From NCBI RefSeq assembly GCF_024628725.1, contig NZ_CP102411.1, forward strand, positions 1 to 64,000: a DNA stretch of 64,000 bases. Direction: 5' to 3'. This document shows, piece after piece, positions 1 through 64,000 of this stretch. Within the stretch, counting starts at the first letter, position 1, and every line of letters begins with the position of its first letter. The notes below the pieces were generated by a model, which did no database searches, was not told the origin of the DNA, and saw nothing but the letters and a program-made list of their open reading frames with translations. Position numbers and translations under genes: made by a program. This DNA is from Ruegeria sp. YS9 (GTDB lineage Bacteria; Pseudomonadota; Alphaproteobacteria; Rhodobacterales; Rhodobacteraceae).

Positions 1-1
1 G

Positions 2-2095
2 ATCTTGGGGTTAATCTTCGGCCAGACTTCCGCCGGGACAAGCCTTGCAGCTACATCCCAAGCGTATGAATCAGAGCCCCTGGTCGCACACATAATTACC
101 GCGCAGGACAGGATCGCGCCTGACATCAAGACGATCACTGCAGGACTGCATCTGAAACTGGGCGAAGATTGGAAAACCTACTGGAAATCGCCTGGTGAGG
201 TGGGAATTCCGCCCAAGATCACTTGGAACGGCTCGCAAAACGTCAGCGACGTACAGTTTCACTGGCCCGCGCCGATCCGTTTTCGCGCCTTCGGGATCGA
301 GAATTTCGGGTACAAGGACGAAGTGGTCTTTCCACTGACCGTCACACTCGAGAACCCCGGAGCGCCAGTTGACTTGAAGGCCGCTGTGACAATGCTGATC
401 TGTTCCGATATCTGTGTGCCGGTCGAGTTTTCGCTGGACTTGTCGCTGACTCAGGGAACGGGTCGGGATCAGGACTCGGCCCGGCTTATAAATGCCTTTC
501 TGTCGCGGGTGCCAACCACGGGAAACACAAGCGGAATGAAGTCCGACGCCGCGACCCTGGATACCGAGTCCGAGATGCTGACGCTGAATTTCACCAGCGA
601 CCTGCCCTTTGATGCGCCTGATGTCTTTCCCGACATGGGACGTGACACCGCGTTTGGTGCACCCGACATCCGGCTCGCTGGCGACAGGCGTCAGCTATGG
701 GTGCAGTTTCCGGTCCTCGCTCTGGCACAGGACCCCACCGCCTTGTCCGTCACGGTTACCGACACCAACCGCGTGGCCGAGTTTGCGCCCCGTACCGACG
801 CACCCCCTACCCCGCCACCATATGAAATCGCGGCCGCCGAAACTTCGACCAGCGCGCTGGTCTGGATCATTCTGCTGGCGGTGGGCGGCGGGCTGATCCT
901 GAATGTCATGCCCTGCGTGCTGCCGGTTCTGTCGATCAAGCTTTCCTCGGCGGTAAAGGCTCGCGACCGCTCTGCAGCGCAGATTCGCGCCGGGTTCCTG
1001 GCTTCGGCAGCCGGAATCCTGGCATTCATGTGGCTGTTGGCGGCTATCACCATTGCGGCGCGGTCGCTGGGCTATTCCGTCGGCTGGGGCATCCAGTTCC
1101 AGAATCCGCTTTTCCTCGCGGTGATGATCGTGGTGCTGGCGGTTTTTGCAGCCAGCCTCGCGGGCTTGTTCGAGATCACGCTGCCGCAGTCGCTGAACAC
1201 CCGGCTGGCCCATGTCGAAAAGGGCCGAGTGTCGCTGGTCGGGGATTTCCTGACCGGAACTTTTTCAGCAGTTCTGGCGACGCCCTGCTCGGCCCCCTTC
1301 CTCGGCACGGCGGTGGCCTTTGCCCTGACCGGCCGACCGGTGGATATAGTGGCAATCTTCACCGCAATGGGGGTCGGGCTGGCCATTCCTTACTTGCTGG
1401 TTGCAGTGCACCCGAAACTTACCGCCGCTCTGCCTAAACCGGGGCGTTGGATGGTGGGATTAAAATGGGCCCTGTCGGCGGCACTGCTGACCACGATCGG
1501 CTGGTTGGTCTGGGTGATGGTCGGGGTGGCCGGAGACACTGCTGCAACTGCTACCGTGCTGGCTGCAACTGTGCTGGTCCTGTTGATCTGGAAAAGTACG
1601 ATGATGCCACCCGTTTTGCGCTGGACAGCCCTGTTGCTGACGCTGACCGCAGCGTTTGCTGCACCGGTTGCGATTGCCGGCAAAGACCGGTCCAGGCTGC
1701 TTGAGCCAGCCGGAGAGATCCCATGGATTACCTTCAGCCGCTCCGAAATCGCCCGCCTTGTATCGCGCGGCGAGGTGGTTTTCGTCGATGTCACAGCCGA
1801 CTGGTGTCTGACCTGCAAGGCCAACAAAGCGTTGGTGCTGGAACGCGGCGAGGTTCTGGCAACGCTGCAATCGGACAAAGCAATTCCGATGCAGGCCGAC
1901 TGGACCCGCCCCGACGATGTGATCGCCCGGTTCCTTGAGGACAATGGCCGGTTCGGGATCCCCTTCAACATCGTCTACGGCCCGTCGGCCCCCGAAGGCA
2001 TCGCCCTGCCTGAGATCTTGACCACGAACGCCATTCTCGACGCGATGGAACAGGCCGCGCCGATTGCGGGCGGAGCTGTGGAAAGCGGATCCTGA
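2..2095 (+). CDS. scsB: ScsB/DsbD-family protein-disulfide reductase (5' end cut by window)
   Basis: Membrane thiol-disulfide reductase that would carry electrons from cytosolic thioredoxin to periplasmic thiol proteins. The visible 696 residues show an N-terminal periplasmic immunoglobulin-like domain of the ScsB type, then a DsbD/CcdA-like membrane core (about residues 280-560) with conserved cysteines in NVMPCVLP and TPCSAPF, and a C-terminal thioredoxin domain with WCLTC near residue 600. The reading frame is open to the left edge and begins in what looks like the tail of a signal peptide, so the TTG at position 5 is probably not the true start. ScsB partners ScsC in copper tolerance, and an ScsC-like gene lies at 15296. 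CcdA-like reductases also feed CcmG, encoded at 4310. ScsB rather than plain DsbD is inferred from the N-terminal domain and the context. Confidence 0.85.
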   Translation: MLGLIFGQTSAGTSLAATSQAYESEPLVAHIITAQDRIAPDIKTITAGLHLKLGEDWKTYWKSPGEVGIPPKITWNGSQNVSDVQFHWPAPIRFRAFGIENFGYKDEVVFPLTVTLENPGAPVDLKAAVTMLICSDICVPVEFSLDLSLTQGTGRDQDSARLINAFLSRVPTTGNTSGMKSDAATLDTESEMLTLNFTSDLPFDAPDVFPDMGRDTAFGAPDIRLAGDRRQLWVQFPVLALAQDPTALSVTVTDTNRVAEFAPRTDAPPTPPPYEIAAAETSTSALVWIILLAVGGGLILNVMPCVLPVLSIKLSSAVKARDRSAAQIRAGFLASAAGILAFMWLLAAITIAARSLGYSVGWGIQFQNPLFLAVMIVVLAVFAASLAGLFEITLPQSLNTRLAHVEKGRVSLVGDFLTGTFSAVLATPCSAPFLGTAVAFALTGRPVDIVAIFTAMGVGLAIPYLLVAVHPKLTAALPKPGRWMVGLKWALSAALLTTIGWLVWVMVGVAGDTAATATVLAATVLVLLIWKSTMMPPVLRWTALLLTLTAAFAAPVAIAGKDRSRLLEPAGEIPWITFSRSEIARLVSRGEVVFVDVTADWCLTCKANKALVLERGEVLATLQSDKAIPMQADWTRPDDVIARFLEDNGRFGIPFNIVYGPSAPEGIALPEILTTNAILDAMEQAAPIAGGAVESGS

Positions 2096-2104
2096 CCCCG
2101 GAGT

Positions 2105-2563
2105 TCACATATCCCGGATGCGATTGCTCTGCTGCGCCAAACGCATGGTCTCGTGCTCTTCCATTTCCAGTAGTGCTTGAAGGAGTTCGCGTGCTTCGGG
2201 TATTTCGGCACGCCCTTGCAAATACCGATATAAATCGATCACCTGATTGTGAAGATCGAAGACCGCTTCGCAGATCTCATCGATGCTCATCTGTGCGAGC
2301 GGTCTGTCGCAGGTGCGATGTGGGTCGACAGGCTCATGGCCCAAATAGTCATATACCCACGTGTTGAGCGCTTTGGGATCGGCTCGTTTCACGAAGCCAT
2401 CGACGATTTTCTCCAAAGCAGCCTCATGGTCGGCGAGGTAGGTAAGCAACATCCTGGCCAGCTCCTGCTCGGACTGTGTCGAACAGTGGGCCAAACATTC
2501 GGCGAGCCAATGATGCATTTCCCGCGTCCAGACAATTAGATCAGAAAACGTTTCAACTTTCAT
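2105..2563 (-). CDS. Small helical protein of unknown function, possibly a metal-binding four-helix bundle
   Basis: The 152 residues look almost entirely helical and are rich in His, Glu and Asp: REMHHWL near residue 15, LADHEAALEK near 44, DLHNQVIDLYRYL near 103 and LEMEEHETMRL near 131. This resembles ferritin-, rubrerythrin- or hemerythrin-like bundles, but no exact ExxH pair was seen, so a di-iron site is only a possibility. There is no signal peptide. It lies 116 bp downstream of ccmI on the same strand and converges on the scsB gene with a 9-bp gap. A role linked to haem, iron or redox handling is inferred from position only. Confidence 0.6.
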   Translation of the reverse strand: MKVETFSDLIVWTREMHHWLAECLAHCSTQSEQELARMLLTYLADHEAALEKIVDGFVKRADPKALNTWVYDYLGHEPVDPHRTCDRPLAQMSIDEICEAVFDLHNQVIDLYRYLQGRAEIPEARELLQALLEMEEHETMRLAQQSNRIRDM

Positions 2564-2679
2564 GGCCTCAACCTCCTAAAGATCGGCATGCGAAAGCCTA
2601 AACCGGCATTTTCCAGATGGCTCACTGGGCATCGGAGCGCGAAGTCGGCGCCGGCCCGACCCACGCCAGGCTGCGGGAA

Positions 2680-3828
2680 TCACCCCCCCAGTTCCCGCAA
2701 TGCCCGGTCGATTGCCACCTTGCGCGGATCCTCCTGCGGCAGGTCATCCGCCAGATCCCTTGCCCTGCCATAGGCGTTCCGGGCGCCGTCGGTCTCGCCC
2801 AGCACCGAATAGGCGTTGCCCAGCCGCATCCAGCCGTCCAGATCCCCTGGGTTTTCCTGCATCCGGCTCGCCAGCCGTTCGACCATCGAGCGGATGAAGG
2901 CCTGCCGATCTTCGTCGGACATCTCCTCGGCCGTCGCCACCTGATCGGCAGTTGGGCCGGGCATGGAAGGGGCAAAAGTCGCCAGATCCACCGGCGCCCG
3001 TCCTATCGACGGGGCGATGCGGTTAAGCTGGGCCACAAAACTCTCCATCCATGGCCGGAACTCCTCTTCGGCGTCGATCCGCGTCTTCAGTAGATCATAG
3101 GCCTTTTCAGGCGATCCAGCCTGCTCCAGACCAACGGCTTTGTAGAATGTCGCTGCTGGGTTCGATGGGTCCAGTTCCAAGGCTCGTTCAAACGCCCGAT
3201 CGGCCTTGGGCGTAACGACACCGTCATCGGCATAGACCAACGCCTCGCCATATTGCGACACCAGCGCTGAATTCGCATTGGGTCGGTCCAGCAACCCCTC
3301 GAACGCGTCTGCGGCATCTCCAAAGCGTCCCATACGCATATAGGTCTGAGCCAACAACACCCATCCCTCGGTTGGCCCGCCGGTTTCATCCGCCTCGAGC
3401 CGCGACTTCAGGCGCACGGCAAGGTCGGCGATTTCACGGGCTTCGGCCTGCTCCCCCTCGCGTTGGGCAAATGGCTGGCTGGGGATGTAGGGACTACCCA
3501 GTTGCCAATAAAGACCGGCTCCGAGCGCTGGAACTACCAGCGCGGCAAGTAAAATCAGCGCACGCCCGGAATGGCCCATCATCGCTTTGTCGTCCGATTG
3601 CCGGTCAATCGCCTTCAGGCGACGTTCTATCTCGGCTCTGGCGGCCTTGGCTTCTTCGGCCGAGATAATTCCTCGTTCCAGGTCCTTCTCTACTTCGCCG
3701 ATCTGGTCGGAAAAGATGGCAGAGGCGCTTTCGTGTCTCGACAAGTCCGAGGTCTTGCGCCCCATACCGGAGAGGGCGAGCGTCAGAAACACCGCCACGG
3801 CCATGAATGAAAAGATAATCCAGATCAT
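2680..3828 (-). CDS. ccmI: Cytochrome c biogenesis protein CcmI
   Basis: CcmI is the apocytochrome c chaperone of System I maturation. It holds the C-terminal helix of apocytochromes and delivers them to the CcmF/CcmH haem ligase. The 382-residue product has an N-terminal transmembrane segment (MIWIIFSFMAVAVFL), a cytosolic heptad-rich loop with many Glu and Arg, a second transmembrane segment around residues 90-112 and a long periplasmic part with TPR-like repeats. The start chosen is the ATG whose A-T-G-A overlaps the ccmH stop, typical of translational coupling. A longer frame extends upstream but only reads through ccmH. It is the last ccm gene of the block. Confidence 0.92.
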   Translation of the reverse strand: MIWIIFSFMAVAVFLTLALSGMGRKTSDLSRHESASAIFSDQIGEVEKDLERGIISAEEAKAARAEIERRLKAIDRQSDDKAMMGHSGRALILLAALVVPALGAGLYWQLGSPYIPSQPFAQREGEQAEAREIADLAVRLKSRLEADETGGPTEGWVLLAQTYMRMGRFGDAADAFEGLLDRPNANSALVSQYGEALVYADDGVVTPKADRAFERALELDPSNPAATFYKAVGLEQAGSPEKAYDLLKTRIDAEEEFRPWMESFVAQLNRIAPSIGRAPVDLATFAPSMPGPTADQVATAEEMSDEDRQAFIRSMVERLASRMQENPGDLDGWMRLGNAYSVLGETDGARNAYGRARDLADDLPQEDPRKVAIDRALRELGG

Positions 3829-4313
3829 GCGTGCGGCTCCGTGAGTGAATGGTTTTCGGAATTCCGTTCTTCGCTCGCGCCGTGTGCCGTCTCTTGATTT
3901 CGCGACTTCCGATATCGGCGCGCATTCTGGGTCAATACCGCTGCAGTCGCGATACCACCCAGCCCCAGGATGACGATAGGCGCAACCCACAGTATGTAAG
4001 TTGATGGCTTCCACGGCGGGTTGAACAGAACATAGTCGCCATAACGCGCAACCAGAAAATCCATAACCTGCTGGTCCGAGTCACCTGCCACCAGCCGTTC
4101 GCGCACAAGCAGACGAAGGTCGCGCGCCACCCCGGCGTTAGAACTGTCGATGTCTTGGTTCTGGCACACCACGCAGCGCACCTGTTTTGAAATCGCCCGG
4201 GCCCGTTCTTCCAGAACCGGATCTGCAAGTATCTCGTCGGGCTCAACCGCGAATGCCGGCTGCGACACCAGCATCGCCAGAGTGACTGCGGTAATTACAA
4301 TGCGACGTATCAT
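3825..4313 (-). CDS. ccmH: Cytochrome c biogenesis thiol protein CcmH (CcmL type)
   Basis: Periplasm-facing thioredoxin-like protein that reduces the CxxCH motif of apocytochromes before haem attachment. It has a signal peptide (about residues 1-22), the CcmH motif RCVVCQNQ with Cys47 and Cys50, the conserved helical segment following it, and one C-terminal transmembrane helix around 104-125. The 162-residue length fits the short alphaproteobacterial CcmH that lacks a fused CcmI domain. Its start overlaps the ccmG stop by four bases and its stop overlaps the ccmI start, so ccmF-G-H-I reads as one operon. Confidence 0.93.
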   Translation of the reverse strand: MIRRIVITAVTLAMLVSQPAFAVEPDEILADPVLEERARAISKQVRCVVCQNQDIDSSNAGVARDLRLLVRERLVAGDSDQQVMDFLVARYGDYVLFNPPWKPSTYILWVAPIVILGLGGIATAAVLTQNARRYRKSRNQETAHGASEERNSENHSLTEPHA

Positions 4314-4879
4314 GACGCCTCTCCTCCGGCCGCCCGCGCCTGATCCAGCGCGGTGCGCATCTTTGAAATTGCCTCGTCGCCCAGCACCGGGCCAACAAAA
4401 CGGAATACGACCTTGCCCGCGCCATCAATCACAAAGGTCTCTGGCACGCCGGAAATCCCCCATTCGATCCCGGCTCGGCCGTCCAGGTCGGAACCGATGC
4501 GCTCATAAGGGTTGCCCAGATCGTCGAGCCATTTCCGCGCGTCCTGCGGCTTGTCTTTGTAGTTAATGCCCATCAGGCGAATGCCCTCATCGCGCACCAT
4601 ACGCGTTAGCACCGCATGTTCGGCCCGGCAGGGCACGCACCAGGACGCAAACACGTTGACCACGATCGGAGCTGACCCGTCATTTTCCACCAGATCGGTA
4701 CTGGACAGCCCGTGGGTATCCAGCCCATCGACCGGCGGCAAGTCGAACTCAGGCACCGGCTGAGAGATCAAAACAGACGGGATTTCGTTTGGATCGCGAT
4801 CGGGATTCAATCCCCATAGCAGAAAGGCACCCAGGATGCCGGCAATCGTAATTGGGAACAGTGCAAATAGACGTTTCAT
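4310..4879 (-). CDS. ccmG: Cytochrome c biogenesis thioredoxin CcmG/DsbE
   Basis: Membrane-anchored periplasmic thioredoxin that supplies reductant to CcmH and apocytochrome. The 189-residue product has an N-terminal anchor (residues 1-23), the active site WCVPC (Cys81, Cys84) and the cis-proline loop GVPETF typical of CcmG. The start at 4879 was chosen because it lies four bases after the ccmF stop and gives the family length. An upstream in-frame extension would read into ccmF. Reductant would come from a CcdA/DsbD-type protein such as the ScsB-like product at the left edge. Confidence 0.93.
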   Translation of the reverse strand: MKRLFALFPITIAGILGAFLLWGLNPDRDPNEIPSVLISQPVPEFDLPPVDGLDTHGLSSTDLVENDGSAPIVVNVFASWCVPCRAEHAVLTRMVRDEGIRLMGINYKDKPQDARKWLDDLGNPYERIGSDLDGRAGIEWGISGVPETFVIDGAGKVVFRFVGPVLGDEAISKMRTALDQARAAGGEAS

Positions 4880-4883
4880 TGCC

Positions 4884-6878
4884 CTACTCCGCCGCCACCG
4901 GAACGGAGCCCTGCCCAGTCCGTTTTCGTGGTGCACCGACGCGTAGACGCCGATCGGAGAGTGACAAGACACCACCAAATGCTAACAATCCTGAACCTAT
5001 CCAGATCCAGACCACCAATGGCTCATACAGGATACGCAGAGTCCATTTGCTCTGTTCTGATTCCGCCGCCGGTTCCGATATCGAGGCGTAAAGGTCCCCT
5101 GCCAACGTCGTTCGAATTGCCGACTCGGTCGTACTGGTACCCGCCACGAGATAGGCCCTGCGCTCGGGTTGAAGCGTGGTGACATAAGCGCCATCGCGAA
5201 ATACCTTCAGTGTGGCCGTGCGAGACAGATAGTTCGGACCGCGAAGCTGTTCCACACCGTCAAAACGCACGTCGAACCCTGCTATCTCGATCTGTGTTCC
5301 GGGCTCGGCAAAAGTCACGACCTCGGATTTCCAAGCGCTGGACCCGATAAAGCCGATCATACAGACCGCCAACCCCGCATGGGCCACGACCATGCCGTAA
5401 TGCGAACGCGGTAGGTTGCGGGCCCGACGCAGGGACTCGGCCAGCGGTGCCTCACCCAGCTTTATTCGGCTGGCCCACTCTGTCAGCACAGCGCCCAGCA
5501 ACCAAACCGCAAGGCCGATCGACAGTACCGCCAAGGCTGGGCCGCCGGTATCCAGATACCACACAAGCAACGCCACGAGCAGGCTAACCCCGGCCACCCA
5601 TTTAAGCCGGCCCAGAACACCGCGCAAATCCGCCCGCTTCCATGACAACAGCGGCCCAATCCCCATTACAACGACCAGAACCAGCATGATCGGCACGAAA
5701 CTGGCGTTGTAATAAGGTGGTCCAACCGAAATCTTTTCACCTGTCACAGCCTCAAGCAAAAGCGGATAAAGCGTACCGAATAGAACCGTCGCCGTTGCGG
5801 TGGCCAGCAGCAGGTTGTTAATAAGCAAACCGGCCTCGCGGCTGATCGGGGCAAAAAGACCGCCGCCCTCCATCTCCGGTGCGCGTATGGCAAACAGCGT
5901 CAATGAACCACCGATCGCGACAGCCAACAGTGCCAAGATGTAAATGCCGCGTTCGGGATCGACCGAAAACGCGTGGACCGATGTAAGCAAGCCTGAGCGG
6001 ACAATGAATGTCCCCAACAAGGACAACGAGAAGGTCAAAACGGCCAGCAGGATCGTCCAACTTTTGAAGCTGCCGCGCTTTTCTGTCACGATGGCCGAAT
6101 GGAACAGCGCTGTGCCAGCAAGCCAGGGCATAAACGAGACATTCTCGACCGGATCCCAGAACCACCAGCCGCCCCAACCCAGTTCGTAATAGGCCCACCA
6201 GCTGCCCAGTACGATACCAAGTGTCAGAAACACCCACGCCGCCAATGTCCAGGGTCGGACCCAACGCGCCCATGCCGGATCGACCCGCCCCTCAATCAGG
6301 GCAGCCACGGCGAAAGAAAATACGATCGAGAAGCCGACGTAACCCAGGTATAGGAACGGCGGGTGCATAGCCAGGCCGACATCCTGCAATAGCGGATTTA
6401 AATCCTGACCATCCAGCGGTGCCGGAAACACCCGGTCGAACGGGTTCGAGGTGAACAGCATGAATGACAGGAACCCCGCGCTGATCCAGGCCTGCACTGC
6501 CAGTGTGCGCGCCTTGAGTTTCAGCGGGATGTTCCGAGCCAACAAAGACACACCCAGCCCGAAAATCACCAATATCAGAATCCACAACAGCAGCGACCCT
6601 TCGTGGCTACCCCAGGTCGCAGCCACCTTGAAAAGCATCGGTTTCAGCGAATGAGAATTGCTGGCCACATTTAGCACAGTGAAATCGCTGACCACGAAGG
6701 ACCACATCAGAGCGGCGAAGGCGATAGCAACCAGCGCTGTCTGCAGGATCGAGGTCGCAGATGCCGATCGCATCCACATGACATTGTTCCGCGCTGCTCC
6801 AATCAAAGGTAATACGCTTTGCACCAAGGACACGGCCAGGGCGAGCGCCAAGGCAAACTGCCCGATTTCCGGTATCAT
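4884..6878 (-). CDS. ccmF: Haem lyase subunit CcmF
   Basis: CcmF is the core of the System I cytochrome c synthetase, taking haem from holo-CcmE and joining it to apocytochrome c. The 664-residue polytopic protein carries the tryptophan-rich WWD signature (WGGWWFWDPVENVSFMPW) around residues 235-250 and many transmembrane helices. The start MIPEIGQFALALALA matches family N-termini, so the longer frame to 7112 was rejected. No ccmE, ccmA, ccmB, ccmC or ccmD is present. Upstream there is only a divergent copper promoter. The set is therefore partial and presumably works with genes elsewhere in the genome. Confidence 0.94.
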   Translation of the reverse strand: MIPEIGQFALALALAVSLVQSVLPLIGAARNNVMWMRSASATSILQTALVAIAFAALMWSFVVSDFTVLNVASNSHSLKPMLFKVAATWGSHEGSLLLWILILVIFGLGVSLLARNIPLKLKARTLAVQAWISAGFLSFMLFTSNPFDRVFPAPLDGQDLNPLLQDVGLAMHPPFLYLGYVGFSIVFSFAVAALIEGRVDPAWARWVRPWTLAAWVFLTLGIVLGSWWAYYELGWGGWWFWDPVENVSFMPWLAGTALFHSAIVTEKRGSFKSWTILLAVLTFSLSLLGTFIVRSGLLTSVHAFSVDPERGIYILALLAVAIGGSLTLFAIRAPEMEGGGLFAPISREAGLLINNLLLATATATVLFGTLYPLLLEAVTGEKISVGPPYYNASFVPIMLVLVVVMGIGPLLSWKRADLRGVLGRLKWVAGVSLLVALLVWYLDTGGPALAVLSIGLAVWLLGAVLTEWASRIKLGEAPLAESLRRARNLPRSHYGMVVAHAGLAVCMIGFIGSSAWKSEVVTFAEPGTQIEIAGFDVRFDGVEQLRGPNYLSRTATLKVFRDGAYVTTLQPERRAYLVAGTSTTESAIRTTLAGDLYASISEPAAESEQSKWTLRILYEPLVVWIWIGSGLLAFGGVLSLSDRRLRVGAPRKRTGQGSVPVAAE

Positions 6879-7006
6879 TCCAAACCCTCCGGGTTTCCGG
6901 TTTCGCGGCCTTGTCCGACAATCCAGCGCTGGAGAGTCAAGGACATTTTTGCCGCACCCCAACCAGACGCGTGCGCCTTGGCTGGCGGATTTACGAACCG
7001 GTGGCC

Positions 7007-7037
7007 TTGACCTTCCAGCGTGGGAATCCCCCATTTT
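7007..7037 (+). promoter_or_regulatory. CueR-type copper promoter (box 1)
   Basis: TTGACC (-35) is followed by a 19-bp spacer starting TTCCAGCG and containing GGGAA, then CATTTT (-10). An over-long spacer with a dyad is the hallmark of MerR-family promoters, and the sequence matches the CueR pattern. It lies 54 bp before the outer-membrane gene at 7091. The same pattern recurs at 10378, 16287 (minus strand) and 16371, and a cueR gene is at 18958. Confidence 0.8.
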
Positions 7038-7090
7038 TCCAACACGTCGCTTGTCACGGAGCGCGAAATGGACAACCGAGTGAGGATAGG

Positions 7091-8200
7091 ATGGTGAGAA
7101 ACCAAACAGCAAAAATTCACCGTTGGAAATTCGTTCGGGCCGCTTTGATGGCCGGGGGTCTGGGCCTGGCGTCGCCCGTCATGGCTCAAACGGTGACACA
7201 GCCGACTGACAGCATGGCGATGGACCCGAAAGCCTCTGCTGGAATGGCTGGAATGGGCAACATGTCGGCAATGATGCGCCCTGACGCGTCGCCACCCACG
7301 GGTGTCGTCGGAGGCATGCACCCGCCCGAGGGCGTGTTGATGCCGGTATTCTCGTTTATGAACATGGAGATGGACGGAAACCGCTCGGGAACGCAGTCGC
7401 TGTCTACTTCGGACGTGCTGTCGCAATATATGATCGCGCCGCTCAGCATGAGCATGAACATGGCGATGATCGGCCTGATGTATGGCGTGACCGATGACAT
7501 CTCGGTCATGGCGATGCTGCCCTATACCAACAAGTCGATGAAACATCAGACCCGCATGGGGCAGACTTTCAAGACCAGGGCGCAGGGGTTCGGTGACCTG
7601 AAGATCATCGGCGGGTATGATGTCTACAAATCCGACGGGCAGGTTCTGGAACTGTCTCTTGGCCTCAGCTTGCCGACCGGATCGATAGACGAGACCGACA
7701 CTACGCCGGCCGGGCCGGACCAGCTGCTGCCCTACCCTATGCAACTGGGGTCCGGCACCTACGACCTGCTGCCGGGCATCACCTATACGGGCCAGAACGC
7801 AGATTGGTCGTGGGGCGCCCAGCTGGCCGCCATGATCCGGATGGGTGAGAATGATGCCGGTTACACCTTGGGTGACGTCTATTCAGCAACAGTTTGGGGT
7901 GCGCGGCGCTGGAATGACCAGTTCAGCTCCTAGTTGCGGGTGGTCGGCGACATCGTGGAAAACATTGACGGGTCGGATGCGCGCCTGAACCCAGGCATGG
8001 TGCCCACCGCTGATCCCACCCTGCGCGGCGGCCAGTTTCTGAGTATCGGAATCGGAGTGAATTACCTTGTGCCGGGGTCGGGCGTTTTGGCGGGCACGCG
8101 CCTGGGTATCGAGGGCGTGATCCCGGTGTATCAAGATCTGGATGGGCCCCAGCTTGAACGCGATTACGCAGTCTCCTTCGCGATACGCAGGGCGTTCTGA
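7091..8200 (+). pseudogene. Copper-associated outer-membrane/transporter-like protein, interrupted by an in-frame TAG
   Basis: One continuous frame of about 370 codons encodes a signal peptide (ending near SPVMAQ), a Met-rich stretch (many MAM, MGNM, MSMNM), then a beta-rich domain with alternating residues, aromatic positions and a C-terminal Phe typical of outer-membrane barrels. It resembles transporter-like proteins often found beside copper oxidase genes. A TAG at 7931-7933 splits it into 280 and about 88 residues, with the protein pattern resuming at the very next codon (LRVVGDIVEN). This is therefore a nonsense mutation, a sequencing error or readthrough, not a frameshift. The start at 7091 follows gaggatagg and the copper promoter. 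A role in copper handling is inferred from the promoter and Met content. Confidence 0.7.
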
Positions 8201-8204
8201 CCCT

Positions 8205-8870
8205 TCAGCCCCAAACCGACTGTAAACGGACAATCAGCGCCGCCGCGGTGGTCAGAACGACCACTGACACCGCCATCAGTAGCAGGGCCAATACCACAGG
8301 TCCGCCGCGCCCAGGTACGCGACGTGCCAGTTGGGCTGCAAATCCAGTACCGTGGGCGATCTGGCTCTGAACGACGGATAGGTATAGCGGCAGCGCTCCG
8401 ACCAGCGTGGCGTACAGGTAAACGCCTGAGATGTTCTCGAAGTAGGCGGAGCGTACCAGCGTCGGACCGACTACCCGCAACGCCACTACGGGATCACCGC
8501 CGAAAGACCCGAACCAGTCCGCCGAAAGCGCGTAGATCAGCGCATGCAGCACGATGAACAGGACGGCCCGTAGCAGCAGGTCAATTAGCAGATACCGGGC
8601 CGGGACGGCCCCCCTGCCCCGCGCCCTGACCCCAAAGGCGAATAGAAAAAAGCTGAGATAGTTCACGGCAAACACGACGGGCAGCCCATTTGTCACCACC
8701 TGGCGAAAAAACCGGACAAACGCGGGACCGCCGTTCAGAAGGTGCGTCGCAAAGCCCGGCGTACGCAGTATGAAAGCCAGCAACAATGGCACCAGCGCAA
8801 GACAGCTGACGATCAGCGTGTTCCGTGCAAACTGCCAAAACGGCATGTCGATTGCGAAAAATCTCTCCAT
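8205..8870 (-). CDS. Integral membrane protein of unknown function
   Basis: The 221-residue product has about five hydrophobic segments, around residues 17-36, 60-82, 92-115, 145-165 and 190-212, joined by Arg-rich loops, and no recognised motif. It converges on the copper-regulated outer-membrane gene with a 4-bp gap and faces away from the L,D-transpeptidase gene. No CueR-type promoter was seen upstream. No family could be recognised. Confidence 0.6.
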   Translation of the reverse strand: MERFFAIDMPFWQFARNTLIVSCLALVPLLLAFILRTPGFATHLLNGGPAFVRFFRQVVTNGLPVVFAVNYLSFFLFAFGVRARGRGAVPARYLLIDLLLRAVLFIVLHALIYALSADWFGSFGGDPVVALRVVGPTLVRSAYFENISGVYLYATLVGALPLYLSVVQSQIAHGTGFAAQLARRVPGRGGPVVLALLLMAVSVVVLTTAAALIVRLQSVWG

Positions 8871-9156
8871 TACATCTACCTTGCCAGCCAGTCCGTTTCC
8901 CGTCGATCACCCAAAGTGATTTCAGTGCTGTTGATTGATGAAGGTTCGCAAACCTTGGAATCTGATTTGCTTTGTTGCAACAAAGTCGGCGCATGATGAC
9001 TCAGTAACCCGATTCCGCCTGTGTCTTAAATGCTAACGCTTAGGACGCCAGTCGTTTCGAACGAACAATTGAATGGACATAACGGATTGTTCGGATGATT
9101 GTCTTTGTCCATCTCCACGGTTCCGGATACCAAACCAAGTTACAGGAGCGCTATCA

Positions 9157-9810
9157 ATGCTGACCAGACGACACTTTGTTGCGACTTCACTTGCCATTTT
9201 CTCTCAGCCAGTTTTTGGAGTGACGTCGGCGGCGGCCTCGCAATGGTCGGAGTGGGATGCGCAAGTAACGCCAGCCAATTTTGATCCCGCAACATCCAAT
9301 CCCTGGGGGTTACACCCACGTTTCCTGCCTCAACGTGTGCAAACCAATCGACCACTTATTCCGGGTGACATTCATGTCGACGCGGTGGCACGATATCTGT
9401 ATTTCATCGAAGACGGTGGCACAGCAATGCGTTACGGCGTAGCCATTGCCCGAGGCAATCTTTACGAGCCCGGTGTCTACACAATCAAGCGAAAGGCCAA
9501 ATGGCCGCGTTGGACTCCTACCGCCGAAATGATTGAACGCGACCCTGATGAATATGCGCAATTCGCAGATGGTGTGCCCGGTGGGCCGACAAACCCATTG
9601 GGATCAAGGGCGTTTTATCTGTTCGAAGGTGGTCGCGACACATACCTGCGAATTCACGGAACGCCTTATCCAAGATCTATCGGAGGTCGCGCAAGTTCTG
9701 GCTGCGTAAGGATGGCGATGCCACATATCATCGGGCTTTATGATCGTGTCAGGCCAGGGTCCACGGCTCATCTCTACCCTCCCGAGCGCCTTCTGACCGC
9801 GACCAGCTGA
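9157..9810 (+). CDS. Exported L,D-transpeptidase (YkuD-fold) family protein
   Basis: YkuD-fold enzymes cross-link peptidoglycan or attach proteins to it through a catalytic Cys. This 217-residue product starts MLTRRHFVATSLAIF, a signal with a twin-Arg-like pair. The catalytic block is in the last third: RIHGTPYPRSIGGRASSGCVRM has the His and the S-x-G-C nucleophile. The start at 9157 follows caggagcg; a longer frame from 9073 has no signal peptide at its N-terminus. A second member of the family lies at 10445, and both sit inside the copper island. It could act in 3-3 cross-linking or in anchoring an envelope protein; the sequence does not decide. Confidence 0.85.
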   Translation: MLTRRHFVATSLAIFSQPVFGVTSAAASQWSEWDAQVTPANFDPATSNPWGLHPRFLPQRVQTNRPLIPGDIHVDAVARYLYFIEDGGTAMRYGVAIARGNLYEPGVYTIKRKAKWPRWTPTAEMIERDPDEYAQFADGVPGGPTNPLGSRAFYLFEGGRDTYLRIHGTPYPRSIGGRASSGCVRMAMPHIIGLYDRVRPGSTAHLYPPERLLTATS

Positions 9811-9820
9811 TAGGCGCTTG

Positions 9821-10093
9821 TCAGGCGCGCGTACAGATTGGGCGCCCTTCAATAGTCCTGAGTGGCAGGTAGGTTGTTTCAACCGGCCCCACGTAGCGAT
9901 ACCAATAGCAACCGTCCTCAGGCATGATTTTAACGGCGTTCAGGTCCTGGCCCGGAGCAGCGATCTGGGCAACGGCGTCAGGAACTCGGGAAAGCGTTCC
10001 GGGCTCGCTTTCTGCAGATATCGACGTTGTTTCGGTGCAGGCGCCGACGAGCATAAGTGCGGCCAGTGCTTGGAAAGCTTTCTTGAAGCACAT
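9821..10093 (-). CDS. Small lipoprotein, function unknown
   Basis: The 90-residue product starts MCFKKAFQALAALMLVGAC, a lipoprotein signal with lipobox LVGAC (Cys19 would be the lipidated residue). The mature part is short with three further cysteines (GCYWYRY region and C-terminal PICTRA). It converges on the first L,D-transpeptidase gene and is divergent from the second. No family was recognised. About 350 bp separate it from the second L,D-transpeptidase gene, and that gap holds a CueR-type promoter. Confidence 0.6.
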   Translation of the reverse strand: MCFKKAFQALAALMLVGACTETTSISAESEPGTLSRVPDAVAQIAAPGQDLNAVKIMPEDGCYWYRYVGPVETTYLPLRTIEGRPICTRA

Positions 10094-10377
10094 GGTGTTT
10101 AGTCCACTGTGTTTGTCATTTGTAGTACCTGATACCCTCGCATCGGTGGGTGATCACATCAATTCTCCAAGAACTAAGCAATTGTTAGCGTTGCTTTTTT
10201 GTGCTCGGTTGATTCAAGAAAGTCAGGTTTTGCTGATAGCAGCCTGGAATTACGTCCAAGAAAAATTGCTTTTCCACAATGACTTGATGATTTGGGTCCG
10301 CCTTCTAAGGAAATATCCCTGCGCCAACGGCAACGACAATTCAGACGAGTCATCCCATATGAAATGTCATTTGCGTG

Positions 10378-10408
10378 TTGACCTTCCAGCGCGGGAACCG
10401 GGCATACG
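10378..10408 (+). promoter_or_regulatory. CueR-type copper promoter (box 2)
   Basis: TTGACC, a 19-bp spacer beginning TTCCAGCGCGGGAA, then CATACG as -10. The first ten spacer bases are nearly identical to box 1. It is placed to drive the L,D-transpeptidase at 10445 and possibly the cytochrome/multicopper oxidase genes beyond. Predicted transcription start is near 10415. Confidence 0.78.
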
Positions 10409-10444
10409 AGTTATTTGAGTCGGAAAAAAAGAATAAACTTTGGG

Positions 10445-11035
10445 ATGGCAGGCATGAAACGGAGCAAAGAAGGAAAGGTTGTTACGCGACGTGGAGTGAT
10501 TGCCGCGTTTGCTGCGACGGCGCTTTTTCCAGCACCGGCCGTTTGGGCCCAATCAACGGCAACTGAGGGGACGCGCCGCAATGTTTCCTCATTCCGCGTT
10601 GCTAAATGGCAGGACCACTTTGATACCTTGAAAAACGGGGTAATCCTGTCTGATACACAGTCCAAGGTCCTGCAATATTGGTCAGAAGACGAAAGCGTCT
10701 ATCGGATGTATCCAACCAGCGTACCGCTCACGGAAGACCTTACAAGGCTGGGCTACACCACAGTTATTCGCAAGGTCGAAGGGCCATCTTGGCGACCAAC
10801 GCCGGCAATGAAAGAGCGCAATCCAGCATGGCCTGACTATGTAGGCCCGGGTCCTGAGAACCCTCTGGGGACACATGCGCTCTATTTGAGCTGGCAATAC
10901 TACCGTATCCACGGCACCAACGACACGCGCAAGATCGGGAGAAGATCCTCCAACGGCTGCATTGGTTTATACAACGAGCAGATTGCGGAATTGTTCGAAC
11001 TGGCCACTGTGGGCACTCAGGTAAAACTGATCTGA
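10445..11035 (+). CDS. Exported L,D-transpeptidase-family protein under a copper promoter
   Basis: About 196 residues with an N-terminal signal carrying a twin-Arg-like TRRGVIAAFAATALF segment ending near VWAQ. The YkuD active-site region reads YRIHGTNDTRKIGRRSSNGCIGL: catalytic His, then S-N-G-C with the nucleophilic Cys. The downstream Arg usual after the Cys (GCxRM) is replaced here by GCIGL. The start is uncertain: TTG 10415, ATG 10445 and ATG 10454 are in frame. The promoter makes 10415 nearly leaderless, so 10445 or 10454 is preferred. A CueR-type promoter is 37 bp upstream. A palindrome with a T-run directly follows the gene. Confidence 0.82.
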   Translation: MAGMKRSKEGKVVTRRGVIAAFAATALFPAPAVWAQSTATEGTRRNVSSFRVAKWQDHFDTLKNGVILSDTQSKVLQYWSEDESVYRMYPTSVPLTEDLTRLGYTTVIRKVEGPSWRPTPAMKERNPAWPDYVGPGPENPLGTHALYLSWQYYRIHGTNDTRKIGRRSSNGCIGLYNEQIAELFELATVGTQVKLI

Positions 11036-11057
11036 CCTTGGTCAGGCGGATTTTTTT
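11032..11057 (+). terminator. Possible intrinsic terminator after the L,D-transpeptidase gene
   Basis: A perfect 14-bp palindrome CTGACCTTGGTCAG (11032-11045) is followed by GCGGA and seven T residues (11051-11057). The stem is short and offset from the T-run, so read-through into the cytochrome genes is plausible. Confidence 0.45.
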
Positions 11058-11101
11058 GCGCGCGTTGAACCTAAGAACTGACAATCATGTGAAGAACAGA
11101 G

Positions 11102-11551
11102 ATGGATAAACTTACACTCTTGATAGGCGGAGTAGTGATCGCAGGCGCCGCAGCTTTAGTCTACAACTTAAATCAGCAACCAACAGGTCACTCGATGACG
11201 CCACCCGATACGTCAGCACTGGAGCCAGGAGACCCAATCGAAAACGTCAATCTGCCGGACCAGCTAAGCGAATTTGCGGCCGTCGGCAAAGTGGCATTCG
11301 ACGCCAAATGCTCGGCGTGCCATGGCGCGAATGCAACAGGTCTGGAAGGCCTTGCACCACCTTTGGTGCATAAAATCTATGAACCAAGCCACCATTCGGA
11401 CGAGTCATTTTATGTGGCAGTCCAGAATGGAGTTCGGGCACACCATTGGAAGTTTGGTAATATGCCGCCGGTCGATGGCTTGACCCGTGCGGATGTGAAG
11501 GGCATCGTGGCGTATATCAGAGAGCTGCAGCAGGAAAACGGGATTTTCTGA
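11102..11551 (+). CDS. Membrane-anchored class I cytochrome c
   Basis: The 149-residue product has an N-terminal hydrophobic anchor or signal (about residues 5-24) and one haem-binding site CSACH near residue 63. The Met ligand is probably in NMPPV near residue 125. The fold resembles small class I cytochromes that shuttle electrons. It is followed after 14 bp by a small exported protein gene and is the first of four cytochrome genes here. It may donate or accept electrons for the multicopper oxidase at 13451; that link is inferred from gene order. Confidence 0.85.
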   Translation: MDKLTLLIGGVVIAGAAALVYNLNQQPTGHSMTPPDTSALEPGDPIENVNLPDQLSEFAAVGKVAFDAKCSACHGANATGLEGLAPPLVHKIYEPSHHSDESFYVAVQNGVRAHHWKFGNMPPVDGLTRADVKGIVAYIRELQQENGIF

Positions 11552-11565
11552 AGGTGACGAGCCGA

Positions 11566-11892
11566 ATGGGCAGTGCAATTCGTTACATCATACTGTCAAT
11601 GGTGCTGACCATTGGCGGGCTGCTTGTGACGGCCGATTCTGCTCATGCACATGGCAGTGGATCACAGCACGTGATTGACCAAACGGAGTCAGCGGACGTT
11701 GAGCATGTCAAGCAGGGTCATCCCGGACATTGTCATGGCGGAACGATTTGCAACGCTGTTGGTCTATTTTCGATGGGTCCACCACCGCCTGGCCCCCAAG
11801 ATACTGAACAAAGATACTCGATCCCTCGAGCCCAATACCGGGTGCTCGGTATCGCGGCGTTTGACCCACCACCGCCGCGTGTCCTGATCTGA
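11566..11892 (+). CDS. Small exported His/Cys protein with a proline-rich tail
   Basis: About 108 residues: signal peptide ending near ADSAHA, a His-rich segment with HPGHCHGGTICNA, then GPPPPGPQ and a C-terminal FDPPPPRVLI. His and Cys could bind copper. The ATG at 11566 was chosen over GTG 11554 because aaggtgacgag precedes it. No characterised family was recognised. A product with the same plan (signal, H-x-H ... C-H ... C motif, C-terminal PPP) lies at 24480 next to the other multicopper oxidase gene. Confidence 0.6.
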   Translation: MGSAIRYIILSMVLTIGGLLVTADSAHAHGSGSQHVIDQTESADVEHVKQGHPGHCHGGTICNAVGLFSMGPPPPGPQDTEQRYSIPRAQYRVLGIAAFDPPPPRVLI

Positions 11893-11947
11893 CCAGTCGA
11901 ATTGCGCTCAACCTGGGCGCGTCGAAGCAGACGACAAGGACAAAACA

Positions 11948-12502
11948 ATGAACATTCTAAAAATGACCACAGGCGTTGCCCTGGTTTCTCTGTTCGCAGC
12001 CGCCGCCCTGGCGCATGGTGGCGCAACCGGCATCGTCAAAGAACGCATGGATGGTATGTCCGCGATGAAGGACAGCATGAAGATCCTTACGCCGATGATG
12101 CAGGGGAAAACGCCCTACAATGCGCAAACGGTACAAAGCGAAGCCGAGATAATTGGGCGTCATGCTGGTGAAAGCATGACAAAGCTGTTTCCAGAAGGAT
12201 CTGATGGCAAACCCTCGGAGGCCAAACCGGAGATCTGGCAGGATTGGGGTTCCTTTGCTGAATTGGCCAGCCAGTTGGAAACCTACTCTGAAGGCCTCGT
12301 GCTTGCGGCGGACAACGGGTTGATGATGTCCGGGTCGGGGCAAGGTTCGGGCATGATGGGCGGCGCATCCATGATGGGTGGCGGTTCTATGATGGGTGGC
12401 AGTCCAGATCAGACACAACTGTCTGAAATGCCAGCAGATGGTGTGTTCATGATGCTGAGCCAGACTTGCTCGGCGTGTCACACGCAATTTCGGTCGGAAT
12501 AG
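11948..12502 (+). CDS. Cytochrome c' family protein (class II) with a Met/Gly-rich insert
   Basis: The 184-residue exported protein has a signal peptide (residues 1-22), a four-helix segment and a C-terminal haem site CSACH near residue 173, the layout of cytochrome c' in which haem attaches near the C-terminus. Between the helices is an unusual Gly/Met-rich stretch (GMMGGASMMGGGSMMGG, about residues 136-153) of the kind seen in copper-binding proteins. Upstream is aggacaaaac. Cytochromes c' usually bind gases or buffer redox. The Met insert and position suggest a copper link, which is inference. Confidence 0.8.
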   Translation: MNILKMTTGVALVSLFAAAALAHGGATGIVKERMDGMSAMKDSMKILTPMMQGKTPYNAQTVQSEAEIIGRHAGESMTKLFPEGSDGKPSEAKPEIWQDWGSFAELASQLETYSEGLVLAADNGLMMSGSGQGSGMMGGASMMGGGSMMGGSPDQTQLSEMPADGVFMMLSQTCSACHTQFRSE

Positions 12503-12511
12503 GAATGCGTC

Positions 12512-13411
12512 ATGAGACCGATATTCCGATTGGGCCTTGCTGCCGCCGTAACGGCGTCAGCGGGACTTGTTGCCGTGATGGCTTGGCCAATTGGCCAGCC
12601 CTTACAAGCTCTCGACATTCAGGGTGACGTTAACCGCGGGGCTTATCTGGCAAGGGCAAGTGGCTGTATCGCTTGCCACACAGATTTTGCCAAAGGGGGC
12701 GCGCCATTGGCCGGTGGGGTGGAGTTGGATACCCCGTTCGGCACGCTCTATTCACCGAACCTGACCACAGATCCTAACCACGGGATCGGTGATTGGACGG
12801 TCGAGGAATTTGCCCGCGCTGTGCGTCAAGGCGTGTCACCCGGCGGACAACCCTACTACCCGGCCTTTCCTTATCCGTTCTATGCCAATTTCACGGATCA
12901 GGATATCGCCGATCTCTGGGCCGCCTGGCAAACGGTTGCACCGGTAGCGGAACCGTCAAAAGAGCAGGAAATGGCGTTCCCCTTCAATCAGAGATGGGGC
13001 CTGAAGCTGTGGCGCGCGGCTTTTCTGGAACCACCCCGCACTGATCCCGTGCCGGGCAATGACGAAGTGTGGAACCGGGGCCGGCTACTGGTCGAAGGTG
13101 CCACGCATTGTGCGGCCTGCCACACCGGGAGGAACCTGGCTGGCGCAAGAAATTCGGACACGGAACACTTCAAGGGAAGTGACTCTCTGCCGGGCGGTGA
13201 CACGGCACCGGCCATCGACTTTGAAACCCTGCAAAAGCGTGGTTGGACGGTAGATGATTTGGCCTACGCGTTGCGCACCGGCGTAATGCCTGATGGCGAT
13301 GTCTTCGGCGGCGCCATGGGAGAGGTCGTAAACTATGGCACCAGCTTTCTGACAGACGAAGACCGGAAGGCAATGGCGACCTATCTGCTGGATGTGCACG
13401 ACGGGGGGTAA
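12512..13411 (+). CDS. Di-haem cytochrome c
   Basis: The 299-residue protein begins with a signal/anchor (about residues 5-25) and carries two haem sites, CIACH near residue 52 and CAACH near residue 198, each in a class I cytochrome domain with Met-containing loops. It resembles the cytochrome subunits of membrane alcohol and aldose dehydrogenases, which pass electrons to quinol or oxidases, but no dehydrogenase subunit is encoded nearby. It starts 9 bp after the cytochrome c' gene and 39 bp before the multicopper oxidase gene, implying co-transcription. Confidence 0.85.
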   Translation: MRPIFRLGLAAAVTASAGLVAVMAWPIGQPLQALDIQGDVNRGAYLARASGCIACHTDFAKGGAPLAGGVELDTPFGTLYSPNLTTDPNHGIGDWTVEEFARAVRQGVSPGGQPYYPAFPYPFYANFTDQDIADLWAAWQTVAPVAEPSKEQEMAFPFNQRWGLKLWRAAFLEPPRTDPVPGNDEVWNRGRLLVEGATHCAACHTGRNLAGARNSDTEHFKGSDSLPGGDTAPAIDFETLQKRGWTVDDLAYALRTGVMPDGDVFGGAMGEVVNYGTSFLTDEDRKAMATYLLDVHDGG

Positions 13412-13450
13412 TCGAGTGAGAGATCAAATTTTCTTTGGAGGGAAGTCCTC

Positions 13451-14821
13451 ATGAAGCTCAATCGCAGGCAATTCGTTGCAGGCACGTCGGCACTAATCGC
13501 AATGCCGACTTTCGGGAGGGCGGCTACCGCCCCTCGAATAATCGAGGCGCGTTCAGGATTGGCACGTATTGCCCCCGACAGCTATCCTGAAACCGAGATA
13601 TGGGGATATGATGGCGGTGTTCCGGGCCCTGAAATTCGTGCCCGGCAAGGCGAAACGGTTCGCCGGACACTCCTGAACTCGCTACCTCAGCCTACAGCAA
13701 TCCATTGGCACGGATTGCGGGTTCCAAACAATATGGACGGGGTGCCGGGCCTTACGCAGGAGGCTGTACCAACCGGCGGCGAATTTCAGTATGACTTGCC
13801 TCTGAAGGACGCGGGGACCTTCTGGTATCACTCTCACAACCAGTCAACGGAACAAGTGGCCAGGGGCCTTTACGGCGCGTTCATCGTCGACGAAACGGAC
13901 CCGCCGGACACGGATCATGACATTACGATCCTTCTGGATGACTGGCGGTTGTCTAAGGACGCTCAAATAGTTGATGATTTTGGTGCAATGCATGATTGGA
14001 CCCATGCAGGTCGGATGGGAAACTACGTTCACGCGCGCATATCGCCAATGACCGAAGTTTTGACGAACCAGCGATTGCGAATTCGAATGGTCAACGTGGC
14101 AACTGATCGGATCATGTATGTGTCAGTAGGTGGCGCAAACGGGAAACTGGTCGCTTATGATGGAATGCCTGTAAGGCAGCCAGAAGATTTCGAAACACTT
14201 GTTTTCGGACCTGCACAGCGAGCAGACTTGATCGTCGACGTCACAGCGGAATCGAACGAAGCCGTTCAAATAACTCTTCACGAACGCGATGAATCATTTG
14301 TTATCGCTGAGATCCCGGTTTCGGGAAGCGGTACATCTGCCAGCCGCGGTGAGATTGAAGCTCTGCCACCCAACCCTGTTTCTTTTCTTGAAGATGTTTC
14401 TGACGCCTTAAAGGTTCCATTGGTGATGGAAGGCGGGGCGATGGGCGGACTGCGTCAAGGTACTTACAACGGCCAAGTCATGAGCGCTAATGAGTTGGTT
14501 CAGGAAGGACAGATCTGGACATTCAACGGAGTCGCAGGGTTACCCGAAGACCCGCTCGCTTCCGTTTCGCGTGGCGACATAGTCCGTATTCAGATGCAGA
14601 ACGACACTGTCTTTGCGCACGCCATGCACTTGCACGGGACGCACTTTCAGGAAGTTCTGCCGAACGGCAGCCTGGGGCCGCTGCGGGACACAATCCTGGT
14701 TGACCGGATGGAAACGCGGGAGATTGCGTTCGTTGCGGATAACCCGGGGGACTGGCTGTTTCATTGCCACATGCTGTCGCATCAGGCCGCTGGTATGAAG
14801 ACCTGGCTGAGCGTGGCGTGA
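13451..14821 (+). CDS. CueO/CumA-like multicopper oxidase
   Basis: Periplasmic oxidase that would convert Cu(I) to less toxic Cu(II), or oxidise another substrate, while reducing O2. The 456 residues start with a twin-arginine signal (MKLNRRQFVAGTSALIAM). All four copper-binding motifs are visible: IHWHGL near 85, FWYHSH near 124, HAMHLHGTHF near 390, and FHCHMLSHQAAGM near 438 with a Met as axial type 1 ligand. There is no long Met-rich insert, unlike E. coli CueO. The stop overlaps the next cytochrome start by one base (TGATG), and cytochrome genes lie on both sides. Confidence 0.9.
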   Translation: MKLNRRQFVAGTSALIAMPTFGRAATAPRIIEARSGLARIAPDSYPETEIWGYDGGVPGPEIRARQGETVRRTLLNSLPQPTAIHWHGLRVPNNMDGVPGLTQEAVPTGGEFQYDLPLKDAGTFWYHSHNQSTEQVARGLYGAFIVDETDPPDTDHDITILLDDWRLSKDAQIVDDFGAMHDWTHAGRMGNYVHARISPMTEVLTNQRLRIRMVNVATDRIMYVSVGGANGKLVAYDGMPVRQPEDFETLVFGPAQRADLIVDVTAESNEAVQITLHERDESFVIAEIPVSGSGTSASRGEIEALPPNPVSFLEDVSDALKVPLVMEGGAMGGLRQGTYNGQVMSANELVQEGQIWTFNGVAGLPEDPLASVSRGDIVRIQMQNDTVFAHAMHLHGTHFQEVLPNGSLGPLRDTILVDRMETREIAFVADNPGDWLFHCHMLSHQAAGMKTWLSVA

Positions 14822-15294
14822 TGAACAAGAGCGCGGCGAATTGGCTGTCACTGGCTGCTGTGGTGATCATTGTCGCGGTCGCTGGCTGGGGCTTGGGTGG
14901 GCGTGCGCAGAACAGTTCATCGGCGGATTCGGCACGTGGTGTATTTTTGTATGCCGAAAACTGCGCGTCATGCCACGGGGCAGATTTGGAGGGTCAACCA
15001 GATTGGCAGACACCCGGTGCAGATGGCGTACTACGGGCACCCCCGCATGACCGAACAGGGCACACTTGGCATCACAGCGACAAGCTGTTGTTCGATTATA
15101 CAAAGCTTGGCGGGGACCAAACACTAAAACAGATGGGCGTCTCTGATGTCAAAAGCGGTATGCCAGGTTTCGAGGACACTCTGTCGGATCAGGAAATCTG
15201 GGACATCCTTGCCTTCATCAAGGAGAGTTGGCCGGATCGGGAACGCAAGCTGCAAGAGCAGCGCACCGAGGCAGAACAAACGGAAGGAAACTGA
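14821..15294 (+). CDS. Membrane-anchored cytochrome c
   Basis: The 157-residue product has an N-terminal transmembrane anchor (about residues 8-28) and one haem site CASCH near residue 50, with a possible Met ligand in SGMPGF near 120. The charged C-terminus (KLQEQRTEAEQ) follows the last helix. Its start overlaps the multicopper oxidase stop, so the two are very likely translated together and may exchange electrons. The longer frame from 14764 lies inside the oxidase gene and was rejected. Confidence 0.85.
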   Translation: MNKSAANWLSLAAVVIIVAVAGWGLGGRAQNSSSADSARGVFLYAENCASCHGADLEGQPDWQTPGADGVLRAPPHDRTGHTWHHSDKLLFDYTKLGGDQTLKQMGVSDVKSGMPGFEDTLSDQEIWDILAFIKESWPDRERKLQEQRTEAEQTEGN

Positions 15295-15295
15295 T

Positions 15296-16024
15296 GTGAA
15301 ACGAATATTTGCAGGCTTAATCGCCATCGCCATGTCGATTGGCGTTCCTATAGCACGCGCCGACGAGCTGTCTGACTCCGATGTGAAACGGCTGGCTCTG
15401 GAAGCCATTTTGGAAAACCCTGAGATCATCATGCAGGCGATTCAACTGCTTCAACAGCGCGAGAATCAGGCAAAAGCCGAAGCAATTGGAAGCGTCTTGG
15501 AAAATCAGCGTGAATTGCTGGAACAGGATCCGAATGCGCCTGTCATCGGAAACCCGAAAGGCGATGTAACCGTGGTCGAGTTTTTTGACTATAACTGCCC
15601 ATATTGCAAACGCGCTGCCCCGGTTGTGAAAAACGTAATCGCAGGCGATTCCGATGTACGAGTTGTCTATCGAGAATGGCCCATACTCGGAGAAGGTTCC
15701 GACTTCGCGGCACGCGCCGCGCTTGCCTCACGTAATCAGGGAAAATATGAAGAATTTCATTGGGCGCTTATGGCTCTGGACGGTCGTGCCACTGAGGCCA
15801 GTGTCCTGAAAGTTGTCCGTGAACTCGGCCTGGACGAGGATCAATTGCGCGCAGATATGGAGGCGCCGGAAGTCGACGCACATATTCAGGTGTCCATGGA
15901 ATTGGCCCGACAGCTTGGCTTCAGTGGCACCCCCTCGTTTGTGATTGGAGATGCTCTTGCCCCGGGGCTGATCGCCGAAGATGAAATGACCCGGCTAATC
16001 GAGGCAGTCAGAGACGCAAGATAA
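15296..16024 (+). CDS. scsC: ScsC/DsbA-family periplasmic thiol-disulfide protein
   Basis: The 242-residue exported protein has a signal peptide ending near ARADE, an N-terminal helical extension (about residues 25-75) and a DsbA-like domain with active site CPYC (Cys101, Cys104) and cis-Pro loop GTPSF near residue 214. The N-terminal helix is typical of ScsC/Com1-type oligomerising isomerases rather than DsbA. The only in-frame start consistent with the signal is GTG 15296, two bases after the cytochrome stop. ScsC works with ScsB (left edge of window) to refold proteins mis-oxidised by copper. The assignment to ScsC rather than another DsbA-like protein is inferred. Confidence 0.8.
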   Translation: MKRIFAGLIAIAMSIGVPIARADELSDSDVKRLALEAILENPEIIMQAIQLLQQRENQAKAEAIGSVLENQRELLEQDPNAPVIGNPKGDVTVVEFFDYNCPYCKRAAPVVKNVIAGDSDVRVVYREWPILGEGSDFAARAALASRNQGKYEEFHWALMALDGRATEASVLKVVRELGLDEDQLRADMEAPEVDAHIQVSMELARQLGFSGTPSFVIGDALAPGLIAEDEMTRLIEAVRDAR

Positions 16025-16029
16025 AACCA

Positions 16030-16053
16030 AGGGGCGACTGAATGTGCGCCCCT
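16030..16053. terminator. Bidirectional stem-loop between convergent scsC and copZ
   Basis: AGGGGCG (16030-16036) pairs perfectly with CGCCCCT (16047-16053) around a 10-base loop, between two convergent genes. T-rich flanks are short on both sides. Confidence 0.6.
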
Positions 16054-16060
16054 AAGTTTC

Positions 16061-16258
16061 TCATGCGACCGTGGCTTCGTATCCCTCGGACTTCAGAGCA
16101 GCAAGGATATGATCAAGTGGATTGGCGCTTAAGACACGTACCCTGCGGTTTTCCATGTCAAAGTCCAACTGTGCGAAGGAATCCACCGTGGCAACGGCTT
16201 TTTCGATAGCTGACTTGCAGTGCCCGCAGCTCATATCCGGGATATTTAGGGTCGTCAT
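16061..16258 (-). CDS. copZ: CopZ-like copper chaperone (HMA domain)
   Basis: A 65-residue heavy-metal-associated domain protein with the Cu(I) site MSCGHC (Cys11, Cys14). It would carry Cu(I) in the cytosol to the CopA ATPase and perhaps to CueR. The ATG at 16258 is preceded by caggagcaaac and lies 28 bp below its CueR-type promoter, so the longer frame to 16339 was rejected because it would start inside that promoter. It is divergent from copA, with both promoters in a 173-bp gap. Confidence 0.92.
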   Translation of the reverse strand: MTTLNIPDMSCGHCKSAIEKAVATVDSFAQLDFDMENRRVRVLSANPLDHILAALKSEGYEATVA

Positions 16259-16286
16259 GGATGTTTGCTCCTGTTTTCCGTTGTCC

Positions 16287-16317
16287 CGGCTAAAGTATTC
16301 CAGCACAGGAAGGTCAA
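16287..16317 (-). promoter_or_regulatory. CueR-type copper promoter (box 3, for copZ)
   Basis: Read on the minus strand: TTGACC, a 19-bp spacer beginning TTCCTGTGCTGGAA, then TAGCCG. The spacer contains the CueR dyad TTCC-N6-GGAA. Confidence 0.85.
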
Positions 16318-16370
16318 GTCGTGAAAATTGGATCGCCAAAATTAGTGGAAAAGAAAGTCAACCCCATCCC

Positions 16371-16401
16371 TTGACCTTCCACTTGCTGGAACCCTTATGT
16401 T
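16371..16401 (+). promoter_or_regulatory. CueR-type copper promoter (box 4, for copA)
   Basis: TTGACC, a 19-bp spacer beginning TTCCACTTGCTGGAA, then TATGTT. Almost identical to the classical copA promoter of enterobacteria, and 30 bp before the copA start. Confidence 0.9.
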
Positions 16402-16431
16402 GCCCGTCAGCAGAACATTTGTGGTGACAAT

Positions 16432-18942
16432 ATGACTGAAATTTCACATGCGCGGTTCCAGGTTCAGGGTATGAGCTGTGCCTCTTGCGTAGGGCGCGTC
16501 GAGCGCGCGTTGAAAGATGTGCCAGGGGTAGATGCCGCTTCGGTTAATCTCGCCAGCGAAAGCGTTCAGGTCGATTTCCGCGATCCAGCCGATAAAGCGG
16601 CCATTGCTGATGCGTTAAACAGCGCCGGATATCCGGCACGGACGGAAGAGGTAACGCTGGATATTCAGAACATGTCCTGCGCATCTTGTGTAGGACGCGT
16701 TGAACGGGCCTTGGAGGCCAACGACGGCGTATTGTCCGCGTCGGTTAATTTGGCCACCGAAAGTGCAACAGTACGTTATGCCGAGGGAGTCACAACACCC
16801 GAAGCCATCGCGGCGCTTGCAGCATCTGCTGGCTATCCGGCGAGCCTGCGATCCGCGACGCAGACCGAACCACAAGACCGTAAGGCGGCAGAGATCAGCC
16901 ATTTGGCGCGGCGAACAAGCTTTGCCGCTTTGCTCGCTTTGCCGGTTTTCGTCCTTGAAATGGGCTCGCATGTTATTCCGGGCATGCACCACCTGATAAC
17001 GAGCACGATCGGCATCCAGAACAGCTATTACCTGCAATTCCTTCTAACCACGATCGTTCTTTTTGGGCCAGGATTGCAGTTCTATACCAAGGGATTCCCT
17101 TCCTTGGTCAAAGGCGCGCCAGACATGAACTCTCTGGTGGCTCTGGGCACTTCGGCGGCCTATGGGTTCTCGCTTATCTCGACTTTTGCACCGGGTATTC
17201 TTCCGGCCGGAACCGCAAACGTCTACTACGAGGCCGCAGCGGTGATCGTGGTTCTCATATTGCTTGGGCGGTTCCTTGAGGCGCGCGCCAAGGGCCGAAC
17301 GGGTGAAGCGATCCGAAAACTGGTCGGTCTGCAGGCAAAAACAGCGCGAGTTGAGCGCGACGGAACGGTTGTCGAGCTTCCAATTGAGCAGATCGTTGTA
17401 GGAGATCTTGTGCACGTTCGACCGGGCGAAAAGATTGCGGTGGATGGTGCCGTAGTGACCGGCGCGTCATATGTCGATGAAAGCATGATCACCGGCGAGC
17501 CGGTTCCTGCCGAAAAGACCGAGGGCGCAACTGTGGTCGGCGGAACAGTCAATGGCACGGGCGCATTGACGTACCGGGCTGAAAAGATCGGCGCAGACAC
17601 TATGTTGGCCCAGATCATTCAAATGGTCGAACAAGCACAGGGTGCCAAGCTTCCGATTCAAGGCTTGGTTGACCGTATCACGCTGTGGTTCGTGCCTGTA
17701 GTGATCGCTGTGGCCGTAATGACTGTGCTGGTTTGGATGTTGTTCGGACCCGATCCCGCGCTCAGCTTGGCGTTGGTAGCCGGGGTTGCGGTACTGATCA
17801 TTGCTTGCCCCTGCGCCATGGGGTTGGCCACACCCACCTCAATCATGGTCGGCACCGGCCGCGCGGCCGAGATGGGTGTCCTTTTCCGAAAGGGCGACGC
17901 CTTGCAAATGCTGCAGGAAACCACCGTTGTTGCAGTGGACAAGACGGGGACCTTGACCGAAGGGCGTCCGGAGCTGACCGACCTTATTGTGGCCGAAGGA
18001 TTGGCCGAGGATGAGGTTCTGCGCCTTGTGGCTGCCGTTGAGGTCACATCCGAACATCCGATCGCCACGGCCATCGTGCGCGCGGCTGAAACCCGTGGTC
18101 TGGAGCTTTCGAAGCCAGAAGACTTCACGTCGATCACCGGTTACGGGGTAAGCGCTTCAGTCGAAGGCCATACAATCTTGATCGGGGCCGACCGCCTGAT
18201 GAGTCGCGAAGGGGTTGAAATGGGCGCGCTGTCTGATCGGGGCGCTGAACTGGCAATCAACGGAAAGACTCCACTTTATGCTGCCGTAGACGGGGTTATC
18301 GCGGCCGTAATCGCTGTGGCGGACCCAATCAAGACCACCACGCCAGACGCAATTGAAGCTTTGCACGGACTGGGGCTGAAAGTAGCGATGATTACCGGCG
18401 ACAATACCGCTACAGCCAAATCCATCGCGGCGCAGCTTGGCATCGATCATGTCGTGGCCGAGGTTCTGCCCGAGGGTAAAGTATCCGCGTTGCAGGATTT
18501 GCGTTCAAATGGCGGAAAACTGGCGTTTGTGGGTGATGGCATCAACGATGCACCCGCGCTGGCGGCGGCTGACGTAGGAATTGCGATCGGGACAGGCACT
18601 GACATCGCCATCGAGGCGGCTGACGTCGTTCTGATGTCAGGCGACCTGACAGGCGTGGTCAACGCCTTCGATGTTAGTCAGCGCACCATGCGTAACATCC
18701 GCCAAAACCTGTTCTGGGCGTTCAGCTACAACACGCTACTCATACCGGTTGCAGCGGGGGTGCTCTATCCGTTTGGCGGCCCGTTGCTGTCGCCGGTTCT
18801 GGCTGCAGGTGCCATGGCGCTGTCCAGTGTATTTGTCCTGACCAACGCGCTGCGGTTGCGCTGGGTTAAGCCGATCAAAGTTGGGCGAGAACAGATCTCG
18901 CAGAATGAAGAGCAGGCGCTGCGATCAGCGCCTGCTGAATAG
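16432..18942 (+). CDS. copA: Cu(I)-exporting P1B-type ATPase CopA
   Basis: An 836-residue inner-membrane ATPase that pumps Cu(I) from cytosol to periplasm. Two N-terminal HMA domains carry GMSCASC (Cys16, Cys19) and NMSCASC near residue 83. The core has eight predicted helices, the transmembrane metal site CPC near residue 459, the TGEP loop, the phosphorylation site DKTGT near 503, the SEHP motif, TGDN and [10 protein letters not shown]. Helix motifs NALRLR and MALSSV near the C-terminus fit the Cu(I) (P1B-1) subgroup. It is followed 15 bp later by cueR and is driven by box 4. Confidence 0.96.
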
Positions 18943-18957
18943 AATAGGAGAACCGCT

Positions 18958-19365
18958 GTGAATATCGGAGATGTAGCAGAACGTTCGGGTCTGCCTGCCA
19001 AAACCATCCGCTATTACGAGGATATCGGATTCATCAAACCCAGGCGCAGCCTGAACGGGTATCGCCATTTCGATGAAAAGGAATTGCACAAACTGGCCTT
19101 CATCGGGCGGGCCCGCTCATTGGGCTTTACCATTGAGGATTGCCGTTCACTACTGGCGTTGTACGAGGACAAAGAACGCGCAAGCGCGGACGTGAAGGAT
19201 ATCGCCAAACAGAACCTAAAAGAGATAGATGCCAAGATCGCGGACCTGAAGGCCATGCATGCAACACTGTCTCATCTGATTGATGAATGCGCCGGTGACC
19301 ATCGCCCCGACTGTCCAATCTTAAGGCAACTGGGTTCGAAACTCATTGGTTCACAGCCAGATTAG
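18958..19365 (+). CDS. cueR: Copper-responsive MerR-family regulator CueR
   Basis: A 135-residue MerR-family activator that senses cytosolic Cu(I) and remodels promoters with over-long spacers. It shows the N-terminal winged helix (MNIGDVAERSGLPAKTIRYY), a dimerisation coiled coil and the metal loop CAGDHRPDC with Cys111 and Cys119. This C-x7-C spacing is the same as in E. coli CueR (112 and 120). The start is GTG, with taggagaac upstream, 15 bp after copA, so it is probably made from the copA promoter and autoregulated. Four matching promoters lie in this window. Confidence 0.93.
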   Translation: MNIGDVAERSGLPAKTIRYYEDIGFIKPRRSLNGYRHFDEKELHKLAFIGRARSLGFTIEDCRSLLALYEDKERASADVKDIAKQNLKEIDAKIADLKAMHATLSHLIDECAGDHRPDCPILRQLGSKLIGSQPD

Positions 19366-19690
19366 GACGCAGCCGCAGGAGCGATATCCGAGAAAAAGAC
19401 TTTGGGCACCTGTCATAACGGGTAGCGACACGCCGTCGGCCCCTCTGGCGTCCAAACAGGATATTGATCCTGTTGCGTCGTTTGTAGCGTCGCATGTCGT
19501 ACTGGACAGGTTTGCCGCGTGATTTCTGATCTAGGATGCAGGGCTTCGTCTCCCGTCTGTCAGGGCCTCTCGGAACCCGTCGGCATCACAGACGTGATCT
19601 CCCGGCAGCCAATCAACCGATGGAAGGCTGTTGATCAGGGCGCCTGTAACACGCAGCCGAGACGGTCGCAACCAAACTAATAGATCCAGA
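19366..19690 (-). pseudogene. Remnant of an IS5-type transposase (3' part, frameshifted)
   Basis: Read on the minus strand and allowing a frame change, the translation shows pieces of an IS5-family transposase C-terminus: ALINSLPSVDWLPGDHVCDA, DGFREAL, then YDMRRYKRRNRINILFG and RRVATRYDRCPKVFF. There is no intact frame and no clear terminal repeat. It fills the stretch between cueR and the orphan ABC gene, where no functional gene was seen. Confidence 0.7.
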
Positions 19691-19758
19691 GCCTAGCAGT
19701 TCTTACCGCGTAGGAAGCACTTCGAATATTGGAAAGAGGTTGAACACACTATGGCCAA

Positions 19759-20979
19759 TCAAATGTTAAGTCGCTGACTTTGAAGCGGGTGATCCAAAAA
19801 TCTAAAGACTTCGTTGTAGCGTATCCGCGTGTCTTCAAATTGCTGATAGAACCTGAACAACTCCTTAAGTGGAGCCGAAAACTCCTTGTGCGCGGACAGC
19901 ACCGCGATCAAGGCCCCCAAGGAAATCCGCTCCTGTATGACGAAATACCCGCCGAGCGAATAAAACAGGAATGGAGTTAGAGATGTCAGGAAGTTGCTCA
20001 ATGCCTTGGCAAAGAATTTCACGCGGTGAATTTTCCGGCGGATCGCTTCCAGTTGCCGAAGCGATGCGGTGGTCTGCAATATAGTTCGGGCGTGATCTTG
20101 TTCAGGGTCAATCTGACTAGTTAGGTGCAAAGACAGCTTACGCATTTCGTGTATTCGTTTTCGGCTCAGCCGGTTCACGATCCGCTGCAGATAGGGCAGT
20201 AAAAGCAACTGCAATGGCAGAACCGTCAGCGCTGCAGCACCAAGGATCGGATCTTGAACGAACATAAACAACAGAATGGTGATCATCGTCCCGCCCTGTG
20301 TGATTGGCAGGGAAACAAGGTCTGCAGCGAAGCCTCCGATGGGCTCGACTTCAGATCCCAATACCTGCACAATTTCACTTCTTCGTCGACCGTCGGTCTG
20401 TTTACGCCAATTCTGATAGATCAAAAGGCGCATCCGCCTGAGGCATCGCTCAGCGACCCGGCCTTTCATTACGTTGAGGTGGTACTTTCCCACTCCGTTC
20501 AGCGCGATGGTCAGAAAGAATACACCGCTGAGAACTGCCAGATGCTGGGTCGCGGTGAGATCATAGCCCAACAGTGTCAGGCGCGAATGTGAGCTGTCCA
20601 GGACGTTGTTTACAATTTGCTTTGGCAGCTCCAGGGATAGATAGAGCACCGGCATCAGGGACAGGCTCAATACGAGCAGATAAAGCTGTTGCACTCGCGT
20701 TGTCTGCAAGATGTGTCGTATCAGATTGTGATTTAGGCCGGCAACGAGATTATCTGGATGATGGGCGGAAGCGACGATCGCTGGTTTGACCTGAAAAAGA
20801 AGTACTCTTGCAACCATCACAATTGTGGAAATGGCCAACAACGCCGGAGCAATTACAAGGATCAGATGCAATGCAGGATGCATCCAATCTGGTGCTGTTT
20901 CATCATAACGAAAGCCCAGCCAAGCTGCTGCGTCATGGGCGATTAAATGAAACTCCGGGATGTGCTGCTCTTTTCCCAT
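19759..20979 (-). CDS. ABC exporter transmembrane domain without an ATPase domain
   Basis: The 406-residue product has six predicted membrane segments and long Arg-rich intracellular loops (KGRVAERCLRRMRLLIYQNW; RIHEMRKLSL), the plan of the type IV ABC exporter membrane domain. It stops just after the last helix (FRFLDHPLQSQRLNI), where a nucleotide-binding domain would normally begin. No Walker A or ABC signature gene lies nearby. The lost 3' side faces the IS5 remnant, so truncation by IS activity is likely, though a separate ATPase partner elsewhere is possible. It follows the copI-like gene on the same strand. Confidence 0.65.
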   Translation of the reverse strand: MGKEQHIPEFHLIAHDAAAWLGFRYDETAPDWMHPALHLILVIAPALLAISTIVMVARVLLFQVKPAIVASAHHPDNLVAGLNHNLIRHILQTTRVQQLYLLVLSLSLMPVLYLSLELPKQIVNNVLDSSHSRLTLLGYDLTATQHLAVLSGVFFLTIALNGVGKYHLNVMKGRVAERCLRRMRLLIYQNWRKQTDGRRRSEIVQVLGSEVEPIGGFAADLVSLPITQGGTMITILLFMFVQDPILGAAALTVLPLQLLLLPYLQRIVNRLSRKRIHEMRKLSLHLTSQIDPEQDHARTILQTTASLRQLEAIRRKIHRVKFFAKALSNFLTSLTPFLFYSLGGYFVIQERISLGALIAVLSAHKEFSAPLKELFRFYQQFEDTRIRYNEVFRFLDHPLQSQRLNI

Positions 20980-21005
20980 CGGCTTTATTTCTTTTTATTA
21001 GATAC

Positions 21006-21031
21006 GCGGCAGTTCGACCTGGAACTGCCGC
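21006..21031 (-). terminator. Stem-loop between copI-like gene and ABC gene
   Basis: GCGGCAGTTC (21006-21015) pairs perfectly with GAACTGCCGC (21022-21031) around six bases. No T-run follows on either strand, so it may be an attenuator, a processing site or a weak terminator. Confidence 0.4.
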
Positions 21032-21083
21032 GCACTTCGGCGCCGCATCATGGTGAGTGATTAATTTACAGCGCCGGAAGAAG

Positions 21084-21581
21084 CTATTGCACGGTTACGT
21101 TGCCGAACATTCCGGATTCGTAGTGCCCAGGAATCAGGCAAGCGAATTCAAAACTGCCATCATTTGAAAATGTCCAGATAAGTTTGCTTTGCTCTCCGGG
21201 CTCCAAACTGACGGCGTTCTCAGAAACGTGCCTTTGACTGCCGTTTACCATAACGTCTTTGTGTATCTTGTTGCGTTCAGCCGTATCCAAAATGAACTCA
21301 TGTTCCAGTTCGCCAAGATTTTTGATATCGAACTCGATGGTCTGGCCTTTCTTGAACGACAAGTTCGAAGGTTCAAAAATCATGTCTCCGTCATCCGTTT
21401 CTTTCATAGAAACCTTGACGGTGCGGCCGATATCACTGCTCTTTCCGGGCTGTCCCACCTGCATCATTTCGGCGTGACTGTCGTCATGATTTTCACCGTG
21501 TTCCTCATGTTGATTTTCTGAGGCAAATAAGGGTGTCGCCAGCAAAGCAGCGATCGACGCGCCTAAGATTGTGGTTTTCAT
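21084..21581 (-). CDS. copI: CopI-like periplasmic cupredoxin
   Basis: The 165-residue exported protein has a signal peptide (1-20), a His/Glu-rich N-terminal stretch (NQHEEHGENHDDSHAEMM) and a cupredoxin domain. Its probable type 1 copper ligands are His94 (ELEHEF), Cys148, His153 and Met158 (FACLIPGHYESGMFG). This matches CopI-type proteins, which protect against periplasmic copper. It lies downstream of copB and copA on the same strand, after about 110 bp. The exact role as carrier or sink cannot be read from the sequence. Confidence 0.85.
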   Translation of the reverse strand: MKTTILGASIAALLATPLFASENQHEEHGENHDDSHAEMMQVGQPGKSSDIGRTVKVSMKETDDGDMIFEPSNLSFKKGQTIEFDIKNLGELEHEFILDTAERNKIHKDVMVNGSQRHVSENAVSLEPGEQSKLIWTFSNDGSFEFACLIPGHYESGMFGNVTVQ

Positions 21582-21691
21582 AGTTTTTCCATTCGGTTTT
21601 GGTTAGGAAAGGCCATCTTGCCGCACGTTCAGAATGCGATGGCCATCAGAAACCGGCCGGAGCAATCTGCCCCGGCCAAGATTATCGGATT

Positions 21692-22411
21692 TCAAAACAT
21701 TAGCCGGGCGCCAAACACGACTGCGAACACTCCGTTCTCTTCGCCACTTGCCTGGATCAGATCCGCTGTGCCGCCGTAAGATTTCTCGTAGTTCACCCCA
21801 ACATACGGCGATACCACCCGATCGATGAGGTCATAGCTCAGCCGAAGCCCAGCCTCGAGAGTGACTCCACCTGCTTTTTGATTGTATTCGAGGTCATCTT
21901 GCAAAGGCACAGTAAGCTCGAGATTCGGGATCAGGAACAGCCTGTTTGTCAAACCTGCTTCGTATTCGCCTTCGAACCGAAAAAACGAGTTGTCGGACAA
22001 GTACAAGTCAGCGTCGATTTCAAACCACTGCGGGGCCAATCCCTTTATCCCCAGGACCGCATTGTACCGATCCGGCAGACCGGTCGGTGTGTTGGCATAC
22101 ACCCCGACCACAGCGTCAAAGAAGTTGGATATTGGCTTTTGCAGTCGCAACTGGTTTTCGAGCGTTTCAAAATCGCCTGAGCTTTCACCCAGTTCGGCTT
22201 CGCTACGCCATACAAATTTCAACTCGTCAGTTCCCACGAAGGCATCAAAATCCCATTGGATTGTGTCCTCGCCTTTGTCATTGGAGCGGTACTCCAACTG
22301 CTCGGCTTGAAACCCATAGGTCAGGGCCTCTGCTTTTGTCTCAGCGGTCCAGCCAAGCGAAAGCCCGGCTGCCGCTGCGGTGACGGCAATTAAGTTTTTC
22401 ATGTTTTTCAC
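21692..22411 (-). CDS. copB: Outer-membrane copper resistance protein CopB
   Basis: The 239-residue product has a signal peptide (1-28) and a beta-barrel rich in alternating polar and hydrophobic residues, ending in Phe (FGARLMF). Motifs typical of CopB/PcoB are visible: YGFQAEQLEYR, WDFDAFVGTDELKFVWRSEAE and FFDAVVGVYAN. This copy lacks the long Met/His-rich N-terminal extension found in many CopB proteins. It lies 21 bp after the copA oxidase gene, as in cop/pco operons, and is thought to act with it in sequestering or exporting copper. Confidence 0.92.
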   Translation of the reverse strand: MKNMKNLIAVTAAAAGLSLGWTAETKAEALTYGFQAEQLEYRSNDKGEDTIQWDFDAFVGTDELKFVWRSEAELGESSGDFETLENQLRLQKPISNFFDAVVGVYANTPTGLPDRYNAVLGIKGLAPQWFEIDADLYLSDNSFFRFEGEYEAGLTNRLFLIPNLELTVPLQDDLEYNQKAGGVTLEAGLRLSYDLIDRVVSPYVGVNYEKSYGGTADLIQASGEENGVFAVVFGARLMF

Positions 22412-22432
22412 TCTGTTTGTGCTGCCGAAAGC

Positions 22433-24268
22433 TTAGGCAGGCCCGCCTTCGATGATTACTTTGCGGAACATCCCCGCATCGGCGTGGTAGGACAGATGGC
22501 AATGGAACGCCCATTGACCCGTCACATCCACTTCAGTCTCGGTGTAGACTGTCGTGCCCGGCGCGATGCTGACCGTGTGTTTGATCGGATCGCGGCTGCC
22601 ACTGCCGGTATCAAGGATTGACCACATACCGTGCAAATGCATCGGGTGTGACATCATGGTTTCATTGACGAATTTGAACCGCACTCTTTCACCGTATTTC
22701 AACCGGAGAGGCTCAGCTTCGGACAGTTTCTTTCCGTTGATGGACCAGATGTAGCGTTCCATGTTGCCCGTCAGACGCAACTCGATTTCACGCGTTGCAG
22801 GGCGGTCCTTGTAAAGCGGTTTACGCGCCTTCAGGTCGTCATAAGACAGGAATTTCCCGCCATTTGCAGCATTGGGTGTCAGACCGCTACCCATAGCATA
22901 AAACTCCTGTTGCGCACCCCCAGGCATCGCCATCTGATGACCTGCGTGCTTCCCGCCTGACATGCCCTGCCCTGCGGCGGCAGAGGCGTTACTCATGTTA
23001 TGTTGGCTGTGATCCATGGTATCGGATTGTGCCGCATCGACCGGTTTCGCCATTTGATGCTGGCTGTGATCCATAGTTTCAGACGGTGTCGCGTCGGCGG
23101 ATTTTGCCATTTGATGCTGGCTGTGATCCATGCCCGGCATCTTCATCATGTCGTCGGACATCACCGAAGCGTTTTGCATGACGTGGCCTTCCATCCCCTT
23201 GCCGTGCATCATCCCGGACATGTCGGCCATGGTCAGGCGGGGCTTTGGTCGAAGACTTGGAACTGGCCCGGCCATTCCCTCGCGCGGTGCCAACGTTCCG
23301 CGGACCAGTGCAGTACGGCCCATTGACTCTGCTACTATGCTGTAGGCACGATTTTCCCTGGGCTGAACGATCACGTCATAGGTTTCGGCAACAGAGATGC
23401 GCAACTCATCCACGGTGACGGGTTTCACGTCATTGCCGTCTGCCTGCACGACGGTCATCTTGAGGCCCGGAATTCGAATGTCGAAATAAGCCATGGCCGA
23501 GGAGTTGATCAGCCGCAGCCGCACTTTCTCGCCCGGTTTGAATAGCCCGGTCCAGTTCTGCGAAGTGGTCTGGCCATTGATCATCGGGGAGAAACCCTGA
23601 ACGTCCTCGACGTCCGTTGGCATCATCCTCATACGACCCCACATCTTTCGGTCTTCCAAAGCCGCCTTAAGCCCCATCTCACCGGAATCCTTGATGAGAT
23701 CCTGCGCCGTACGTTGTGACCGGTTGTAGTAGTCAGCCGACATCTTGAGGTTTCGCATGATCCGCTTACCGCGGTGAGGGTGCGTGTCAGTCAGTTGCAC
23801 GACATAATCCCGATCAGCACGAACCGTTTCGCCGCCCTTCGGCTCGATTACGATAGCTCCATATGCTCCATCGGGCTCCTGAAAACCCGAATGGCTGTGA
23901 AACCAATAGGTGCCTGCCTGTGTGATCGGGAAATTATAGGTGAAGGTTTCACCCGGTTTAATACCGGCAAAGCTGATCTTCGGAACACCGTCCTGATCAA
24001 AAGGCAAAATCAGCCCGTGCCAGTGGATCGAGGTGTCTTGTTTGAGATTATTCGTGACATTCAGCGTGACATCCTCGCCCTCTTTGAAACGCAGGATAGT
24101 TGGGGTTTGGCTCTTGTTGTAACCAACCCCCGTTTTGCGGAAATCACCGGCGTCGATGCGGATCTTGTCCACAGTAATATTGTAGGTTCCAGCCATGGCC
24201 GCCGTTGACGCGGATAAGGCAAGGGCGACGGAAGCAATAGCCACACGTGCAGATGCGATGGGACGCAT
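22433..24268 (-). CDS. copA: PcoA/CopA-type multicopper oxidase of copper resistance
   Basis: The 611-residue periplasmic oxidase has three cupredoxin domains and all copper motifs: SIHWHGL near 92, YWFHSHSGFQEPDG near 132, HPMHLHGMW near 550 and FHCHLSYHADAGM near 590. Between domains lies a Met/His-rich region (about residues 365-455) with three 19-residue repeats beginning MDHSQH. Its signal (MRPIASARVAIASVALAL) has no twin arginine, unlike most PcoA proteins, which suggests Sec export; aaggaaaaac sits before the ATG, supporting this start. copB follows 21 bp downstream. It is distinct from the copA ATPase gene at 16432. Confidence 0.94.
   Translation of the reverse strand: MRPIASARVAIASVALALSASTAAMAGTYNITVDKIRIDAGDFRKTGVGYNKSQTPTILRFKEGEDVTLNVTNNLKQDTSIHWHGLILPFDQDGVPKISFAGIKPGETFTYNFPITQAGTYWFHSHSGFQEPDGAYGAIVIEPKGGETVRADRDYVVQLTDTHPHRGKRIMRNLKMSADYYNRSQRTAQDLIKDSGEMGLKAALEDRKMWGRMRMMPTDVEDVQGFSPMINGQTTSQNWTGLFKPGEKVRLRLINSSAMAYFDIRIPGLKMTVVQADGNDVKPVTVDELRISVAETYDVIVQPRENRAYSIVAESMGRTALVRGTLAPREGMAGPVPSLRPKPRLTMADMSGMMHGKGMEGHVMQNASVMSDDMMKMPGMDHSQHQMAKSADATPSETMDHSQHQMAKPVDAAQSDTMDHSQHNMSNASAAAGQGMSGGKHAGHQMAMPGGAQQEFYAMGSGLTPNAANGGKFLSYDDLKARKPLYKDRPATREIELRLTGNMERYIWSINGKKLSEAEPLRLKYGERVRFKFVNETMMSHPMHLHGMWSILDTGSGSRDPIKHTVSIAPGTTVYTETEVDVTGQWAFHCHLSYHADAGMFRKVIIEGGPA
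22994..23131 (-). repeat. Three 57-bp tandem units encoding Met/His-rich repeats in the oxidase
   Basis: The 24-base core at 23051-23074 recurs exactly at 23108-23131 and with three changes at 22994-23017, so the period is 57 bp. Each unit encodes 19 residues starting MDHSQH, a copper-binding pattern. The nucleotide identity of two units implies recent duplication. Confidence 0.85.
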
Positions 24269-24479
24269 TGTTTTTCCTTACTTGGTTGAATTGATGATTT
24301 GGAAATTCACTGCATTTGTCAGCAGGCGCTGCGGTCAGCCACGCTGATAGTCTATTCTCGCATTTCGCTTTTTTGATCAGTGCTCAAGAAGCTGGTTGAT
24401 ATCGGGTGCAGGACAGGAAGGTGCAGCACACAACATTCAAGAAAAGCAACGAAATAGCAGTGTATTCAGGCGCAATGAG

Positions 24480-24803
24480 TTACGCTTTGGGAGGTGGAAG
24501 CTGGGCTTCAAGTACGGTTGAATTTCTGCCTGGCTCGCTTTGCACGAACATCAGTTCCCCTGCATTTTCGGCGATAGAAGGTCTTTGGTGAGTCAAAAAC
24601 GCAGCGGGAGTTTCGCATTGAGCAATCTTGTGGCATTGGCTAGGGTTTGAGTGATAGTGCCCCACCTCAATGTCGTTTTGGACTAAAGAAGCTTCAAGGA
24701 AATGACCTTTAGCACGAGCGCTGGTAAATGAAAAAATGGTGGACGCCACCAAAACGAGCGTAAGAAGAAGAAAAACACTTATTTTTGCCGCTCTTTGGCG
24801 CAT
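24480..24803 (-). CDS. Small exported His/Cys protein next to the copA oxidase gene
   Basis: The 107-residue product has a signal or anchor (about residues 8-30), a middle part with VGHYHSNPSQCHKIAQCETPAA and a C-terminal QLPPPKA. Its plan resembles the product at 11566 (H-x-H ... C-H ... C, then a proline-rich end). It lies upstream of the copA oxidase gene on the same strand with a 211-bp gap, in which no other gene was seen. No characterised family was recognised. Periplasmic copper binding is a possibility from composition and context. Confidence 0.55.
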   Translation of the reverse strand: MRQRAAKISVFLLLTLVLVASTIFSFTSARAKGHFLEASLVQNDIEVGHYHSNPSQCHKIAQCETPAAFLTHQRPSIAENAGELMFVQSEPGRNSTVLEAQLPPPKA

Positions 24804-24906
24804 CTTGAATTGCTCTCCGTGCTTCTCAAGCTATCTAGCAAAAAACTTCCCACCCGCAACCCGAAGATACAATTTGATACATTCTAGACCTACCGCAACT
24901 GAACCA

Positions 24907-25323
24907 CTACCGACTGGCGTCGGTAGGATCGGCGATGTGATTTTCGAGGTATTGCAGGACAATGTCCTCGGTGATGGCACCGTTGGTGGTTGAGAAATAC
25001 CCCCTGCCCCAGAACCGACGGCCCCAATAGCGCCTGCGCAACGCGGGAAATTCCCTTTGCACCTTGTGGGACGAACGGCCCTTCATCCTGCGCACCAGAT
25101 CGGAAATGGCGATCTTCGGCGGCACCGAAACGAACATGTGGACATGATCGGATGACAGCACCCCGCGCAGGATGTCGACCACGTTCTCGCGGCAGACCTG
25201 ACGAATGATGTCGCGCACCCGCAGGCGCACCCGGCCGGTCAGCACCTTGTAGCGGTATTTCGTCGACCAGACGATGTGGTAGCGGTGGTAGAAAACGCAG
25301 TGCTTGCCAGTGTCATACTGCAT
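24907..25323 (-). CDS. tnpA: IS200/IS605 family Y1 transposase TnpA
   Basis: A 138-residue HUH single-strand transposase. The metal-binding HUH motif is in SSDHVHMFVSVPP near residue 60 and the catalytic tyrosine is in EDIVLQYLENH near residue 125. Length and motif spacing match complete IS200-type TnpA, so it is likely active. The start codon lies inside one arm of a long perfect hairpin, the arrangement that keeps IS200 transposase synthesis low. Confidence 0.92.
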   Translation of the reverse strand: MQYDTGKHCVFYHRYHIVWSTKYRYKVLTGRVRLRVRDIIRQVCRENVVDILRGVLSSDHVHMFVSVPPKIAISDLVRRMKGRSSHKVQREFPALRRRYWGRRFWGRGYFSTTNGAITEDIVLQYLENHIADPTDASR

Positions 25324-25389
25324 GACCTTACCCTCTGGAAAATGAGCCTTCCGACCGGCTGCGGCTCATTTTCCAGAGGGTAAGGTCAT
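25322..25389. repeat. 27-bp perfect inverted repeat at the tnpA start
   Basis: Arm 25322-25348 and arm 25363-25389 are exact reverse complements around a 14-base loop. On the transcript the hairpin occupies the leader and the start codon of tnpA, where it could block ribosome entry or terminate outside transcription, as described for IS200. Confidence 0.85.
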
Positions 25390-25719
25390 AGCACGATTCT
25401 TCGCGCTGAAGCAGTTCCGACTGGAAGTCGGAGGGTTTGCTCCAATGCGTGGATACTAAATGTGCCACGAAGCATGTGCATCAATTGAATGAAGTGCCCT
25501 TATCGGCAAAAGCCTGCTCGAACACCGAAAGTCGCACTGAACATGATCTGTTACAAAGAGATTTTTTTAGGAGTAGGAGTCGATTTGTTGAACCTCTGCA
25601 CACGGAAAGCTCTGTGACCGCAAGTCGGGAGATCGTCCCGCGGTGGTCTTACCGGTGTGGTCGCCATATTGCCGATTTCATCAAACGCACGCGGCCAATG
25701 CTGGGGTTCAAGGCCTTTG

Positions 25720-25935
25720 AGCATTTTGTTGATGGCATTGATGCCAGCGGTGTTGGCGCCGCTCTTGTCGATCACGATCTTCCTCGGCAATCCATTGATC
25801 TCCAACACCCTGGCGAAGAACTTGGTGGCGGCTGGATTGTTTCGGCGTCGTGAAAGCATGAAATCAAGCGTCTTGCCGTGCTTGTCGACGGCTCGATAGA
25901 GATAAACTCAGGCACCTTTAACTTTGATGTAAGTT
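25720..25935 (-). pseudogene. 3' part of an IS6-family transposase, disrupted
   Basis: Minus-strand translation reads TYIKVKGA, a TGA where Trp is expected, then VYLYRAVDKHGKTLDF, MLSRRRNNPAATKFFARV and VIDKSGANTAGINAINKML, the DDE core of IS6-type transposases. After KMLKGL the homology continues only on the opposite strand (about 25667-25715, DFIKRTRPMLGFKAF), so the end has been inverted. Its 5' half is at 27261-27494, separated by the IS1111-like insertion. Confidence 0.75.
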
Positions 25936-27260
25936 CTTTATTGAGCAGCAGCTCTCGATGAGATTAGTCCTGTATCGACCACCTGCAAAGTTCTTTACGA
26001 AGTCATCCTGTTGGCGCTTCATCTCGGCGTTCAAGGCATCAACCCCCAAAGGTTTCATGCGCGGTCTTTTCTGGGCAGCCGCATGTACATCAAACGGGTT
26101 CGGTCGACAGCCTGCCGTGTTTGTCTATACGGCAACTCGTGATTGGTTGATCCGCTGGTATTCTGACTAGGCCTCCTTGGTTTGAAAGGTTGATCCGTTT
26201 GTCCAGATGGCATGCATCAGGACCGCGAGTTTTCGAGCCAAGGCAACGACCGCCTTCTTGTGACTGGTGCGGGCTTTGAGGGCTCGAGCCCATCTCTGTA
26301 ATTCCGATCCTTTGCCCGGTTTCACCCGGTTCAACAAACTGCTGGCCGCCTCGTAGAGCGCTGAGCGCAGCATAGGATCGCCGTGTTTCGATATTCTACC
26401 ACCATAATCGACATCCCCAGACTGGTATCGACGGGACGTCAGCCCGAGATATGCACCAACTGATCTGGATTTCGAAAACCGACGCGGATTGTCGATGGTC
26501 GCAACAAAGGTCACTGCACTCACAGGACCAACACCCGGGATCGTCATCAGGCGTTGGCAAGCCTCATCGGCTTTTGCGTGGCGCACCATTTCTTTACTCA
26601 GCGCAGCCGCTTGCCGAAGGTCGGCTGTGCGCAAGTCGAGCAAGGGCAGGATGACACTCGATAAGACCGGCCGATCCTTCAGGATCGCGTGGACACGCTC
26701 TTCATAGGTGTTCAGATGTTTTGGCAAACGCAGCCCGAAACTGGCCAAAAGACCGCGGATTGTGTTTTCCACATTCACGCGGGATTTCAACGCCACTTCC
26801 CGAGCTTTCAGCAATGCCCGCCGCTCCTGGGCGAGCCGGCTTTTCACCTCAACCTTCCGATAGAACCCCGTGCGCGCCAGTTCAGCTAACATGGCGGCAT
26901 CATTGGCATCGGTCTTGTTGTGCATCTGGCTGAGAACAGCATGAGCCTGACGTGCGTCGATACAAACCACCGGCAATCCCCGATCTGCAAGCTCAGTGTA
27001 AAGCCAGTTCGCCATACGGCCGGTTTCGAGGACCACACATTGGATGACGCCAACGTGGTCGCGCAACGCCTGAAAAATCACATCGGGGTCAGTTACTTTC
27101 TTCGCGGCAAACACGGGTCCACCGCTCTGATTGCAGACACAAATCGACGTCTCAGCCTTCGAGACATCCAGTCCTACAAAACACTGTTCCATCTTGCTCT
27201 CCCATTGCTGTTCCGATGCCATCATGCACCGGCCAAGAGAGCTGCTGTTCAATTACTCAG
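25936..27260 (-). mobile_element. IS1111/IS110-type element inserted in an IS6 transposase gene
   Basis: The element of about 1.3 kb has near-terminal inverted repeats (25940-25956 against 27237-27253, differing at one position), a trait of the IS1111 subgroup. It contains one transposase gene. The IS6 coding sequence breaks on both sides at the same point, with AGTT at each junction, which could be a short shared target. The stretch 25957-26166 between the repeat and the transposase stop holds no convincing gene. Confidence 0.75.
26167..27192 (-). CDS. IS110-family (IS1111 group) transposase
   Basis: A DEDD-type transposase of 341 residues. The N-terminal RuvC-like domain has FVGLDVSKAETS, the Glu in LETGRMANWL and the pair in MHNKTDANDAAML. 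The C-terminal transposase_20 domain has TIPGVGPVSAVTFVA and a conserved Ser region (GAYLGLTSRRYQSGD). The start MEQCFVGLD at 27192 follows aagatgg and fits the family better than the longer frame to 27252. No stop or frameshift is seen, so it may be functional. Confidence 0.9.
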   Translation of the reverse strand: MEQCFVGLDVSKAETSICVCNQSGGPVFAAKKVTDPDVIFQALRDHVGVIQCVVLETGRMANWLYTELADRGLPVVCIDARQAHAVLSQMHNKTDANDAAMLAELARTGFYRKVEVKSRLAQERRALLKAREVALKSRVNVENTIRGLLASFGLRLPKHLNTYEERVHAILKDRPVLSSVILPLLDLRTADLRQAAALSKEMVRHAKADEACQRLMTIPGVGPVSAVTFVATIDNPRRFSKSRSVGAYLGLTSRRYQSGDVDYGGRISKHGDPMLRSALYEAASSLLNRVKPGKGSELQRWARALKARTSHKKAVVALARKLAVLMHAIWTNGSTFQTKEA

Positions 27261-27494
27261 AGTTTCGTCCGTTCTCCACGAACGATCACATGGCCCATTG
27301 CGACGACATGCTGCGTCAGCGATTGCGCCAGAATACCGTGTTACCCATCGGTTTAGCGTGGTGCGGTCCACTGAAACGCCACGCTCATGCATGATCTCTT
27401 CCAGATCGCGGTAGGAAACGCCGTTTCGGAGATAGTAGAAAACCGCGAACAGGATCACGGCCTTCGGATATTGCGCGCCTTTGAACGAGATCAT
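27261..27494 (-). pseudogene. 5' part of the same IS6-family transposase
   Basis: It encodes MISFKGAQYPKAVILFAVF, SYRDLEEIMHERGVSVD and CDRSWRTDET, the zinc-finger-like and HTH N-terminus of IS6-type transposases, and ends where the IS1111-like element begins. The element's terminal sequence GGATCTGTTGCAAACTTTTG reads inward on the minus strand at 27562-27581. Confidence 0.8.
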
Positions 27495-27814
27495 AAAAAC
27501 AAACTTTCGACTTCAATATTTCGATATCCAATCACTCGAAGCACTTATGAGAGTCAACAGTCAAAAGTTTGCAACAGATCCTTCACCAACAGGCCGTTCG
27601 AAATGTCCTCCAACATAGCCTGCAGCTTACCGAGACGAAAACCCCTGCCAAGCCTGATTCTCTCTCTTGTTTGCGGTCCTATTGTCTATGAGACGCATTA
27701 TTTCTTAATATTGCGCATTACATATCGTTACCCAATTTTTTGGAATTAAACCCGATAAGTACCCCTTATCAAATATGATTGATTTTGCAGGAAAATGCGC
27801 GCAAAATAGCCCCC

Positions 27815-28870
27815 ATGAAGCCTCCTGCGCCCTATCTCCCTGCCGCCTCCCCTGCCCTGTCTGTCGAAGACCAGGACGCGCTCACCGATCTCTATGTGCG
27901 CGGCACGCCGGCCAACACGCTGCGCGCTTATGAGCGCGATCTGCTCTACATTACGGCCTGGAAGGCAGCACGGTTCGGAGTGCCGTTGGACTGGCCCGAG
28001 AGCGAGGCCACAGCGCTGGCCTTCATTCTCGATCACGCCCGCGATCTGGGAGATGCCGCGCCCGAGGATGTCGCGCGTCAGAGTGCCGAGATGTTGATCG
28101 CGCAAGGGCTACGCAAGTCCCTCGCCTGCCCGGCCCCTTCTACGCTGGACCGGCGCATCGCCTCCTGGCTTGCCTTTCATCGAATGAAGAACCTGACCAG
28201 CCCTTTCGGTGCGCCGCAGGTGAAGCAGGCCCGTGCCAAGGCGCGCCGCGCCGCCGCCCGGCCCCCTGCCCCAAAATCGCAGCAACCGATTACCCGCGAT
28301 GTGCTCGAGCAGTTGCTGTCCACTTGTCGGGGGTCCCGGCGGGATTGCCGCGACCGCGCCATCTTGATGCTGGGTTGGGCTTCGGGTGGTAGACGGCGCT
28401 CGGAGATCACCGGGTTGATGTTTGAAGACGTCTCGCTGAAGGAGTTCAACGAGAAAAGCCTGGTTTGGATTTCACTGCTGGAGACCAAGACGACAACCAA
28501 AGGTGAAACGCCGCGGCTGGTGTTGAAAGGCCGCGCAGCCCAAGCGCTGGCCCATTGGATCGAGGTGGGTGAGATTCAGGACGGCCCCTTGTTCCGGCCT
28601 GTTTCAAAAGCCGATCGGGTGTTAACCCGCCGCCTCAGCCCGGATGCCATCGCGCAGATCGTCAAGCGTCGGGTGAAACTGGCGGGCCTGCCGGACGGGT
28701 TCGCTTCCCCCCATGGGCTGCGCTCGGGCTTCCTGACCCAGGCCGCGCTGGACGGCGCCCCGATCCAGGCCGCGATGCGCCTCTCCCTGCATCGCTCCAT
28801 GGCCCAGGCGCAGAAATACTACGACGATGTGGACATCGCGGATAACCCGGCGACTGATCTACTGGGGTGA
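27815..28870 (+). CDS. Tyrosine recombinase/integrase
   Basis: A 351-residue phage-integrase-type recombinase. The N-terminal SAM-like core-binding domain (TLRAYERDLLYITAWKAARFG) precedes a catalytic domain with the first Arg in SGGRRRSEITGL, the H-x-x-R box SPHGLRSGFLT, a later His in LSLHRSMAQAQ and the nucleophile in KYYDDV. The ATG at 27815 was chosen over an upstream frame start because it gives the more compact N-terminus. It lies just inside the left IS6 end. It may resolve plasmid multimers or integrate an element. A decayed relative is at 29690. Confidence 0.85.
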   Translation: MKPPAPYLPAASPALSVEDQDALTDLYVRGTPANTLRAYERDLLYITAWKAARFGVPLDWPESEATALAFILDHARDLGDAAPEDVARQSAEMLIAQGLRKSLACPAPSTLDRRIASWLAFHRMKNLTSPFGAPQVKQARAKARRAAARPPAPKSQQPITRDVLEQLLSTCRGSRRDCRDRAILMLGWASGGRRRSEITGLMFEDVSLKEFNEKSLVWISLLETKTTTKGETPRLVLKGRAAQALAHWIEVGEIQDGPLFRPVSKADRVLTRRLSPDAIAQIVKRRVKLAGLPDGFASPHGLRSGFLTQAALDGAPIQAAMRLSLHRSMAQAQKYYDDVDIADNPATDLLG

Positions 28871-28924
28871 GTAGTTACTGACTATTTAATAATCCCCGCT
28901 TGAGGGAAACTCCGGCTGCTGTGC

Positions 28925-29269
28925 CTATGTCTTGTTTCCTGTCGCATCTGTTAACGTGGCCAGCGCGGAAACATGTCGCGGCAGATCGCAACGGGAATGC
29001 AGGATATCAACAATGATCACCGCGTCCGGCTGATCCAGATAAACCAGGAAATGCTCTCCTGCGCGCACATATCTGAGATCCGCCGCCTCTTCGACCAATA
29101 TAGAACAACTTCGGCTGGCCACCCTGCCCTCTGTGATGGCCTGACAGCGCGCTATTAGTTCTTGTTCATAAAGATCGGCTTGATGCGATCCAAACTTGTC
29201 GATGGTCCATCGGGCAATTTCCACCAGGCTGGATTCAGCGCGGCGTGTCAGTCGAAAGGGTCTGGTCAC
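28925..29269 (-). CDS. parE: ParE/RelE-type toxin
   Basis: A 114-residue RelE/ParE-superfamily toxin: FRLTRRAESSLVEIARWTIDKFG near the start, and LRYVRAGEHFLVYLDQPDAVIIVDILHSRCDL near the end, matching the ParE fold (Arg in the ADLRYVR strand and a C-terminal His/Arg helix). ParE toxins inhibit DNA gyrase. The start overlaps the antitoxin stop by four bases (ATGA). It would stabilise the replicon that follows at 30 kb. Confidence 0.87.
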   Translation of the reverse strand: MTRPFRLTRRAESSLVEIARWTIDKFGSHQADLYEQELIARCQAITEGRVASRSCSILVEEAADLRYVRAGEHFLVYLDQPDAVIIVDILHSRCDLPRHVSALATLTDATGNKT

Positions 29270-29523
29270 GCCTTGGCTCGTGCCCTTGCAAAGGCACGAC
29301 GGATCGCATCCGAACCCCTGCCTTCTGCCAAATCTCCGGCCTGAGCCTGCGCTACACCCTCCTGCAAGCCTTGTTTGAGAGACTCCAGCCCCGCTTCTTC
29401 CCGCTCCAAAAGCCGAAGGCCGGCGCGCAACGCTTCACTGGCGTTCTGATATCGACCGGACGCAACCAGATTCTGCACCAGTTGATCCTGCGATTCTGTA
29501 AGTACAACATTGCGGGTTACCAT
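29266..29523 (-). CDS. parD: ParD-type antitoxin
   Basis: An 85-residue ribbon-helix-helix antitoxin: N-terminal strand VTRNVVLTESQDQLVQNLVA and helix GRYQNASEALRAGLRLLEREE are typical of ParD, and the acidic/Ala-rich tail would wrap the toxin. The start at 29523 fits the family and follows aggaggcttacgcc on the minus strand; the longer frame to 29643 was rejected. It would repress its own operon. Confidence 0.87.
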   Translation of the reverse strand: MVTRNVVLTESQDQLVQNLVASGRYQNASEALRAGLRLLEREEAGLESLKQGLQEGVAQAQAGDLAEGRGSDAIRRAFARARAKA

Positions 29524-29689
29524 GGCGTAAGCCTCCTTTTTGGCAATATATGCCAACGAGACCGTCTGTTCAACGATTGAGGAGCCCAAAATCACTAATT
29601 CGAGCAAGCTGGTTTTATGGACGCTAATGGGACGTGAACACACGGATCATGTCTGTGATCCCATATGAATCCAATGACGGTAGAGACTT

Positions 29690-29990
29690 GCGTCAAAAGC
29701 CGCGCCGCGCAAGCACAGCTGCACTGGATCGAGGACAGTTCCCTGTTCCGTCGCAACTTACAGGCGCACAATTCCCGAAACCCCGCCCTCACGGTATGCC
29801 ATTTCTTGGGCAATTGGCGAGCGGCTGACTCTAGCCGGAATGTTCGCGTGTTTTCCTCTGCGCACGGGCTGAGCTCGGTGTATCTGACCCAGATCGCCAT
29901 GCCATTCTCACCGCATCGTACTCCCGTACTGGCGCAGAAGTATTGTTACGAAGTTGGTATCGCAGAAAACTCGATAACGAAATTGTTGGT
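29690..29990 (+). pseudogene. Decayed second copy of the tyrosine recombinase C-terminus
   Basis: The frame shows VKSRAAQAQLHWIED-SSLFR and, later, FSSAHGLSSVYLTQIA and LAQKYCYEVGIAENSITKLL. These align with LKGRAAQALAHWIEV-GPLFR, FASPHGLRSGFLTQAA and AQKYYDDVDIADNPATDLL of the intact gene at 27815. The catalytic HGLR has become HGLS and the middle is degraded. The stretch 29524-30359 otherwise holds only a parS-like site. Confidence 0.75.
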
Positions 29991-30196
29991 GAGAGAATTT
30001 GACCAATCAGCTCAACTAGCTCCCTGCCCTTCCCAATTGCGCAATTTGCGCCAAAAGCCGTTCGGCCTTCACTCCAACTCCATGCTAGAGGCGTTCTACT
30101 CAAAGCGGAGCATAGGGAGGAGTTTTACAGGAATGCCTTCGCATGCCTACGTTAGAACTTCATCGACTGAAAGAACCCATGATCCCGCTCAACCGA

Positions 30197-30212
30197 GTTT
30201 ACAACTGTAAAC
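30197..30212. promoter_or_regulatory. parS-like centromere site upstream of repA
   Basis: GTTTACAACTGTAAAC differs by one base from the perfect palindrome found twice in repB. It lies about 150 bp before repA. Confidence 0.7.
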
Positions 30213-30359
30213 CACCCTGCTCTGATGCAAAGCGTATGTAGTCCTCCGCGTTGGAAAACCTACAATATAGGCGAAAATCCTTGACTTAGTGCTATGAATC
30301 ACGGCTGTTTATCTCAAGTGGCGCAAAAATGACCACATTCTTTAATTTGAGGCAACTAC

Positions 30360-31544
30360 ATGATTCCCGTGACACCACTTGCGGCAGAAAGACCATCGGC
30401 ACTCGCCACGGAAATATCTGAGAGATTAAACTCGGCTATCCGGGAACATCTACTTGCTGCATTTGCCCCCGACAATACCAAATCACTGCGAAATTTTGCA
30501 GCGCCAGAAGCTGCTGAACTCTTAGGAGTCTCAGGTCAATTCATGCGCAAAGTCCACGCAGAGGGAACGATTCCTGAACCGAATGACGTACGCAGCGGTA
30601 GGCGTTACTATACTGCCCAAGAACTTTGGGAGGCTCGCGAAACGCTTGAGAAAACCTCACGCAAAAAAGGGCGCTATGTCCCTCGCCGGACTGAAGGAGA
30701 AAAGCTCCAAGTCTGGCAGTTGATGAACTTCAAAGGCGGCAGCAGTAAGAGCACCACAACAATTCACTTGGCTCACTATTTTGCGCTTCGCGGTTACCGT
30801 GTGCTGGCTGTTGATCTGGATCCTCAAGGCTCTCTTACATCCATGTGCGGCATAAGCCCCGAAATAGAGTTTGACGGGCTGACGATTTACGATGCTATTC
30901 GATATGAAGATCCGGTAGATATGGCGGACGTCGTGCTTCCGACGTACTTCCCCGGTCTCTCTGTGGCTCCGTCACGGCTTGTTCTTTCCGAATTTGAGAC
31001 AGAATCTGCCGTTCACTCCAACCCAGACCATCCGTTCTTTACAAGAATACGGAATGCCCTGGCCCAGGTGGAAGGAGATTTTGACCTTGTTCTGATTGAT
31101 AGCCCACCTCAGCTAGGATTCTTGACAATTGCTGGGATGGCGGCCGCCAGTTCATTGCTTGTGCCACTTACACCTTCGATGCTGGACGTGTCTTCGACGG
31201 CTCAATTTCTCGAACTCGCTGGTGCTTACATGGCAGTCATTGAAGATGCCGGCGCTACGCTCGAATACGACAACTTCAAATTCCTGATAACGCGTGACGA
31301 GCCAACAGACGTACCGTCTCAACAACTGGCTTCGTTCATGCGGGCACTGTTTCAGGATCGCGTTATGTCAGCCACAGCCCTCAAAAGCACCGCGGTCAGT
31401 GACGCCACAATGCTCAAACAATCAATTTACGAAGTCGTGCGGTCAGAAATGACACGCGCAACTTATGATCGGGCAAAGAACTCAATGGATGCGATCGGCT
31501 CTGAGGTAGAGCAAATGATCCATCAAGCATGGGGACGCAGCTAA
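30360..31544 (+). CDS. repA: RepA partition ATPase (ParA family) of a repABC replicon
   Basis: A 394-residue ParA-type ATPase that segregates the plasmid and represses the operon. The N-terminal domain has a helix-turn-helix (APEAAELLGVSGQFMRKVHAEG). The deviant Walker A is NFKGGSSKSTTTIHLA near residue 125, with VDLDPQG, and Walker B is LVLIDSPPQLG. The stop overlaps the repB start (TAATG), typical of repABC operons. Base composition of repA to repC appears more AT-rich than the copper island. Confidence 0.95.
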   Translation: MIPVTPLAAERPSALATEISERLNSAIREHLLAAFAPDNTKSLRNFAAPEAAELLGVSGQFMRKVHAEGTIPEPNDVRSGRRYYTAQELWEARETLEKTSRKKGRYVPRRTEGEKLQVWQLMNFKGGSSKSTTTIHLAHYFALRGYRVLAVDLDPQGSLTSMCGISPEIEFDGLTIYDAIRYEDPVDMADVVLPTYFPGLSVAPSRLVLSEFETESAVHSNPDHPFFTRIRNALAQVEGDFDLVLIDSPPQLGFLTIAGMAAASSLLVPLTPSMLDVSSTAQFLELAGAYMAVIEDAGATLEYDNFKFLITRDEPTDVPSQQLASFMRALFQDRVMSATALKSTAVSDATMLKQSIYEVVRSEMTRATYDRAKNSMDAIGSEVEQMIHQAWGRS

Positions 31545-32512
31545 TGGCTAGAAAGTCGCTTCAGGAGATGTCGGGGATCGCAAACACCATCGCGCGCTCT
31601 AGCCCCAAGGCCATCGATAAAACTCCAAAACCCAATGCCCCTGCTCTTGGTGCGCTTCAGGGCTCTCTTGCCGCAATCAGGGAAATTGACCCTGCTCTGA
31701 TCGACGACTGGGGGCCTGCCGATAGGCTCGGTGAGTTTACAGCTGTAAACATTGACGAAGAAGACGATAGTTTTGAAAGCTTGATGTCGAGTATACAAGA
31801 CGGTGGCCAACAAGTTCCCATTCTTGTCAGAAGATCGAAATCCGACGGTCGATACGAGGCAATTTATGGACGGAGGAGGCTCAAAGCCTGTCGTGAACTT
31901 GGTATTAAAGTCCGCGCCAATGTTCAGGATATCGACGATGCTTCAGCGCTTCTCGCCAAAGGGCTTGAGAATGCTGCGAGGCGCAATCTTTCCTTCTACG
32001 AGAAAGCACGTTTCGCCGAGGCGATCCTGACTTCCGGGCATGACACGGCAACGGTGCGGCAAGTATTGAACGTTTCGAAATCAGGGCTGTCTCACCTGAC
32101 AAAAATTACGCAACATGTTCCTGCAAAGATTGGTGACATGATCGGCGCAGCCCCAAAATCAGGCCGCCCAAAATGGACCGTGCTTGCAGAGCACTTCGTT
32201 GCAGGCAAGCTAGCGGAAGATGAAGCTGCAAATCTTCTTGCAACCATTGAGCCATCGATGTCGTCAGATGATCGGCTGGAAATGCTCCTAAAAGCAGCTG
32301 CCAAACGCGGTGCAAGACAAAGAGAAGGTGCAGCCGAACTCAACCCAATCGAAGGCGTTACAATCAAATCTACCAACGGATCACTAACTGTTTCGGTCAA
32401 AAGGACCGGAGCTAACGCTGGCTTCGCTAGCTGGTTGGACGAAAACATGGCTGAAATCATTAAGCGCTCACACGCTGAGTTTACAGCTGTAAACGCCAAG
32501 AAAAAGAACTGA
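31544..32512 (+). CDS. repB: RepB centromere-binding partition protein (ParB family)
   Basis: A 322-residue ParB-type protein: N-terminal basic segment, ParB domain with DGGQQVPILVRRSK and YEAIYGRRRLKACRELG, the helix ENAARRNLSFYEKARFAEAI, and a central HTH (DTATVRQVLNVSKSGLSHLTKI) binding parS. The start at 31544 overlaps the repA stop. Unusually, two perfect 16-bp parS palindromes lie inside the coding sequence, one near each end. Confidence 0.95.
   Translation: MARKSLQEMSGIANTIARSSPKAIDKTPKPNAPALGALQGSLAAIREIDPALIDDWGPADRLGEFTAVNIDEEDDSFESLMSSIQDGGQQVPILVRRSKSDGRYEAIYGRRRLKACRELGIKVRANVQDIDDASALLAKGLENAARRNLSFYEKARFAEAILTSGHDTATVRQVLNVSKSGLSHLTKITQHVPAKIGDMIGAAPKSGRPKWTVLAEHFVAGKLAEDEAANLLATIEPSMSSDDRLEMLLKAAAKRGARQREGAAELNPIEGVTIKSTNGSLTVSVKRTGANAGFASWLDENMAEIIKRSHAEFTAVNAKKKN
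31735..31750. promoter_or_regulatory. parS site inside repB (5' part)
   Basis: Perfect palindrome GTTTACAGCTGTAAAC, matching the repABC parS pattern GTTnnCnGCnGnnAAC. Confidence 0.85.
32479..32494. promoter_or_regulatory. parS site inside repB (3' end)
   Basis: A second exact copy of GTTTACAGCTGTAAAC, 18 bp before the end of repB. Confidence 0.85.
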
Positions 32513-32542
32513 GGACGAGCAGAAAGGAGGAAGGCAAACAAA

Positions 32543-32603
32543 CAAAACCCCCGAAACCGGAGCTTCGAGGGCTGCTGCGCAAAGCGCAATTCTTAGATTA
32601 GAC
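32543..32603 (-). ncRNA. Counter-transcribed RNA controlling repC (incompatibility RNA)
   Basis: In the 177-bp repB-repC gap the minus strand shows a promoter (TTGTGT, 17 bp, TAGATT with the -10 at 32610-32615) and, about 60 nt downstream, a terminator. Bases 32548-32555 pair with 32564-32571 and are followed by T residues (32547-32544). This is the layout of the antisense RNA that limits RepC translation in repABC plasmids. The ends are estimates. Confidence 0.75.
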
Positions 32604-32689
32604 ACCTAGAATCTAGCAGCACCCGAATCGCCACACAAGAAAAAACGCTCTTGAGCGAACGGGTAATTTTTGTCTGCCGATAGATAATC

Positions 32690-33745
32690 ATGAAAACACT
32701 AACAGCATTGGCTCCAAATGGAGCAACCTTGTCGGCAACGACAGGGCAGGGGAGTAGTACGCCCAAAAAATGGATACTTCTTCGCGCCGTTGAAGAGGCC
32801 AGAGAACCTCTTGGGTTAAAATCCACAACTCTCAATGTCCTGAGAGCCATGATTTCCTTTTTGGGCGGTGATCAGATTGCTGCGGACCAAGATGATCATC
32901 ACATCTGCTTCGCTTCCAACGCGGCGATCGCCAAACGAACGCATGTCAGCGTGCAGACAGTTGAGCGTCATATCTCGACGCTGGTTGCGCTTGGACTTAT
33001 CCGCCGCGTAATGAGCGCAAACGGCAAGCGATGGGCGCGCCGGGATCGACAGGGCAGGGTGGTCACCGCAACCGGGCTCTCGTTGATGCCTTTGTCTGAA
33101 CGGCACGCTGAGTTCATCCAAGAAGCCCAGAGGCATGCTGATCGAGTTCTCGAGTTCACTGTACTCCGTGACAATGTTTCCGCCGCTCTGGCGCGCCTTA
33201 GGGAACTCGTAGCAAATGACACCGCGATCTCTGATTTGATGACCACCGTACGCAATGCTCTGCGTCGCAAACCAGATGCGAGTGTACTCAGCAAGCTTCT
33301 GGCAGAAATCTCTGTGGAAATCTCCGAGATAACACAGACAGATACAGAAAATTTGAGGGCCAGTGACAGTGAAATTGAGGGGCACAAAGAGGACTCTCTG
33401 AATCCAGAAGTTAAGAAAGAAGAACTTTCTCAGATTCAGGTTTCTCCAGGCCAAATGGAGCGCAGTTTTCCACGGCTATGCTCAGAACTACGCTTTGCTA
33501 AAGATCAGCACCACTGTGATCGGCTTATGGACGATATCGCCGAGTACCTACGGCTTGGCCAAACCTGGTATGCAATGAAATCAACGTTTGGCCCAGCTAT
33601 TCGCTTCATTGTTCTTGGATACATTTTTCAACGTGCTGAGAACATACAGTCTCCAGGGGCTTACCTGATTTCATTATTGGCTAAGATTGAAAAGGGAGAG
33701 CTGTCTCCAAAGGCAATGCTGTCGCGGACCTCCAATGCCACGTAA
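32690..33745 (+). CDS. repC: RepC replication initiator
   Basis: A 351-residue RepC-type initiator. The N-terminal winged-helix domain has KKWILLRAVEEAREPLGLKSTTLNVLRAM and AKRTHVSVQTVERHISTLVALGLI. The C-terminal domain is variable, with SYGQTWYAMKS-like and GAYLISLLAKIEKGE motifs in the last 60 residues. In this plasmid class the origin lies inside repC, and the AT-rich stretch around 33300-33430 is the likely place. The gene follows the antisense RNA region. The residue count agrees with the family's lower range. Confidence 0.92.
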   Translation: MKTLTALAPNGATLSATTGQGSSTPKKWILLRAVEEAREPLGLKSTTLNVLRAMISFLGGDQIAADQDDHHICFASNAAIAKRTHVSVQTVERHISTLVALGLIRRVMSANGKRWARRDRQGRVVTATGLSLMPLSERHAEFIQEAQRHADRVLEFTVLRDNVSAALARLRELVANDTAISDLMTTVRNALRRKPDASVLSKLLAEISVEISEITQTDTENLRASDSEIEGHKEDSLNPEVKKEELSQIQVSPGQMERSFPRLCSELRFAKDQHHCDRLMDDIAEYLRLGQTWYAMKSTFGPAIRFIVLGYIFQRAENIQSPGAYLISLLAKIEKGELSPKAMLSRTSNAT

Positions 33746-33898
33746 CTTTGGGAAGGAGGATGAGGTTTACCGTTTTCAGATTACACATCCAATCGATGAT
33801 CGGATTGAAGAGTTTGAAAAAGGTGAGCAATAGGATTGACCTCTATAAATCACGTAACCATAAATAGTGAGCTATAGAAAGGAAGCTTATACCTCACG

Positions 33899-35008
33899 AT
33901 GTGGAACTGGCAGAACCATGATTGGCCGAATTTTCGTTACGACGCCGCAAGGCTCGAACCATACGAGCAACAGTTCCTGTTGTCCTCAGGGGAAGTTCTT
34001 GGAGCGGTTCATCATGTGAACACATCAGATCGAGATCAATTGCGTGTTGACTTGCTCAGCGAAGAAGCGATGAAAACCAGCGCGATCGAAGGTGAGATGC
34101 TGGATCGCCTCAGCGTGCAATCTTCCTTGCGCCGTCATCTTGGACTGGCTCCCGGCAGCTATCCATCCAAACCGCGGGAGCAGGGCGTTTCTGAAATGAT
34201 GGTGGATGTTTATTCCAACTATTCAGAACCACTGTCACACGACACTTTGTTTCGGTGGCATGACATGCTTCTGTCCCATGACAGGCATCTGGAAACGATT
34301 GGAGCATACCGGAGCCACGAGGATGCGATGCAAATCGTCTCAGGCAGGATCGACCGCCCAACGGTGCATTTCGAAGCGCCACCTTCACATCAGGTTCCGG
34401 CTGAAATGGACCAGTTCGTAACCTGGTTCAACCGGACCGCACCAGATCGTCCCAAGCCCTTGCGCGCCCTGACCAGAGCCGGGTTGAGTCATCTGTATTT
34501 CGAAAGCATTCACCCCTTTGAGGACGGCAATGGCCGGTTGGGTAGGGCGCTGGCTGAAAAGTCCCTGGCACAAAACATTGGTCAGCCAAGCCTGATTGCG
34601 CTTGCTTTCACGATTGAGCGAGAGCTGAAGGCTTACTACGACCAGCTCGAACGCCACCAAAAGACACTGGACGTCACACCATGGCTCGTTTGGTTTGCCG
34701 GGACCGTTCTTACAGCGCAGCAGGTGACTCTTGAGCGGGTTGGGTTCTTCATATCCAAGACGCATTTCTATGACCGGCATCGCGATCAGTTCAACGCCCG
34801 CCAAGGCAAGGTAATTGCCCGGTTGTTCAAGGCTGGGCCGGATGGGTTCAAAGGGGGATTGAGTGCCGAGAACTATATCTCGATCACCGGAACGTCCCGC
34901 GCCACGGCGACGCGGGATCTCCAGAACCTGGTAGAGAAGGGCGCTTTGATCCGAACGGGTGAACTCCGGTACACGCGATATTGGTTAAAGCTAGATCGGG
35001 ACGGGTAG
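33899..35008 (+). CDS. Fic-domain protein with DUF4172 and C-terminal winged helix
   Basis: A 369-residue Fic protein; these usually transfer AMP from ATP to a target protein. The N-terminus (MWNWQNHDWPNFRYD) is the DUF4172 type. The inhibitory helix motif TSAIEGE near residue 60 belongs to the (S/T)xxxE(G/N) class that blocks ATP in cis. The complete catalytic motif HPFEDGNGRLGR lies near residue 204. A C-terminal helix-turn-helix follows. It lies 150 bp after repC, just inside the right IS6 end. It could be a stability toxin or a regulator; targets cannot be read from sequence. Confidence 0.88.
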   Translation: MWNWQNHDWPNFRYDAARLEPYEQQFLLSSGEVLGAVHHVNTSDRDQLRVDLLSEEAMKTSAIEGEMLDRLSVQSSLRRHLGLAPGSYPSKPREQGVSEMMVDVYSNYSEPLSHDTLFRWHDMLLSHDRHLETIGAYRSHEDAMQIVSGRIDRPTVHFEAPPSHQVPAEMDQFVTWFNRTAPDRPKPLRALTRAGLSHLYFESIHPFEDGNGRLGRALAEKSLAQNIGQPSLIALAFTIERELKAYYDQLERHQKTLDVTPWLVWFAGTVLTAQQVTLERVGFFISKTHFYDRHRDQFNARQGKVIARLFKAGPDGFKGGLSAENYISITGTSRATATRDLQNLVEKGALIRTGELRYTRYWLKLDRDG

Positions 35009-35167
35009 GGGGCTGAAGTACGGCACGAAGGGCGGGATGCAGTCATTCGCTGCGTGTGCAACACGGCGACGGTGCGGTGAAACAAGCGGACGTTCAAGAA
35101 GTGTTGGGCGATAGCAAGAACCACATACGGTCAACGTGCCCTTTTCCTGACCAACCCAAATGCTTCA

Positions 35168-35366
35168 GGATCTGTTGCAAACTTTTGACTGTTGCCTCTC
35201 ACTAGTGCTTCGAGTGAATGGAAATCGAAATATTGAAGTCGAAAGTTTGTTTATGATCTCTTTCAAAGGCGCACAGTATCCGAAAGATGTGATCCTCTTC
35301 GCAGTGTTCTTCTATGTCCGATACGGTGTGTCATATCGCGATCTGGAAGAGATCATGCATGAGCGA
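35168..35366 (+). pseudogene. 5' end of a second IS6-family element, cut by IS21
   Basis: It starts with GGATCTGTTGCAAACTTTTG, the same end as at 27581, and encodes MISFKGAQYPKDVILFAVFF to RDLEEIMHER, nearly identical to the first copy, before IS21 sequence begins at 35367. The rest of this transposase is not found in the window. Confidence 0.82.
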
Positions 35367-35447
35367 TGTGAATCGGCATGCAAAATTGACCCACCTGTTT
35401 TCGTTAAGATCCGCACAAAAGTGCGGAGGAAAGAGCAGGTGTTATTG

Positions 35448-36947
35448 ATGGAAAGCGTATCGAAGATCCGGCGATGGGTATTGGTTGAGGAACGCAGCAT
35501 CCGGTCTGTTGCGCGGTCGACGGGATTATCACGGAACACGATCAAGAAGTATCTGAAGGATGAGAGCCCGCCGAGCTACCAGCGCCAGGCCCCGCCGGTT
35601 CGGCACAAACTTTGCAATGGGTTTGATCTCCGGCTTCAGGAGTTGTTCGATCAGGACCAGAAGCGACCACGCCGGGAGCGGCGGACGGCCCAGAAGCTCT
35701 ATGAGCAACTCGTAACGGAGGGCTACACCGGGTCTTATTCCCCGGTTCAGCGCTTTGTGCGCGACCTGAAGCGGGCTGGCACTGGTTCGAGCGAAGCGTT
35801 TATTCCGCTGCATTTTGCGGCAGGTGATGCGTTGCAATTTGACTGGAGCGAAGAACGGGTTGTCCTGGGCGGTGTCGAGCAGAAGGTGAAGGTTGCCCAT
35901 TTCCGCCTGTGTCACAGCCGCAAGCCCTTTGTCGTGGCTTATCCCGGCGAAGCCCAGGAGATGGTGCTGGATGCGTTCGTGCGGGCATTGGCGTTCTATG
36001 GCGGCGTGCCGCGCCGGGTGATCATCGACAATCCCAAAACGATGGTGACCTATGTCTCGCGCTCAAAGGACCGGATATTCCATCCCCGGTTCCTGGCCTT
36101 GATGAACCACTATGTGATGGAACCGGTGGCCTGTACACCCGCTGCGGGCTGGGAGAAGGGGCAGGTTGAGAACCAGGTCCAGTTTTTGCGCGGCCGGTTG
36201 TTTGTTCCCAAACCCGCCTTTGGTGATCTCGATGCGCTGAACGATTGGCTGCGCCTGCGCTGTGAAGAACTGGCAGAGCGCGCCCATCCCGAGCATCAGG
36301 ATCGCACCATTGCAGAAATGTTCGAAGACGAGCGTGCTGAGCTGCGCCCTCTGGGCCGGGCATTTGATGGATACGTGGAGAAGACCGTCCGCGTCCGCTC
36401 CACCTGCCTGGTTCAATTTGCCAGCAATCGATACAGTGTGCCCTCCCGGTTCGCCGGACAACATGTGTCGCTGCGCGCCTATGCTGGCCGGATCGTGCTG
36501 GCGTCGGGCCAAGAAGTCATCGCCGAGCACAAACGTCGCTTCACTCGCAATGTCAGCTATTTTGAGCCATGGCATTACGTGCCGCTGCTGGATCGCAAGC
36601 CCGGCGCCCTGCGCGACGGCGCCCCCTTTGTGGACTGGCAACTGCCCGAGGCCATGCATCGGATCAGGGAGCATTACATGGCCGGCAAAGGCGGGGATCG
36701 GGAGTTCGTCGATTTGCTTCTGCTGGCCCAGGATCACGGAATCGAGGTGGTCGAGACGGCTTGCGAACTGGCGGTGGAACAAAACACCTTGCGCCTTCCT
36801 GCCATCATCAACCTGATCAACCAGTTGGTAGAACCGGTCATCACACCGCTCAACGACGCCTATACCTATCCGCAACTAACCTTGCGGCCCGAGGCCGATT
36901 GCAAGCGCTATGAGATGCTGTGCTCAGCTGAGGAGGCGGCCGCATGA
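35448..36947 (+). CDS. istA: IS21-family transposase IstA
   Basis: A 499-residue DDE transposase: N-terminal HTH ([27 protein letters not shown]), catalytic domain with [18 protein letters not shown] and a Glu in [17 protein letters not shown], and a C-terminal region with [18 protein letters not shown] 35448 (or GTG 35439) follows ggaggaaagagc. The frame runs upstream through the IS6 fragment to 35160, which is fortuitous. The stop overlaps istB (ATGA). Confidence 0.93.
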
Positions 36948-37675
36948 ACGCCCTCATCGACCAACTGACTACCTTGAGGCTGCATGGAATGGCAGCTTGC
37001 GCCCATGATTTGCTGTCCGCGCGCAAGCCACCAAGTCTGACCACAGCGATAAAGCAACTGATCGACGCCGAGACTGTAGAACGCCGGGTGCGCTCCATCC
37101 AGTATCAAATGCGGATCGCGAAGTTCCCCCATCACAAGGACTTCGCCACCTTCGATTACGGTGCGGCCGCGGTTACCCAGAGCCAGATCGAACCGTTCTG
37201 CACAGGCCAGTTCACCGACGAGGCGCATAACCTCATTCTGGTGGGCGGAACCGGCACGGGCAAAACCCACATCGCCATCGCGCTTGGAACCACCCTGATC
37301 AACAACGGCAAGAAGGCCCGTTTCTTCAACGCCGTCGACCTGATCAATGCGCTGATCAAGGAACAGGCCGAGGGCAATGCCGGGAAGATCATCCGGCAGC
37401 TCTCCGCCCTGGACTGCGTCATCATCGACGAGTTGGGCTACATCCCGTTCCCCAAGTCCGGCGGTGCGTTGCTGTTCCATCTGATCAGCAAGCTCTATGA
37501 GAAGACCAGTGTCATCATCACCACCAACCTGGAGTTCGGCGAATGGGTCTCGGTCTTCGGCGATGCCAAGATGACAACCGCGCTTCTGGATCGCGTAACC
37601 CATCACTGCGCAATCATCGAGACAGGCAACACGTCATACCGGTTCGCACAGAGCAAGCGGCGCAGAAAAACATAA
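36944..37675 (+). CDS. istB: IS21 ATP-binding helper protein IstB
   Basis: A 243-residue DnaC-like AAA ATPase that assists IstA in target choice. Walker [12 protein letters not shown] near residue 101, Walker B VIIDELGY near 162 and sensor TTNLEFGEW near 197 are intact. It begins within the istA stop. A strong stem-loop follows. Confidence 0.94.
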
Positions 37676-37686
37676 ACGTCGCGCAA

Positions 37687-37740
37687 GCAAAGCCCCCAGA
37701 CGGACTCGCTATATGAGGGCGGCCCGCCTGGGGGCTTTGC
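37687..37740 (+). terminator. Strong stem-loop after istB
   Basis: GCAAAGCCCCCAG (37687-37699) pairs with CTGGGGGCTTTGC (37728-37740). There is no T-run, so it may work as a processing or insulating structure inside the IS21 end. Confidence 0.55.
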
Positions 37741-37802
37741 GCCACATAGGGTGGGTCAAATTTAAATGCTGAAACCGGGTCAGTTTTGAACGCTCATTGA
37801 CA

Positions 37803-38009
37803 ATGCTGTTTGAGACCAGCCCTCAGGCACAGGTTCTGGTGCCGTTGGTTGCAGCTGTTGCGTTTGGCCTTTTGGCATCCACTTTGCTGGTCATCTTCGT
37901 GTTCCCAACGGCGCTCGGAATTTACTTCGACATTGTGGATGTCAAAAAATGGCAGGCCAACAGACAAAAACGCGATGAACACGAACCGGCAGCTGTTTCA
38001 GTCTCATAG
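37803..38009 (+). pseudogene. C-terminal fragment of an RND efflux transporter
   Basis: The 66-70 residues read LFETSPQAQVLVPLVAAVAF, GLLASTLLVIFVFPTALGIYF, the last transmembrane helices and tail of AcrB/MexF-type pumps. The first roughly 950 residues are missing. The fragment starts exactly at the IS21 right end, so the gene was cut by IS21 and adjacent deletion. Confidence 0.8.
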
Positions 38010-38021
38010 GCGAATAGCGGT

Positions 38022-38357
38022 ATGGTTCGTAACTTTCTGTTCAACTACCTTGGCCTGTTTCGCGCTCTCGCGGGCGCATTGACGGATGTCCGGTCTTTGC
38101 ACTTGCTTGCCATGTCGGCATCATTGGTGTTCGTCAGCACGAGCTTCTACGTTTTGGTCGAAGGTTGGAGCATTCTGGATGCGGCCTATTTCTCTGTCGT
38201 CACCATGTCGACCGTTGGATATGGGGATATCGCGCCAACCACGGCAATGGGCAAGGTTTTCACCATGATCTTCACTGTCGCCGGGATCGGGATTTTTGTT
38301 GCAACGATAACGACGGTAGCCTCGATTTTTGTGGGGAACTTCAAAGTCCGAAAGTAG
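38022..38357 (+). CDS. Two-helix potassium channel protein
   Basis: The 111-residue product has two membrane segments (about residues 28-48 and 78-103) with a pore loop containing the K+ selectivity filter TVGYGD near residue 66, the minimal Ion_trans_2 plan. There is no regulatory RCK domain, so gating is unknown. It begins 12 bp after the RND gene fragment and may once have been co-transcribed with it. Confidence 0.85.
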   Translation: MVRNFLFNYLGLFRALAGALTDVRSLHLLAMSASLVFVSTSFYVLVEGWSILDAAYFSVVTMSTVGYGDIAPTTAMGKVFTMIFTVAGIGIFVATITTVASIFVGNFKVRK

Positions 38358-38422
38358 CCAGAACTTGCGGGAGGATTAGCAAAATTTATGTAAATCCTCT
38401 GCTCGATCGAATTGCCGACGCT

Positions 38423-39778
38423 TCACTGACTCCACCCAGCTTTGCGCAATTGGTTCATCAAGCTCTCAGCGTCTTCGGGATCGCGAAATAGCCGAAACAT
38501 GAACTCCTCAATGCGGCTGTTCGGCCAGGCTTTTTGGTATTCCTGAACGCGTTTTTGCGCTTCTGCCGTTCTCCCGGACGCCTGTAGTGAAGCAATCAGA
38601 TGCGCTGTGTTAATCTCGCTGACTGGTTCACCAGAAGCTGCTGCATCCATCAGGTGGTCAATCGAATCCTCATAGTTCCCCAGATAATAACTGGCGTTGC
38701 CAAGAACATTGCGCCAGGGGAACCGCGATCCCTGACGGTTTTCATGAATTTTAGGATCAGAACTCGCGACGGCTCTTTCAAAGTCGCCTGAGAAGAACGC
38801 AATGATTGCGTCAAATTCCAGAACGATCAGATCATTTGGATTCAATTCCACCGCGCGCACCGACAACCTGTTTGCTTCATCAAAATCCCTCTCAAACATC
38901 AATAGCGCGGCCATGGCCGACTGGCTCCACGCCTCTGATGGTGCCAAACGCATCGCCTCTTCCGCATAGAGCCGGGCTTGCACCAGCATTTGATCGCGAT
39001 CCGGACCTTCAGGAGCTAAACCTCCGAAGAACGTAGCCGCTTGTGCCGCCCCGGCATAACCACCGAAATAATCCGGTTTCAGTTCGATCGCTTTTTCGAA
39101 CAGTGTCAGGGCCGCCAATAGTCGTGTTGGTTGAGTGGCTGGAAACAGCATCGAACGGGCATCTTCCGCGATATTTCGGGCCTGCAACGCCGCGGGGGAG
39201 GTTTCGAACAAAACCGCGCGCTCAACCTGGTTGCGCTGATCCGGATCGAAACTGGTTGGCTGGGTTGTTTTGTCTGTCCGAAAACCAAAGAAGACGGCCG
39301 CAAATCCCACAAAAAGAACAACGATCGCGCCTACGACAATGCCCAACTGGGGTGCAGACGACGCTTCGATCTGCGATTTCTCTGGTGGTACGTTGGTTTC
39401 GAAATGAGGTGCGTACCCGCCCTTTGCGACATGGATGCGAAGCGGGTCCTGCGCGCCTTCTTCCAGATAATACACATCCAGCCTGCGCCGCAGGCGGCCA
39501 GCGTCGACGCGCACGACATTTGCAGTCGCGATGTCTTTTTCGGATCGGCGTCCATAAACGTCCTGCGCGATCCGTTTTCCAAGAATTTTGTCGCCTCGAC
39601 CCTCTAAGCTCTCGACAACAATGTAACGCAGAAATTCCTGCAGTCGGTCAGCACCAGCGAACACCTCGCTGGACAAGACACGATCTAACGCGTCCCGCAC
39701 ATCTGTTTCGCTAGATACTCCTGAGGATACGTCCTGCATCTTGGTCCGAGGGTCTCCAGAATTTAGATTTAAATTCAT
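38423..39778 (-). CDS. Membrane-bound TPR protein with N-terminal regulator-like domain
   Basis: The 451 residues comprise an N-terminal domain (about 25-130; LQEFLRYIVVESLEGRGDKI, VYGRRSEKDIATANVVRV, GRLRRRLDVYYLEEG), one transmembrane helix near 145-165 and a C-terminal half of TPR-like repeats (ALTLFEKAIELKPDYFGGYA and following). The N-terminal domain is the type found at the front of adenylate-cyclase-like and CadC-like one-component regulators with TPRs. It may bind DNA and sense through the periplasmic TPR part. It is divergent from the small gene at 39879. Confidence 0.7.
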   Translation of the reverse strand: MNLNLNSGDPRTKMQDVSSGVSSETDVRDALDRVLSSEVFAGADRLQEFLRYIVVESLEGRGDKILGKRIAQDVYGRRSEKDIATANVVRVDAGRLRRRLDVYYLEEGAQDPLRIHVAKGGYAPHFETNVPPEKSQIEASSAPQLGIVVGAIVVLFVGFAAVFFGFRTDKTTQPTSFDPDQRNQVERAVLFETSPAALQARNIAEDARSMLFPATQPTRLLAALTLFEKAIELKPDYFGGYAGAAQAATFFGGLAPEGPDRDQMLVQARLYAEEAMRLAPSEAWSQSAMAALLMFERDFDEANRLSVRAVELNPNDLIVLEFDAIIAFFSGDFERAVASSDPKIHENRQGSRFPWRNVLGNASYYLGNYEDSIDHLMDAAASGEPVSEINTAHLIASLQASGRTAEAQKRVQEYQKAWPNSRIEEFMFRLFRDPEDAESLMNQLRKAGWSQ

Positions 39779-39878
39779 CCGCTTACAGCAGCGTGTAACC
39801 GTTACATGCCGTTAAACCATATATCTAAACAACTGCGTGAATTAGGCAAGTTCTACGCGGCGCAACCGGAGTTTCGCG

Positions 39879-40142
39879 ATGGAGATTGAAGAGCTGTGGA
39901 CCGCAGGACTGTCGGAATGCTTCACCGGAGAATTTGACAGTGTTCGTGCACTGTTTTTAAGCGATCAGAACTTTGCCGAGATGTGCCGGGATTTTGTCGA
40001 GATACACAAGCTGAGCGTGTTGGCAGATGCACAGGATCCGCATGTGCACGAGTGCCTGACAGGGCTGAAAGAAGAAATACTCTCGCACTATTCAGACGCA
40101 AACGATCGAAGGTACCCCTTGAAGCACTTGAAAATGAATTGA
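39879..40142 (+). CDS. Small conserved-looking protein of unknown function
   Basis: The 87 residues are acidic and helical with three His and two Cys (ECFTGE; ADAQDPHVHECLTGL). There is no signal peptide and no family was recognised. It ends 16 bp before the sulfatase start, so it is probably co-transcribed and may be an accessory or regulator of that operon. Confidence 0.5.
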   Translation: MEIEELWTAGLSECFTGEFDSVRALFLSDQNFAEMCRDFVEIHKLSVLADAQDPHVHECLTGLKEEILSHYSDANDRRYPLKHLKMN

Positions 40143-40158
40143 GATCAACGGAGAGACT

Positions 40159-41826
40159 ATGAAACTGACCAACCTCGCAATAGTTCCCTTGATGCTTGCA
40201 GCACATCCGCTGCTTGCGCAGGAGGAGCCCATCATCCACGATTCAGAATATTACATTCTGCTCTCGGAGCACGGTGATCAATGGGCCGAAGATGACGCAG
40301 CCGTGGACGCTCGGCTGGCGGAATTTCGTGAGAAGAACGGTGGCAAACCCCCGAACATCATCAACATTCTGATCGATGATCTGGGTTTTGGTGACATGGG
40401 AATTCCCGAGCTCAACGCACTCCGTGGATATGAGACGCCCAACATCAATGACTTCTCGGACGAAGCTTTGCGCATGGTGCGCATGTATACCGAACCATCC
40501 TGTACACCAACAAGGGTCGCACAGATGACCGGCCGTCTGCCGGTGCGCATCGGCATGGGTGACACCGCCGTTGACATCGCCGGATTTGGCCTGCCGGGGA
40601 GCGAGAAGATCCTGCCCGAAGTTCTGAAAGATGCGGGTTATGCCACCAGCCATATCGGCAAGTGGCACATGGGCGACATCCCCGAAAGCTGGGCCATGAA
40701 CAACGGGTTCGACTACGCCCAGATGGCCGTGCACCAACAAGGTCAGCTAACCATTTTCAATGACGATGCCATCCACGAAGGTGTGTCTGTTGGCAATGCT
40801 GACTATGTGCCGGCCTATACGATCGACAGCAACTTCCGACCTGATGCCTCGGCCATGATGACCACGATCGAAGGTGAAGCTGGTGGCCCGATCCGCGAGA
40901 TCCGCATGGAACCGGGCGAGCGCTGGAATGCGTTGAAATACAACGAAATGAACCAGGCCTTCCAGGACAAAGCCATGGAAGAGCTGGCGCGTCTGGCAGG
41001 TGGCGAAGAGCCATTCTTCTTGCAATACTGGCCGCTTCTGCCGCTGGACAACACCCGCGCTGGCCGTGATGGTCCTCAATCACCGAACGGTGGTCTATAT
41101 GCGGACAAGATGCAGCTAGTGGACGAATGGCTGGGTGCGATGTTCGACTCGATGGAAGAACTGGGCGTTGCCGACAACACCATCGTCGTTGTGATGGGCG
41201 ACAACGGTCACTTTACCAAGTATTCGCCGGAATCCGGTTACACGCCGATGATCTTCCGCGGTGGTAAAGCCGACACGACCGAAGGTGGCGTACGCACCGA
41301 CGCGTTCATTCGCTGGCCCGGCATGATCGAAGCGGATGGCCTGCTCAATAGCATCGTTCACGTATCGGACATGTACACGACGCTGGCCCGGTTTGCCGGT
41401 GCTGATCAGTTCATCCCGAGGGACCGTCTGGTTGACGGTGTCGACCAATCCGCTGCGCTTCTCTTTAGCGATGAGCAGAAAGCACGCCGTGACCACGTGA
41501 TCATCTATGCCGACACAAAGCCCGAAGCGATCGTCAAGGACCAGCTCAAGCTGCAACTGCCTCCTCCGGGTAAAAATCCGATCGTCGCCAAGTTCTTCAA
41601 CCTGTACCACGACACACGCGAAGAACATTCAGTATCAACGGAAGTAGGGGCCTGGGGTGGTCAGGAATTTGTGCGAATCTTGAATCGCCACGTGGCACGC
41701 AAAGAGCTCTATCCCGATACACCGCCGGCCTTCGGGATGCCTTACGAGGGGGTTGAGAACATTCGGCCCGAAACACAAGCTGCCGTAGATGCGTTTATCG
41801 TTCGTAAGGAATCTCCGAACCAGTAA
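40159..41826 (+). CDS. Exported arylsulfatase-family enzyme
   Basis: A 555-residue periplasmic sulfatase with signal peptide (1-21). The alkaline-phosphatase-fold metal site IDDLGFGDMG near residue 74, the formylglycine motif CTPTR near 115 (Cys form, needing a formylglycine-generating enzyme), HIGKWHMGD near 174 and MGDNGHF near 350 are all present. The N-terminal insert before the metal site (about 50 residues) is unusual. The substrate is unknown. A GC-rich stem-loop follows and an outer-membrane protein is next. Confidence 0.9.
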   Translation: MKLTNLAIVPLMLAAHPLLAQEEPIIHDSEYYILLSEHGDQWAEDDAAVDARLAEFREKNGGKPPNIINILIDDLGFGDMGIPELNALRGYETPNINDFSDEALRMVRMYTEPSCTPTRVAQMTGRLPVRIGMGDTAVDIAGFGLPGSEKILPEVLKDAGYATSHIGKWHMGDIPESWAMNNGFDYAQMAVHQQGQLTIFNDDAIHEGVSVGNADYVPAYTIDSNFRPDASAMMTTIEGEAGGPIREIRMEPGERWNALKYNEMNQAFQDKAMEELARLAGGEEPFFLQYWPLLPLDNTRAGRDGPQSPNGGLYADKMQLVDEWLGAMFDSMEELGVADNTIVVVMGDNGHFTKYSPESGYTPMIFRGGKADTTEGGVRTDAFIRWPGMIEADGLLNSIVHVSDMYTTLARFAGADQFIPRDRLVDGVDQSAALLFSDEQKARRDHVIIYADTKPEAIVKDQLKLQLPPPGKNPIVAKFFNLYHDTREEHSVSTEVGAWGGQEFVRILNRHVARKELYPDTPPAFGMPYEGVENIRPETQAAVDAFIVRKESPNQ

Positions 41827-41833
41827 ACGGTAG

Positions 41834-41858
41834 CGGCGGTCCGGTATCCGGGCCGCCG
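41834..41858 (+). terminator. Terminator-like stem-loop after the sulfatase
   Basis: CGGCGGTCCGG (41834-41844) pairs with CCGGGCCGCCG (41848-41858) with one T-G pair and a TAT loop, followed by TATTC. The T-tract is weak. Confidence 0.6.
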
Positions 41859-41921
41859 TATTCAAATGAAATTTCAGTAAAATCATGCAAAGGCATTAGA
41901 CCTGAGAAAGGGAGCCACGCC

Positions 41922-42653
41922 TTGAGGAATATTACGACTACAACAGCTTTGGCCACAGCGCTGGCTTTTGTTGGGACGGCCACGTTCGCCGAACAAGATA
42001 AATGGGATTTTCGGGCATTTATTTACCTCTGGGCCCCTGAGCTAAGTGGAACGACCGTCACCGGCCAGGACATGACCTTGAGTTTCTCGGATCTGCTGGA
42101 CAATCTGGACTTTGGCCTCATGGGGGCGCTGGAAGCCAACAAAGGTCCGATATCCATCTTGGGTGACTTTCAGTATCTTGATCTGAGTTCAGATCAGGAT
42201 GCCGCTGTTGGTCCCGGTATCCCAGCGACCGCTGATGCCAGTGTCACCGGGTTCGTGTTCACGGGGTCGGCGGGATACGATTTCAGGCACGCTTACCCAG
42301 GTCAACTTGTCGGCTATGGCGGGTTTCGCTACCTCGACCTGGACACGACAGCGAACTTGTCCGTCGGTGCTGGGTCGCAGAGGGTTTCCGGCTCCATTTC
42401 AAACTTTGATGCAATTGTCGGTGTGCGTGGTGTGCAGCCGCTGGCCGACAAATGGGCGCTCTCTTTCATTGCCGATGTGGGGGCGGGTGAAAGTGACCTG
42501 ACCTGGCAGGCTGGGGTGACCTTCGATTACCGGATCAACAATTGGGATCTGAGCTTCGGCTACCGCCACCTTGCATGGGAAATCGGCAACTCCGATGTCG
42601 TGAGCGATCTGTCATTCTCTGGCCCGATCGTCGGGGCCAAGTTTGCATTCTGA
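41922..42653 (+). CDS. Outer-membrane beta-barrel protein
   Basis: The 243-residue product has a signal peptide (1-23) and repeated amphipathic strands with an aromatic-rich last strand and C-terminal Phe (GPIVGAKFAF). Motifs such as WDFRAFIYLWAP and VGYGGFRYLDLDTTANL fit a family of proteobacterial barrels of unknown function. The start is TTG, preceded by gaaaggga at a suitable distance; no ATG is available before the signal peptide. Co-location with the sulfatase is the only clue to function. Confidence 0.75.
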   Translation: MRNITTTTALATALAFVGTATFAEQDKWDFRAFIYLWAPELSGTTVTGQDMTLSFSDLLDNLDFGLMGALEANKGPISILGDFQYLDLSSDQDAAVGPGIPATADASVTGFVFTGSAGYDFRHAYPGQLVGYGGFRYLDLDTTANLSVGAGSQRVSGSISNFDAIVGVRGVQPLADKWALSFIADVGAGESDLTWQAGVTFDYRINNWDLSFGYRHLAWEIGNSDVVSDLSFSGPIVGAKFAF

Positions 42654-42772
42654 GCACTCGTGGAGAGTGCTAATACTCTGAGTTCTGTGAAGGCACAGAA
42701 CATCTCAAGCCGCCTGACGGTGCGGAAAACACCGTCGCTGAGATCACTGGTTATCCCAAAGGGGCATGAAAT

Positions 42773-43882
42773 ATGCTAATCGTTCTGGCACTTTATTTCG
42801 GCTTGGCCTGGCTTGTGTTCTCTAAGCTCCACCTGCTGCCTTGGAATGCCATCTCAAAGACGGTTGTCTACGGGGGCGCGGTAGTGATCGCTCTGGTCGT
42901 GATCGGGGCCTTGAACCACACCACACCAAGCGGCACAGCGTCGGTTCAAGGCGCGGTAATCAGCATAGCTCCAAATGTTTCCGGTCCAGTGACCGAGGTT
43001 GCCGTCGAACCCAACCAGCCTGTGTCAGAAGGTGAAGTCCTGTTCCGGATCGATGATACGGAACAAGCCGCTGAAGTGGCGCGGCTTGAGGCATCTTTGT
43101 CCTCAGCGCAAGCCTCAGCGGATCAGCTGATACACGATCTCGAAGCAGCTGAGGCTGATATTGCCTCTCTCGAAGCACAGCTGGAATTTGGAATTGCACG
43201 CCGCGATGACATCATCCGCCTTGCGGACCGGGGCGCATCATCAGAGTTCAAATTGCAGGAGGCAATTTCTACGATTGAGCAACTAGAGGCTGGATTACGG
43301 GCCGCCAAAGCGCGCAAGGCAGGTCTTGAACGGCGCATTGCGGCACAAGTGGACGGCGTTGATGTCGGTGTCGTAGAAGTTGAAAACATGCTGGCACAAG
43401 CACGTTGGGCGTTGGAGCAGACCGTTGTTCGCGCCCCTGCAGATGGCTTGGTGACGGGCTTATCTTTGCGCCCGGGAAACCGTGTTACGACGCTGCAAGG
43501 CGCAATAAACTTCGTTGTGCCGGACGACCGGGTTCTGATTGCCACGCTTCCCTTGAGCAGTCTGCAAAACGTATCCGCAGGGGACAAGATTCGCATCGCA
43601 ATGCGCAGCGCGCCGGGACAGGAGTTCGAAACAACCATACGGGACATACCTCCGGCAACCAGCGAAGGGGCTTTGGACACCCGAAGCGGTTTGCCCTCGC
43701 TGGGCGAACTTGCCGGGTCCGCGGCCTATATCGTGATCGCCGACATTCCGACCGATCTGAACGAAAAGACAACCAAATTGGGCGCATCTGGAACAGCGCT
43801 TGTGATTACCGAAGGCGCAGGGGCGATTTCGGCGTTGGCGGAAATCCTGTTCTGGATCACAAAGAAGATGAACTATCTTTGA
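42773..43882 (+). CDS. HlyD/YiaV-type membrane fusion protein
   Basis: The 369 residues begin with two membrane segments (about 1-20 and 29-48), then the biotinyl-lipoyl-like half motif VQGAVISIAPNVSGPVTEV, a long coiled coil (about 100-205) and the second half with VRAPADGLVTGLSLRPGN. This two-helix start is like YibH/YiaV proteins rather than classical EmrA. No partner MFS or ABC transporter gene is adjacent. It starts at ATG 42773 after aaggggc. Confidence 0.82.
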   Translation: MLIVLALYFGLAWLVFSKLHLLPWNAISKTVVYGGAVVIALVVIGALNHTTPSGTASVQGAVISIAPNVSGPVTEVAVEPNQPVSEGEVLFRIDDTEQAAEVARLEASLSSAQASADQLIHDLEAAEADIASLEAQLEFGIARRDDIIRLADRGASSEFKLQEAISTIEQLEAGLRAAKARKAGLERRIAAQVDGVDVGVVEVENMLAQARWALEQTVVRAPADGLVTGLSLRPGNRVTTLQGAINFVVPDDRVLIATLPLSSLQNVSAGDKIRIAMRSAPGQEFETTIRDIPPATSEGALDTRSGLPSLGELAGSAAYIVIADIPTDLNEKTTKLGASGTALVITEGAGAISALAEILFWITKKMNYL

Positions 43883-43964
43883 CACCAACTGGCCGAGTTT
43901 TTGGCGGGAACGGCTCTGGTATTGAGTGCTTGATACGTCTGCAGAACTATATGAGGGGGAGAAT

Positions 43965-44621
43965 ATGCGACGTGCTAAACTAATCGTTGGAATTGCGATA
44001 GCTGGGTTTGTGCTTCTGTCAGCGGACTATGCTGTGCATGCACAAAATCTACTCGACAAAGTCACAGAGGGCGTCTCGGGCGCTGCTAAAAAGGTTGGAG
44101 ATGTCGCGGAGACAACAGGGGAAGCTGTCATCGACACAACTGGGAATTCGACTGCGTCTGAGATCGACAGTGGAGTGAATGTAGCGCTTGAACAGCTTTA
44201 TTCGAGTTCATCTGAAGCCAAAGACCTGTCAGAAAAATCGGTAGCGATCCTGGTTTTTCCAAAGATTACCAAGGGGGGCCTGATGGTTGGTGGTCAATTT
44301 GGTGAGGGAGCGATGCGAGAAAATGGCAGCACGACCGGGTACTACAGCATTGCAGGCGCTTCATACGGGTTTCAGGCGGGTGTTCAGCAATTTTCCTATG
44401 CCATGTTTTTCCTGGATGACGCGGCGCTGGAATACTTCCGCAACAATGATGGTTGGGAAGCAGGTACCGGTCCGACTTTGGTGGGCGGCGATCAGGGGTG
44501 GTCAGCTTCGATGGGAACAAATGACCTGCAAGGCGACATCGTGCCAATTGTGTTCGGGCAAGAAGGCCTGATGGCCGGCACAAGCCTCCAAGGGACAAAA
44601 ATCACCAAAATCGAAAAGTGA
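43965..44621 (+). CDS. Exported YSC84/SYLF-domain protein
   Basis: The 218 residues have a signal peptide ending near AVHAQ, a helical linker with repeated Gly/Ala/Thr and the SYLF (YSC84) lipid-binding domain from about residue 65: SVAILVFPKITKGGLMVGGQ, TTGYYSIAGASYGFQAGVQ and the C-terminal YSC84 block. Bacterial members are usually envelope proteins of unknown role. ATG 43965 is preceded by gaggggga; the longer frame from 43926 lacks such a site. Confidence 0.85.
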   Translation: MRRAKLIVGIAIAGFVLLSADYAVHAQNLLDKVTEGVSGAAKKVGDVAETTGEAVIDTTGNSTASEIDSGVNVALEQLYSSSSEAKDLSEKSVAILVFPKITKGGLMVGGQFGEGAMRENGSTTGYYSIAGASYGFQAGVQQFSYAMFFLDDAALEYFRNNDGWEAGTGPTLVGGDQGWSASMGTNDLQGDIVPIVFGQEGLMAGTSLQGTKITKIEK

Positions 44622-44983
44622 AAGTAGCGCAATGTGCATCGAGCTTAGTTTGGCAACGCCTTAGCTGATGTAGTGAAAGACGCAGGACAAATGCTAGGCG
44701 AAAAACTGTGATTGGGTCGGAGTTGGACCCCGGTTAGAGCTTTTACTATGGCGGAAGGCAAGTGTTTATTGCGAAACGAAAGCTCGCCTCGTACCGCAGA
44801 CTGTGAGTTCGACCTTGACCAGATTTTTCGATTGCGGCGAATGACTACCAAGCGGGCTGCGTCCGCAGCATCGCGACCCGCCGCTGGACGCCGGCTCTGG
44901 GTCCGATCTCCTAACAAGTTGTGGAAAGAAATCACGGTATCACCTTAGATTTCAGCGCTATCGCTCAGATTGAACGAAGTTGG
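44622..44983. other. Intergenic stretch without a supported gene
   Basis: About 360 bp between the YSC84 gene and the stop of the minus-strand methyltransferase. Overlapping frames on both strands have no recognisable protein pattern or good ribosome site. Nothing functional was seen. Confidence 0.5.
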
Positions 44984-45895
44984 CTACGCCAATTCGCTGG
45001 CCATCGATTTCAGGTGGCGCATGTCGGTGCCGCAGCACCCTCCAAATACTTGAATCGACGGATTCTGCTGCGCAATCGCGGCAATCTGTTTGCCAAGCTC
45101 AATTGGATCGCCTTCGTCCAGCTCATCTGCTTCGTCAAGTTCCGCATGCGAGCAACTCGAAGCGTTTGCCACCATGCCTTTAAGTCGGGGGTGGTTGCCA
45201 AGCGCTCCGGCGAAATGGGTCGGATGAGCGCAGTTGACCATAAAAAACAGCGCCGCCGAGTCGGTTGCATCGTCGATCTGATCAATTCCGTCCACAAGTT
45301 TGGTCCCGTCCGCAAGACACCCGTCCGTTTCGACAACCAGAGACATGATGATCGGCAGATCTGCGTCTCGGGCAGCGAGGATGCATCCCGCAGCCTCACT
45401 TGGACGGTTGAACGTATAAGCGGTGACCAGGTCGACGCTTGTGTCTTTCAGGCTGTGCATTTGAGCGGCGTGGTATTGGCGTGCATCTTCGACCGTCACC
45501 GGAGGGATGTCGGCGTAAGGGTCATAGCGCGGGCCGATACAGGCCGACACCAGTACATCATCGCGAGCGGCAGCCTGGCGCACCTCCTCCATTAGACTGA
45601 CCGCATCTTTGTTCACCTCAACGAGCCGGTCTGTATCGTACCCCAACGGCGCTGCCCGATCGGCGTTCGCCATCCATGTGGGTGCATCAAGGATGCATCC
45701 GACACTCATTTCATGGGCGAGATCGACAAGTGCCTCCATTTGACCGGCCAGTATTGCCCTGGTGCCAGGTTCTTCCAGCAATGGAAACGATGCGAAACCG
45801 GGTAAATCAACGCCATGATTGAATATCAGGTCGGTGCCAGTGCCGGCATAAACCAAAAAGGTTTTGTCACCTTCGAGCGGGAACTGTCGCGCCAT
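44984..45895 (-). CDS. Homocysteine S-methyltransferase-family protein (paralogue 1)
   Basis: A 303-residue zinc-dependent methyltransferase barrel: VNCAHPTHF near residue 219 carries the first zinc Cys and FGGCCGTDMRHL near residue 287 the other two. Family members move a methyl group from S-methylmethionine, betaine or another donor to homocysteine or a similar thiol. The substrate pocket resembles neither MmuM nor BHMT closely enough to name it. ATG 45895 was preferred over GTG 45907. A second paralogue lies at 58090. Confidence 0.85.
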   Translation of the reverse strand: MARQFPLEGDKTFLVYAGTGTDLIFNHGVDLPGFASFPLLEEPGTRAILAGQMEALVDLAHEMSVGCILDAPTWMANADRAAPLGYDTDRLVEVNKDAVSLMEEVRQAAARDDVLVSACIGPRYDPYADIPPVTVEDARQYHAAQMHSLKDTSVDLVTAYTFNRPSEAAGCILAARDADLPIIMSLVVETDGCLADGTKLVDGIDQIDDATDSAALFFMVNCAHPTHFAGALGNHPRLKGMVANASSCSHAELDEADELDEGDPIELGKQIAAIAQQNPSIQVFGGCCGTDMRHLKSMASELA

Positions 45896-46294
45896 TCTGA
45901 TCCACACCTATTGACGTCAAGTCTTCATAGATACCTACATTGTCTCGGATCTCTTGTGAACCTTAGGGCGGCGACAGGGTGTCTTCCGCGAGCATGACCT
46001 CATCTTCCCGGGCAACTCGCTACTGCAGCGAGTGTCCCCTTTGGCGGACCGCACCGCGGAGTCATCAAGCCATTGCCAATGGTCGATTTGGGCCGACTGC
46101 GCAGGGTATCAGAACAGAGGTGTTGTGGATGCGGCACCGCTTCCGAGGTCGGCCTCTCGAACCCAAACCGGGCTTTGGTATGGGACTAATGGACCGCTCG
46201 TGGTGCACTTACGTTCGCGTAATCTCCAACGTGGAAATTCGACCCATTTGAGTGCAAGGTAACTGAAGGGCTGCATTTGGAGGAATGCGTTTTG
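45896..46294. other. Divergent intergenic region, no supported gene
   Basis: About 400 bp between divergent methyltransferase and acyl-CoA synthetase genes. It must hold both promoters. Short frames here show no protein-like pattern. Confidence 0.5.
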
Positions 46295-47941
46295 ATGGGA
46301 TCGAATTCTGACTCTGGGACTCCTCGAGACTACTCCAAAACGGCCGAGAACTTTGACCTGGACCTTGCAAAGTCCTTCTTTTCAGGCAGTTTTAGCGACG
46401 GGATCAATGCATGCGTAGAATGTTGTGACGCCCATTTGCAGGGCAATCCCCTGGCTTTGAACTGGATTGCATTGGACGGGCACCATGAGACACGCAGCTT
46501 TGTAGAGTTGCGCGACGAAGCTGCGCGTTTTGCCAACTTGCTGAAGAAACAAGGCATCCAACCCGGCGACATTGTGGCGGGTCTGTTGCCGCGGACCCCG
46601 GATCTCGTGACAGTTGTTCTCGGCGCCCTCCGGGTTGGTGCGGCCTATCAGCCCTTGTTTACAAAGGCCATTCAGGATCGTTTGACCATGAGCGGTGCGA
46701 AGCTGGTTGTCACTGACGCCGCGAACCGCAAAAAGCTTGGCGGAGTGGAAGATTGCCCGCCAATCGCGACTATCGCAAACACCCCGCAAGAGCTTGTTGC
46801 CGGAGACATTGATTACCGCCGGACAATGGCAGCGCTATCGTCGGAGTTCGCCCCAGTTTTGCGGAACGGCGATGATCTGATGTTCATGATGGCGACCTCT
46901 GGAACTACAGGCCCCGCAAAAGGAGTGCCCGTGCCCCTAAAGGCTCTGACTGCTTTTCGATCTTACATGGTCGAGGGGATTGGCCTGCAGCATGAGGATG
47001 TTTTCTGGAACATTGCAGATCCGGGCTGGGCCTATGGTCTCTACTATGCAGTGATCGGCCCGCTCCAATTGGGTCATGCAACCACTCTGGTCGAAGGGCC
47101 ATTCACTGTGGACAGTACATATGACGTGATTTCGAAATTGGGCGTGACCAACTTTGCAGGCGCGCCCACTGCGTTTCGACTAATCATCGCCGCCGGAACC
47201 GAACGCGCGTCACAGCTGCGCAATCAGATCCGCTGCATCAGCAGCGCGGGAGAGCCATTGAACCCCGAAGTCATCCGCTGGTTCAAGTCCGAACTGAATG
47301 CGCCGATCAAAGATCATTATGGGCAGACCGAAACGGGTATGCTGGTGAATAACCATCACGGGCTCGAACATCCGGTTCGTCCGGGATCGGCAGGCTATGT
47401 GATGCCGGGATACAGGGTCGAGGTTTTGGCTGAGGATGGCAGCATTGCCGATCTCAATGAGCCAGGTCAATTGGCCGTCAACATTGCGGAGTCACCTCTC
47501 TTGTTCTTTGGCGGCTACCTGAACAAGGGCAACAAGTCGATCGAAAACGGATACTATCTTACTGGGGACACGGTGGAGCGGGATGAAGACGGCTGTATCA
47601 CGTTTGTTGGTCGGAACGACGACGTTATCACCTCTTCGGGTTATCGCATCGGACCGTTTGACGTTGAAAGCGCTCTGATTCAACATCCCTCTGTGACGGA
47701 AACGGCGGTCGTAGGCGTTCCTGACAAGGAGCGGACCGAAATAGTGAAAGCGGTGGTCGTACTGGCGGAGGGCAAAGAAGGTACTGACCAGTTGGCTGAA
47801 GAGCTGAAGGAGTATGTCAAACAGCGCCTTTCTGCGCACGCCTATCCTCGGCTTATCGAATTTGTCAAAGAACTGCCAAAGACACCCAGCGGCAAAATTC
47901 AGAGGTTTCTGCTTCGACAAGCAAGTGTCGGCGCCACGTGA
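46295..47941 (+). CDS. AMP-dependent acyl-CoA synthetase
   Basis: A 548-residue ANL-superfamily ligase that activates a carboxylate with ATP and joins it to CoA. Motifs are complete: MMATSGTTGPAKGVP near 202, DHYGQTETGM near 341, YYLTGDTVERDEDG near 425, GRNDDVITSSGYRIGP near 443 and the catalytic Lys in PKTPSGKIQRF near 535. It most resembles the acetyl/medium-chain (ACSM) branch. The substrate is not known. ATG 46295 follows ggaggaatg; an in-frame TTG at 46277 overlaps that site. An MBL hydrolase gene follows. Confidence 0.88.
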   Translation: MGSNSDSGTPRDYSKTAENFDLDLAKSFFSGSFSDGINACVECCDAHLQGNPLALNWIALDGHHETRSFVELRDEAARFANLLKKQGIQPGDIVAGLLPRTPDLVTVVLGALRVGAAYQPLFTKAIQDRLTMSGAKLVVTDAANRKKLGGVEDCPPIATIANTPQELVAGDIDYRRTMAALSSEFAPVLRNGDDLMFMMATSGTTGPAKGVPVPLKALTAFRSYMVEGIGLQHEDVFWNIADPGWAYGLYYAVIGPLQLGHATTLVEGPFTVDSTYDVISKLGVTNFAGAPTAFRLIIAAGTERASQLRNQIRCISSAGEPLNPEVIRWFKSELNAPIKDHYGQTETGMLVNNHHGLEHPVRPGSAGYVMPGYRVEVLAEDGSIADLNEPGQLAVNIAESPLLFFGGYLNKGNKSIENGYYLTGDTVERDEDGCITFVGRNDDVITSSGYRIGPFDVESALIQHPSVTETAVVGVPDKERTEIVKAVVVLAEGKEGTDQLAEELKEYVKQRLSAHAYPRLIEFVKELPKTPSGKIQRFLLRQASVGAT

Positions 47942-48037
47942 TCGAGCCTATCGGATACAAGCTACGTTGTTTAACGGCATGGCAAATCTGCTGGGCAGAG
48001 AATGGCGGTTTCAGCATAGTAAGAAAGGACACCAGTC

Positions 48038-48883
48038 ATGTTGTGCAAAGTAGGTGATGTTGAAGTCTGGCGTATTCTGGAAATCCATGCTCCTTTTCTG
48101 ACTGCGGAAGAGTTGTTTCCCACTGCGGGGCCAGATGTCCGGGCTATTGTCGAAGCGCATGTTCCCGGCGGTGTTTGTGTGCAATCCGGGCAGCTGATCC
48201 TGCCGATTCAGGGTTTTCTGCTGAAAACACCCACGCATAACGTCCTGGTCGACAGTTGCGTCGGCAATGACAAAACTCTGCCGCGGCGACCCGACTGGCA
48301 CAAGCGATCAAGCCAGCGATTTATCGCAAGCCTTACGGCGGCAGGGCTGGATGTGGGGGATGTCGATTATGTTCTGTGTACCCATCTGCACGCCGATCAT
48401 GTCGGCTGGAACACGCGCCTCGAGGACGGGCGCTGGGTTCCGACCTTTCCGAATGCGCGCTATCTGATGCCTGCGGCAGACGAGGTCTATCAACGCGAGG
48501 ATAACAGCGATCTCTACATCGAAAGCGTTCTGCCCGTCGTCGAAGCCGGGCAGGCGGAACTGGTGGAGACCGGACACAAGCTTGGCGACCATGTCACTCT
48601 GATCCCCACGCCAGGCCATACACCCGGCCATGTCTCGGTCGAAATCACCAGTGGTGACCGGCGCGCTCTGATTACCGGTGATGCAATCCATACAACCGCC
48701 CAGTGCTGGCATCCCGAGTGGCATTTTACGTTTGATTCCGATGCTGAGATGGCCGTGACATCCCGTCGGAAACTGTTGGAAAGCGCCTCGGAAACAGGAT
48801 GTATTGTGCTGGGAAACCACTTCGCTTTGCCGTCTATTGGTCGGGTGAAGGCGGACAACGACGCGTTTCGCTGGGAGGACTAG
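48038..48883 (+). CDS. Metallo-beta-lactamase-fold hydrolase
   Basis: A 281-residue cytosolic MBL-fold enzyme with the di-zinc motif CTHLHADHVGWNT near residue 109, a second His in TPGHTPGHVS near 190, the Asp in ITGDAIHT near 211 and a final His in GNHFALPS near 262. The pattern is like lactonases and glyoxalase-II-like hydrolases of the AttM/PhnP-like group. It may hydrolyse a thioester or lactone related to the preceding synthetase, but that is inference. aaaggacacc precedes the ATG. Confidence 0.85.
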   Translation: MLCKVGDVEVWRILEIHAPFLTAEELFPTAGPDVRAIVEAHVPGGVCVQSGQLILPIQGFLLKTPTHNVLVDSCVGNDKTLPRRPDWHKRSSQRFIASLTAAGLDVGDVDYVLCTHLHADHVGWNTRLEDGRWVPTFPNARYLMPAADEVYQREDNSDLYIESVLPVVEAGQAELVETGHKLGDHVTLIPTPGHTPGHVSVEITSGDRRALITGDAIHTTAQCWHPEWHFTFDSDAEMAVTSRRKLLESASETGCIVLGNHFALPSIGRVKADNDAFRWED

Positions 48884-49075
48884 CCCAGATTGTATTTTGA
48901 TGTACGCGGGTCTGTTGTCGGATGGAGGCTGACGTGAAAGTTTGACGCGCTCCTCAGCTTACAGGCAATGATCGGCTAAACTAAATCTCGAACCCATTAG
49001 GCTATGTCACATTCCCTTGAATTCTTGTTTCACAAGCTTTCTCTATTCACCATTTTGTGAAAGCCTGAGGCGGTT

Positions 49076-49384
49076 ATGAGTGACAGAGTGTGCAATTTTC
49101 AGAAAACAGTGGTTCTTTCTGAACTCCAATCAGCTCTCTTGGGCGGAATTTGTCATCACTGTGAGGTGACAAGTTCGGAACTGGCCAAGCGTGGAGAGGT
49201 GCTGGAAATATGTGGTCAAGAGTACTGTTTCGATTATGAAACCGGTGTGTCCACGGAGACTGAAATTTTGTTGTGCCCCGGCTGTCACGAGGCAAACCAT
49301 CTGGACGCGCAGCAACAACATAACCCTTGCCACATCTCTGCAAGACGCAGCCGAGAAGAAGTGAACTACTCGCCAGGCTCTTGA
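49076..49384 (+). CDS. Small Cys-rich, zinc-ribbon-like protein
   Basis: The 102 residues contain two CxxC knuckles, CHHC near residue 26 and CPGC near 67, plus further Cys (VCNF, EICGQEYCF). This could form a zinc ribbon and hence a nucleic-acid-binding or regulatory protein. gaggcgg lies before the ATG. No family was recognised, and the C-terminal tail after CPGCH looks low-complexity, so the gene may be partly degraded. Confidence 0.45.
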   Translation: MSDRVCNFQKTVVLSELQSALLGGICHHCEVTSSELAKRGEVLEICGQEYCFDYETGVSTETEILLCPGCHEANHLDAQQQHNPCHISARRSREEVNYSPGS

Positions 49385-49809
49385 GACGAATGATTGGAAG
49401 AACGGTAGCTGGTTCATTTTCGGTAGTCCGCCAGGCCGAGATCGTCCCACACCCAAATGAAATCAAAGTCTGCAAAAGGAGAGCCGGTCTGGCGCGCGTT
49501 GCGGTTTTCGATTGTCTGTCAACCGCGGTGAGAAAATCGGCCACGGGGCAGAGCAAAAGTCGGCCACTGTTGGGGTGACCGGCGCCTTATCGCACCAATA
49601 CTGATCGTAGCCGCGTTGATCATCGGCGAGTTCAAGCCTTGAAATGGTCTTGTCAGAAGAACTTGCGTTGAGGCGGGCAGGGGGTATGAGCAATCATAGA
49701 AATCAAAAATGCTGCGCCCTTCACGAATGGCTGCTCTTGGGAAGCCAGCCAGTGAATTCTGGAGGATGGCCAATGTCGGCTCTGGGCCGTCCAAGTAAGG
49801 CCGGGCTAC
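49385..49809. other. Intergenic stretch of about 425 bp without a supported gene
   Basis: Frames on both strands are short and without recognisable motifs, and no terminal repeats were seen. It may be decayed sequence. Confidence 0.45.
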
Positions 49810-50169
49810 TCACATATCTATTTGGTCTGAAACGCCTTCGTCTCCGGCGCTAAGCAACGTCAGAATGTCCTGGCAGTTATCTATACGTCCACCGCAGCAG
49901 TCCGCCAGGAGAAAGCCGACGACGCCGTTGATCGCAGGTAGATGTGCAGCGTAGCGGATTTCACGTTGGTTACGGGTGCTTGTCAACAAACCGGCGCGTT
50001 TGAGGATGGCAAGATGGCCTGATAGTGTCGAAGGCTTCGCATCGAGCTGCTCTGCAATTGTCAGCGCGGGAACACCATTGGGCGACGCTTTCACTAAAAG
50101 CCGAAACGCAGCCAATCGTGTCGGATGGGCGAGAGCGGCAAAGGTGTCGATAGCGGAGTTTTGGTCCAT
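49810..50169 (-). CDS. arsR: ArsR-family arsenic-responsive repressor
   Basis: A 119-residue winged-helix repressor: AALAHPTRLAAFRLLVKA, then ALTIAEQLDAKPSTLSGHLAILKRAGLL. It has a C-terminal Cys cluster DCCGGRIDNC (Cys91, Cys92, Cys99), a vicinal pair plus a third Cys that could make a three-coordinate As(III) site, as in C-terminal-site ArsR proteins. The usual ELCVCDL site is absent. It is divergent from the operon beginning at 50263, with a 93-bp gap that contains an inverted repeat. It most likely represses itself and that operon until As(III) or Sb(III) binds. Confidence 0.9.
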   Translation of the reverse strand: MDQNSAIDTFAALAHPTRLAAFRLLVKASPNGVPALTIAEQLDAKPSTLSGHLAILKRAGLLTSTRNQREIRYAAHLPAINGVVGFLLADCCGGRIDNCQDILTLLSAGDEGVSDQIDM

Positions 50170-50235
50170 AATTCGTCAATGCCCGAAATATCGAAGCTTG
50201 ACCAGTGGGCAAGACTGCAATACCCCAAAAGCCAA

Positions 50236-50251
50236 TTCGGCAATCGCCGAA
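50236..50251. promoter_or_regulatory. Candidate ArsR operator
   Basis: Perfect dyad TTCGGCAATCGCCGAA (6-bp arms, 4-bp centre) in the arsR-operon gap, 11 bp before the first gene of the plus-strand operon. Confidence 0.5.
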
Positions 50252-50262
50252 ATGAGGGGCGC

Positions 50263-51264
50263 ATGAGCGGAACATCGATCACATCGGAAGTTGATTTTGA
50301 GGCGATGGGCAAACAGCAGGGCTACCTGCGGGTGCCGCATTCGGTCCATCGCTCCGCCTATGGGTGGATCCCGTTGCCGATCACTGTCCTGCGCAATGAT
50401 GACGGACCGACACTGGTTGTTTCAGCCGGCGTGCATGGAGACGAATACGAGGGCCAGATCGCGGTGGCCAACCTTGCGCGCCAGCTCGACGCGTCCGATA
50501 TCCGCGGACGGCTGATCTTGCTGCCGATGGTGAATCTTCCGGCCGCAGAGGCCGGTTGCCGAGTGTCCCCAATCGATGATGGCAACCTGAACCGGCTTTA
50601 TCCGGGTGATCCGAAGGGAACGCCCTCTGAAATGATTGCGCACTATCATGAGGAGGTAATCCTGCCCTTGGCTGACTACGCGGTCGATCTGCATTCCGGC
50701 GGATCGTCTCTGATCTATCCCTCCACCGTTCTGCGAGGTCCGTCCCATTCGCCGGAAGAAGAACAGGGTTTGTCGCTGCTGACTGAGGCCTTCGATCTGC
50801 CTTATGCGTGGGTGTTTACCAGTGGCGGTGGAAAAGACAGTTCAGCGCGGACGGCCATGGGGGCTGCCAACCGTAAGGGCGTCGTCAATGTCATGGCGGA
50901 ACTTGGTGGCGGCAACTGCGTAACGCCGGACATTCTGCGCCAAACAGAGAGGGGGCTGCGACGGATCCTGCACGCCCTTGGTATGTTGCCTGGCCATGAA
51001 CCCGATGAAGCGCAGGGCACACGTGCGCTCAATGCGAAGGGCTCTGTTTACGCCTACGACGCAGGCCTGTTCGAGCCGCTGAAAACCATCGGCGACGCTG
51101 TCGTCTTTGGCGAGGTCATCGCGCGGATCCATCATCCCGAAACTCCGGGCCGCGCCCCGGATGAGGTTACATCGCCCTACGACGGCATCGTTCTGGCGAA
51201 GCGCGCCATGGCACAGGTCAGGCGTGGTGATGCGCTCTATCAAATCGCGGCGGAGGCGGGTTGA
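50263..51264 (+). CDS. DoeB/EutE-like N-acetyl-2,4-diaminobutyrate deacetylase-family enzyme
   Basis: A 333-residue aspartoacylase/succinylglutamate-desuccinylase-type zinc enzyme. The zinc motif is VSAGVHGDEYEGQ (His and Glu) near residue 66, with the third ligand in VDLHSGGSS near 148, and a beta-barrel C-terminal domain with TSPYDGIVLAKRAMAQVRRGD. This arrangement matches DoeB/EutE of ectoine degradation, which deacetylates N-acetyl-diaminobutyrate. The expected partner DoeA (ectoine hydrolase) is not nearby. ATG 50263 follows gaggggc; the frame to 50125 was rejected. It is the first gene of the arsR-linked operon, so the true substrate is open. Confidence 0.82.
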   Translation: MSGTSITSEVDFEAMGKQQGYLRVPHSVHRSAYGWIPLPITVLRNDDGPTLVVSAGVHGDEYEGQIAVANLARQLDASDIRGRLILLPMVNLPAAEAGCRVSPIDDGNLNRLYPGDPKGTPSEMIAHYHEEVILPLADYAVDLHSGGSSLIYPSTVLRGPSHSPEEEQGLSLLTEAFDLPYAWVFTSGGGKDSSARTAMGAANRKGVVNVMAELGGGNCVTPDILRQTERGLRRILHALGMLPGHEPDEAQGTRALNAKGSVYAYDAGLFEPLKTIGDAVVFGEVIARIHHPETPGRAPDEVTSPYDGIVLAKRAMAQVRRGDALYQIAAEAG

Positions 51265-51265
51265 T

Positions 51266-52243
51266 ATGGGGCGGCATCCGGTATCCCTCAGTGACATGCG
51301 CGAGGCAGCGACCGCCTTGGACGGCGTGGTGAGCCGCACGCCGCTGCTGGAAAACCCGGATGTGAACGCGATGCTCGGAGGGCGTCTGCTGCTCAAGGCC
51401 GAGAATATGCAGCGCACCGGAGCTTTCAAAATCAGAGGTGCCTATCATCGGCTTTTGAACCTGACGGATGAGGAGCGGGCGAGGGGCGCGGTGTCCTATT
51501 CCTCCGGCAACCACGCGCTCGGGCTGGCGCAGGCGGCCGCGATCATGGGAACCTCGGCAGTGATCGTCATGCCGTCGGACGCGCCCGAGGCCAAGCAAGC
51601 CGCCGTCCGGGCCATGGGGGCCGAGATCGCAACCTATGACCGCGACACACAGGACAGCGCGGATGTTGTGGCGCAGATCATCGCCAATACTGGGCGGATT
51701 GAAGTTCCCCCGAGTGCGCACCCGCAAATCCTGGCCGGGGCGGGAACCGCTGCTTTGGAAATTATTGAGGCCGCGGGCGGGCCGATTGATGCAGTCCTAA
51801 TCCCCTGCGGCGGCGGCGGGCTCACGGCGGCGACGGCTGTGGTCATGGCAGAGGCCTCACCCGGAACCGAAGTCTTTGCCGCCGAACCAACGCTTTTCGA
51901 TGATACGCGCCGCTCGCTCTCAACGGGCAAACGCGTGCCGAACCCAAAAGGCCAGCGAACCATCTGTGACGCGATCATGACGCCGATCCCCGGCGAGATG
52001 ACGTTTGCCATCAATCGCGACCTTCTGGCCGGTGGCGTGACCGCCACGGATGACGAGGTACGGGGCGCTATGCGCTTTGCGTATCAGCAATTCAAGATCG
52101 TGACAGAGCCCGGCGCGGTGGTGGGTCTGGCCGCCATTCTAAACGGACAGGTGCCGATTGAGAACCGCACCGTCGCGACCGTGATCACGGGTGGCAATAT
52201 CGACCCCCTGCGCTTTGCACAGCTTTTGGAGACACCCCAATGA
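51266..52243 (+). CDS. Threonine-dehydratase-like PLP enzyme (EutB-like)
   Basis: A 325-residue fold type II PLP enzyme of the serine/threonine dehydratase family. The PLP Lys is in GAFKIRGAYHRL near residue 54, with SYSSGNHALG near 80 and the phosphate loop IPCGGGGLTAA near 178. Known family members remove water and ammonia from hydroxy-amino acids. EutB acts in hydroxyectoine use. It has no regulatory ACT domain. It starts one base after the deacetylase stop and overlaps the aquaporin start (ATGA), so it is tightly co-translated. Confidence 0.85.
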   Translation: MGRHPVSLSDMREAATALDGVVSRTPLLENPDVNAMLGGRLLLKAENMQRTGAFKIRGAYHRLLNLTDEERARGAVSYSSGNHALGLAQAAAIMGTSAVIVMPSDAPEAKQAAVRAMGAEIATYDRDTQDSADVVAQIIANTGRIEVPPSAHPQILAGAGTAALEIIEAAGGPIDAVLIPCGGGGLTAATAVVMAEASPGTEVFAAEPTLFDDTRRSLSTGKRVPNPKGQRTICDAIMTPIPGEMTFAINRDLLAGGVTATDDEVRGAMRFAYQQFKIVTEPGAVVGLAAILNGQVPIENRTVATVITGGNIDPLRFAQLLETPQ

Positions 52244-52905
52244 CCCTTGATCGCCGCCTGATGGCCGAATGGCTCGGCACCTTTTCCCTGCTCGCGACAG
52301 TCGTCGGTTCCGGCATCATGGCCGAACGACTGGCAGGCGGCAACGTGGCGGTAGCCCTGTTGGGCAACACGATCCCCACCGGAGCGATCCTCGTTGTGCT
52401 GATCACCGTGTTCGGGCCTATCTCGGGTGCGCACTTTAATCCTGCCGTGACGCTGTCCTTTGCCTTGCGGCGCGAGATCGCCCCAAAAGAAGCCACTCTC
52501 TATGTCATGGCGCAGATCTTCGGAGGCATCATAGGCGTGCTCGCGGCGCACGTCATGTTCGAACACCCGTTGATTGATGCCTCTACGACAGCGCGGACGG
52601 GCATTGGCCAATGGGCGGGCGAATTCGTTGCGACCTTTGGTCTGATTGGCACAATCCTTGCCTGCATCAAGGCGCGCCCTCAGGCGGTGCCGATGGCCGT
52701 TGGGCTATATATAACGGCGGCTTACTGGTTCACGTCTTCTACCTCTTTCGCCAACCCTGCCGTCACCATCGCGCGCGGGTTCTCGAACACTTTCGCTGGA
52801 ATTGCGCCGGGAGACGTCGCCGCTTTCATTGCGATGCAGCTGGTCGCGGCTGTCCTCGCGACATGGTTCTTCCGCTGGATGCTTGAGGACGCGTCCGATG
52901 GCTGA
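52240..52905 (+). CDS. aqpS: Aquaporin, AqpS-type, in an ars operon
   Basis: A 221-residue MIP-family channel with six helices and both NPA boxes (HFNPAVT near 68 and FANPAVT near 170). The usual N-terminal Glu (AEWLGTF) and a helix-5 Thr/Ser-rich pore are present. In rhizobia an aquaporin gene sits in ars operons and lets arsenite out of the cell. The same neighbourhood, arsR and arsH, supports that role here. It overlaps the genes on both sides. Confidence 0.87.
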   Translation: MTLDRRLMAEWLGTFSLLATVVGSGIMAERLAGGNVAVALLGNTIPTGAILVVLITVFGPISGAHFNPAVTLSFALRREIAPKEATLYVMAQIFGGIIGVLAAHVMFEHPLIDASTTARTGIGQWAGEFVATFGLIGTILACIKARPQAVPMAVGLYITAAYWFTSSTSFANPAVTIARGFSNTFAGIAPGDVAAFIAMQLVAAVLATWFFRWMLEDASDG

Positions 52906-54088
52906 GTTTGACTTTGATGAAGTGATCGACCGGCGCGTGGTTCCCGGTTTGAAGCACCATAAGATGGTACTGGGCGAGGACGGGATGGATCTATTTCCGG
53001 CAGGTGTCGCTGATATGGATTACCGCGTAGCCCCTTGCATCACTGATGCAATGGCAGAACGCGCCGCGCACGGCGTGTTCGGATACGAAACCGTGCCGGA
53101 TGGCTTGATACCTGCGTTAACCGGCTGGCTGGAAAGCCGACATGGCTGGATAGTCGATCCCGCCCATATCCTGCGCTCGCCGAACATACTCAATGCGCTC
53201 TCCATGGCCGCGAACCTGTTCACCGAAGTGGGTGACGGGATTATCGTGCAGCCGCCCGTCTTCTTCGATTTTGCGGATATCATCGCCGAGAACGGCCGCG
53301 TTCTGGTCGAGAACCCTCTGATCCTGGAAGACGGTCGCTACCATATGGATTTTGATGGGCTGGAGCGGGCCGCGTGCGATCCACGGGCGCGCATGCTCTT
53401 TCTGTGTAACCCGCACAATCCAGTGGGCCGTGTCTGGACCCGAGATGAGCTTGCCCGGCTGGGTGACATCTGCCGCCGCCATAGTGTTCTTGTTGTCGCG
53501 GACGAGATACATGGCGACATCACCTTTCCCGGCCATGCTTATACGCCTTTTGCCAACGTGTCAGAGGCGGATGCTCGCAACGCAATCATCTGCCTGTCGC
53601 CCGCCAAGAGTTTCAATATCGCCGCGTGCTGTTTGGCCTTCACAATCGTCCCTGATGAGGCCCGCCGACAGGCCTTTCAGGCCGAAAATAGCCGCCTCAC
53701 GGTCAATAAAAACAACGCCTTTGCCTCTGTCGCCATGCAGGCGGCCTACGCCGAGGGTGGCCCATGGCTGGACGCTGCAAACCGGTACATTTTGGGCAAC
53801 CTCGCTCTCGTGCGCACCCGTATCGCAAAGCTACAAGAGGTAAAGTTGATCGAGCCAGACGGCACGTTTCTGCTTTGGCTCGATTTCAGGAAACTGGGCC
53901 TCAAGCCGGATGAGCTAACAGCCGTTCTTCGCGAAAAGGCCGGTTGGGCAATTACGCGAGGCATCGTTTTTGGCCCTCAAGGGGCTGGATTTGGCCGCAT
54001 GAACATTGCTTGCCCAAGAAGTAAACTTATCGCGGCGTTGGAGACTCTGGAACGCGCAATGGCCGAGCACCGAAAGGACGCAACATGA
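52898..54088 (+). CDS. MalY/PatB-type PLP C-S lyase (aminotransferase class I fold)
   Basis: A 396-residue fold type I PLP enzyme. The N-terminal MalY/PatB signature is [20 protein letters not shown], the substrate contact [10 protein letters not shown] is near residue 168, the PLP Asp is in [10 protein letters not shown] near 200, and the PLP Lys is in SPAKSFNIA near 233. PatB/MalY enzymes cleave cystathionine or S-conjugated cysteine to a thiol, pyruvate and ammonia. ATG 52898 overlaps the aquaporin stop by eight bases. A role in releasing a thiol or metabolising a thiol- or arsenic-bearing amino acid is inference from context. Confidence 0.88.
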
Positions 54089-54795
54089 CCGACACGCCTC
54101 AGTTGTCCGAAGATCATTTCCAGCCATTCGCCAACGACCGGTTGTTTGCCGAAAAACGATCAACTCATGGACCGCGTATCTTGTTACTCTACGGCTCGCT
54201 CAGGCAGCGATCCTTCAGCCGACTAATGACCGAGGAAGCCGCACGTGTTTTGGAACGGCTTGGTGCGGAACCTCGCAGCTTTGATCCGTCCGGACTGCCG
54301 CTGCCGGACGATGCCGACGCCGACCACCCGAAAGTGCAGGAACTACGAGATCTCGTCACGTGGAGCGAGGGCATGGTCTGGTGTTCTCCAGAACGCCACG
54401 GTGCCATGACCGGTATCATGAAGTCCCAGATTGACTGGATACCACTGTCCATTGGCGCAGTGCGCCCGACACAAGGCAAGACACTGGCGGTCATGCAGGT
54501 CTGTGGCGGCTCGCAAAGCTTCAACGCCGTCAATCAGCTTCGCGTTTTGGGGCGCTGGATGCGGTGCCTGACTATCCCGAACCAATCTTCGGTTCCGAAA
54601 GCGTTTCAACAGTTTGGCGACGACGACAGAATGAAGCCGTCCTCATATTACGACCGCATGGTCGATGTGATGGAAGAACTGGTGAAGTTCACGTTGCTGA
54701 CCCGCGACGTGTCTTCTTACCTCGTTGATCGCTACAGCGAACGAAAAGAAACAGGCGAAGCGCTGATCGCGCGGGTCAACAGAACTGCAAGTTGA
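54085..54795 (+). CDS. arsH: ArsH flavoprotein
   Basis: A 236-residue NADPH-dependent FMN protein that oxidises trivalent organoarsenicals and protects against arsenic. It has the flavodoxin-like phosphate loop [15 protein letters not shown] near residue 35, [19 protein letters not shown] near 98, and the ArsH-specific [26 protein letters not shown]. Its start overlaps the PatB stop (ATGA). It is the last gene of the run and the clearest sign that the operon is arsenic-linked. Confidence 0.94.
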
Positions 54796-55060
54796 TTTGC
54801 TACCTAAGACAGCAACCAAAGTCCGCTTTGGTGAAGCTGCGCCGCGGCATTAGCCCGTCCGCTCAAGGTCTGGTTCGGGCCGCAGCATTCCGCTGACACG
54901 AGTTGGAGAAAACAGCTGTATTGAGCCCCGAGCTTGCCTTCAAAGCGATGCGATATTTGCTGGCTTAGAAGTTTCGCTTCAACGGTGCTGAGATTGCGGC
55001 GTCGTCCGCTTGTCGCCTGAGACATAGCCATGAGCTTAACCCTGGGCTAATCTGAGGTTC

Positions 55061-56797
55061 ATGGAAAACAGCAAACCGAAGCGGCGACTTGCCGCCATTT
55101 TGGCCGCTGACGTCGTTGGCTATTCGAACATGATGGGCGAAGACGAAGCAGGTACGCTTGCTCATCTGAAGGATTGCGAGAGAAAGCTGATCCAACCCAC
55201 CGTCGGCGATTTTCTCGGAAGCATCGTCAAGAAGATGGGAGATGGATACCTCGTTGAATTTCCGAGCGTTGTTTCAGCCGTGCAATGCGCGATTGAATGG
55301 CAGGAGCAAATGGAAGGCCCGCTGGTGTTTCGCATAGGCATTAACTTGGGTGACGTAATTGTCGAAGATAATGACTTGTTTGGTGAAGGGATCAACGTCG
55401 CTGCCCGCCTGGAGGCACTTGCGGAACCGGGTGGAATTTGTCTTTCCGAGGATGCATGGCGTCAATCGAAAGGAAAAGTTGAGGCACAGTTTGAGGATCT
55501 TGGTTCCAAGCACCTAAAAAATATAGCTGAACCGGTGCGTGTGTATCGCTTGACAACCGGTGCACGCGCTTTCCCCGATGAACTGCAAAAAGCAGCACGA
55601 CGCAACGATTCAAATTCGACCTGGAAGCCTCCCACCGTTCTCCTTTCACCGTTTCGACACCAGGGTGCCAGCATTGACGCAGAAAGCCTGGCCTCAGGGC
55701 TGACTGAAACCCTGGGCTCGGCGCTTGCCCATTTTGAGGAGTTCGAACTCATAGATCCCAGTAGCGCTAAGCAGGCCATCGCAAACTCCGGAGCTCTCGA
55801 AGCCGGTCGTCGGCTTGGAGCCGAATTCGCGCTAGAAGGCATGGTACAGGTTGCTGTTCAAAAGGCACGCATAAGTGTGCAGCTTGTGAAAGTCTCCAAT
55901 GGTCAACGGGTTTGGTCCGACACACTCGACCGCAGCCTTGATGATGTCTTTGAGCTTCAGGATGGCATCACCGCGTTGGTCGCATCCACAATGAGCGATG
56001 CGGTCGGTGAGGAGCAGGCGAAGGCGATTGCCGAGAAACCGGATTCCGAGCTCTCGCCTCATGAGCAGGTTGTGCGCGGTCTTCAGCTCCTTCACCGGGT
56101 CAATCCCAAAGACAACGAAGTCGCCAGAGGCCACTTCGAGAACGTATTGCAATCAGATCCCAAGGGGCTTTGGCCCAAGCTCTGCCTTTGCTGGACATAT
56201 GCCATAGAACTGGCCGGCGGCTGGCCGTCAACGCGAGCAGATGCACTCGAGTTCACCCTCAACGAAATGATCGATCTAATGCGCCGCTATCCGCGTTCTG
56301 CTCACATTCACCGGCTTATGAGCCGCCTGCGCTATTTCGAAAGCGATTACGCAAAAGGCGTGGCCCATGCCGAACGGGCCTACGAATTAAACCCATATCA
56401 TAGCGACATGATGATCGCACTTGGCCTTGCGCGATTGTGGAATGGTGAGCCGGAACAGGCCTTGGTCCATCTTGAACGTGCATTTGCAACAAATCAGTAT
56501 GCGCCTGATGTCTTCAAAAATTACTTATCGCTTGCCTATTTCCTACACGATCGCAGTGACGACGCACTCAAGATCCTGGCAAGCAGCGAGGGCGGGCAGA
56601 CGATCACAAGACTTTACCGGATACTCAACTTGGTAGGATCCGATCAGGTTGAGGAAGCAAAGACAGAGGCACAGTCGTTGCTTGGCGAATACCCAGACTT
56701 TCGCCTCGACCGCACACAACTAATAAATTCGTTTCGGCGTGGTGAGGATCGCACGCGTGTCGTTGAAGCCTTGCGGACGGCAGGTCTGCCGGGATGA
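55061..56797 (+). CDS. Class III adenylate/guanylate cyclase with TolB-like and TPR domains
   Basis: The 578 residues begin with a cyclase homology domain (RRLAAILAADVVGYSNMMGEDE; metal Asp in AADVVG and KMGDGYLVEFPS; GINLGDVIVEDNDLFGEGINVAARLE) to about residue 170. Then comes a TolB-like beta region (about 190-310; PPTVLLSPFRHQGAS and QVWSDTLDRSLDDVFELQD) and C-terminal TPR repeats. This plan is common in alphaproteobacterial cyclase-like signal proteins. Whether it makes cAMP cannot be read with certainty, but the metal and transition-state residues look present. It is divergent from the minus-strand run beginning at 57017. Confidence 0.9.
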   Translation: MENSKPKRRLAAILAADVVGYSNMMGEDEAGTLAHLKDCERKLIQPTVGDFLGSIVKKMGDGYLVEFPSVVSAVQCAIEWQEQMEGPLVFRIGINLGDVIVEDNDLFGEGINVAARLEALAEPGGICLSEDAWRQSKGKVEAQFEDLGSKHLKNIAEPVRVYRLTTGARAFPDELQKAARRNDSNSTWKPPTVLLSPFRHQGASIDAESLASGLTETLGSALAHFEEFELIDPSSAKQAIANSGALEAGRRLGAEFALEGMVQVAVQKARISVQLVKVSNGQRVWSDTLDRSLDDVFELQDGITALVASTMSDAVGEEQAKAIAEKPDSELSPHEQVVRGLQLLHRVNPKDNEVARGHFENVLQSDPKGLWPKLCLCWTYAIELAGGWPSTRADALEFTLNEMIDLMRRYPRSAHIHRLMSRLRYFESDYAKGVAHAERAYELNPYHSDMMIALGLARLWNGEPEQALVHLERAFATNQYAPDVFKNYLSLAYFLHDRSDDALKILASSEGGQTITRLYRILNLVGSDQVEEAKTEAQSLLGEYPDFRLDRTQLINSFRRGEDRTRVVEALRTAGLPG

Positions 56798-57016
56798 GCC
56801 ATTGGGGCCAGGGCGGAAACCATCCTCAGACAAAGAAAGGAGATCAAACACCAGACAATCCAGAAATGCCGCTTGCTGCATCAAAACAACGCGGCATAGA
56901 TTGAAACTACAGCGAGCTTGATCCTCCAAAACCAATCAAACGCTCGTGTTCCAAATCATTCGATGACGGACAGGGGAGAAGTGCTCTTCGAAATTGAGGC
57001 GGAACCCCTTCTGTGA

Positions 57017-57535
57017 TCAGCGATAGAATTCTGGTGCTTTTTTCAGTTCAGGCCATTGCTCTGGACAATGTCCATAAATCACGAAGGCATCCCGCTGGGA
57101 TGCCAGACGCATGAGTCGGTCCGCGCTTGCAATCGCGCCCTGCTCATCCCATGACCCCGCGAACTTCTCGTCGATCTCCGCGGGCCGGGAGATTGCATCG
57201 CTGGTCAGCAAGAATACACCCGATGGAAGATCAACCATTATGGCGATCTGACCCGGTGCGTGTCCGGGGGCTACCAGCACTGTAAGACCAGGTCCGATTC
57301 CAACATCGCCTTCAACCTCAAAATAATTCCGATTGGGCCATTCCAAGGGTTGGACATCGCCCCAATAAAGCGGTCGCGGTAAGGCCCGTTCTGTGGCTGA
57401 TATTAGGATAACTGAGATACGTTTGCTCGGCATGCAACTGGCTTGGTTGTGCAGTTGGCGGATCGCATCCGATCGGAGTACGGTCCGCGACAAAGGCGAC
57501 CCGTTGAATCGCCTAAAATCCCTTGTCGGAATCAA
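57017..57535 (-). pseudogene. 3' remnant of an MBL-fold hydrolase (lactonase-like)
   Basis: The C-terminal half shows an MBL core: VGIGPGLTVLVAPGHAPGQI, PSGVFLLTSDAISRPAEID and DAFVIYGHCPEQW. The N-terminal half with the H-x-H-x-D-H zinc motif is missing and is replaced by unrelated sequence. It overlaps the downstream end of the exported-protein gene on the same strand. It is probably inactive. Confidence 0.65.
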
Positions 57536-58055
57536 CGATCTCGAATGTCATTTCTGACGGCTCAACTGCCCATTGTGCATTCTGGCGCAGCCAGGCGGTG
57601 CCCCCGATGTTAAAACCTGAGATGTGCAGAATTGTATTTCTGGTCGCACTTGGCTGACCAACGATCTCGACTCCGCGCGTGACTAGTGTCTCGCCGCTTG
57701 TGAAGCGGAAGACTTGCACAGTCGATATCCTGAGCCCCTTGTTGGCTTGCATGCCATCGGTGATATACCAACCGCTTGCTAACCATGTGCCGATCACCTT
57801 GTCGGCAAAGACCGGTTGACCGCTGGCGGAGAAGCCATTGCGGTCATCTACAATTGTGCCAGCGGGATATATGACTCCGTGATCAACAAAGCTGTGGAGT
57901 TGACCTGCACCATTCTTCAACTCTTTCGGAGCTGCAAACGCAGGCCCCGCCGGTTCCTCTACGACTTGAAAAACTGTGGGAGGATCGGCGTTCGCCTGTG
58001 TGAGGAACGCGGTGGCAAGTGCTGCCGCGATTGGCAATTTCCCTGATCTAAACAC
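57513..58055 (-). CDS. Small exported beta-rich protein of unknown function
   Basis: About 180 residues with a signal peptide (FRSGKLPIAAALATAFLTQANA) and a beta-rich body (QLHSFVDHGVIYPAGTIVDD, VIGTWLASGWYITDGMQ, TILHISGFNIGGTAWLRQN). It vaguely resembles allene-oxide-cyclase or dirigent-like barrels, but the match is weak. GTG 58055 was chosen because it begins the signal peptide, follows an aggaaat site and clears the methyltransferase stop at 58090. It is downstream of the methyltransferase, so probably the same transcript. Confidence 0.6.
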   Translation of the reverse strand: MFRSGKLPIAAALATAFLTQANADPPTVFQVVEEPAGPAFAAPKELKNGAGQLHSFVDHGVIYPAGTIVDDRNGFSASGQPVFADKVIGTWLASGWYITDGMQANKGLRISTVQVFRFTSGETLVTRGVEIVGQPSATRNTILHISGFNIGGTAWLRQNAQWAVEPSEMTFEIVDSDKGF

Positions 58056-58089
58056 GATATTTCCTTTCCATTTTGAACGACTGGTCGCC

Positions 58090-59019
58090 CTAGGCAATGG
58101 CAGCAGTGATTTCTTGGACATGGCGGTGATCGGTGCCGCAGCATCCGCCGACCACGTTGAGATTGGGTAGGAGTTCCTTCAATTCGACATAGAGACCTGC
58201 CAATTCGCGTGCATCGCCCTCATCAAGCTCTTCTGCCTCATCCAATTCGGCATGACTCAAGCGCGACGCATTGGCCCGGACTGAATGGATACGCGACAGC
58301 CAATCGTCGTTGCCGCGCAGCTTGTCCGAGAAATGGTCGGGATGGGCGCAATTGACCATGTAATAAACGGGCGGTGTGTCGCAGGCGGCGTCGACGGATT
58401 CGATGGCTTCGCCCAGCGGTGTGCCGTCCGGCAGACGACCGTCGGTTTCTACCGTAAAGCCGATGACGCAGGGCAACCCAGCCTTGGCTGCGGCCCGTGC
58501 GATGCCTATGGCTTCGTTCGGGTTGGTCATGGTAATCGCCGACACCATATCGGCGTTTGACGTTGCGAATGCCCCGATCTGAACGGCGTGATAGGCCTCG
58601 GCCTCTTCCATAGTCATTGTTTCGCCGGGCACATAGCCATCACCGCGTGGCCCGATATTGCCGCTGACAACGACAGGGACAGAGGCGTTCGCGTTGGCGC
58701 GCAGGTCCGACAGTAGTGCGATGGCTTCGCGGTTGATCTCGACGATGTCCGACGCCGAATAGCCAAGGCGTGCGCCCCATTCCGGGCTTGCCCTCCAGGT
58801 CGGGCTTTCAAGAATGACGCCCATGTCGCGTTCCTCGCCGAGTGCGATGAAGGGTTTGAAATAATCGGCCAGGGCCTGGCGGCCCGCATCCGAACGAACG
58901 GTTTCGAAGGAAGCGAATTCCCGCAGCTCGGTTCCATTCTTGAAGATCAGCCAGGTCTCAAGACCGGCATCGGTCAGAAAGGTCTGACCATTGAGTTGCG
59001 GCAGGTTGTTGCGGAACAT
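58090..59019 (-). CDS. Homocysteine S-methyltransferase-family protein (paralogue 2)
   Basis: A 309-residue zinc methyltransferase barrel with FLTDAGLETWLIF at the N-terminus, VNCAHPDHF near residue 225 and GGCCGTDHRHV near 292 for zinc. It is clearly related to the protein at 44984: both have SHAELDEADELDEG- or SHAELDEAEELDEG-like stretches. The methyl donor is unknown. The start is preceded by caggagagaaac. The large SARP-type regulator gene lies upstream on the same strand and may control it. Confidence 0.87.
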   Translation of the reverse strand: MFRNNLPQLNGQTFLTDAGLETWLIFKNGTELREFASFETVRSDAGRQALADYFKPFIALGEERDMGVILESPTWRASPEWGARLGYSASDIVEINREAIALLSDLRANANASVPVVVSGNIGPRGDGYVPGETMTMEEAEAYHAVQIGAFATSNADMVSAITMTNPNEAIGIARAAAKAGLPCVIGFTVETDGRLPDGTPLGEAIESVDAACDTPPVYYMVNCAHPDHFSDKLRGNDDWLSRIHSVRANASRLSHAELDEAEELDEGDARELAGLYVELKELLPNLNVVGGCCGTDHRHVQEITAAIA

Positions 59020-59138
59020 GTTTCTCTCCTGAATTGCTCGACGGGCGGTTGCCCGGCGTGATGCGAGAGAAATTGCAGAAGATGCGTGACCTGACCGGTA
59101 GGAATGGCGTGACAGAACCGTAAAAGCGGTCTTTCGAA

Positions 59139-62100
59139 TTATTCGTCAAACAATTCTGGCCAGAAGCCGCTGAGATGTGCTGCAGTCAAATCCTTGCGCA
59201 ACGCAGCGACCTCGGTCTGGTCCGGGTTGGCTTCAGCCCGAAGCAGAGTTGTTCGGATCGAGAGTTCAGCGAATCCAGTCAGTTCCGCCCCGGATCGTTC
59301 CCTGAGTTTGTGCGCGTAGCTTATTGCGACATCGGGCATATCGCGGGTAGCCTGTGCCGCGAAATGGTGAAAGAAAATCAGCGCGTGCGACATGCTCGCC
59401 TGCGCGAATAGCGCTTCCCCTCTTTCAAGCCAACTCATGCGTTCGTCGCGATCATCCAACGAACAGGCGTGGAGCGCGGCAAAGGCTGGCCACATATAAG
59501 GTGTTGGTCGTTCTCTGACATATCGACCGGATATCTCGCCCAGCGTCTCCTTATCACCTAGTAACAGCGCCCGCGTGCACTTGGCGCCGTCGATATCGCT
59601 TTGGAACCGGTTCTCGCCAATCCTGTCCAGGAGTGCCGAGATTGCTTTAAGTTGTTCTTCGAACCCATCGAAATTCCGGTCCAGAACAAGGTAATCCAAA
59701 AAATCTACCCGTGCGGCAAATTCGTTGCGGGCATTTCCCTCGGCAACGGCGCGTTCGATTGCAACCGTCGCAAGGGACATCGCCTCGTCGCCGGGATCGA
59801 CAAAGAAACTTGTGTAAGACAGCATGTGGCGATGGGCATTGGCGACCATTCCTAGGTTGTTCTGTTCTGCGAAGGCAACGCATTCTCGAAAACGTTCGCG
59901 GGCCGAGATCAGCTCGAATGCCGCATAATGTGCATCGCCCAGCCCGCCGAGGGATCGCGCAATTTGGGTGTCGTGGCCACCCTGCCGGGCAAGCAGCAAA
60001 CCCTCGCTATGTGCGGAGAAGGCTGCTTGAGCATCGCCTGCAATGAAAGCGCGATTTCCAAGCTCGGTCAGAAAATCGCAGCGCGACAGATCGGAAATGT
60101 CATGGGTCGTCGTCAGCCTTTCGGCTTTGGCGAACGCTGTGTTGGCCTCGTCGATTGCGCCTTGAAATCGCAGCATCCAGGCCTGACCCACCAGGGCGCG
60201 CAGCCGGGCGCTGGCACTTTCCGCCGTGTCCGTCGCCTCGCGGTAAAGGGCGATGGCTTCGTCGATCTGTCCCTGATCGCGCCGGATATCTGCCAGCGAC
60301 CGTTGTAATTCGGCCTTGTTGTCGCCGGTGCAAGCGGAAGACAGGCCCGAAGTGACGAAACGTTCCGCGACTGTGAAACGGTTCTGCGCCACTGCCTCGA
60401 TCGCTGCAGCAACCGAGGCGGTCGTGGCTTGTTCGGCGTCGCCACTTGCAACTGCGTGTTCAGCCCACTTGAATGCATCCCGTGACATGTAATGCATCGC
60501 GGCTGCCGTATGGGCGGCCCGGCGTTGTTGGTCGGGTGTAGCTTCGTAGATGGCTTGCTGGATCAGCGCGTGGTCAAACTCGATTTGCGACCCGCGCGTG
60601 TTCAGAAACCCGGACGTCAAGACTTCCGAGGCAAATGCGGGGCCAAATATCTGTGCAGCATCCGACCTTGGGAAACTGCGCCCAAGCACTGCAGCATTCT
60701 GGCAAAGGTGTCTGATTTGCTCGTCCAGGCGATCCAACTGAAGCTGGGCCAACGCAATCACCGAGTTTGGAATCGTATCGCCCAGTTCGTTGCTGGCCTC
60801 GGTTAGTCGGATAGTGAACAACGGGTTTCCAGCCGCGTGCTCAACGATCCGTGTCGCGTCCTCTTCGGCGTTTACAGATACGGTGCGCGCCAGGGCCATG
60901 GCCTCGCTTTTTCGAAGCGGCGACAACATCGTGACGTGGACAGGTGTTTCCATCGATTGTGCCTGAAGCACAGGGCGCAGCCTTTCTTCATTCGCGCGCT
61001 CAGTCGCCACCACAAACACCCGATATAAGTAGAGGCGACTGGATAGCAACGCCAGAAAGGCGATTTCCTCACTCGTGGCCCAATGGCAATCGTCAAGAAC
61101 CATCGTCAGGCCCGTTTCGGGAACATAGTCAAGCATGGCGCATATGGCATCCACCGCCATGCCCGACAGAACGGAGGGGCCTATGCCGGAGAGGTTAGAT
61201 CGGTGATTGTCGAACAGGGTAAACAGGAAAGGGTTCCGGTCCGCTTCCGCCACGTGCAGATCTTCGGGTGAGCGCAGGTTCAAGAGACCGGCCAGTCTTG
61301 TGGCAATCCGCGAACGCAGGGGATCCTTATTCCCGGTGGTGGGATTGAATTCCATTCGCAACACAAGACCGCCAACCTCCTTGGTGCGGCTTTCTAGTTC
61401 CTCGGTAAGCCGGGTTTTCCCCATGCCGGCGTTGCCCGCCAGGATCGACACCGATCCTCTGCCGTCCATCGCCTCGTCTTGTAAAATGCCAAGCTGCAAC
61501 AGCTCGATCTTGCGTCCGACAAATGGCAGCCGGGGTCTAAGGGGGCCTCGCTCAACGCTGACCAGGCGCCAGAATTTTCTGCCGCGAAAATCTTCCTCGA
61601 CGAATTCGGCCCAGCCTCGCGTCTGGTTGCGCAAGAACGATCCTGAAAGGACTTCGCCTGGTGCAGCCATGAACGACAACGCTTCGGCCCGGCGCAGGGG
61701 TTCGCCGTGAATATTGCCCCCATCCCTTGTCACCAATCCCAAAGCCATGCCCGCCGCAAGGTCCGGCAGCTCGGAAATCGCCTGCGATGCTGCCTCCAAC
61801 GCGTGCAATGCATCGTCTTCGCGAGAGGTTTCAAGGCCGAACAGGAAGCAGAGGTCATTGGCAGTGGCGTGCAGTTTCTCACCACCGAAGCCTTTCACAA
61901 TCGTCGTCAAAGATTCGACCGTATCTTTCCGGGCATCCAACCGCAGGCACAGGACCGTGACCAGGCGCATGGTCGGGAACGTATCCTCGACCTGGGTTTC
62001 TGGTGGTGTGGTATTATCGTCGCGGGGTATCTGCGCTCTTTCATTTCGAATGCGGTGGTATAGCTCCGTGGTTTCCTTCTCGGGCGCCACGTCGAGTTCG

Positions 62101-62768
62101 CCACGCAAGAGTGCCTGTAACGTCTGATATTGTTCCATTGCCCGAGACGACCGCCGACTATTGGAAAACGCCTCCATGAGTCGTCGGTGGGCGGCCTCGT
62201 TGAGCGGGTCCAGAGTGATCTGGCGCAGCGCCAGCCGGATTACGTTTTCGTGGTTGCCATCTTTCGCTTCGGCCTCGGCGCGCGTGGCAAGCGTGGTTAT
62301 CAACCGTTCTGATTGGTGGCGTCGTTGGGCTTCCAACCATTCCTGCAATGTGGGGTCACCGACGTGTACGCCTTCCAGGAATTCGCCAAGCCGACAGAGT
62401 AGGGCCACCGGAAGATCGACCGACAAACTATCCAGGTCGTATTCCATTCGCGCATCATCCAGCCAGACGCTGGCCACATCCGATTGAAGAAGTGATGCCG
62501 CCGGTCCCATCACATCGCGCAGCCTGGACAGGGCTTGGCGCAAAGACGCGCGCGCTTGAGCTGGGCCGTGGTCGGGCCAGAGAAAGGCCGCCAGTTGCGG
62601 ACGCGTCATCGTCCGGCCCCGTTCGGTGGCCAGCCGCGCCAGCAGCAACTGCCCCTTTCTTGAAGAAACCTTGGCCGCCTGTCCGTGTACTTTCAGCTCA
62701 AAGGCGCCGAGCAGGTTCAGCGCAGAAGTCGCTCCTTCGCCTAACCTGTCACCGTAGGTCTCTGTCAT
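59139..62768 (-). CDS. SARP/BTAD-type AAA regulator with TPR-like repeats
   Basis: A 1,209-residue multi-domain regulator. The N-terminal winged-helix region (LLGAFELKVHGQAAKVSSRKGQLLLARL; PQLAAFLWPDHGPAQARASL) and BTAD helices reach about residue 245, as in SARP regulators. A short cyclase-like linker follows (LVTVLCLRLDA, FLFGLETSREDDALHAL). An AAA/STAND ATPase domain has Walker A LAGNAGMGKTRL near 470, Walker B MVLDDCHWA near 580 and an Arg-rich region. The last half is TPR-like. ATG 62768 follows ggaggacgg; the frame to 62810 was rejected. Such regulators are typical of actinomycetes and less common in alphaproteobacteria. Confidence 0.85.
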   Translation of the reverse strand: MTETYGDRLGEGATSALNLLGAFELKVHGQAAKVSSRKGQLLLARLATERGRTMTRPQLAAFLWPDHGPAQARASLRQALSRLRDVMGPAASLLQSDVASVWLDDARMEYDLDSLSVDLPVALLCRLGEFLEGVHVGDPTLQEWLEAQRRHQSERLITTLATRAEAEAKDGNHENVIRLALRQITLDPLNEAAHRRLMEAFSNSRRSSRAMEQYQTLQALLRGELDVAPEKETTELYHRIRNERAQIPRDDNTTPPETQVEDTFPTMRLVTVLCLRLDARKDTVESLTTIVKGFGGEKLHATANDLCFLFGLETSREDDALHALEAASQAISELPDLAAGMALGLVTRDGGNIHGEPLRRAEALSFMAAPGEVLSGSFLRNQTRGWAEFVEEDFRGRKFWRLVSVERGPLRPRLPFVGRKIELLQLGILQDEAMDGRGSVSILAGNAGMGKTRLTEELESRTKEVGGLVLRMEFNPTTGNKDPLRSRIATRLAGLLNLRSPEDLHVAEADRNPFLFTLFDNHRSNLSGIGPSVLSGMAVDAICAMLDYVPETGLTMVLDDCHWATSEEIAFLALLSSRLYLYRVFVVATERANEERLRPVLQAQSMETPVHVTMLSPLRKSEAMALARTVSVNAEEDATRIVEHAAGNPLFTIRLTEASNELGDTIPNSVIALAQLQLDRLDEQIRHLCQNAAVLGRSFPRSDAAQIFGPAFASEVLTSGFLNTRGSQIEFDHALIQQAIYEATPDQQRRAAHTAAAMHYMSRDAFKWAEHAVASGDAEQATTASVAAAIEAVAQNRFTVAERFVTSGLSSACTGDNKAELQRSLADIRRDQGQIDEAIALYREATDTAESASARLRALVGQAWMLRFQGAIDEANTAFAKAERLTTTHDISDLSRCDFLTELGNRAFIAGDAQAAFSAHSEGLLLARQGGHDTQIARSLGGLGDAHYAAFELISARERFRECVAFAEQNNLGMVANAHRHMLSYTSFFVDPGDEAMSLATVAIERAVAEGNARNEFAARVDFLDYLVLDRNFDGFEEQLKAISALLDRIGENRFQSDIDGAKCTRALLLGDKETLGEISGRYVRERPTPYMWPAFAALHACSLDDRDERMSWLERGEALFAQASMSHALIFFHHFAAQATRDMPDVAISYAHKLRERSGAELTGFAELSIRTTLLRAEANPDQTEVAALRKDLTAAHLSGFWPELFDE

Positions 62769-63189
62769 ACCGTCCTCCACGTACCCAACTTTCACCGAGT
62801 ATGTGCCCAAGGCAACGAAAGATTGGGAGGCCGACCAGTGAGAGGCGTCTTTTACGGCTTTGTCACGCGCTGAATTGCAGCCTGGTTACGGTGGATCGGG
62901 ATTGGTGACCGAACAACGCAATCCAATATCGAAAGGATTCCAAAATGACCAAAGATCTCATCTTTGCCGTCGCCGCTATAGCGCGCTTGGCACCCAGGTG
63001 GATGCAGGCAAGCGTCTGGTCGCAATCGACGTCGCTGAAACCCATACAGCCGTCGTCTTCGCGCCCGCTGGGTTTCACCGCGTTCATAGGAGCCAGCGCC
63101 ACGTTTGAGATCCTGAAAAGCGTCACGAACTAGGGCTGAGCGATCCCGCAATCCACGCTCCAGGACTGCCTGTCTCGGGCGTGCCCGCA
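62769..63189. other. Divergent intergenic region, no supported gene
   Basis: About 420 bp between the regulator and the MATE gene. Short frames on both strands lack recognisable motifs. A run of plus-strand codons around 62945-63133 looks like possible decayed coding sequence with a frame change. Confidence 0.45.
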
Positions 63190-64000
63190 ATGACAACCGA
63201 AATCCACGAGGCCGCCATGACAGCTGCAGACATCACAACCGAAACCTTCCGTCCGCGCCGCCGCCGTTTAGCGCGCTATATTGATACCTGCGAGATGCGT
63301 AAGATCTCGCGTTTGGCCACACCTATCGCGTTGGTGGCGATGGTCAACATGGCCATGAGCATCACCGATACCTTCATGGTGGCCGCGCTTGGGTCACAGG
63401 CGATGGCAGCGGTGGCGATTGGCAGCGATTTCTATTCGATTCTATTCTATCTCGCGACCGGGCTGCTGGCGGGATTGTCCCCGGCCTATGCGGAAGCCTG
63501 GGCCAAAAGAGACTATGCACGGTTAGCCCGGCTGAGAACCGTTGGTTGGATGTTGTTGGCGGCCGCCGCCGTTCCAGTCATCCCTGCCATTTGGTTTGCG
63601 CCGAATTATCTTGGGGCGCTCGGGATCGACCAGGGTCTCTTGCTGGAAGGCACCGGCTATACACGGGCCATGGCCCTGACGCTGTTGCCCATGCTGGCGG
63701 TGACCTTCTACCGCAACCGCCTTACGGCATTGGAGAAACCTGGGTTGATCCTCAAAATCACCCTTGGGATCGTTCCGCTTAATGCGGGTCTGAACTGGGT
63801 CTTCATTTATGGTGCCGCCGGGTTCGACGGGATGGGTGCCACTGGCGCAGGCGTGGCCTCTTGCCTGTCCGCCATCTGCATTGCCATGGGGTTGGCCTGG
63901 CTGGCCTGGCGAGCGGAGGATCGCGGCCTAGCGTGTTGGATCGACTTCGCTGAGTTCAGGTCCGCGGTGCGGATCGGCTGGCCCATCGGCATCGCGACGC
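63190..64000 (+). CDS. MATE-family multidrug efflux transporter (3' end cut by window)
   Basis: The first 270 codons show about seven hydrophobic segments and NorM/MATE features: MRKISRLATPIALVAMVNMAMSITDTFMVAALG, LATGLLAGLSPAYAEAW and FYRNRLTALEKPGLILKIT. MATE proteins extrude drugs or metabolites with Na+ or H+. ATG 63190 or 63217 could be the start. It is divergent from the large regulator gene and may be one of its targets. The C-terminal part lies beyond the window. Confidence 0.88.
   Translation, partial: MTTEIHEAAMTAADITTETFRPRRRRLARYIDTCEMRKISRLATPIALVAMVNMAMSITDTFMVAALGSQAMAAVAIGSDFYSILFYLATGLLAGLSPAYAEAWAKRDYARLARLRTVGWMLLAAAAVPVIPAIWFAPNYLGALGIDQGLLLEGTGYTRAMALTLLPMLAVTFYRNRLTALEKPGLILKITLGIVPLNAGLNWVFIYGAAGFDGMGATGAGVASCLSAICIAMGLAWLAWRAEDRGLACWIDFAEFRSAVRIGWPIGIAT

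Follow-up and report, generated by a model that had tools for sequence, protein, structure and literature searches.

The closest described systems are the aqpS-type ars operons of S. meliloti and other bacteria, which have ArsR, AqpS and ArsH in common with the operon studied here. The annotated order on an S. meliloti plasmid is ArsR-ArsC-AqpS-ArsH, and an ArsC-AqpS pair in SAR11 is proposed as an arsenic resistance module in PMC6426599. The operon in our window (the whole 64,000-nucleotide stretch of Ruegeria sp. YS9 that was analysed) differs in lacking ArsC, in carrying amino-acid enzymes in its place, and in having a divergent arsR. A literature search, limited in depth, found no description of this operon.

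Several of its proteins also have known counterparts. The PatB-type lyase shares the family, the PLP lysine and the carboxylate arginine with the PatB/MalY beta C-S lyases (BsPatB, PDB 6qp3; ShPatB; cystalysin), and the deacylase shares the AstE/AspA domain with the N-acetyl-diaminobutyrate deacetylase DoeB/EutE. Organoarsenical defence by ArsH and by ArsI, a C-As lyase described as yielding As(III) and formaldehyde from MAs(III) (PMC6205960), has the handling of organic arsenic in common with the function proposed below, for which a PLP enzyme is suggested instead.

Organization of the operon

Five tightly coupled genes, encoding a DoeB-type deacylase, a dehydratase-type PLP enzyme, AqpS, a PatB-type lyase and ArsH, lie opposite a divergent arsR (Table 1). 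The doeB-like and dehydratase-like genes are separated by 1 bp, and the following neighbours overlap by 4 bp (dehydratase-like/aqpS), 8 bp (aqpS/patB-like) and 4 bp (patB-like/arsH). These coordinates and spacings bear out the layout given in an earlier sequence-only reading of the window, which had also remarked that arsC and acr3/arsB are missing; the profile matches of the operon proteins include none of them. An arsinothricin-making cluster (arsQML) was rejected, because no radical-SAM or methyltransferase family (arsL, arsM) was matched among the six operon genes.

Contig C1 of the same genome has an Acr3 match (393 bits), two PF03960 matches over the cut-off and a separate ArsR-ArsC/ArsJ/Acr3 locus, and the genome search gave no match for ArsB. 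Given this second locus, plain arsenate and arsenite handling should not need the aqpS-patB operon.

Table 1. Genes and operator-like repeats of the operon, with predicted assignments
Feature	Coordinates	Strand	Assignment and evidence
arsR	49810-50169	-	ArsR/SmtB repressor, predicted As(III)-type C91/C92/C99 site; HTH_metalloreg 59.0 bits (cut-off 55)
Repeat 1	50169-50190		Operator-like inverted repeat TAATTCG-N8-CGAAATA, at arsR start
Repeat 2	50236-50251		Operator-like inverted repeat TTCGG-N6-CCGAA, just upstream of doeB
doeB-like	50263-51264	+	DoeB/AstE-AspA-type N-deacylase; PF24827 123 bits; TIGR02994 230.9 bits (cut-off 402.7)
dehydratase-like	51266-52243	+	Fold-type II PLP enzyme; PF00291 227 bits; NF005454 291 bits (cut-off 452)
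aqpS	52240-52905	+	Aquaporin-family arsenic channel; Pfam MIP PF00230 85.8 bits (cut-off 25)
patB-like	52898-54088	+	PatB/MalY-type PLP lyase; C_S_lyase_PatB TIGR04350 402.6 bits (cut-off 340)
arsH	54085-54795	+	Trivalent-organoarsenical oxidase family; TIGR02690 403 bits (cut-off 292.25)

The PatB-type lyase

PatB residues are numbered from position 52892, the start of the reference (52892-54088) used in many comparisons, which has two extra residues before the ATG. The protein matches the PatB family over the cut-off and has PDB relatives 6qp3 and 4dgt; the PLP lysine K239, the substrate-carboxylate arginine R369 and Y65 are invariant. It belongs to a clade in which G38, L100, F124, D126 and N272-K273-N274 occur in 82/82 members. 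Ordinary PatB proteins (n = 22) have at the same positions W (22), V (22), Y (22), A (21), S (20), P (18) and a gap (21). Relative to the PatB/MalY lyases, the clade has Trp-to-Gly, Tyr-to-Phe and Ala/Pro-to-Asp changes and an N-K-N loop throughout, with G38 and F124 replacing the Trp and Tyr of 22/22 ordinary PatB. By motif register, several clade-specific residues fall at or beside positions that line the ShPatB side-chain pocket, as given in PMC7385124. The PatB-type lyase is predicted to have an altered substrate pocket. The literature search turned up no relevant paper on the cystalysin active-site tyrosines.

The deacylase and the second PLP enzyme

The DoeB-like protein (PDB relatives 3cdx, 6twl and 6twm) falls short of the TIGR02994 equivalog cut-off (Table 1). 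The dehydratase-like protein (PDB relatives 1v71, 6lut and 2gn0) belongs to the threonine dehydratase/serine racemase/3-hydroxyaspartate ammonia-lyase group, and missed the equivalog cut-offs for threo-3-hydroxyaspartate ammonia-lyase (NF005454, Table 1) and EutB (TIGR02991, 191 versus 413.35 bits). Ectoine breakdown was rejected, as the DoeB and EutB models scored far under their cut-offs and the nine window proteins scanned included no product of an ectoine transport or ring-opening gene. DoeB was found near PatB in 34 of the best 80 of 132 PatB-clade loci, and was not found within 5 kb in 46, a count affected by some contigs being cut. In an ArsD/A version of the operon the second PLP partner is a CysM-like enzyme, for whose closest structures the literature search found no paper. 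On plasmids, a 45.5% DoeB relative in Rhizobium adjoins ectoine-type transport genes, and a 46% relative in Paraburkholderia adjoins GNAT, LLM-oxidoreductase and ABC genes.

Recurrence of the arsenic linkage

The PatB clade was surveyed in the best 80 of 132 matches. Gene maps were made by tblastn with reference proteins and count partial matches; at several loci the contig stops a short way from PatB, so that an apparently absent gene may be located beyond its end. Ars genes were present within 1.5 kb of PatB in 53 of these best 80 loci, compared with 0 of 22 ordinary PatB loci, which were the best-scoring ones with loci rather than random draws and had 1.5-kb flanks, so that the comparison was made at 1.5 kb. 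Chance adjacency was ruled out as very unlikely, because the arrangement recurs in many genomes. An ars gene besides ArsR or AqpS was present within 5 kb in 43 of the best 80 loci, and ArsR or AqpS provided the whole link in 10 of the 53. In a quick PatB tree (SH-aLRT only), the ars label changed 14 times versus 23.3 in shuffles (0/500 as low), a result helped by near-copies. Operons of this kind are found repeatedly in marine Rhodobacterales and in a number of further lineages, and genetic linkage of the amino-acid enzymes with arsenic genes is well supported by the gene maps.

Among the same best 80 loci, ArsH was present in 20 and ArsD/ArsA in 21, and in none did both occur together. ArsD-ArsA, shared with the arsRDABC operons, follows PatB in 18 of the 80, but in 21 of the 22 loci carrying ArsD or ArsA neither ArsB nor Acr3 was detected. 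The sequence-only reading had proposed a search for the same gene order in other genomes; enzymes and ars genes proved to be repeatedly linked, but ArsH and DoeB are not constant members.

No ars gene was present within 5 kb in 27 of the best 80 of 132 loci, where the pocket residues were unchanged. Both plasmid records with the PatB clade (Salipiger L031 and strain SC52) lack adjacent ars genes, the SC52 plasmid having a lone PatB and no ars genes in the annotated stretch. Genome G386 contains ArsR-dehydratase-AqpS (L157) with no PatB match at E ≤ 1e-40. In these cases, the enzymes are partly separated from aqpS and arsH, an outcome that had been named in advance as telling against a common function. 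The four hisG-PatB-nrdJ loci offered no hint of function, and no common pathway was found among the neighbours of a few ars-free PatB loci.

The AqpS channel and the position of ArsC

The window AqpS has ~64% identity to S. meliloti plasmid copies. In a quick tree (SH-aLRT only, with long-branched ordinary rows), it groups in a single clade with 39 further operon copies and L043, which is one of the 29 class-wide AqpS control loci and is itself ArsR-dehydratase-AqpS. AqpS directly precedes PatB in 39/39 loci having AqpS. A simple ars operon minus arsC was rejected, since the enzymes recur as a set and are accompanied by an AqpS clade of their own.

ArsC flanks AqpS in 19 of the 29 class-wide loci, which were the best-scoring ones with loci rather than random draws, compared with 3 of 39 PatB-linked loci (1.5-kb flanks; Fisher p = 6e-7, with related loci treated as independent). 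ArsC and the amino-acid enzymes occur together in L074, L077 and L085. The amino-acid enzymes thus appear mostly to hold the position that ArsC has beside AqpS in ordinary operons. With the thresholds applied, just 4 diagnostic positions distinguish PatB-linked from ordinary AqpS, and a channel so little changed would fit the same solute from a new source.

ArsR and operator-like repeats

The Cys91/Cys92/Cys99 cluster pointed out earlier in ArsR is present and invariant in relatives covering those columns (37/37, 37/37 and 38/38 covering rows of a 40-row alignment). The closest solved structure is 6j05 ('Transcriptional regulator ArsR'), in which a CC pair lines up with C91/C92. ArsR is predicted to be of the As(III)-sensing type with a C-terminal cysteine triad.

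Repeat 1 was found with at most one mismatch in 22 of 26 arsR-divergent regions, the window being among the 26 (shuffle mean 0.02). TTCGG/CCGAA repeats with spacers of 2, 4, 5 or 6 were exact in 20 of the 26 (shuffle mean 0.03), with the match coinciding at some loci with repeat 1 itself. The N6 form of repeat 2 has 2 exact matches in the window versus 0.14 expected, and one further exact match in the genome; repeat 1 at 0 mismatches has a single match in the 4.3-Mb genome. Matches to repeat 1 with 2 mismatches made up 32 of 34 listed rows versus 15 in the reversed control, palindromes being counted on both strands, and no other clear operator was found in this 4.3-Mb genome. An ArsR promoter region with paired operator-like sites is, by sequence, conserved across the linked loci. 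The 27 ars-free PatB loci were scanned over the 300 bp preceding the first gene of the module, or over a shorter stretch if the contig started within it, and only L082 has an operator-like site there, matching repeat 2 with one mismatch. On the Salipiger plasmid (L031, not among the 80 loci) both repeats are present with mismatches.

Proposed function and alternatives

The sequence-only reading had ascribed to the tightly coupled genes one arsenic-related function, with, as a working idea, a fixed route of deacetylation, cleavage, oxidation and export. The linkage (53 of the best 80 of 132 loci), the conserved ArsR promoter region and the separate AqpS clade partly support such a shared function, but not DoeB and ArsH as obligatory members. 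The fixed route is too specific, because DoeB (34 of the 80) and ArsH (20 of the 80) are optional and ArsH is replaced by ArsD/ArsA in 21 loci.

The operon suggests a hitherto undescribed route by which arsenic is set free from an organic compound resembling an amino acid. We favour, at a probability of about 40%, an ArsR-controlled module that would free trivalent arsenic from an amino-acid-type arsenical for exit by AqpS; we infer the substrate and chemistry. ArsR would sense trivalent arsenic, and the deacylase, where present, would strip the acyl group from an N-acylated arsenic amino acid, leaving the amine free. The PatB-type enzyme would eliminate the arsenic group of a beta-substituted alanine to give trivalent arsenic, pyruvate and ammonia, assisted by the second PLP enzyme (dehydratase type, or CysM-like in the ArsD/A version). 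The freed arsenic would leave via AqpS, down its gradient; downstream, ArsH would oxidise trivalent organic species, or ArsD/ArsA would bind inorganic As(III). Beside AqpS, the module would take the place of ArsC, which converts arsenate to arsenite. Possible, though doubtful, is the narrower proposal of a PLP-dependent carbon-arsenic lyase, derived from PatB with a pocket rebuilt for a substrate of the beta-arseno-alanine type, with a dedicated deacylase, a second PLP enzyme and AqpS exit. If true, it would provide a way of degrading organoarsenicals that has no relation to ArsI, and the ocean would be expected to contain an arsenic amino acid that has yet to be described.

Several observations count against arsenical release: the 27 ars-free loci with the same pocket residues and the absence of ArsH from 60 loci (both among the best 80 of 132), the plasmid records without adjacent ars genes, and G386 without a PatB match. 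The CysM-like partner is just as suggestive of sulfur chemistry. The known natural arsenic amino acid arsinothricin has, by its name, As on C4 (PMC8552651), whereas PatB enzymes carry out beta elimination with C-S lyase chemistry (PMC11203769), which also counts against this reading.

Under arsenic stress, the PatB-type enzyme might instead use cysteine or cysteine conjugates as a source of sulfide or thiols. These would complex As(III), supply glutathione or serve in Fe-S cluster repair, with the CysM-like or dehydratase enzyme balancing cysteine and serine, and AqpS, ArsH and ArsD/A handling arsenic as usual. The family match to C-S lyases (again PMC11203769) and the CysM-like partner agree with this, as does a Salipiger copy that retains the two operator-like repeats and has genes for thioredoxin reductase, thioredoxin, OsmC and glutaredoxin within about 5 kb. 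However, a clade without the ordinary Trp and Tyr and with a polar pocket in 82/82 members would be unusual for a simple lyase of cysteine or cystathionine, and thiol supply has no need for a deacylase and leaves the rarity of ArsC beside PatB-linked AqpS unexplained. We consider it unlikely; if correct, it would be a new arm of bacterial arsenic defence. A deacylase followed by a cysteine-conjugate lyase is also the logic of mercapturate breakdown, and (N-acyl-)cysteine adducts of As(III) or methylarsenicals could be deacylated and beta-eliminated to thio-arsenicals for ArsH or ArsD/A. DoeB is found close to PatB even in 9 of the 27 ars-free loci, but As-S bonds exchange without enzymes and DoeB was not detected within 5 kb in the 46 loci noted above, and such clearance seems improbable.

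That the amino-acid enzymes are passengers, sharing a promoter with no arsenic role, would account for PatB alone or with DoeB in the 27 ars-free loci. The linkage nevertheless recurs across the PatB tree, near-copies helping, and the AqpS clade tracks the enzymes with unbroken AqpS-PatB adjacency; we give this explanation little credence. Very improbable is synthesis of an arsenic amino acid, in which As(OH)3 would enter via AqpS, be joined by a PLP enzyme to activated serine, and yield a product oxidised by ArsH. CysM-like enzymes catalyse beta replacement, and ArsH and AqpS would fit, but PatB-type enzymes normally cleave, the 10 annotated representatives of neighbour clusters include, apart from generic ABC ATPases, neither a dedicated exporter nor a ligase, and ArsR control fits defence better.

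For the favoured release of arsenic, an arsenic amino acid as the substrate would represent an unknown class of marine natural product. Microbes must degrade the organic arsenic of the sea, but the enzymes known to do so are few. The recurrent ArsR-linked operon, with its three candidate enzymes, makes marine organoarsenic breakdown testable in named strains; carriers include Roseobacter sp. MED193 (L078), Sulfitobacter mediterraneus DSM 12244 (L105) and Cognatishimia sp. F0-27 (L081).

Organization of the operon

The six genes proposed in the sequence-only reading have open reading frames at the coordinates it claimed, and the one-base spacing or overlap that it reported corresponds to a 1-bp gap followed by overlaps of 4, 8 and 4 bp. 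Its gene families stood for ArsR, AqpS, PatB and ArsH, which passed curated cut-offs; those of DoeB and the dehydratase hold at family level only. Judged by their sequences, all components belong to known families. Word searches over a limited range of papers did not find this gene combination described, and the operon is an ars-operon variant with possibly new enzyme chemistry.

Features of the arsenic-linked operon and of the second arsenic locus
Feature	Position	Strand	Remarks
arsR	49810-50169	minus	Divergent, faces doeB-like gene; over curated cut-off
doeB-like	50263-51264	plus	Family-level assignment, not named enzyme
Dehydratase-type PLP gene	51266-52243	plus	1-bp gap after doeB-like gene; family-level assignment
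aqpS	52240-52905	plus	4-bp overlap with dehydratase gene; Pfam cut-off passed
patB-type gene	ATG 52898, end 54088	plus	8-bp overlap with aqpS; curated cut-off passed
arsH	54085-54795	plus	4-bp overlap with patB; curated cut-off passed
Homocysteine S-methyltransferase-family gene (PF02574)	58090-59019	minus	Downstream of the operon in the window
Second arsenic locus, L156 (same genome, contig C1)	6790-11619		ORF reading as ArsR-ArsC fusion, then ArsJ, Acr3

The window lies on contig C3, which is 130,925 bp long; the genome totals 4.3 Mb. Because a second arsenic locus is present on contig C1, the window operon likely has a specialised role. The fusion-like ORF of that second locus comprises an ArsR-like part (37-38%) and an LMW ArsC-like part (55% to S. 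meliloti plasmid ArsC; TIGR02691 84.3 bits, under the cut-off of 174.3), and its ArsJ (544 bits) and Acr3 (392 bits) are both over cut-off.

Recurrence of the PatB clade with arsenic genes

Among 291 other genomes of the order, 7 contain PatB relatives with 64-78% identity; the matches listed after these are at most 39% identical. Genome contigs were scanned with a nine-sequence PatB alignment, and the best 80 of 132 loci were analysed. Most are from marine Rhodobacterales, and some records carry the names Kiloniellaceae, Hyphomicrobiales, SAR324 or Photobacterium; the names of MAGs can be in error. Counting partial matches, the 5-kb flanks of PatB in these best 80 of 132 loci contained ArsR (39), AqpS (39), DoeB (34), dehydratase (29), ArsA (21), ArsD (21), ArsH (20), a CysM-like PLP enzyme (13) and ArsC (4). 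Any ars gene was found at this distance in 53/80 loci, and one besides ArsR or AqpS in 43/80; Acr3 and ArsB were each found in 3. With an equal flank of 1.5 kb, ars genes accompanied 53/80 PatB-clade loci versus 0/22 ordinary Rhodobacterales PatB loci of 35-38% identity (Fisher p 4e-9, treating related loci as independent).

On the gene maps, AqpS immediately precedes PatB in 39/39 loci. The complete six-gene order recurs in four (L084, L092, L101, L105), the dehydratase match being only partial in L084 and L101, and a fifth locus (L091), whose contig begins within doeB, has the order minus arsR.

Regulation

The ArsR cysteines C91, C92 and C99 show no variation in the 37, 37 and 38 rows, respectively, that cover them in an alignment of 40. 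The best PDB match is 6j05, presumably from Acidithiobacillus, whose CC pair aligns with C91/C92. The promoter region is flanked by two inverted repeats, TAATTCG-N8-CGAAATA at arsR and TTCGG-N6-CCGAA at doeB, which were sought in 26 arsR-divergent regions (the window and 25 loci). With one mismatch allowed, the arsR-side repeat was found in 22/26 regions versus 0.02 in shuffles of two-base blocks, and the doeB-side repeat, exact with spacers of 2, 4, 5 or 6, in 20/26 versus 0.03; in some loci both patterns match one and the same repeat. CTTGACA occurs in 18/26 regions, the window having CTTGACC. The arsR-side repeat has a single 0-mismatch match in the whole genome.

The channel and the place of ArsC

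ArsC belongs to the cluster in each of four annotated aqpS operons of the ordinary kind, and within 1.5 kb it accompanies 19/29 class-wide AqpS loci versus 3/39 operon AqpS. PatB or DoeB was found within 1.5 kb in 0/29 of the class-wide loci, and a dehydratase in two (L043, L063). The amino-acid enzymes thus occupy ArsC's expected place beside AqpS. In the AqpS tree, the operon copies (40 rows) group with L043 in a single clade (SH-aLRT 99). At the thresholds used, four positions set the operon AqpS apart from ordinary AqpS, so the solute is probably the same.

The locus L043 (also L157), from another family of the class, reads ArsR-dehydratase-AqpS, and its genome (93% complete) has no PatB match at E<=1e-40. 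Its dehydratase (66%) is the only close one in 384 other class genomes. The next 16 are at 46-51%, with ars genes within 1.5 kb in 0/16; in L160, AqpS adjoins a 46% dehydratase.

Altered residues of the PatB-type lyase

The PLP lysine K239, R369 and Y65 are kept in all 82 PatB-clade sequences (window, 80 loci and Salipiger; numbering from 52892, ATG numbering being minus 2), as are G38, L100, F124, F125, D126 and N272-K273-N274. In ordinary Rhodobacterales PatB, the G38, L100, F124 and F125 sites hold W, V, Y and H (each 22/22), and the D126, N272, K273 and N274 sites hold A (21/22), S (20/22), P (18/22) and a gap (21/22). Unlike the clade, BsPatB (6qp3) and 4dgt have W and Y at the G38 and F124 sites.

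In ShPatB, modelling placed the substrate side chain in contact with Tyr25, Val46, Tyr72, Val108, Pro134, Phe274 and Thr276 (PMC7385124). Mapped by motif register, not superposition, Val46 corresponds to clade V39, Val108 probably to L100 and Pro134 probably to D126, and Phe274 falls inside the altered loop. These changes suggest a pocket that is probably more polar, and more open at G38. The altered residues are common to ars-linked and lone copies, which therefore likely act on the same substrate.

Two versions and proposed function

Version A finishes with ArsH (20 loci) and version B with ArsD-ArsA (21 loci), the two never occurring together among the 80. Dehydratase (29 loci) and CysM-like enzyme (13 loci) likewise never share a locus, and the latter is accompanied by ArsD/A in 13/13 (Fisher 0.001, 0.003 and 6e-10, respectively, related loci not being independent). 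In version B the CysM-like enzyme (~350 aa) stands in for the dehydratase in L104, L109, L113, L114, L116, L121, L128, L129, L136, L142 and L144, and as a partial match in L117 and L126; among solved structures it is closest to a rhodanese-domain protein of 525-531 aa (8h4q, 8h4h). Neither ArsB nor Acr3 was detected in 21/22 loci with ArsD or ArsA among the 80 (some contigs are cut), suggesting that ArsA may work with another membrane protein, perhaps AqpS.

The sequences show the recurrent linkage, the type of regulator, the operator-like sites, the clade of the channel, the altered lyase residues and the alternate trivalent-arsenic handlers. We propose that the operon enzymes would act on an amino-acid arsenical, free or N-acylated, and set trivalent arsenic free, which would exit through AqpS. 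ArsH is described as oxidizing trivalent organoarsenicals and ArsD as passing arsenite on to ArsA (PMC6205960); either ArsH or ArsD/ArsA would act downstream of the release. The main rival to arsenic release is a role in sulfur supply, as sulfur enzymes make up the lyase family and include the CysM-like partner.

Copies outside the operon

A Salipiger plasmid (L031, NZ_CP014597.1) carries DoeB-dehydratase-PatB with no adjacent ars gene and retains both ArsR-type repeats with mismatches (about 11906-11991), suggesting that it is regulated in trans or lost arsR recently. The 80 loci include 27 with no ars gene nearby, and a near copy of the repeats was found in only one of these (L082); most lone copies are therefore probably outside ArsR-type control. 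In a plasmid collection (E<=1e-100), two records contained this PatB clade, neither with adjacent ars genes.

Only parts of DoeB and ArsH matched in one locus (L035, also L074; genome G021), which suggests a decaying or diverged operon copy. In L112, L115, L130 and L141, the clade PatB has hisG on one side and the gene of a B12-dependent ribonucleotide reductase on the other. A lone clade PatB is located beside phosphonate transport genes on the strain SC52 plasmid (L162), and a Phyllobacterium plasmid (L164) has an ars cluster (ArsR, ArsN2, AqpS, ArsC, ArsH) near phosphonate transport genes.
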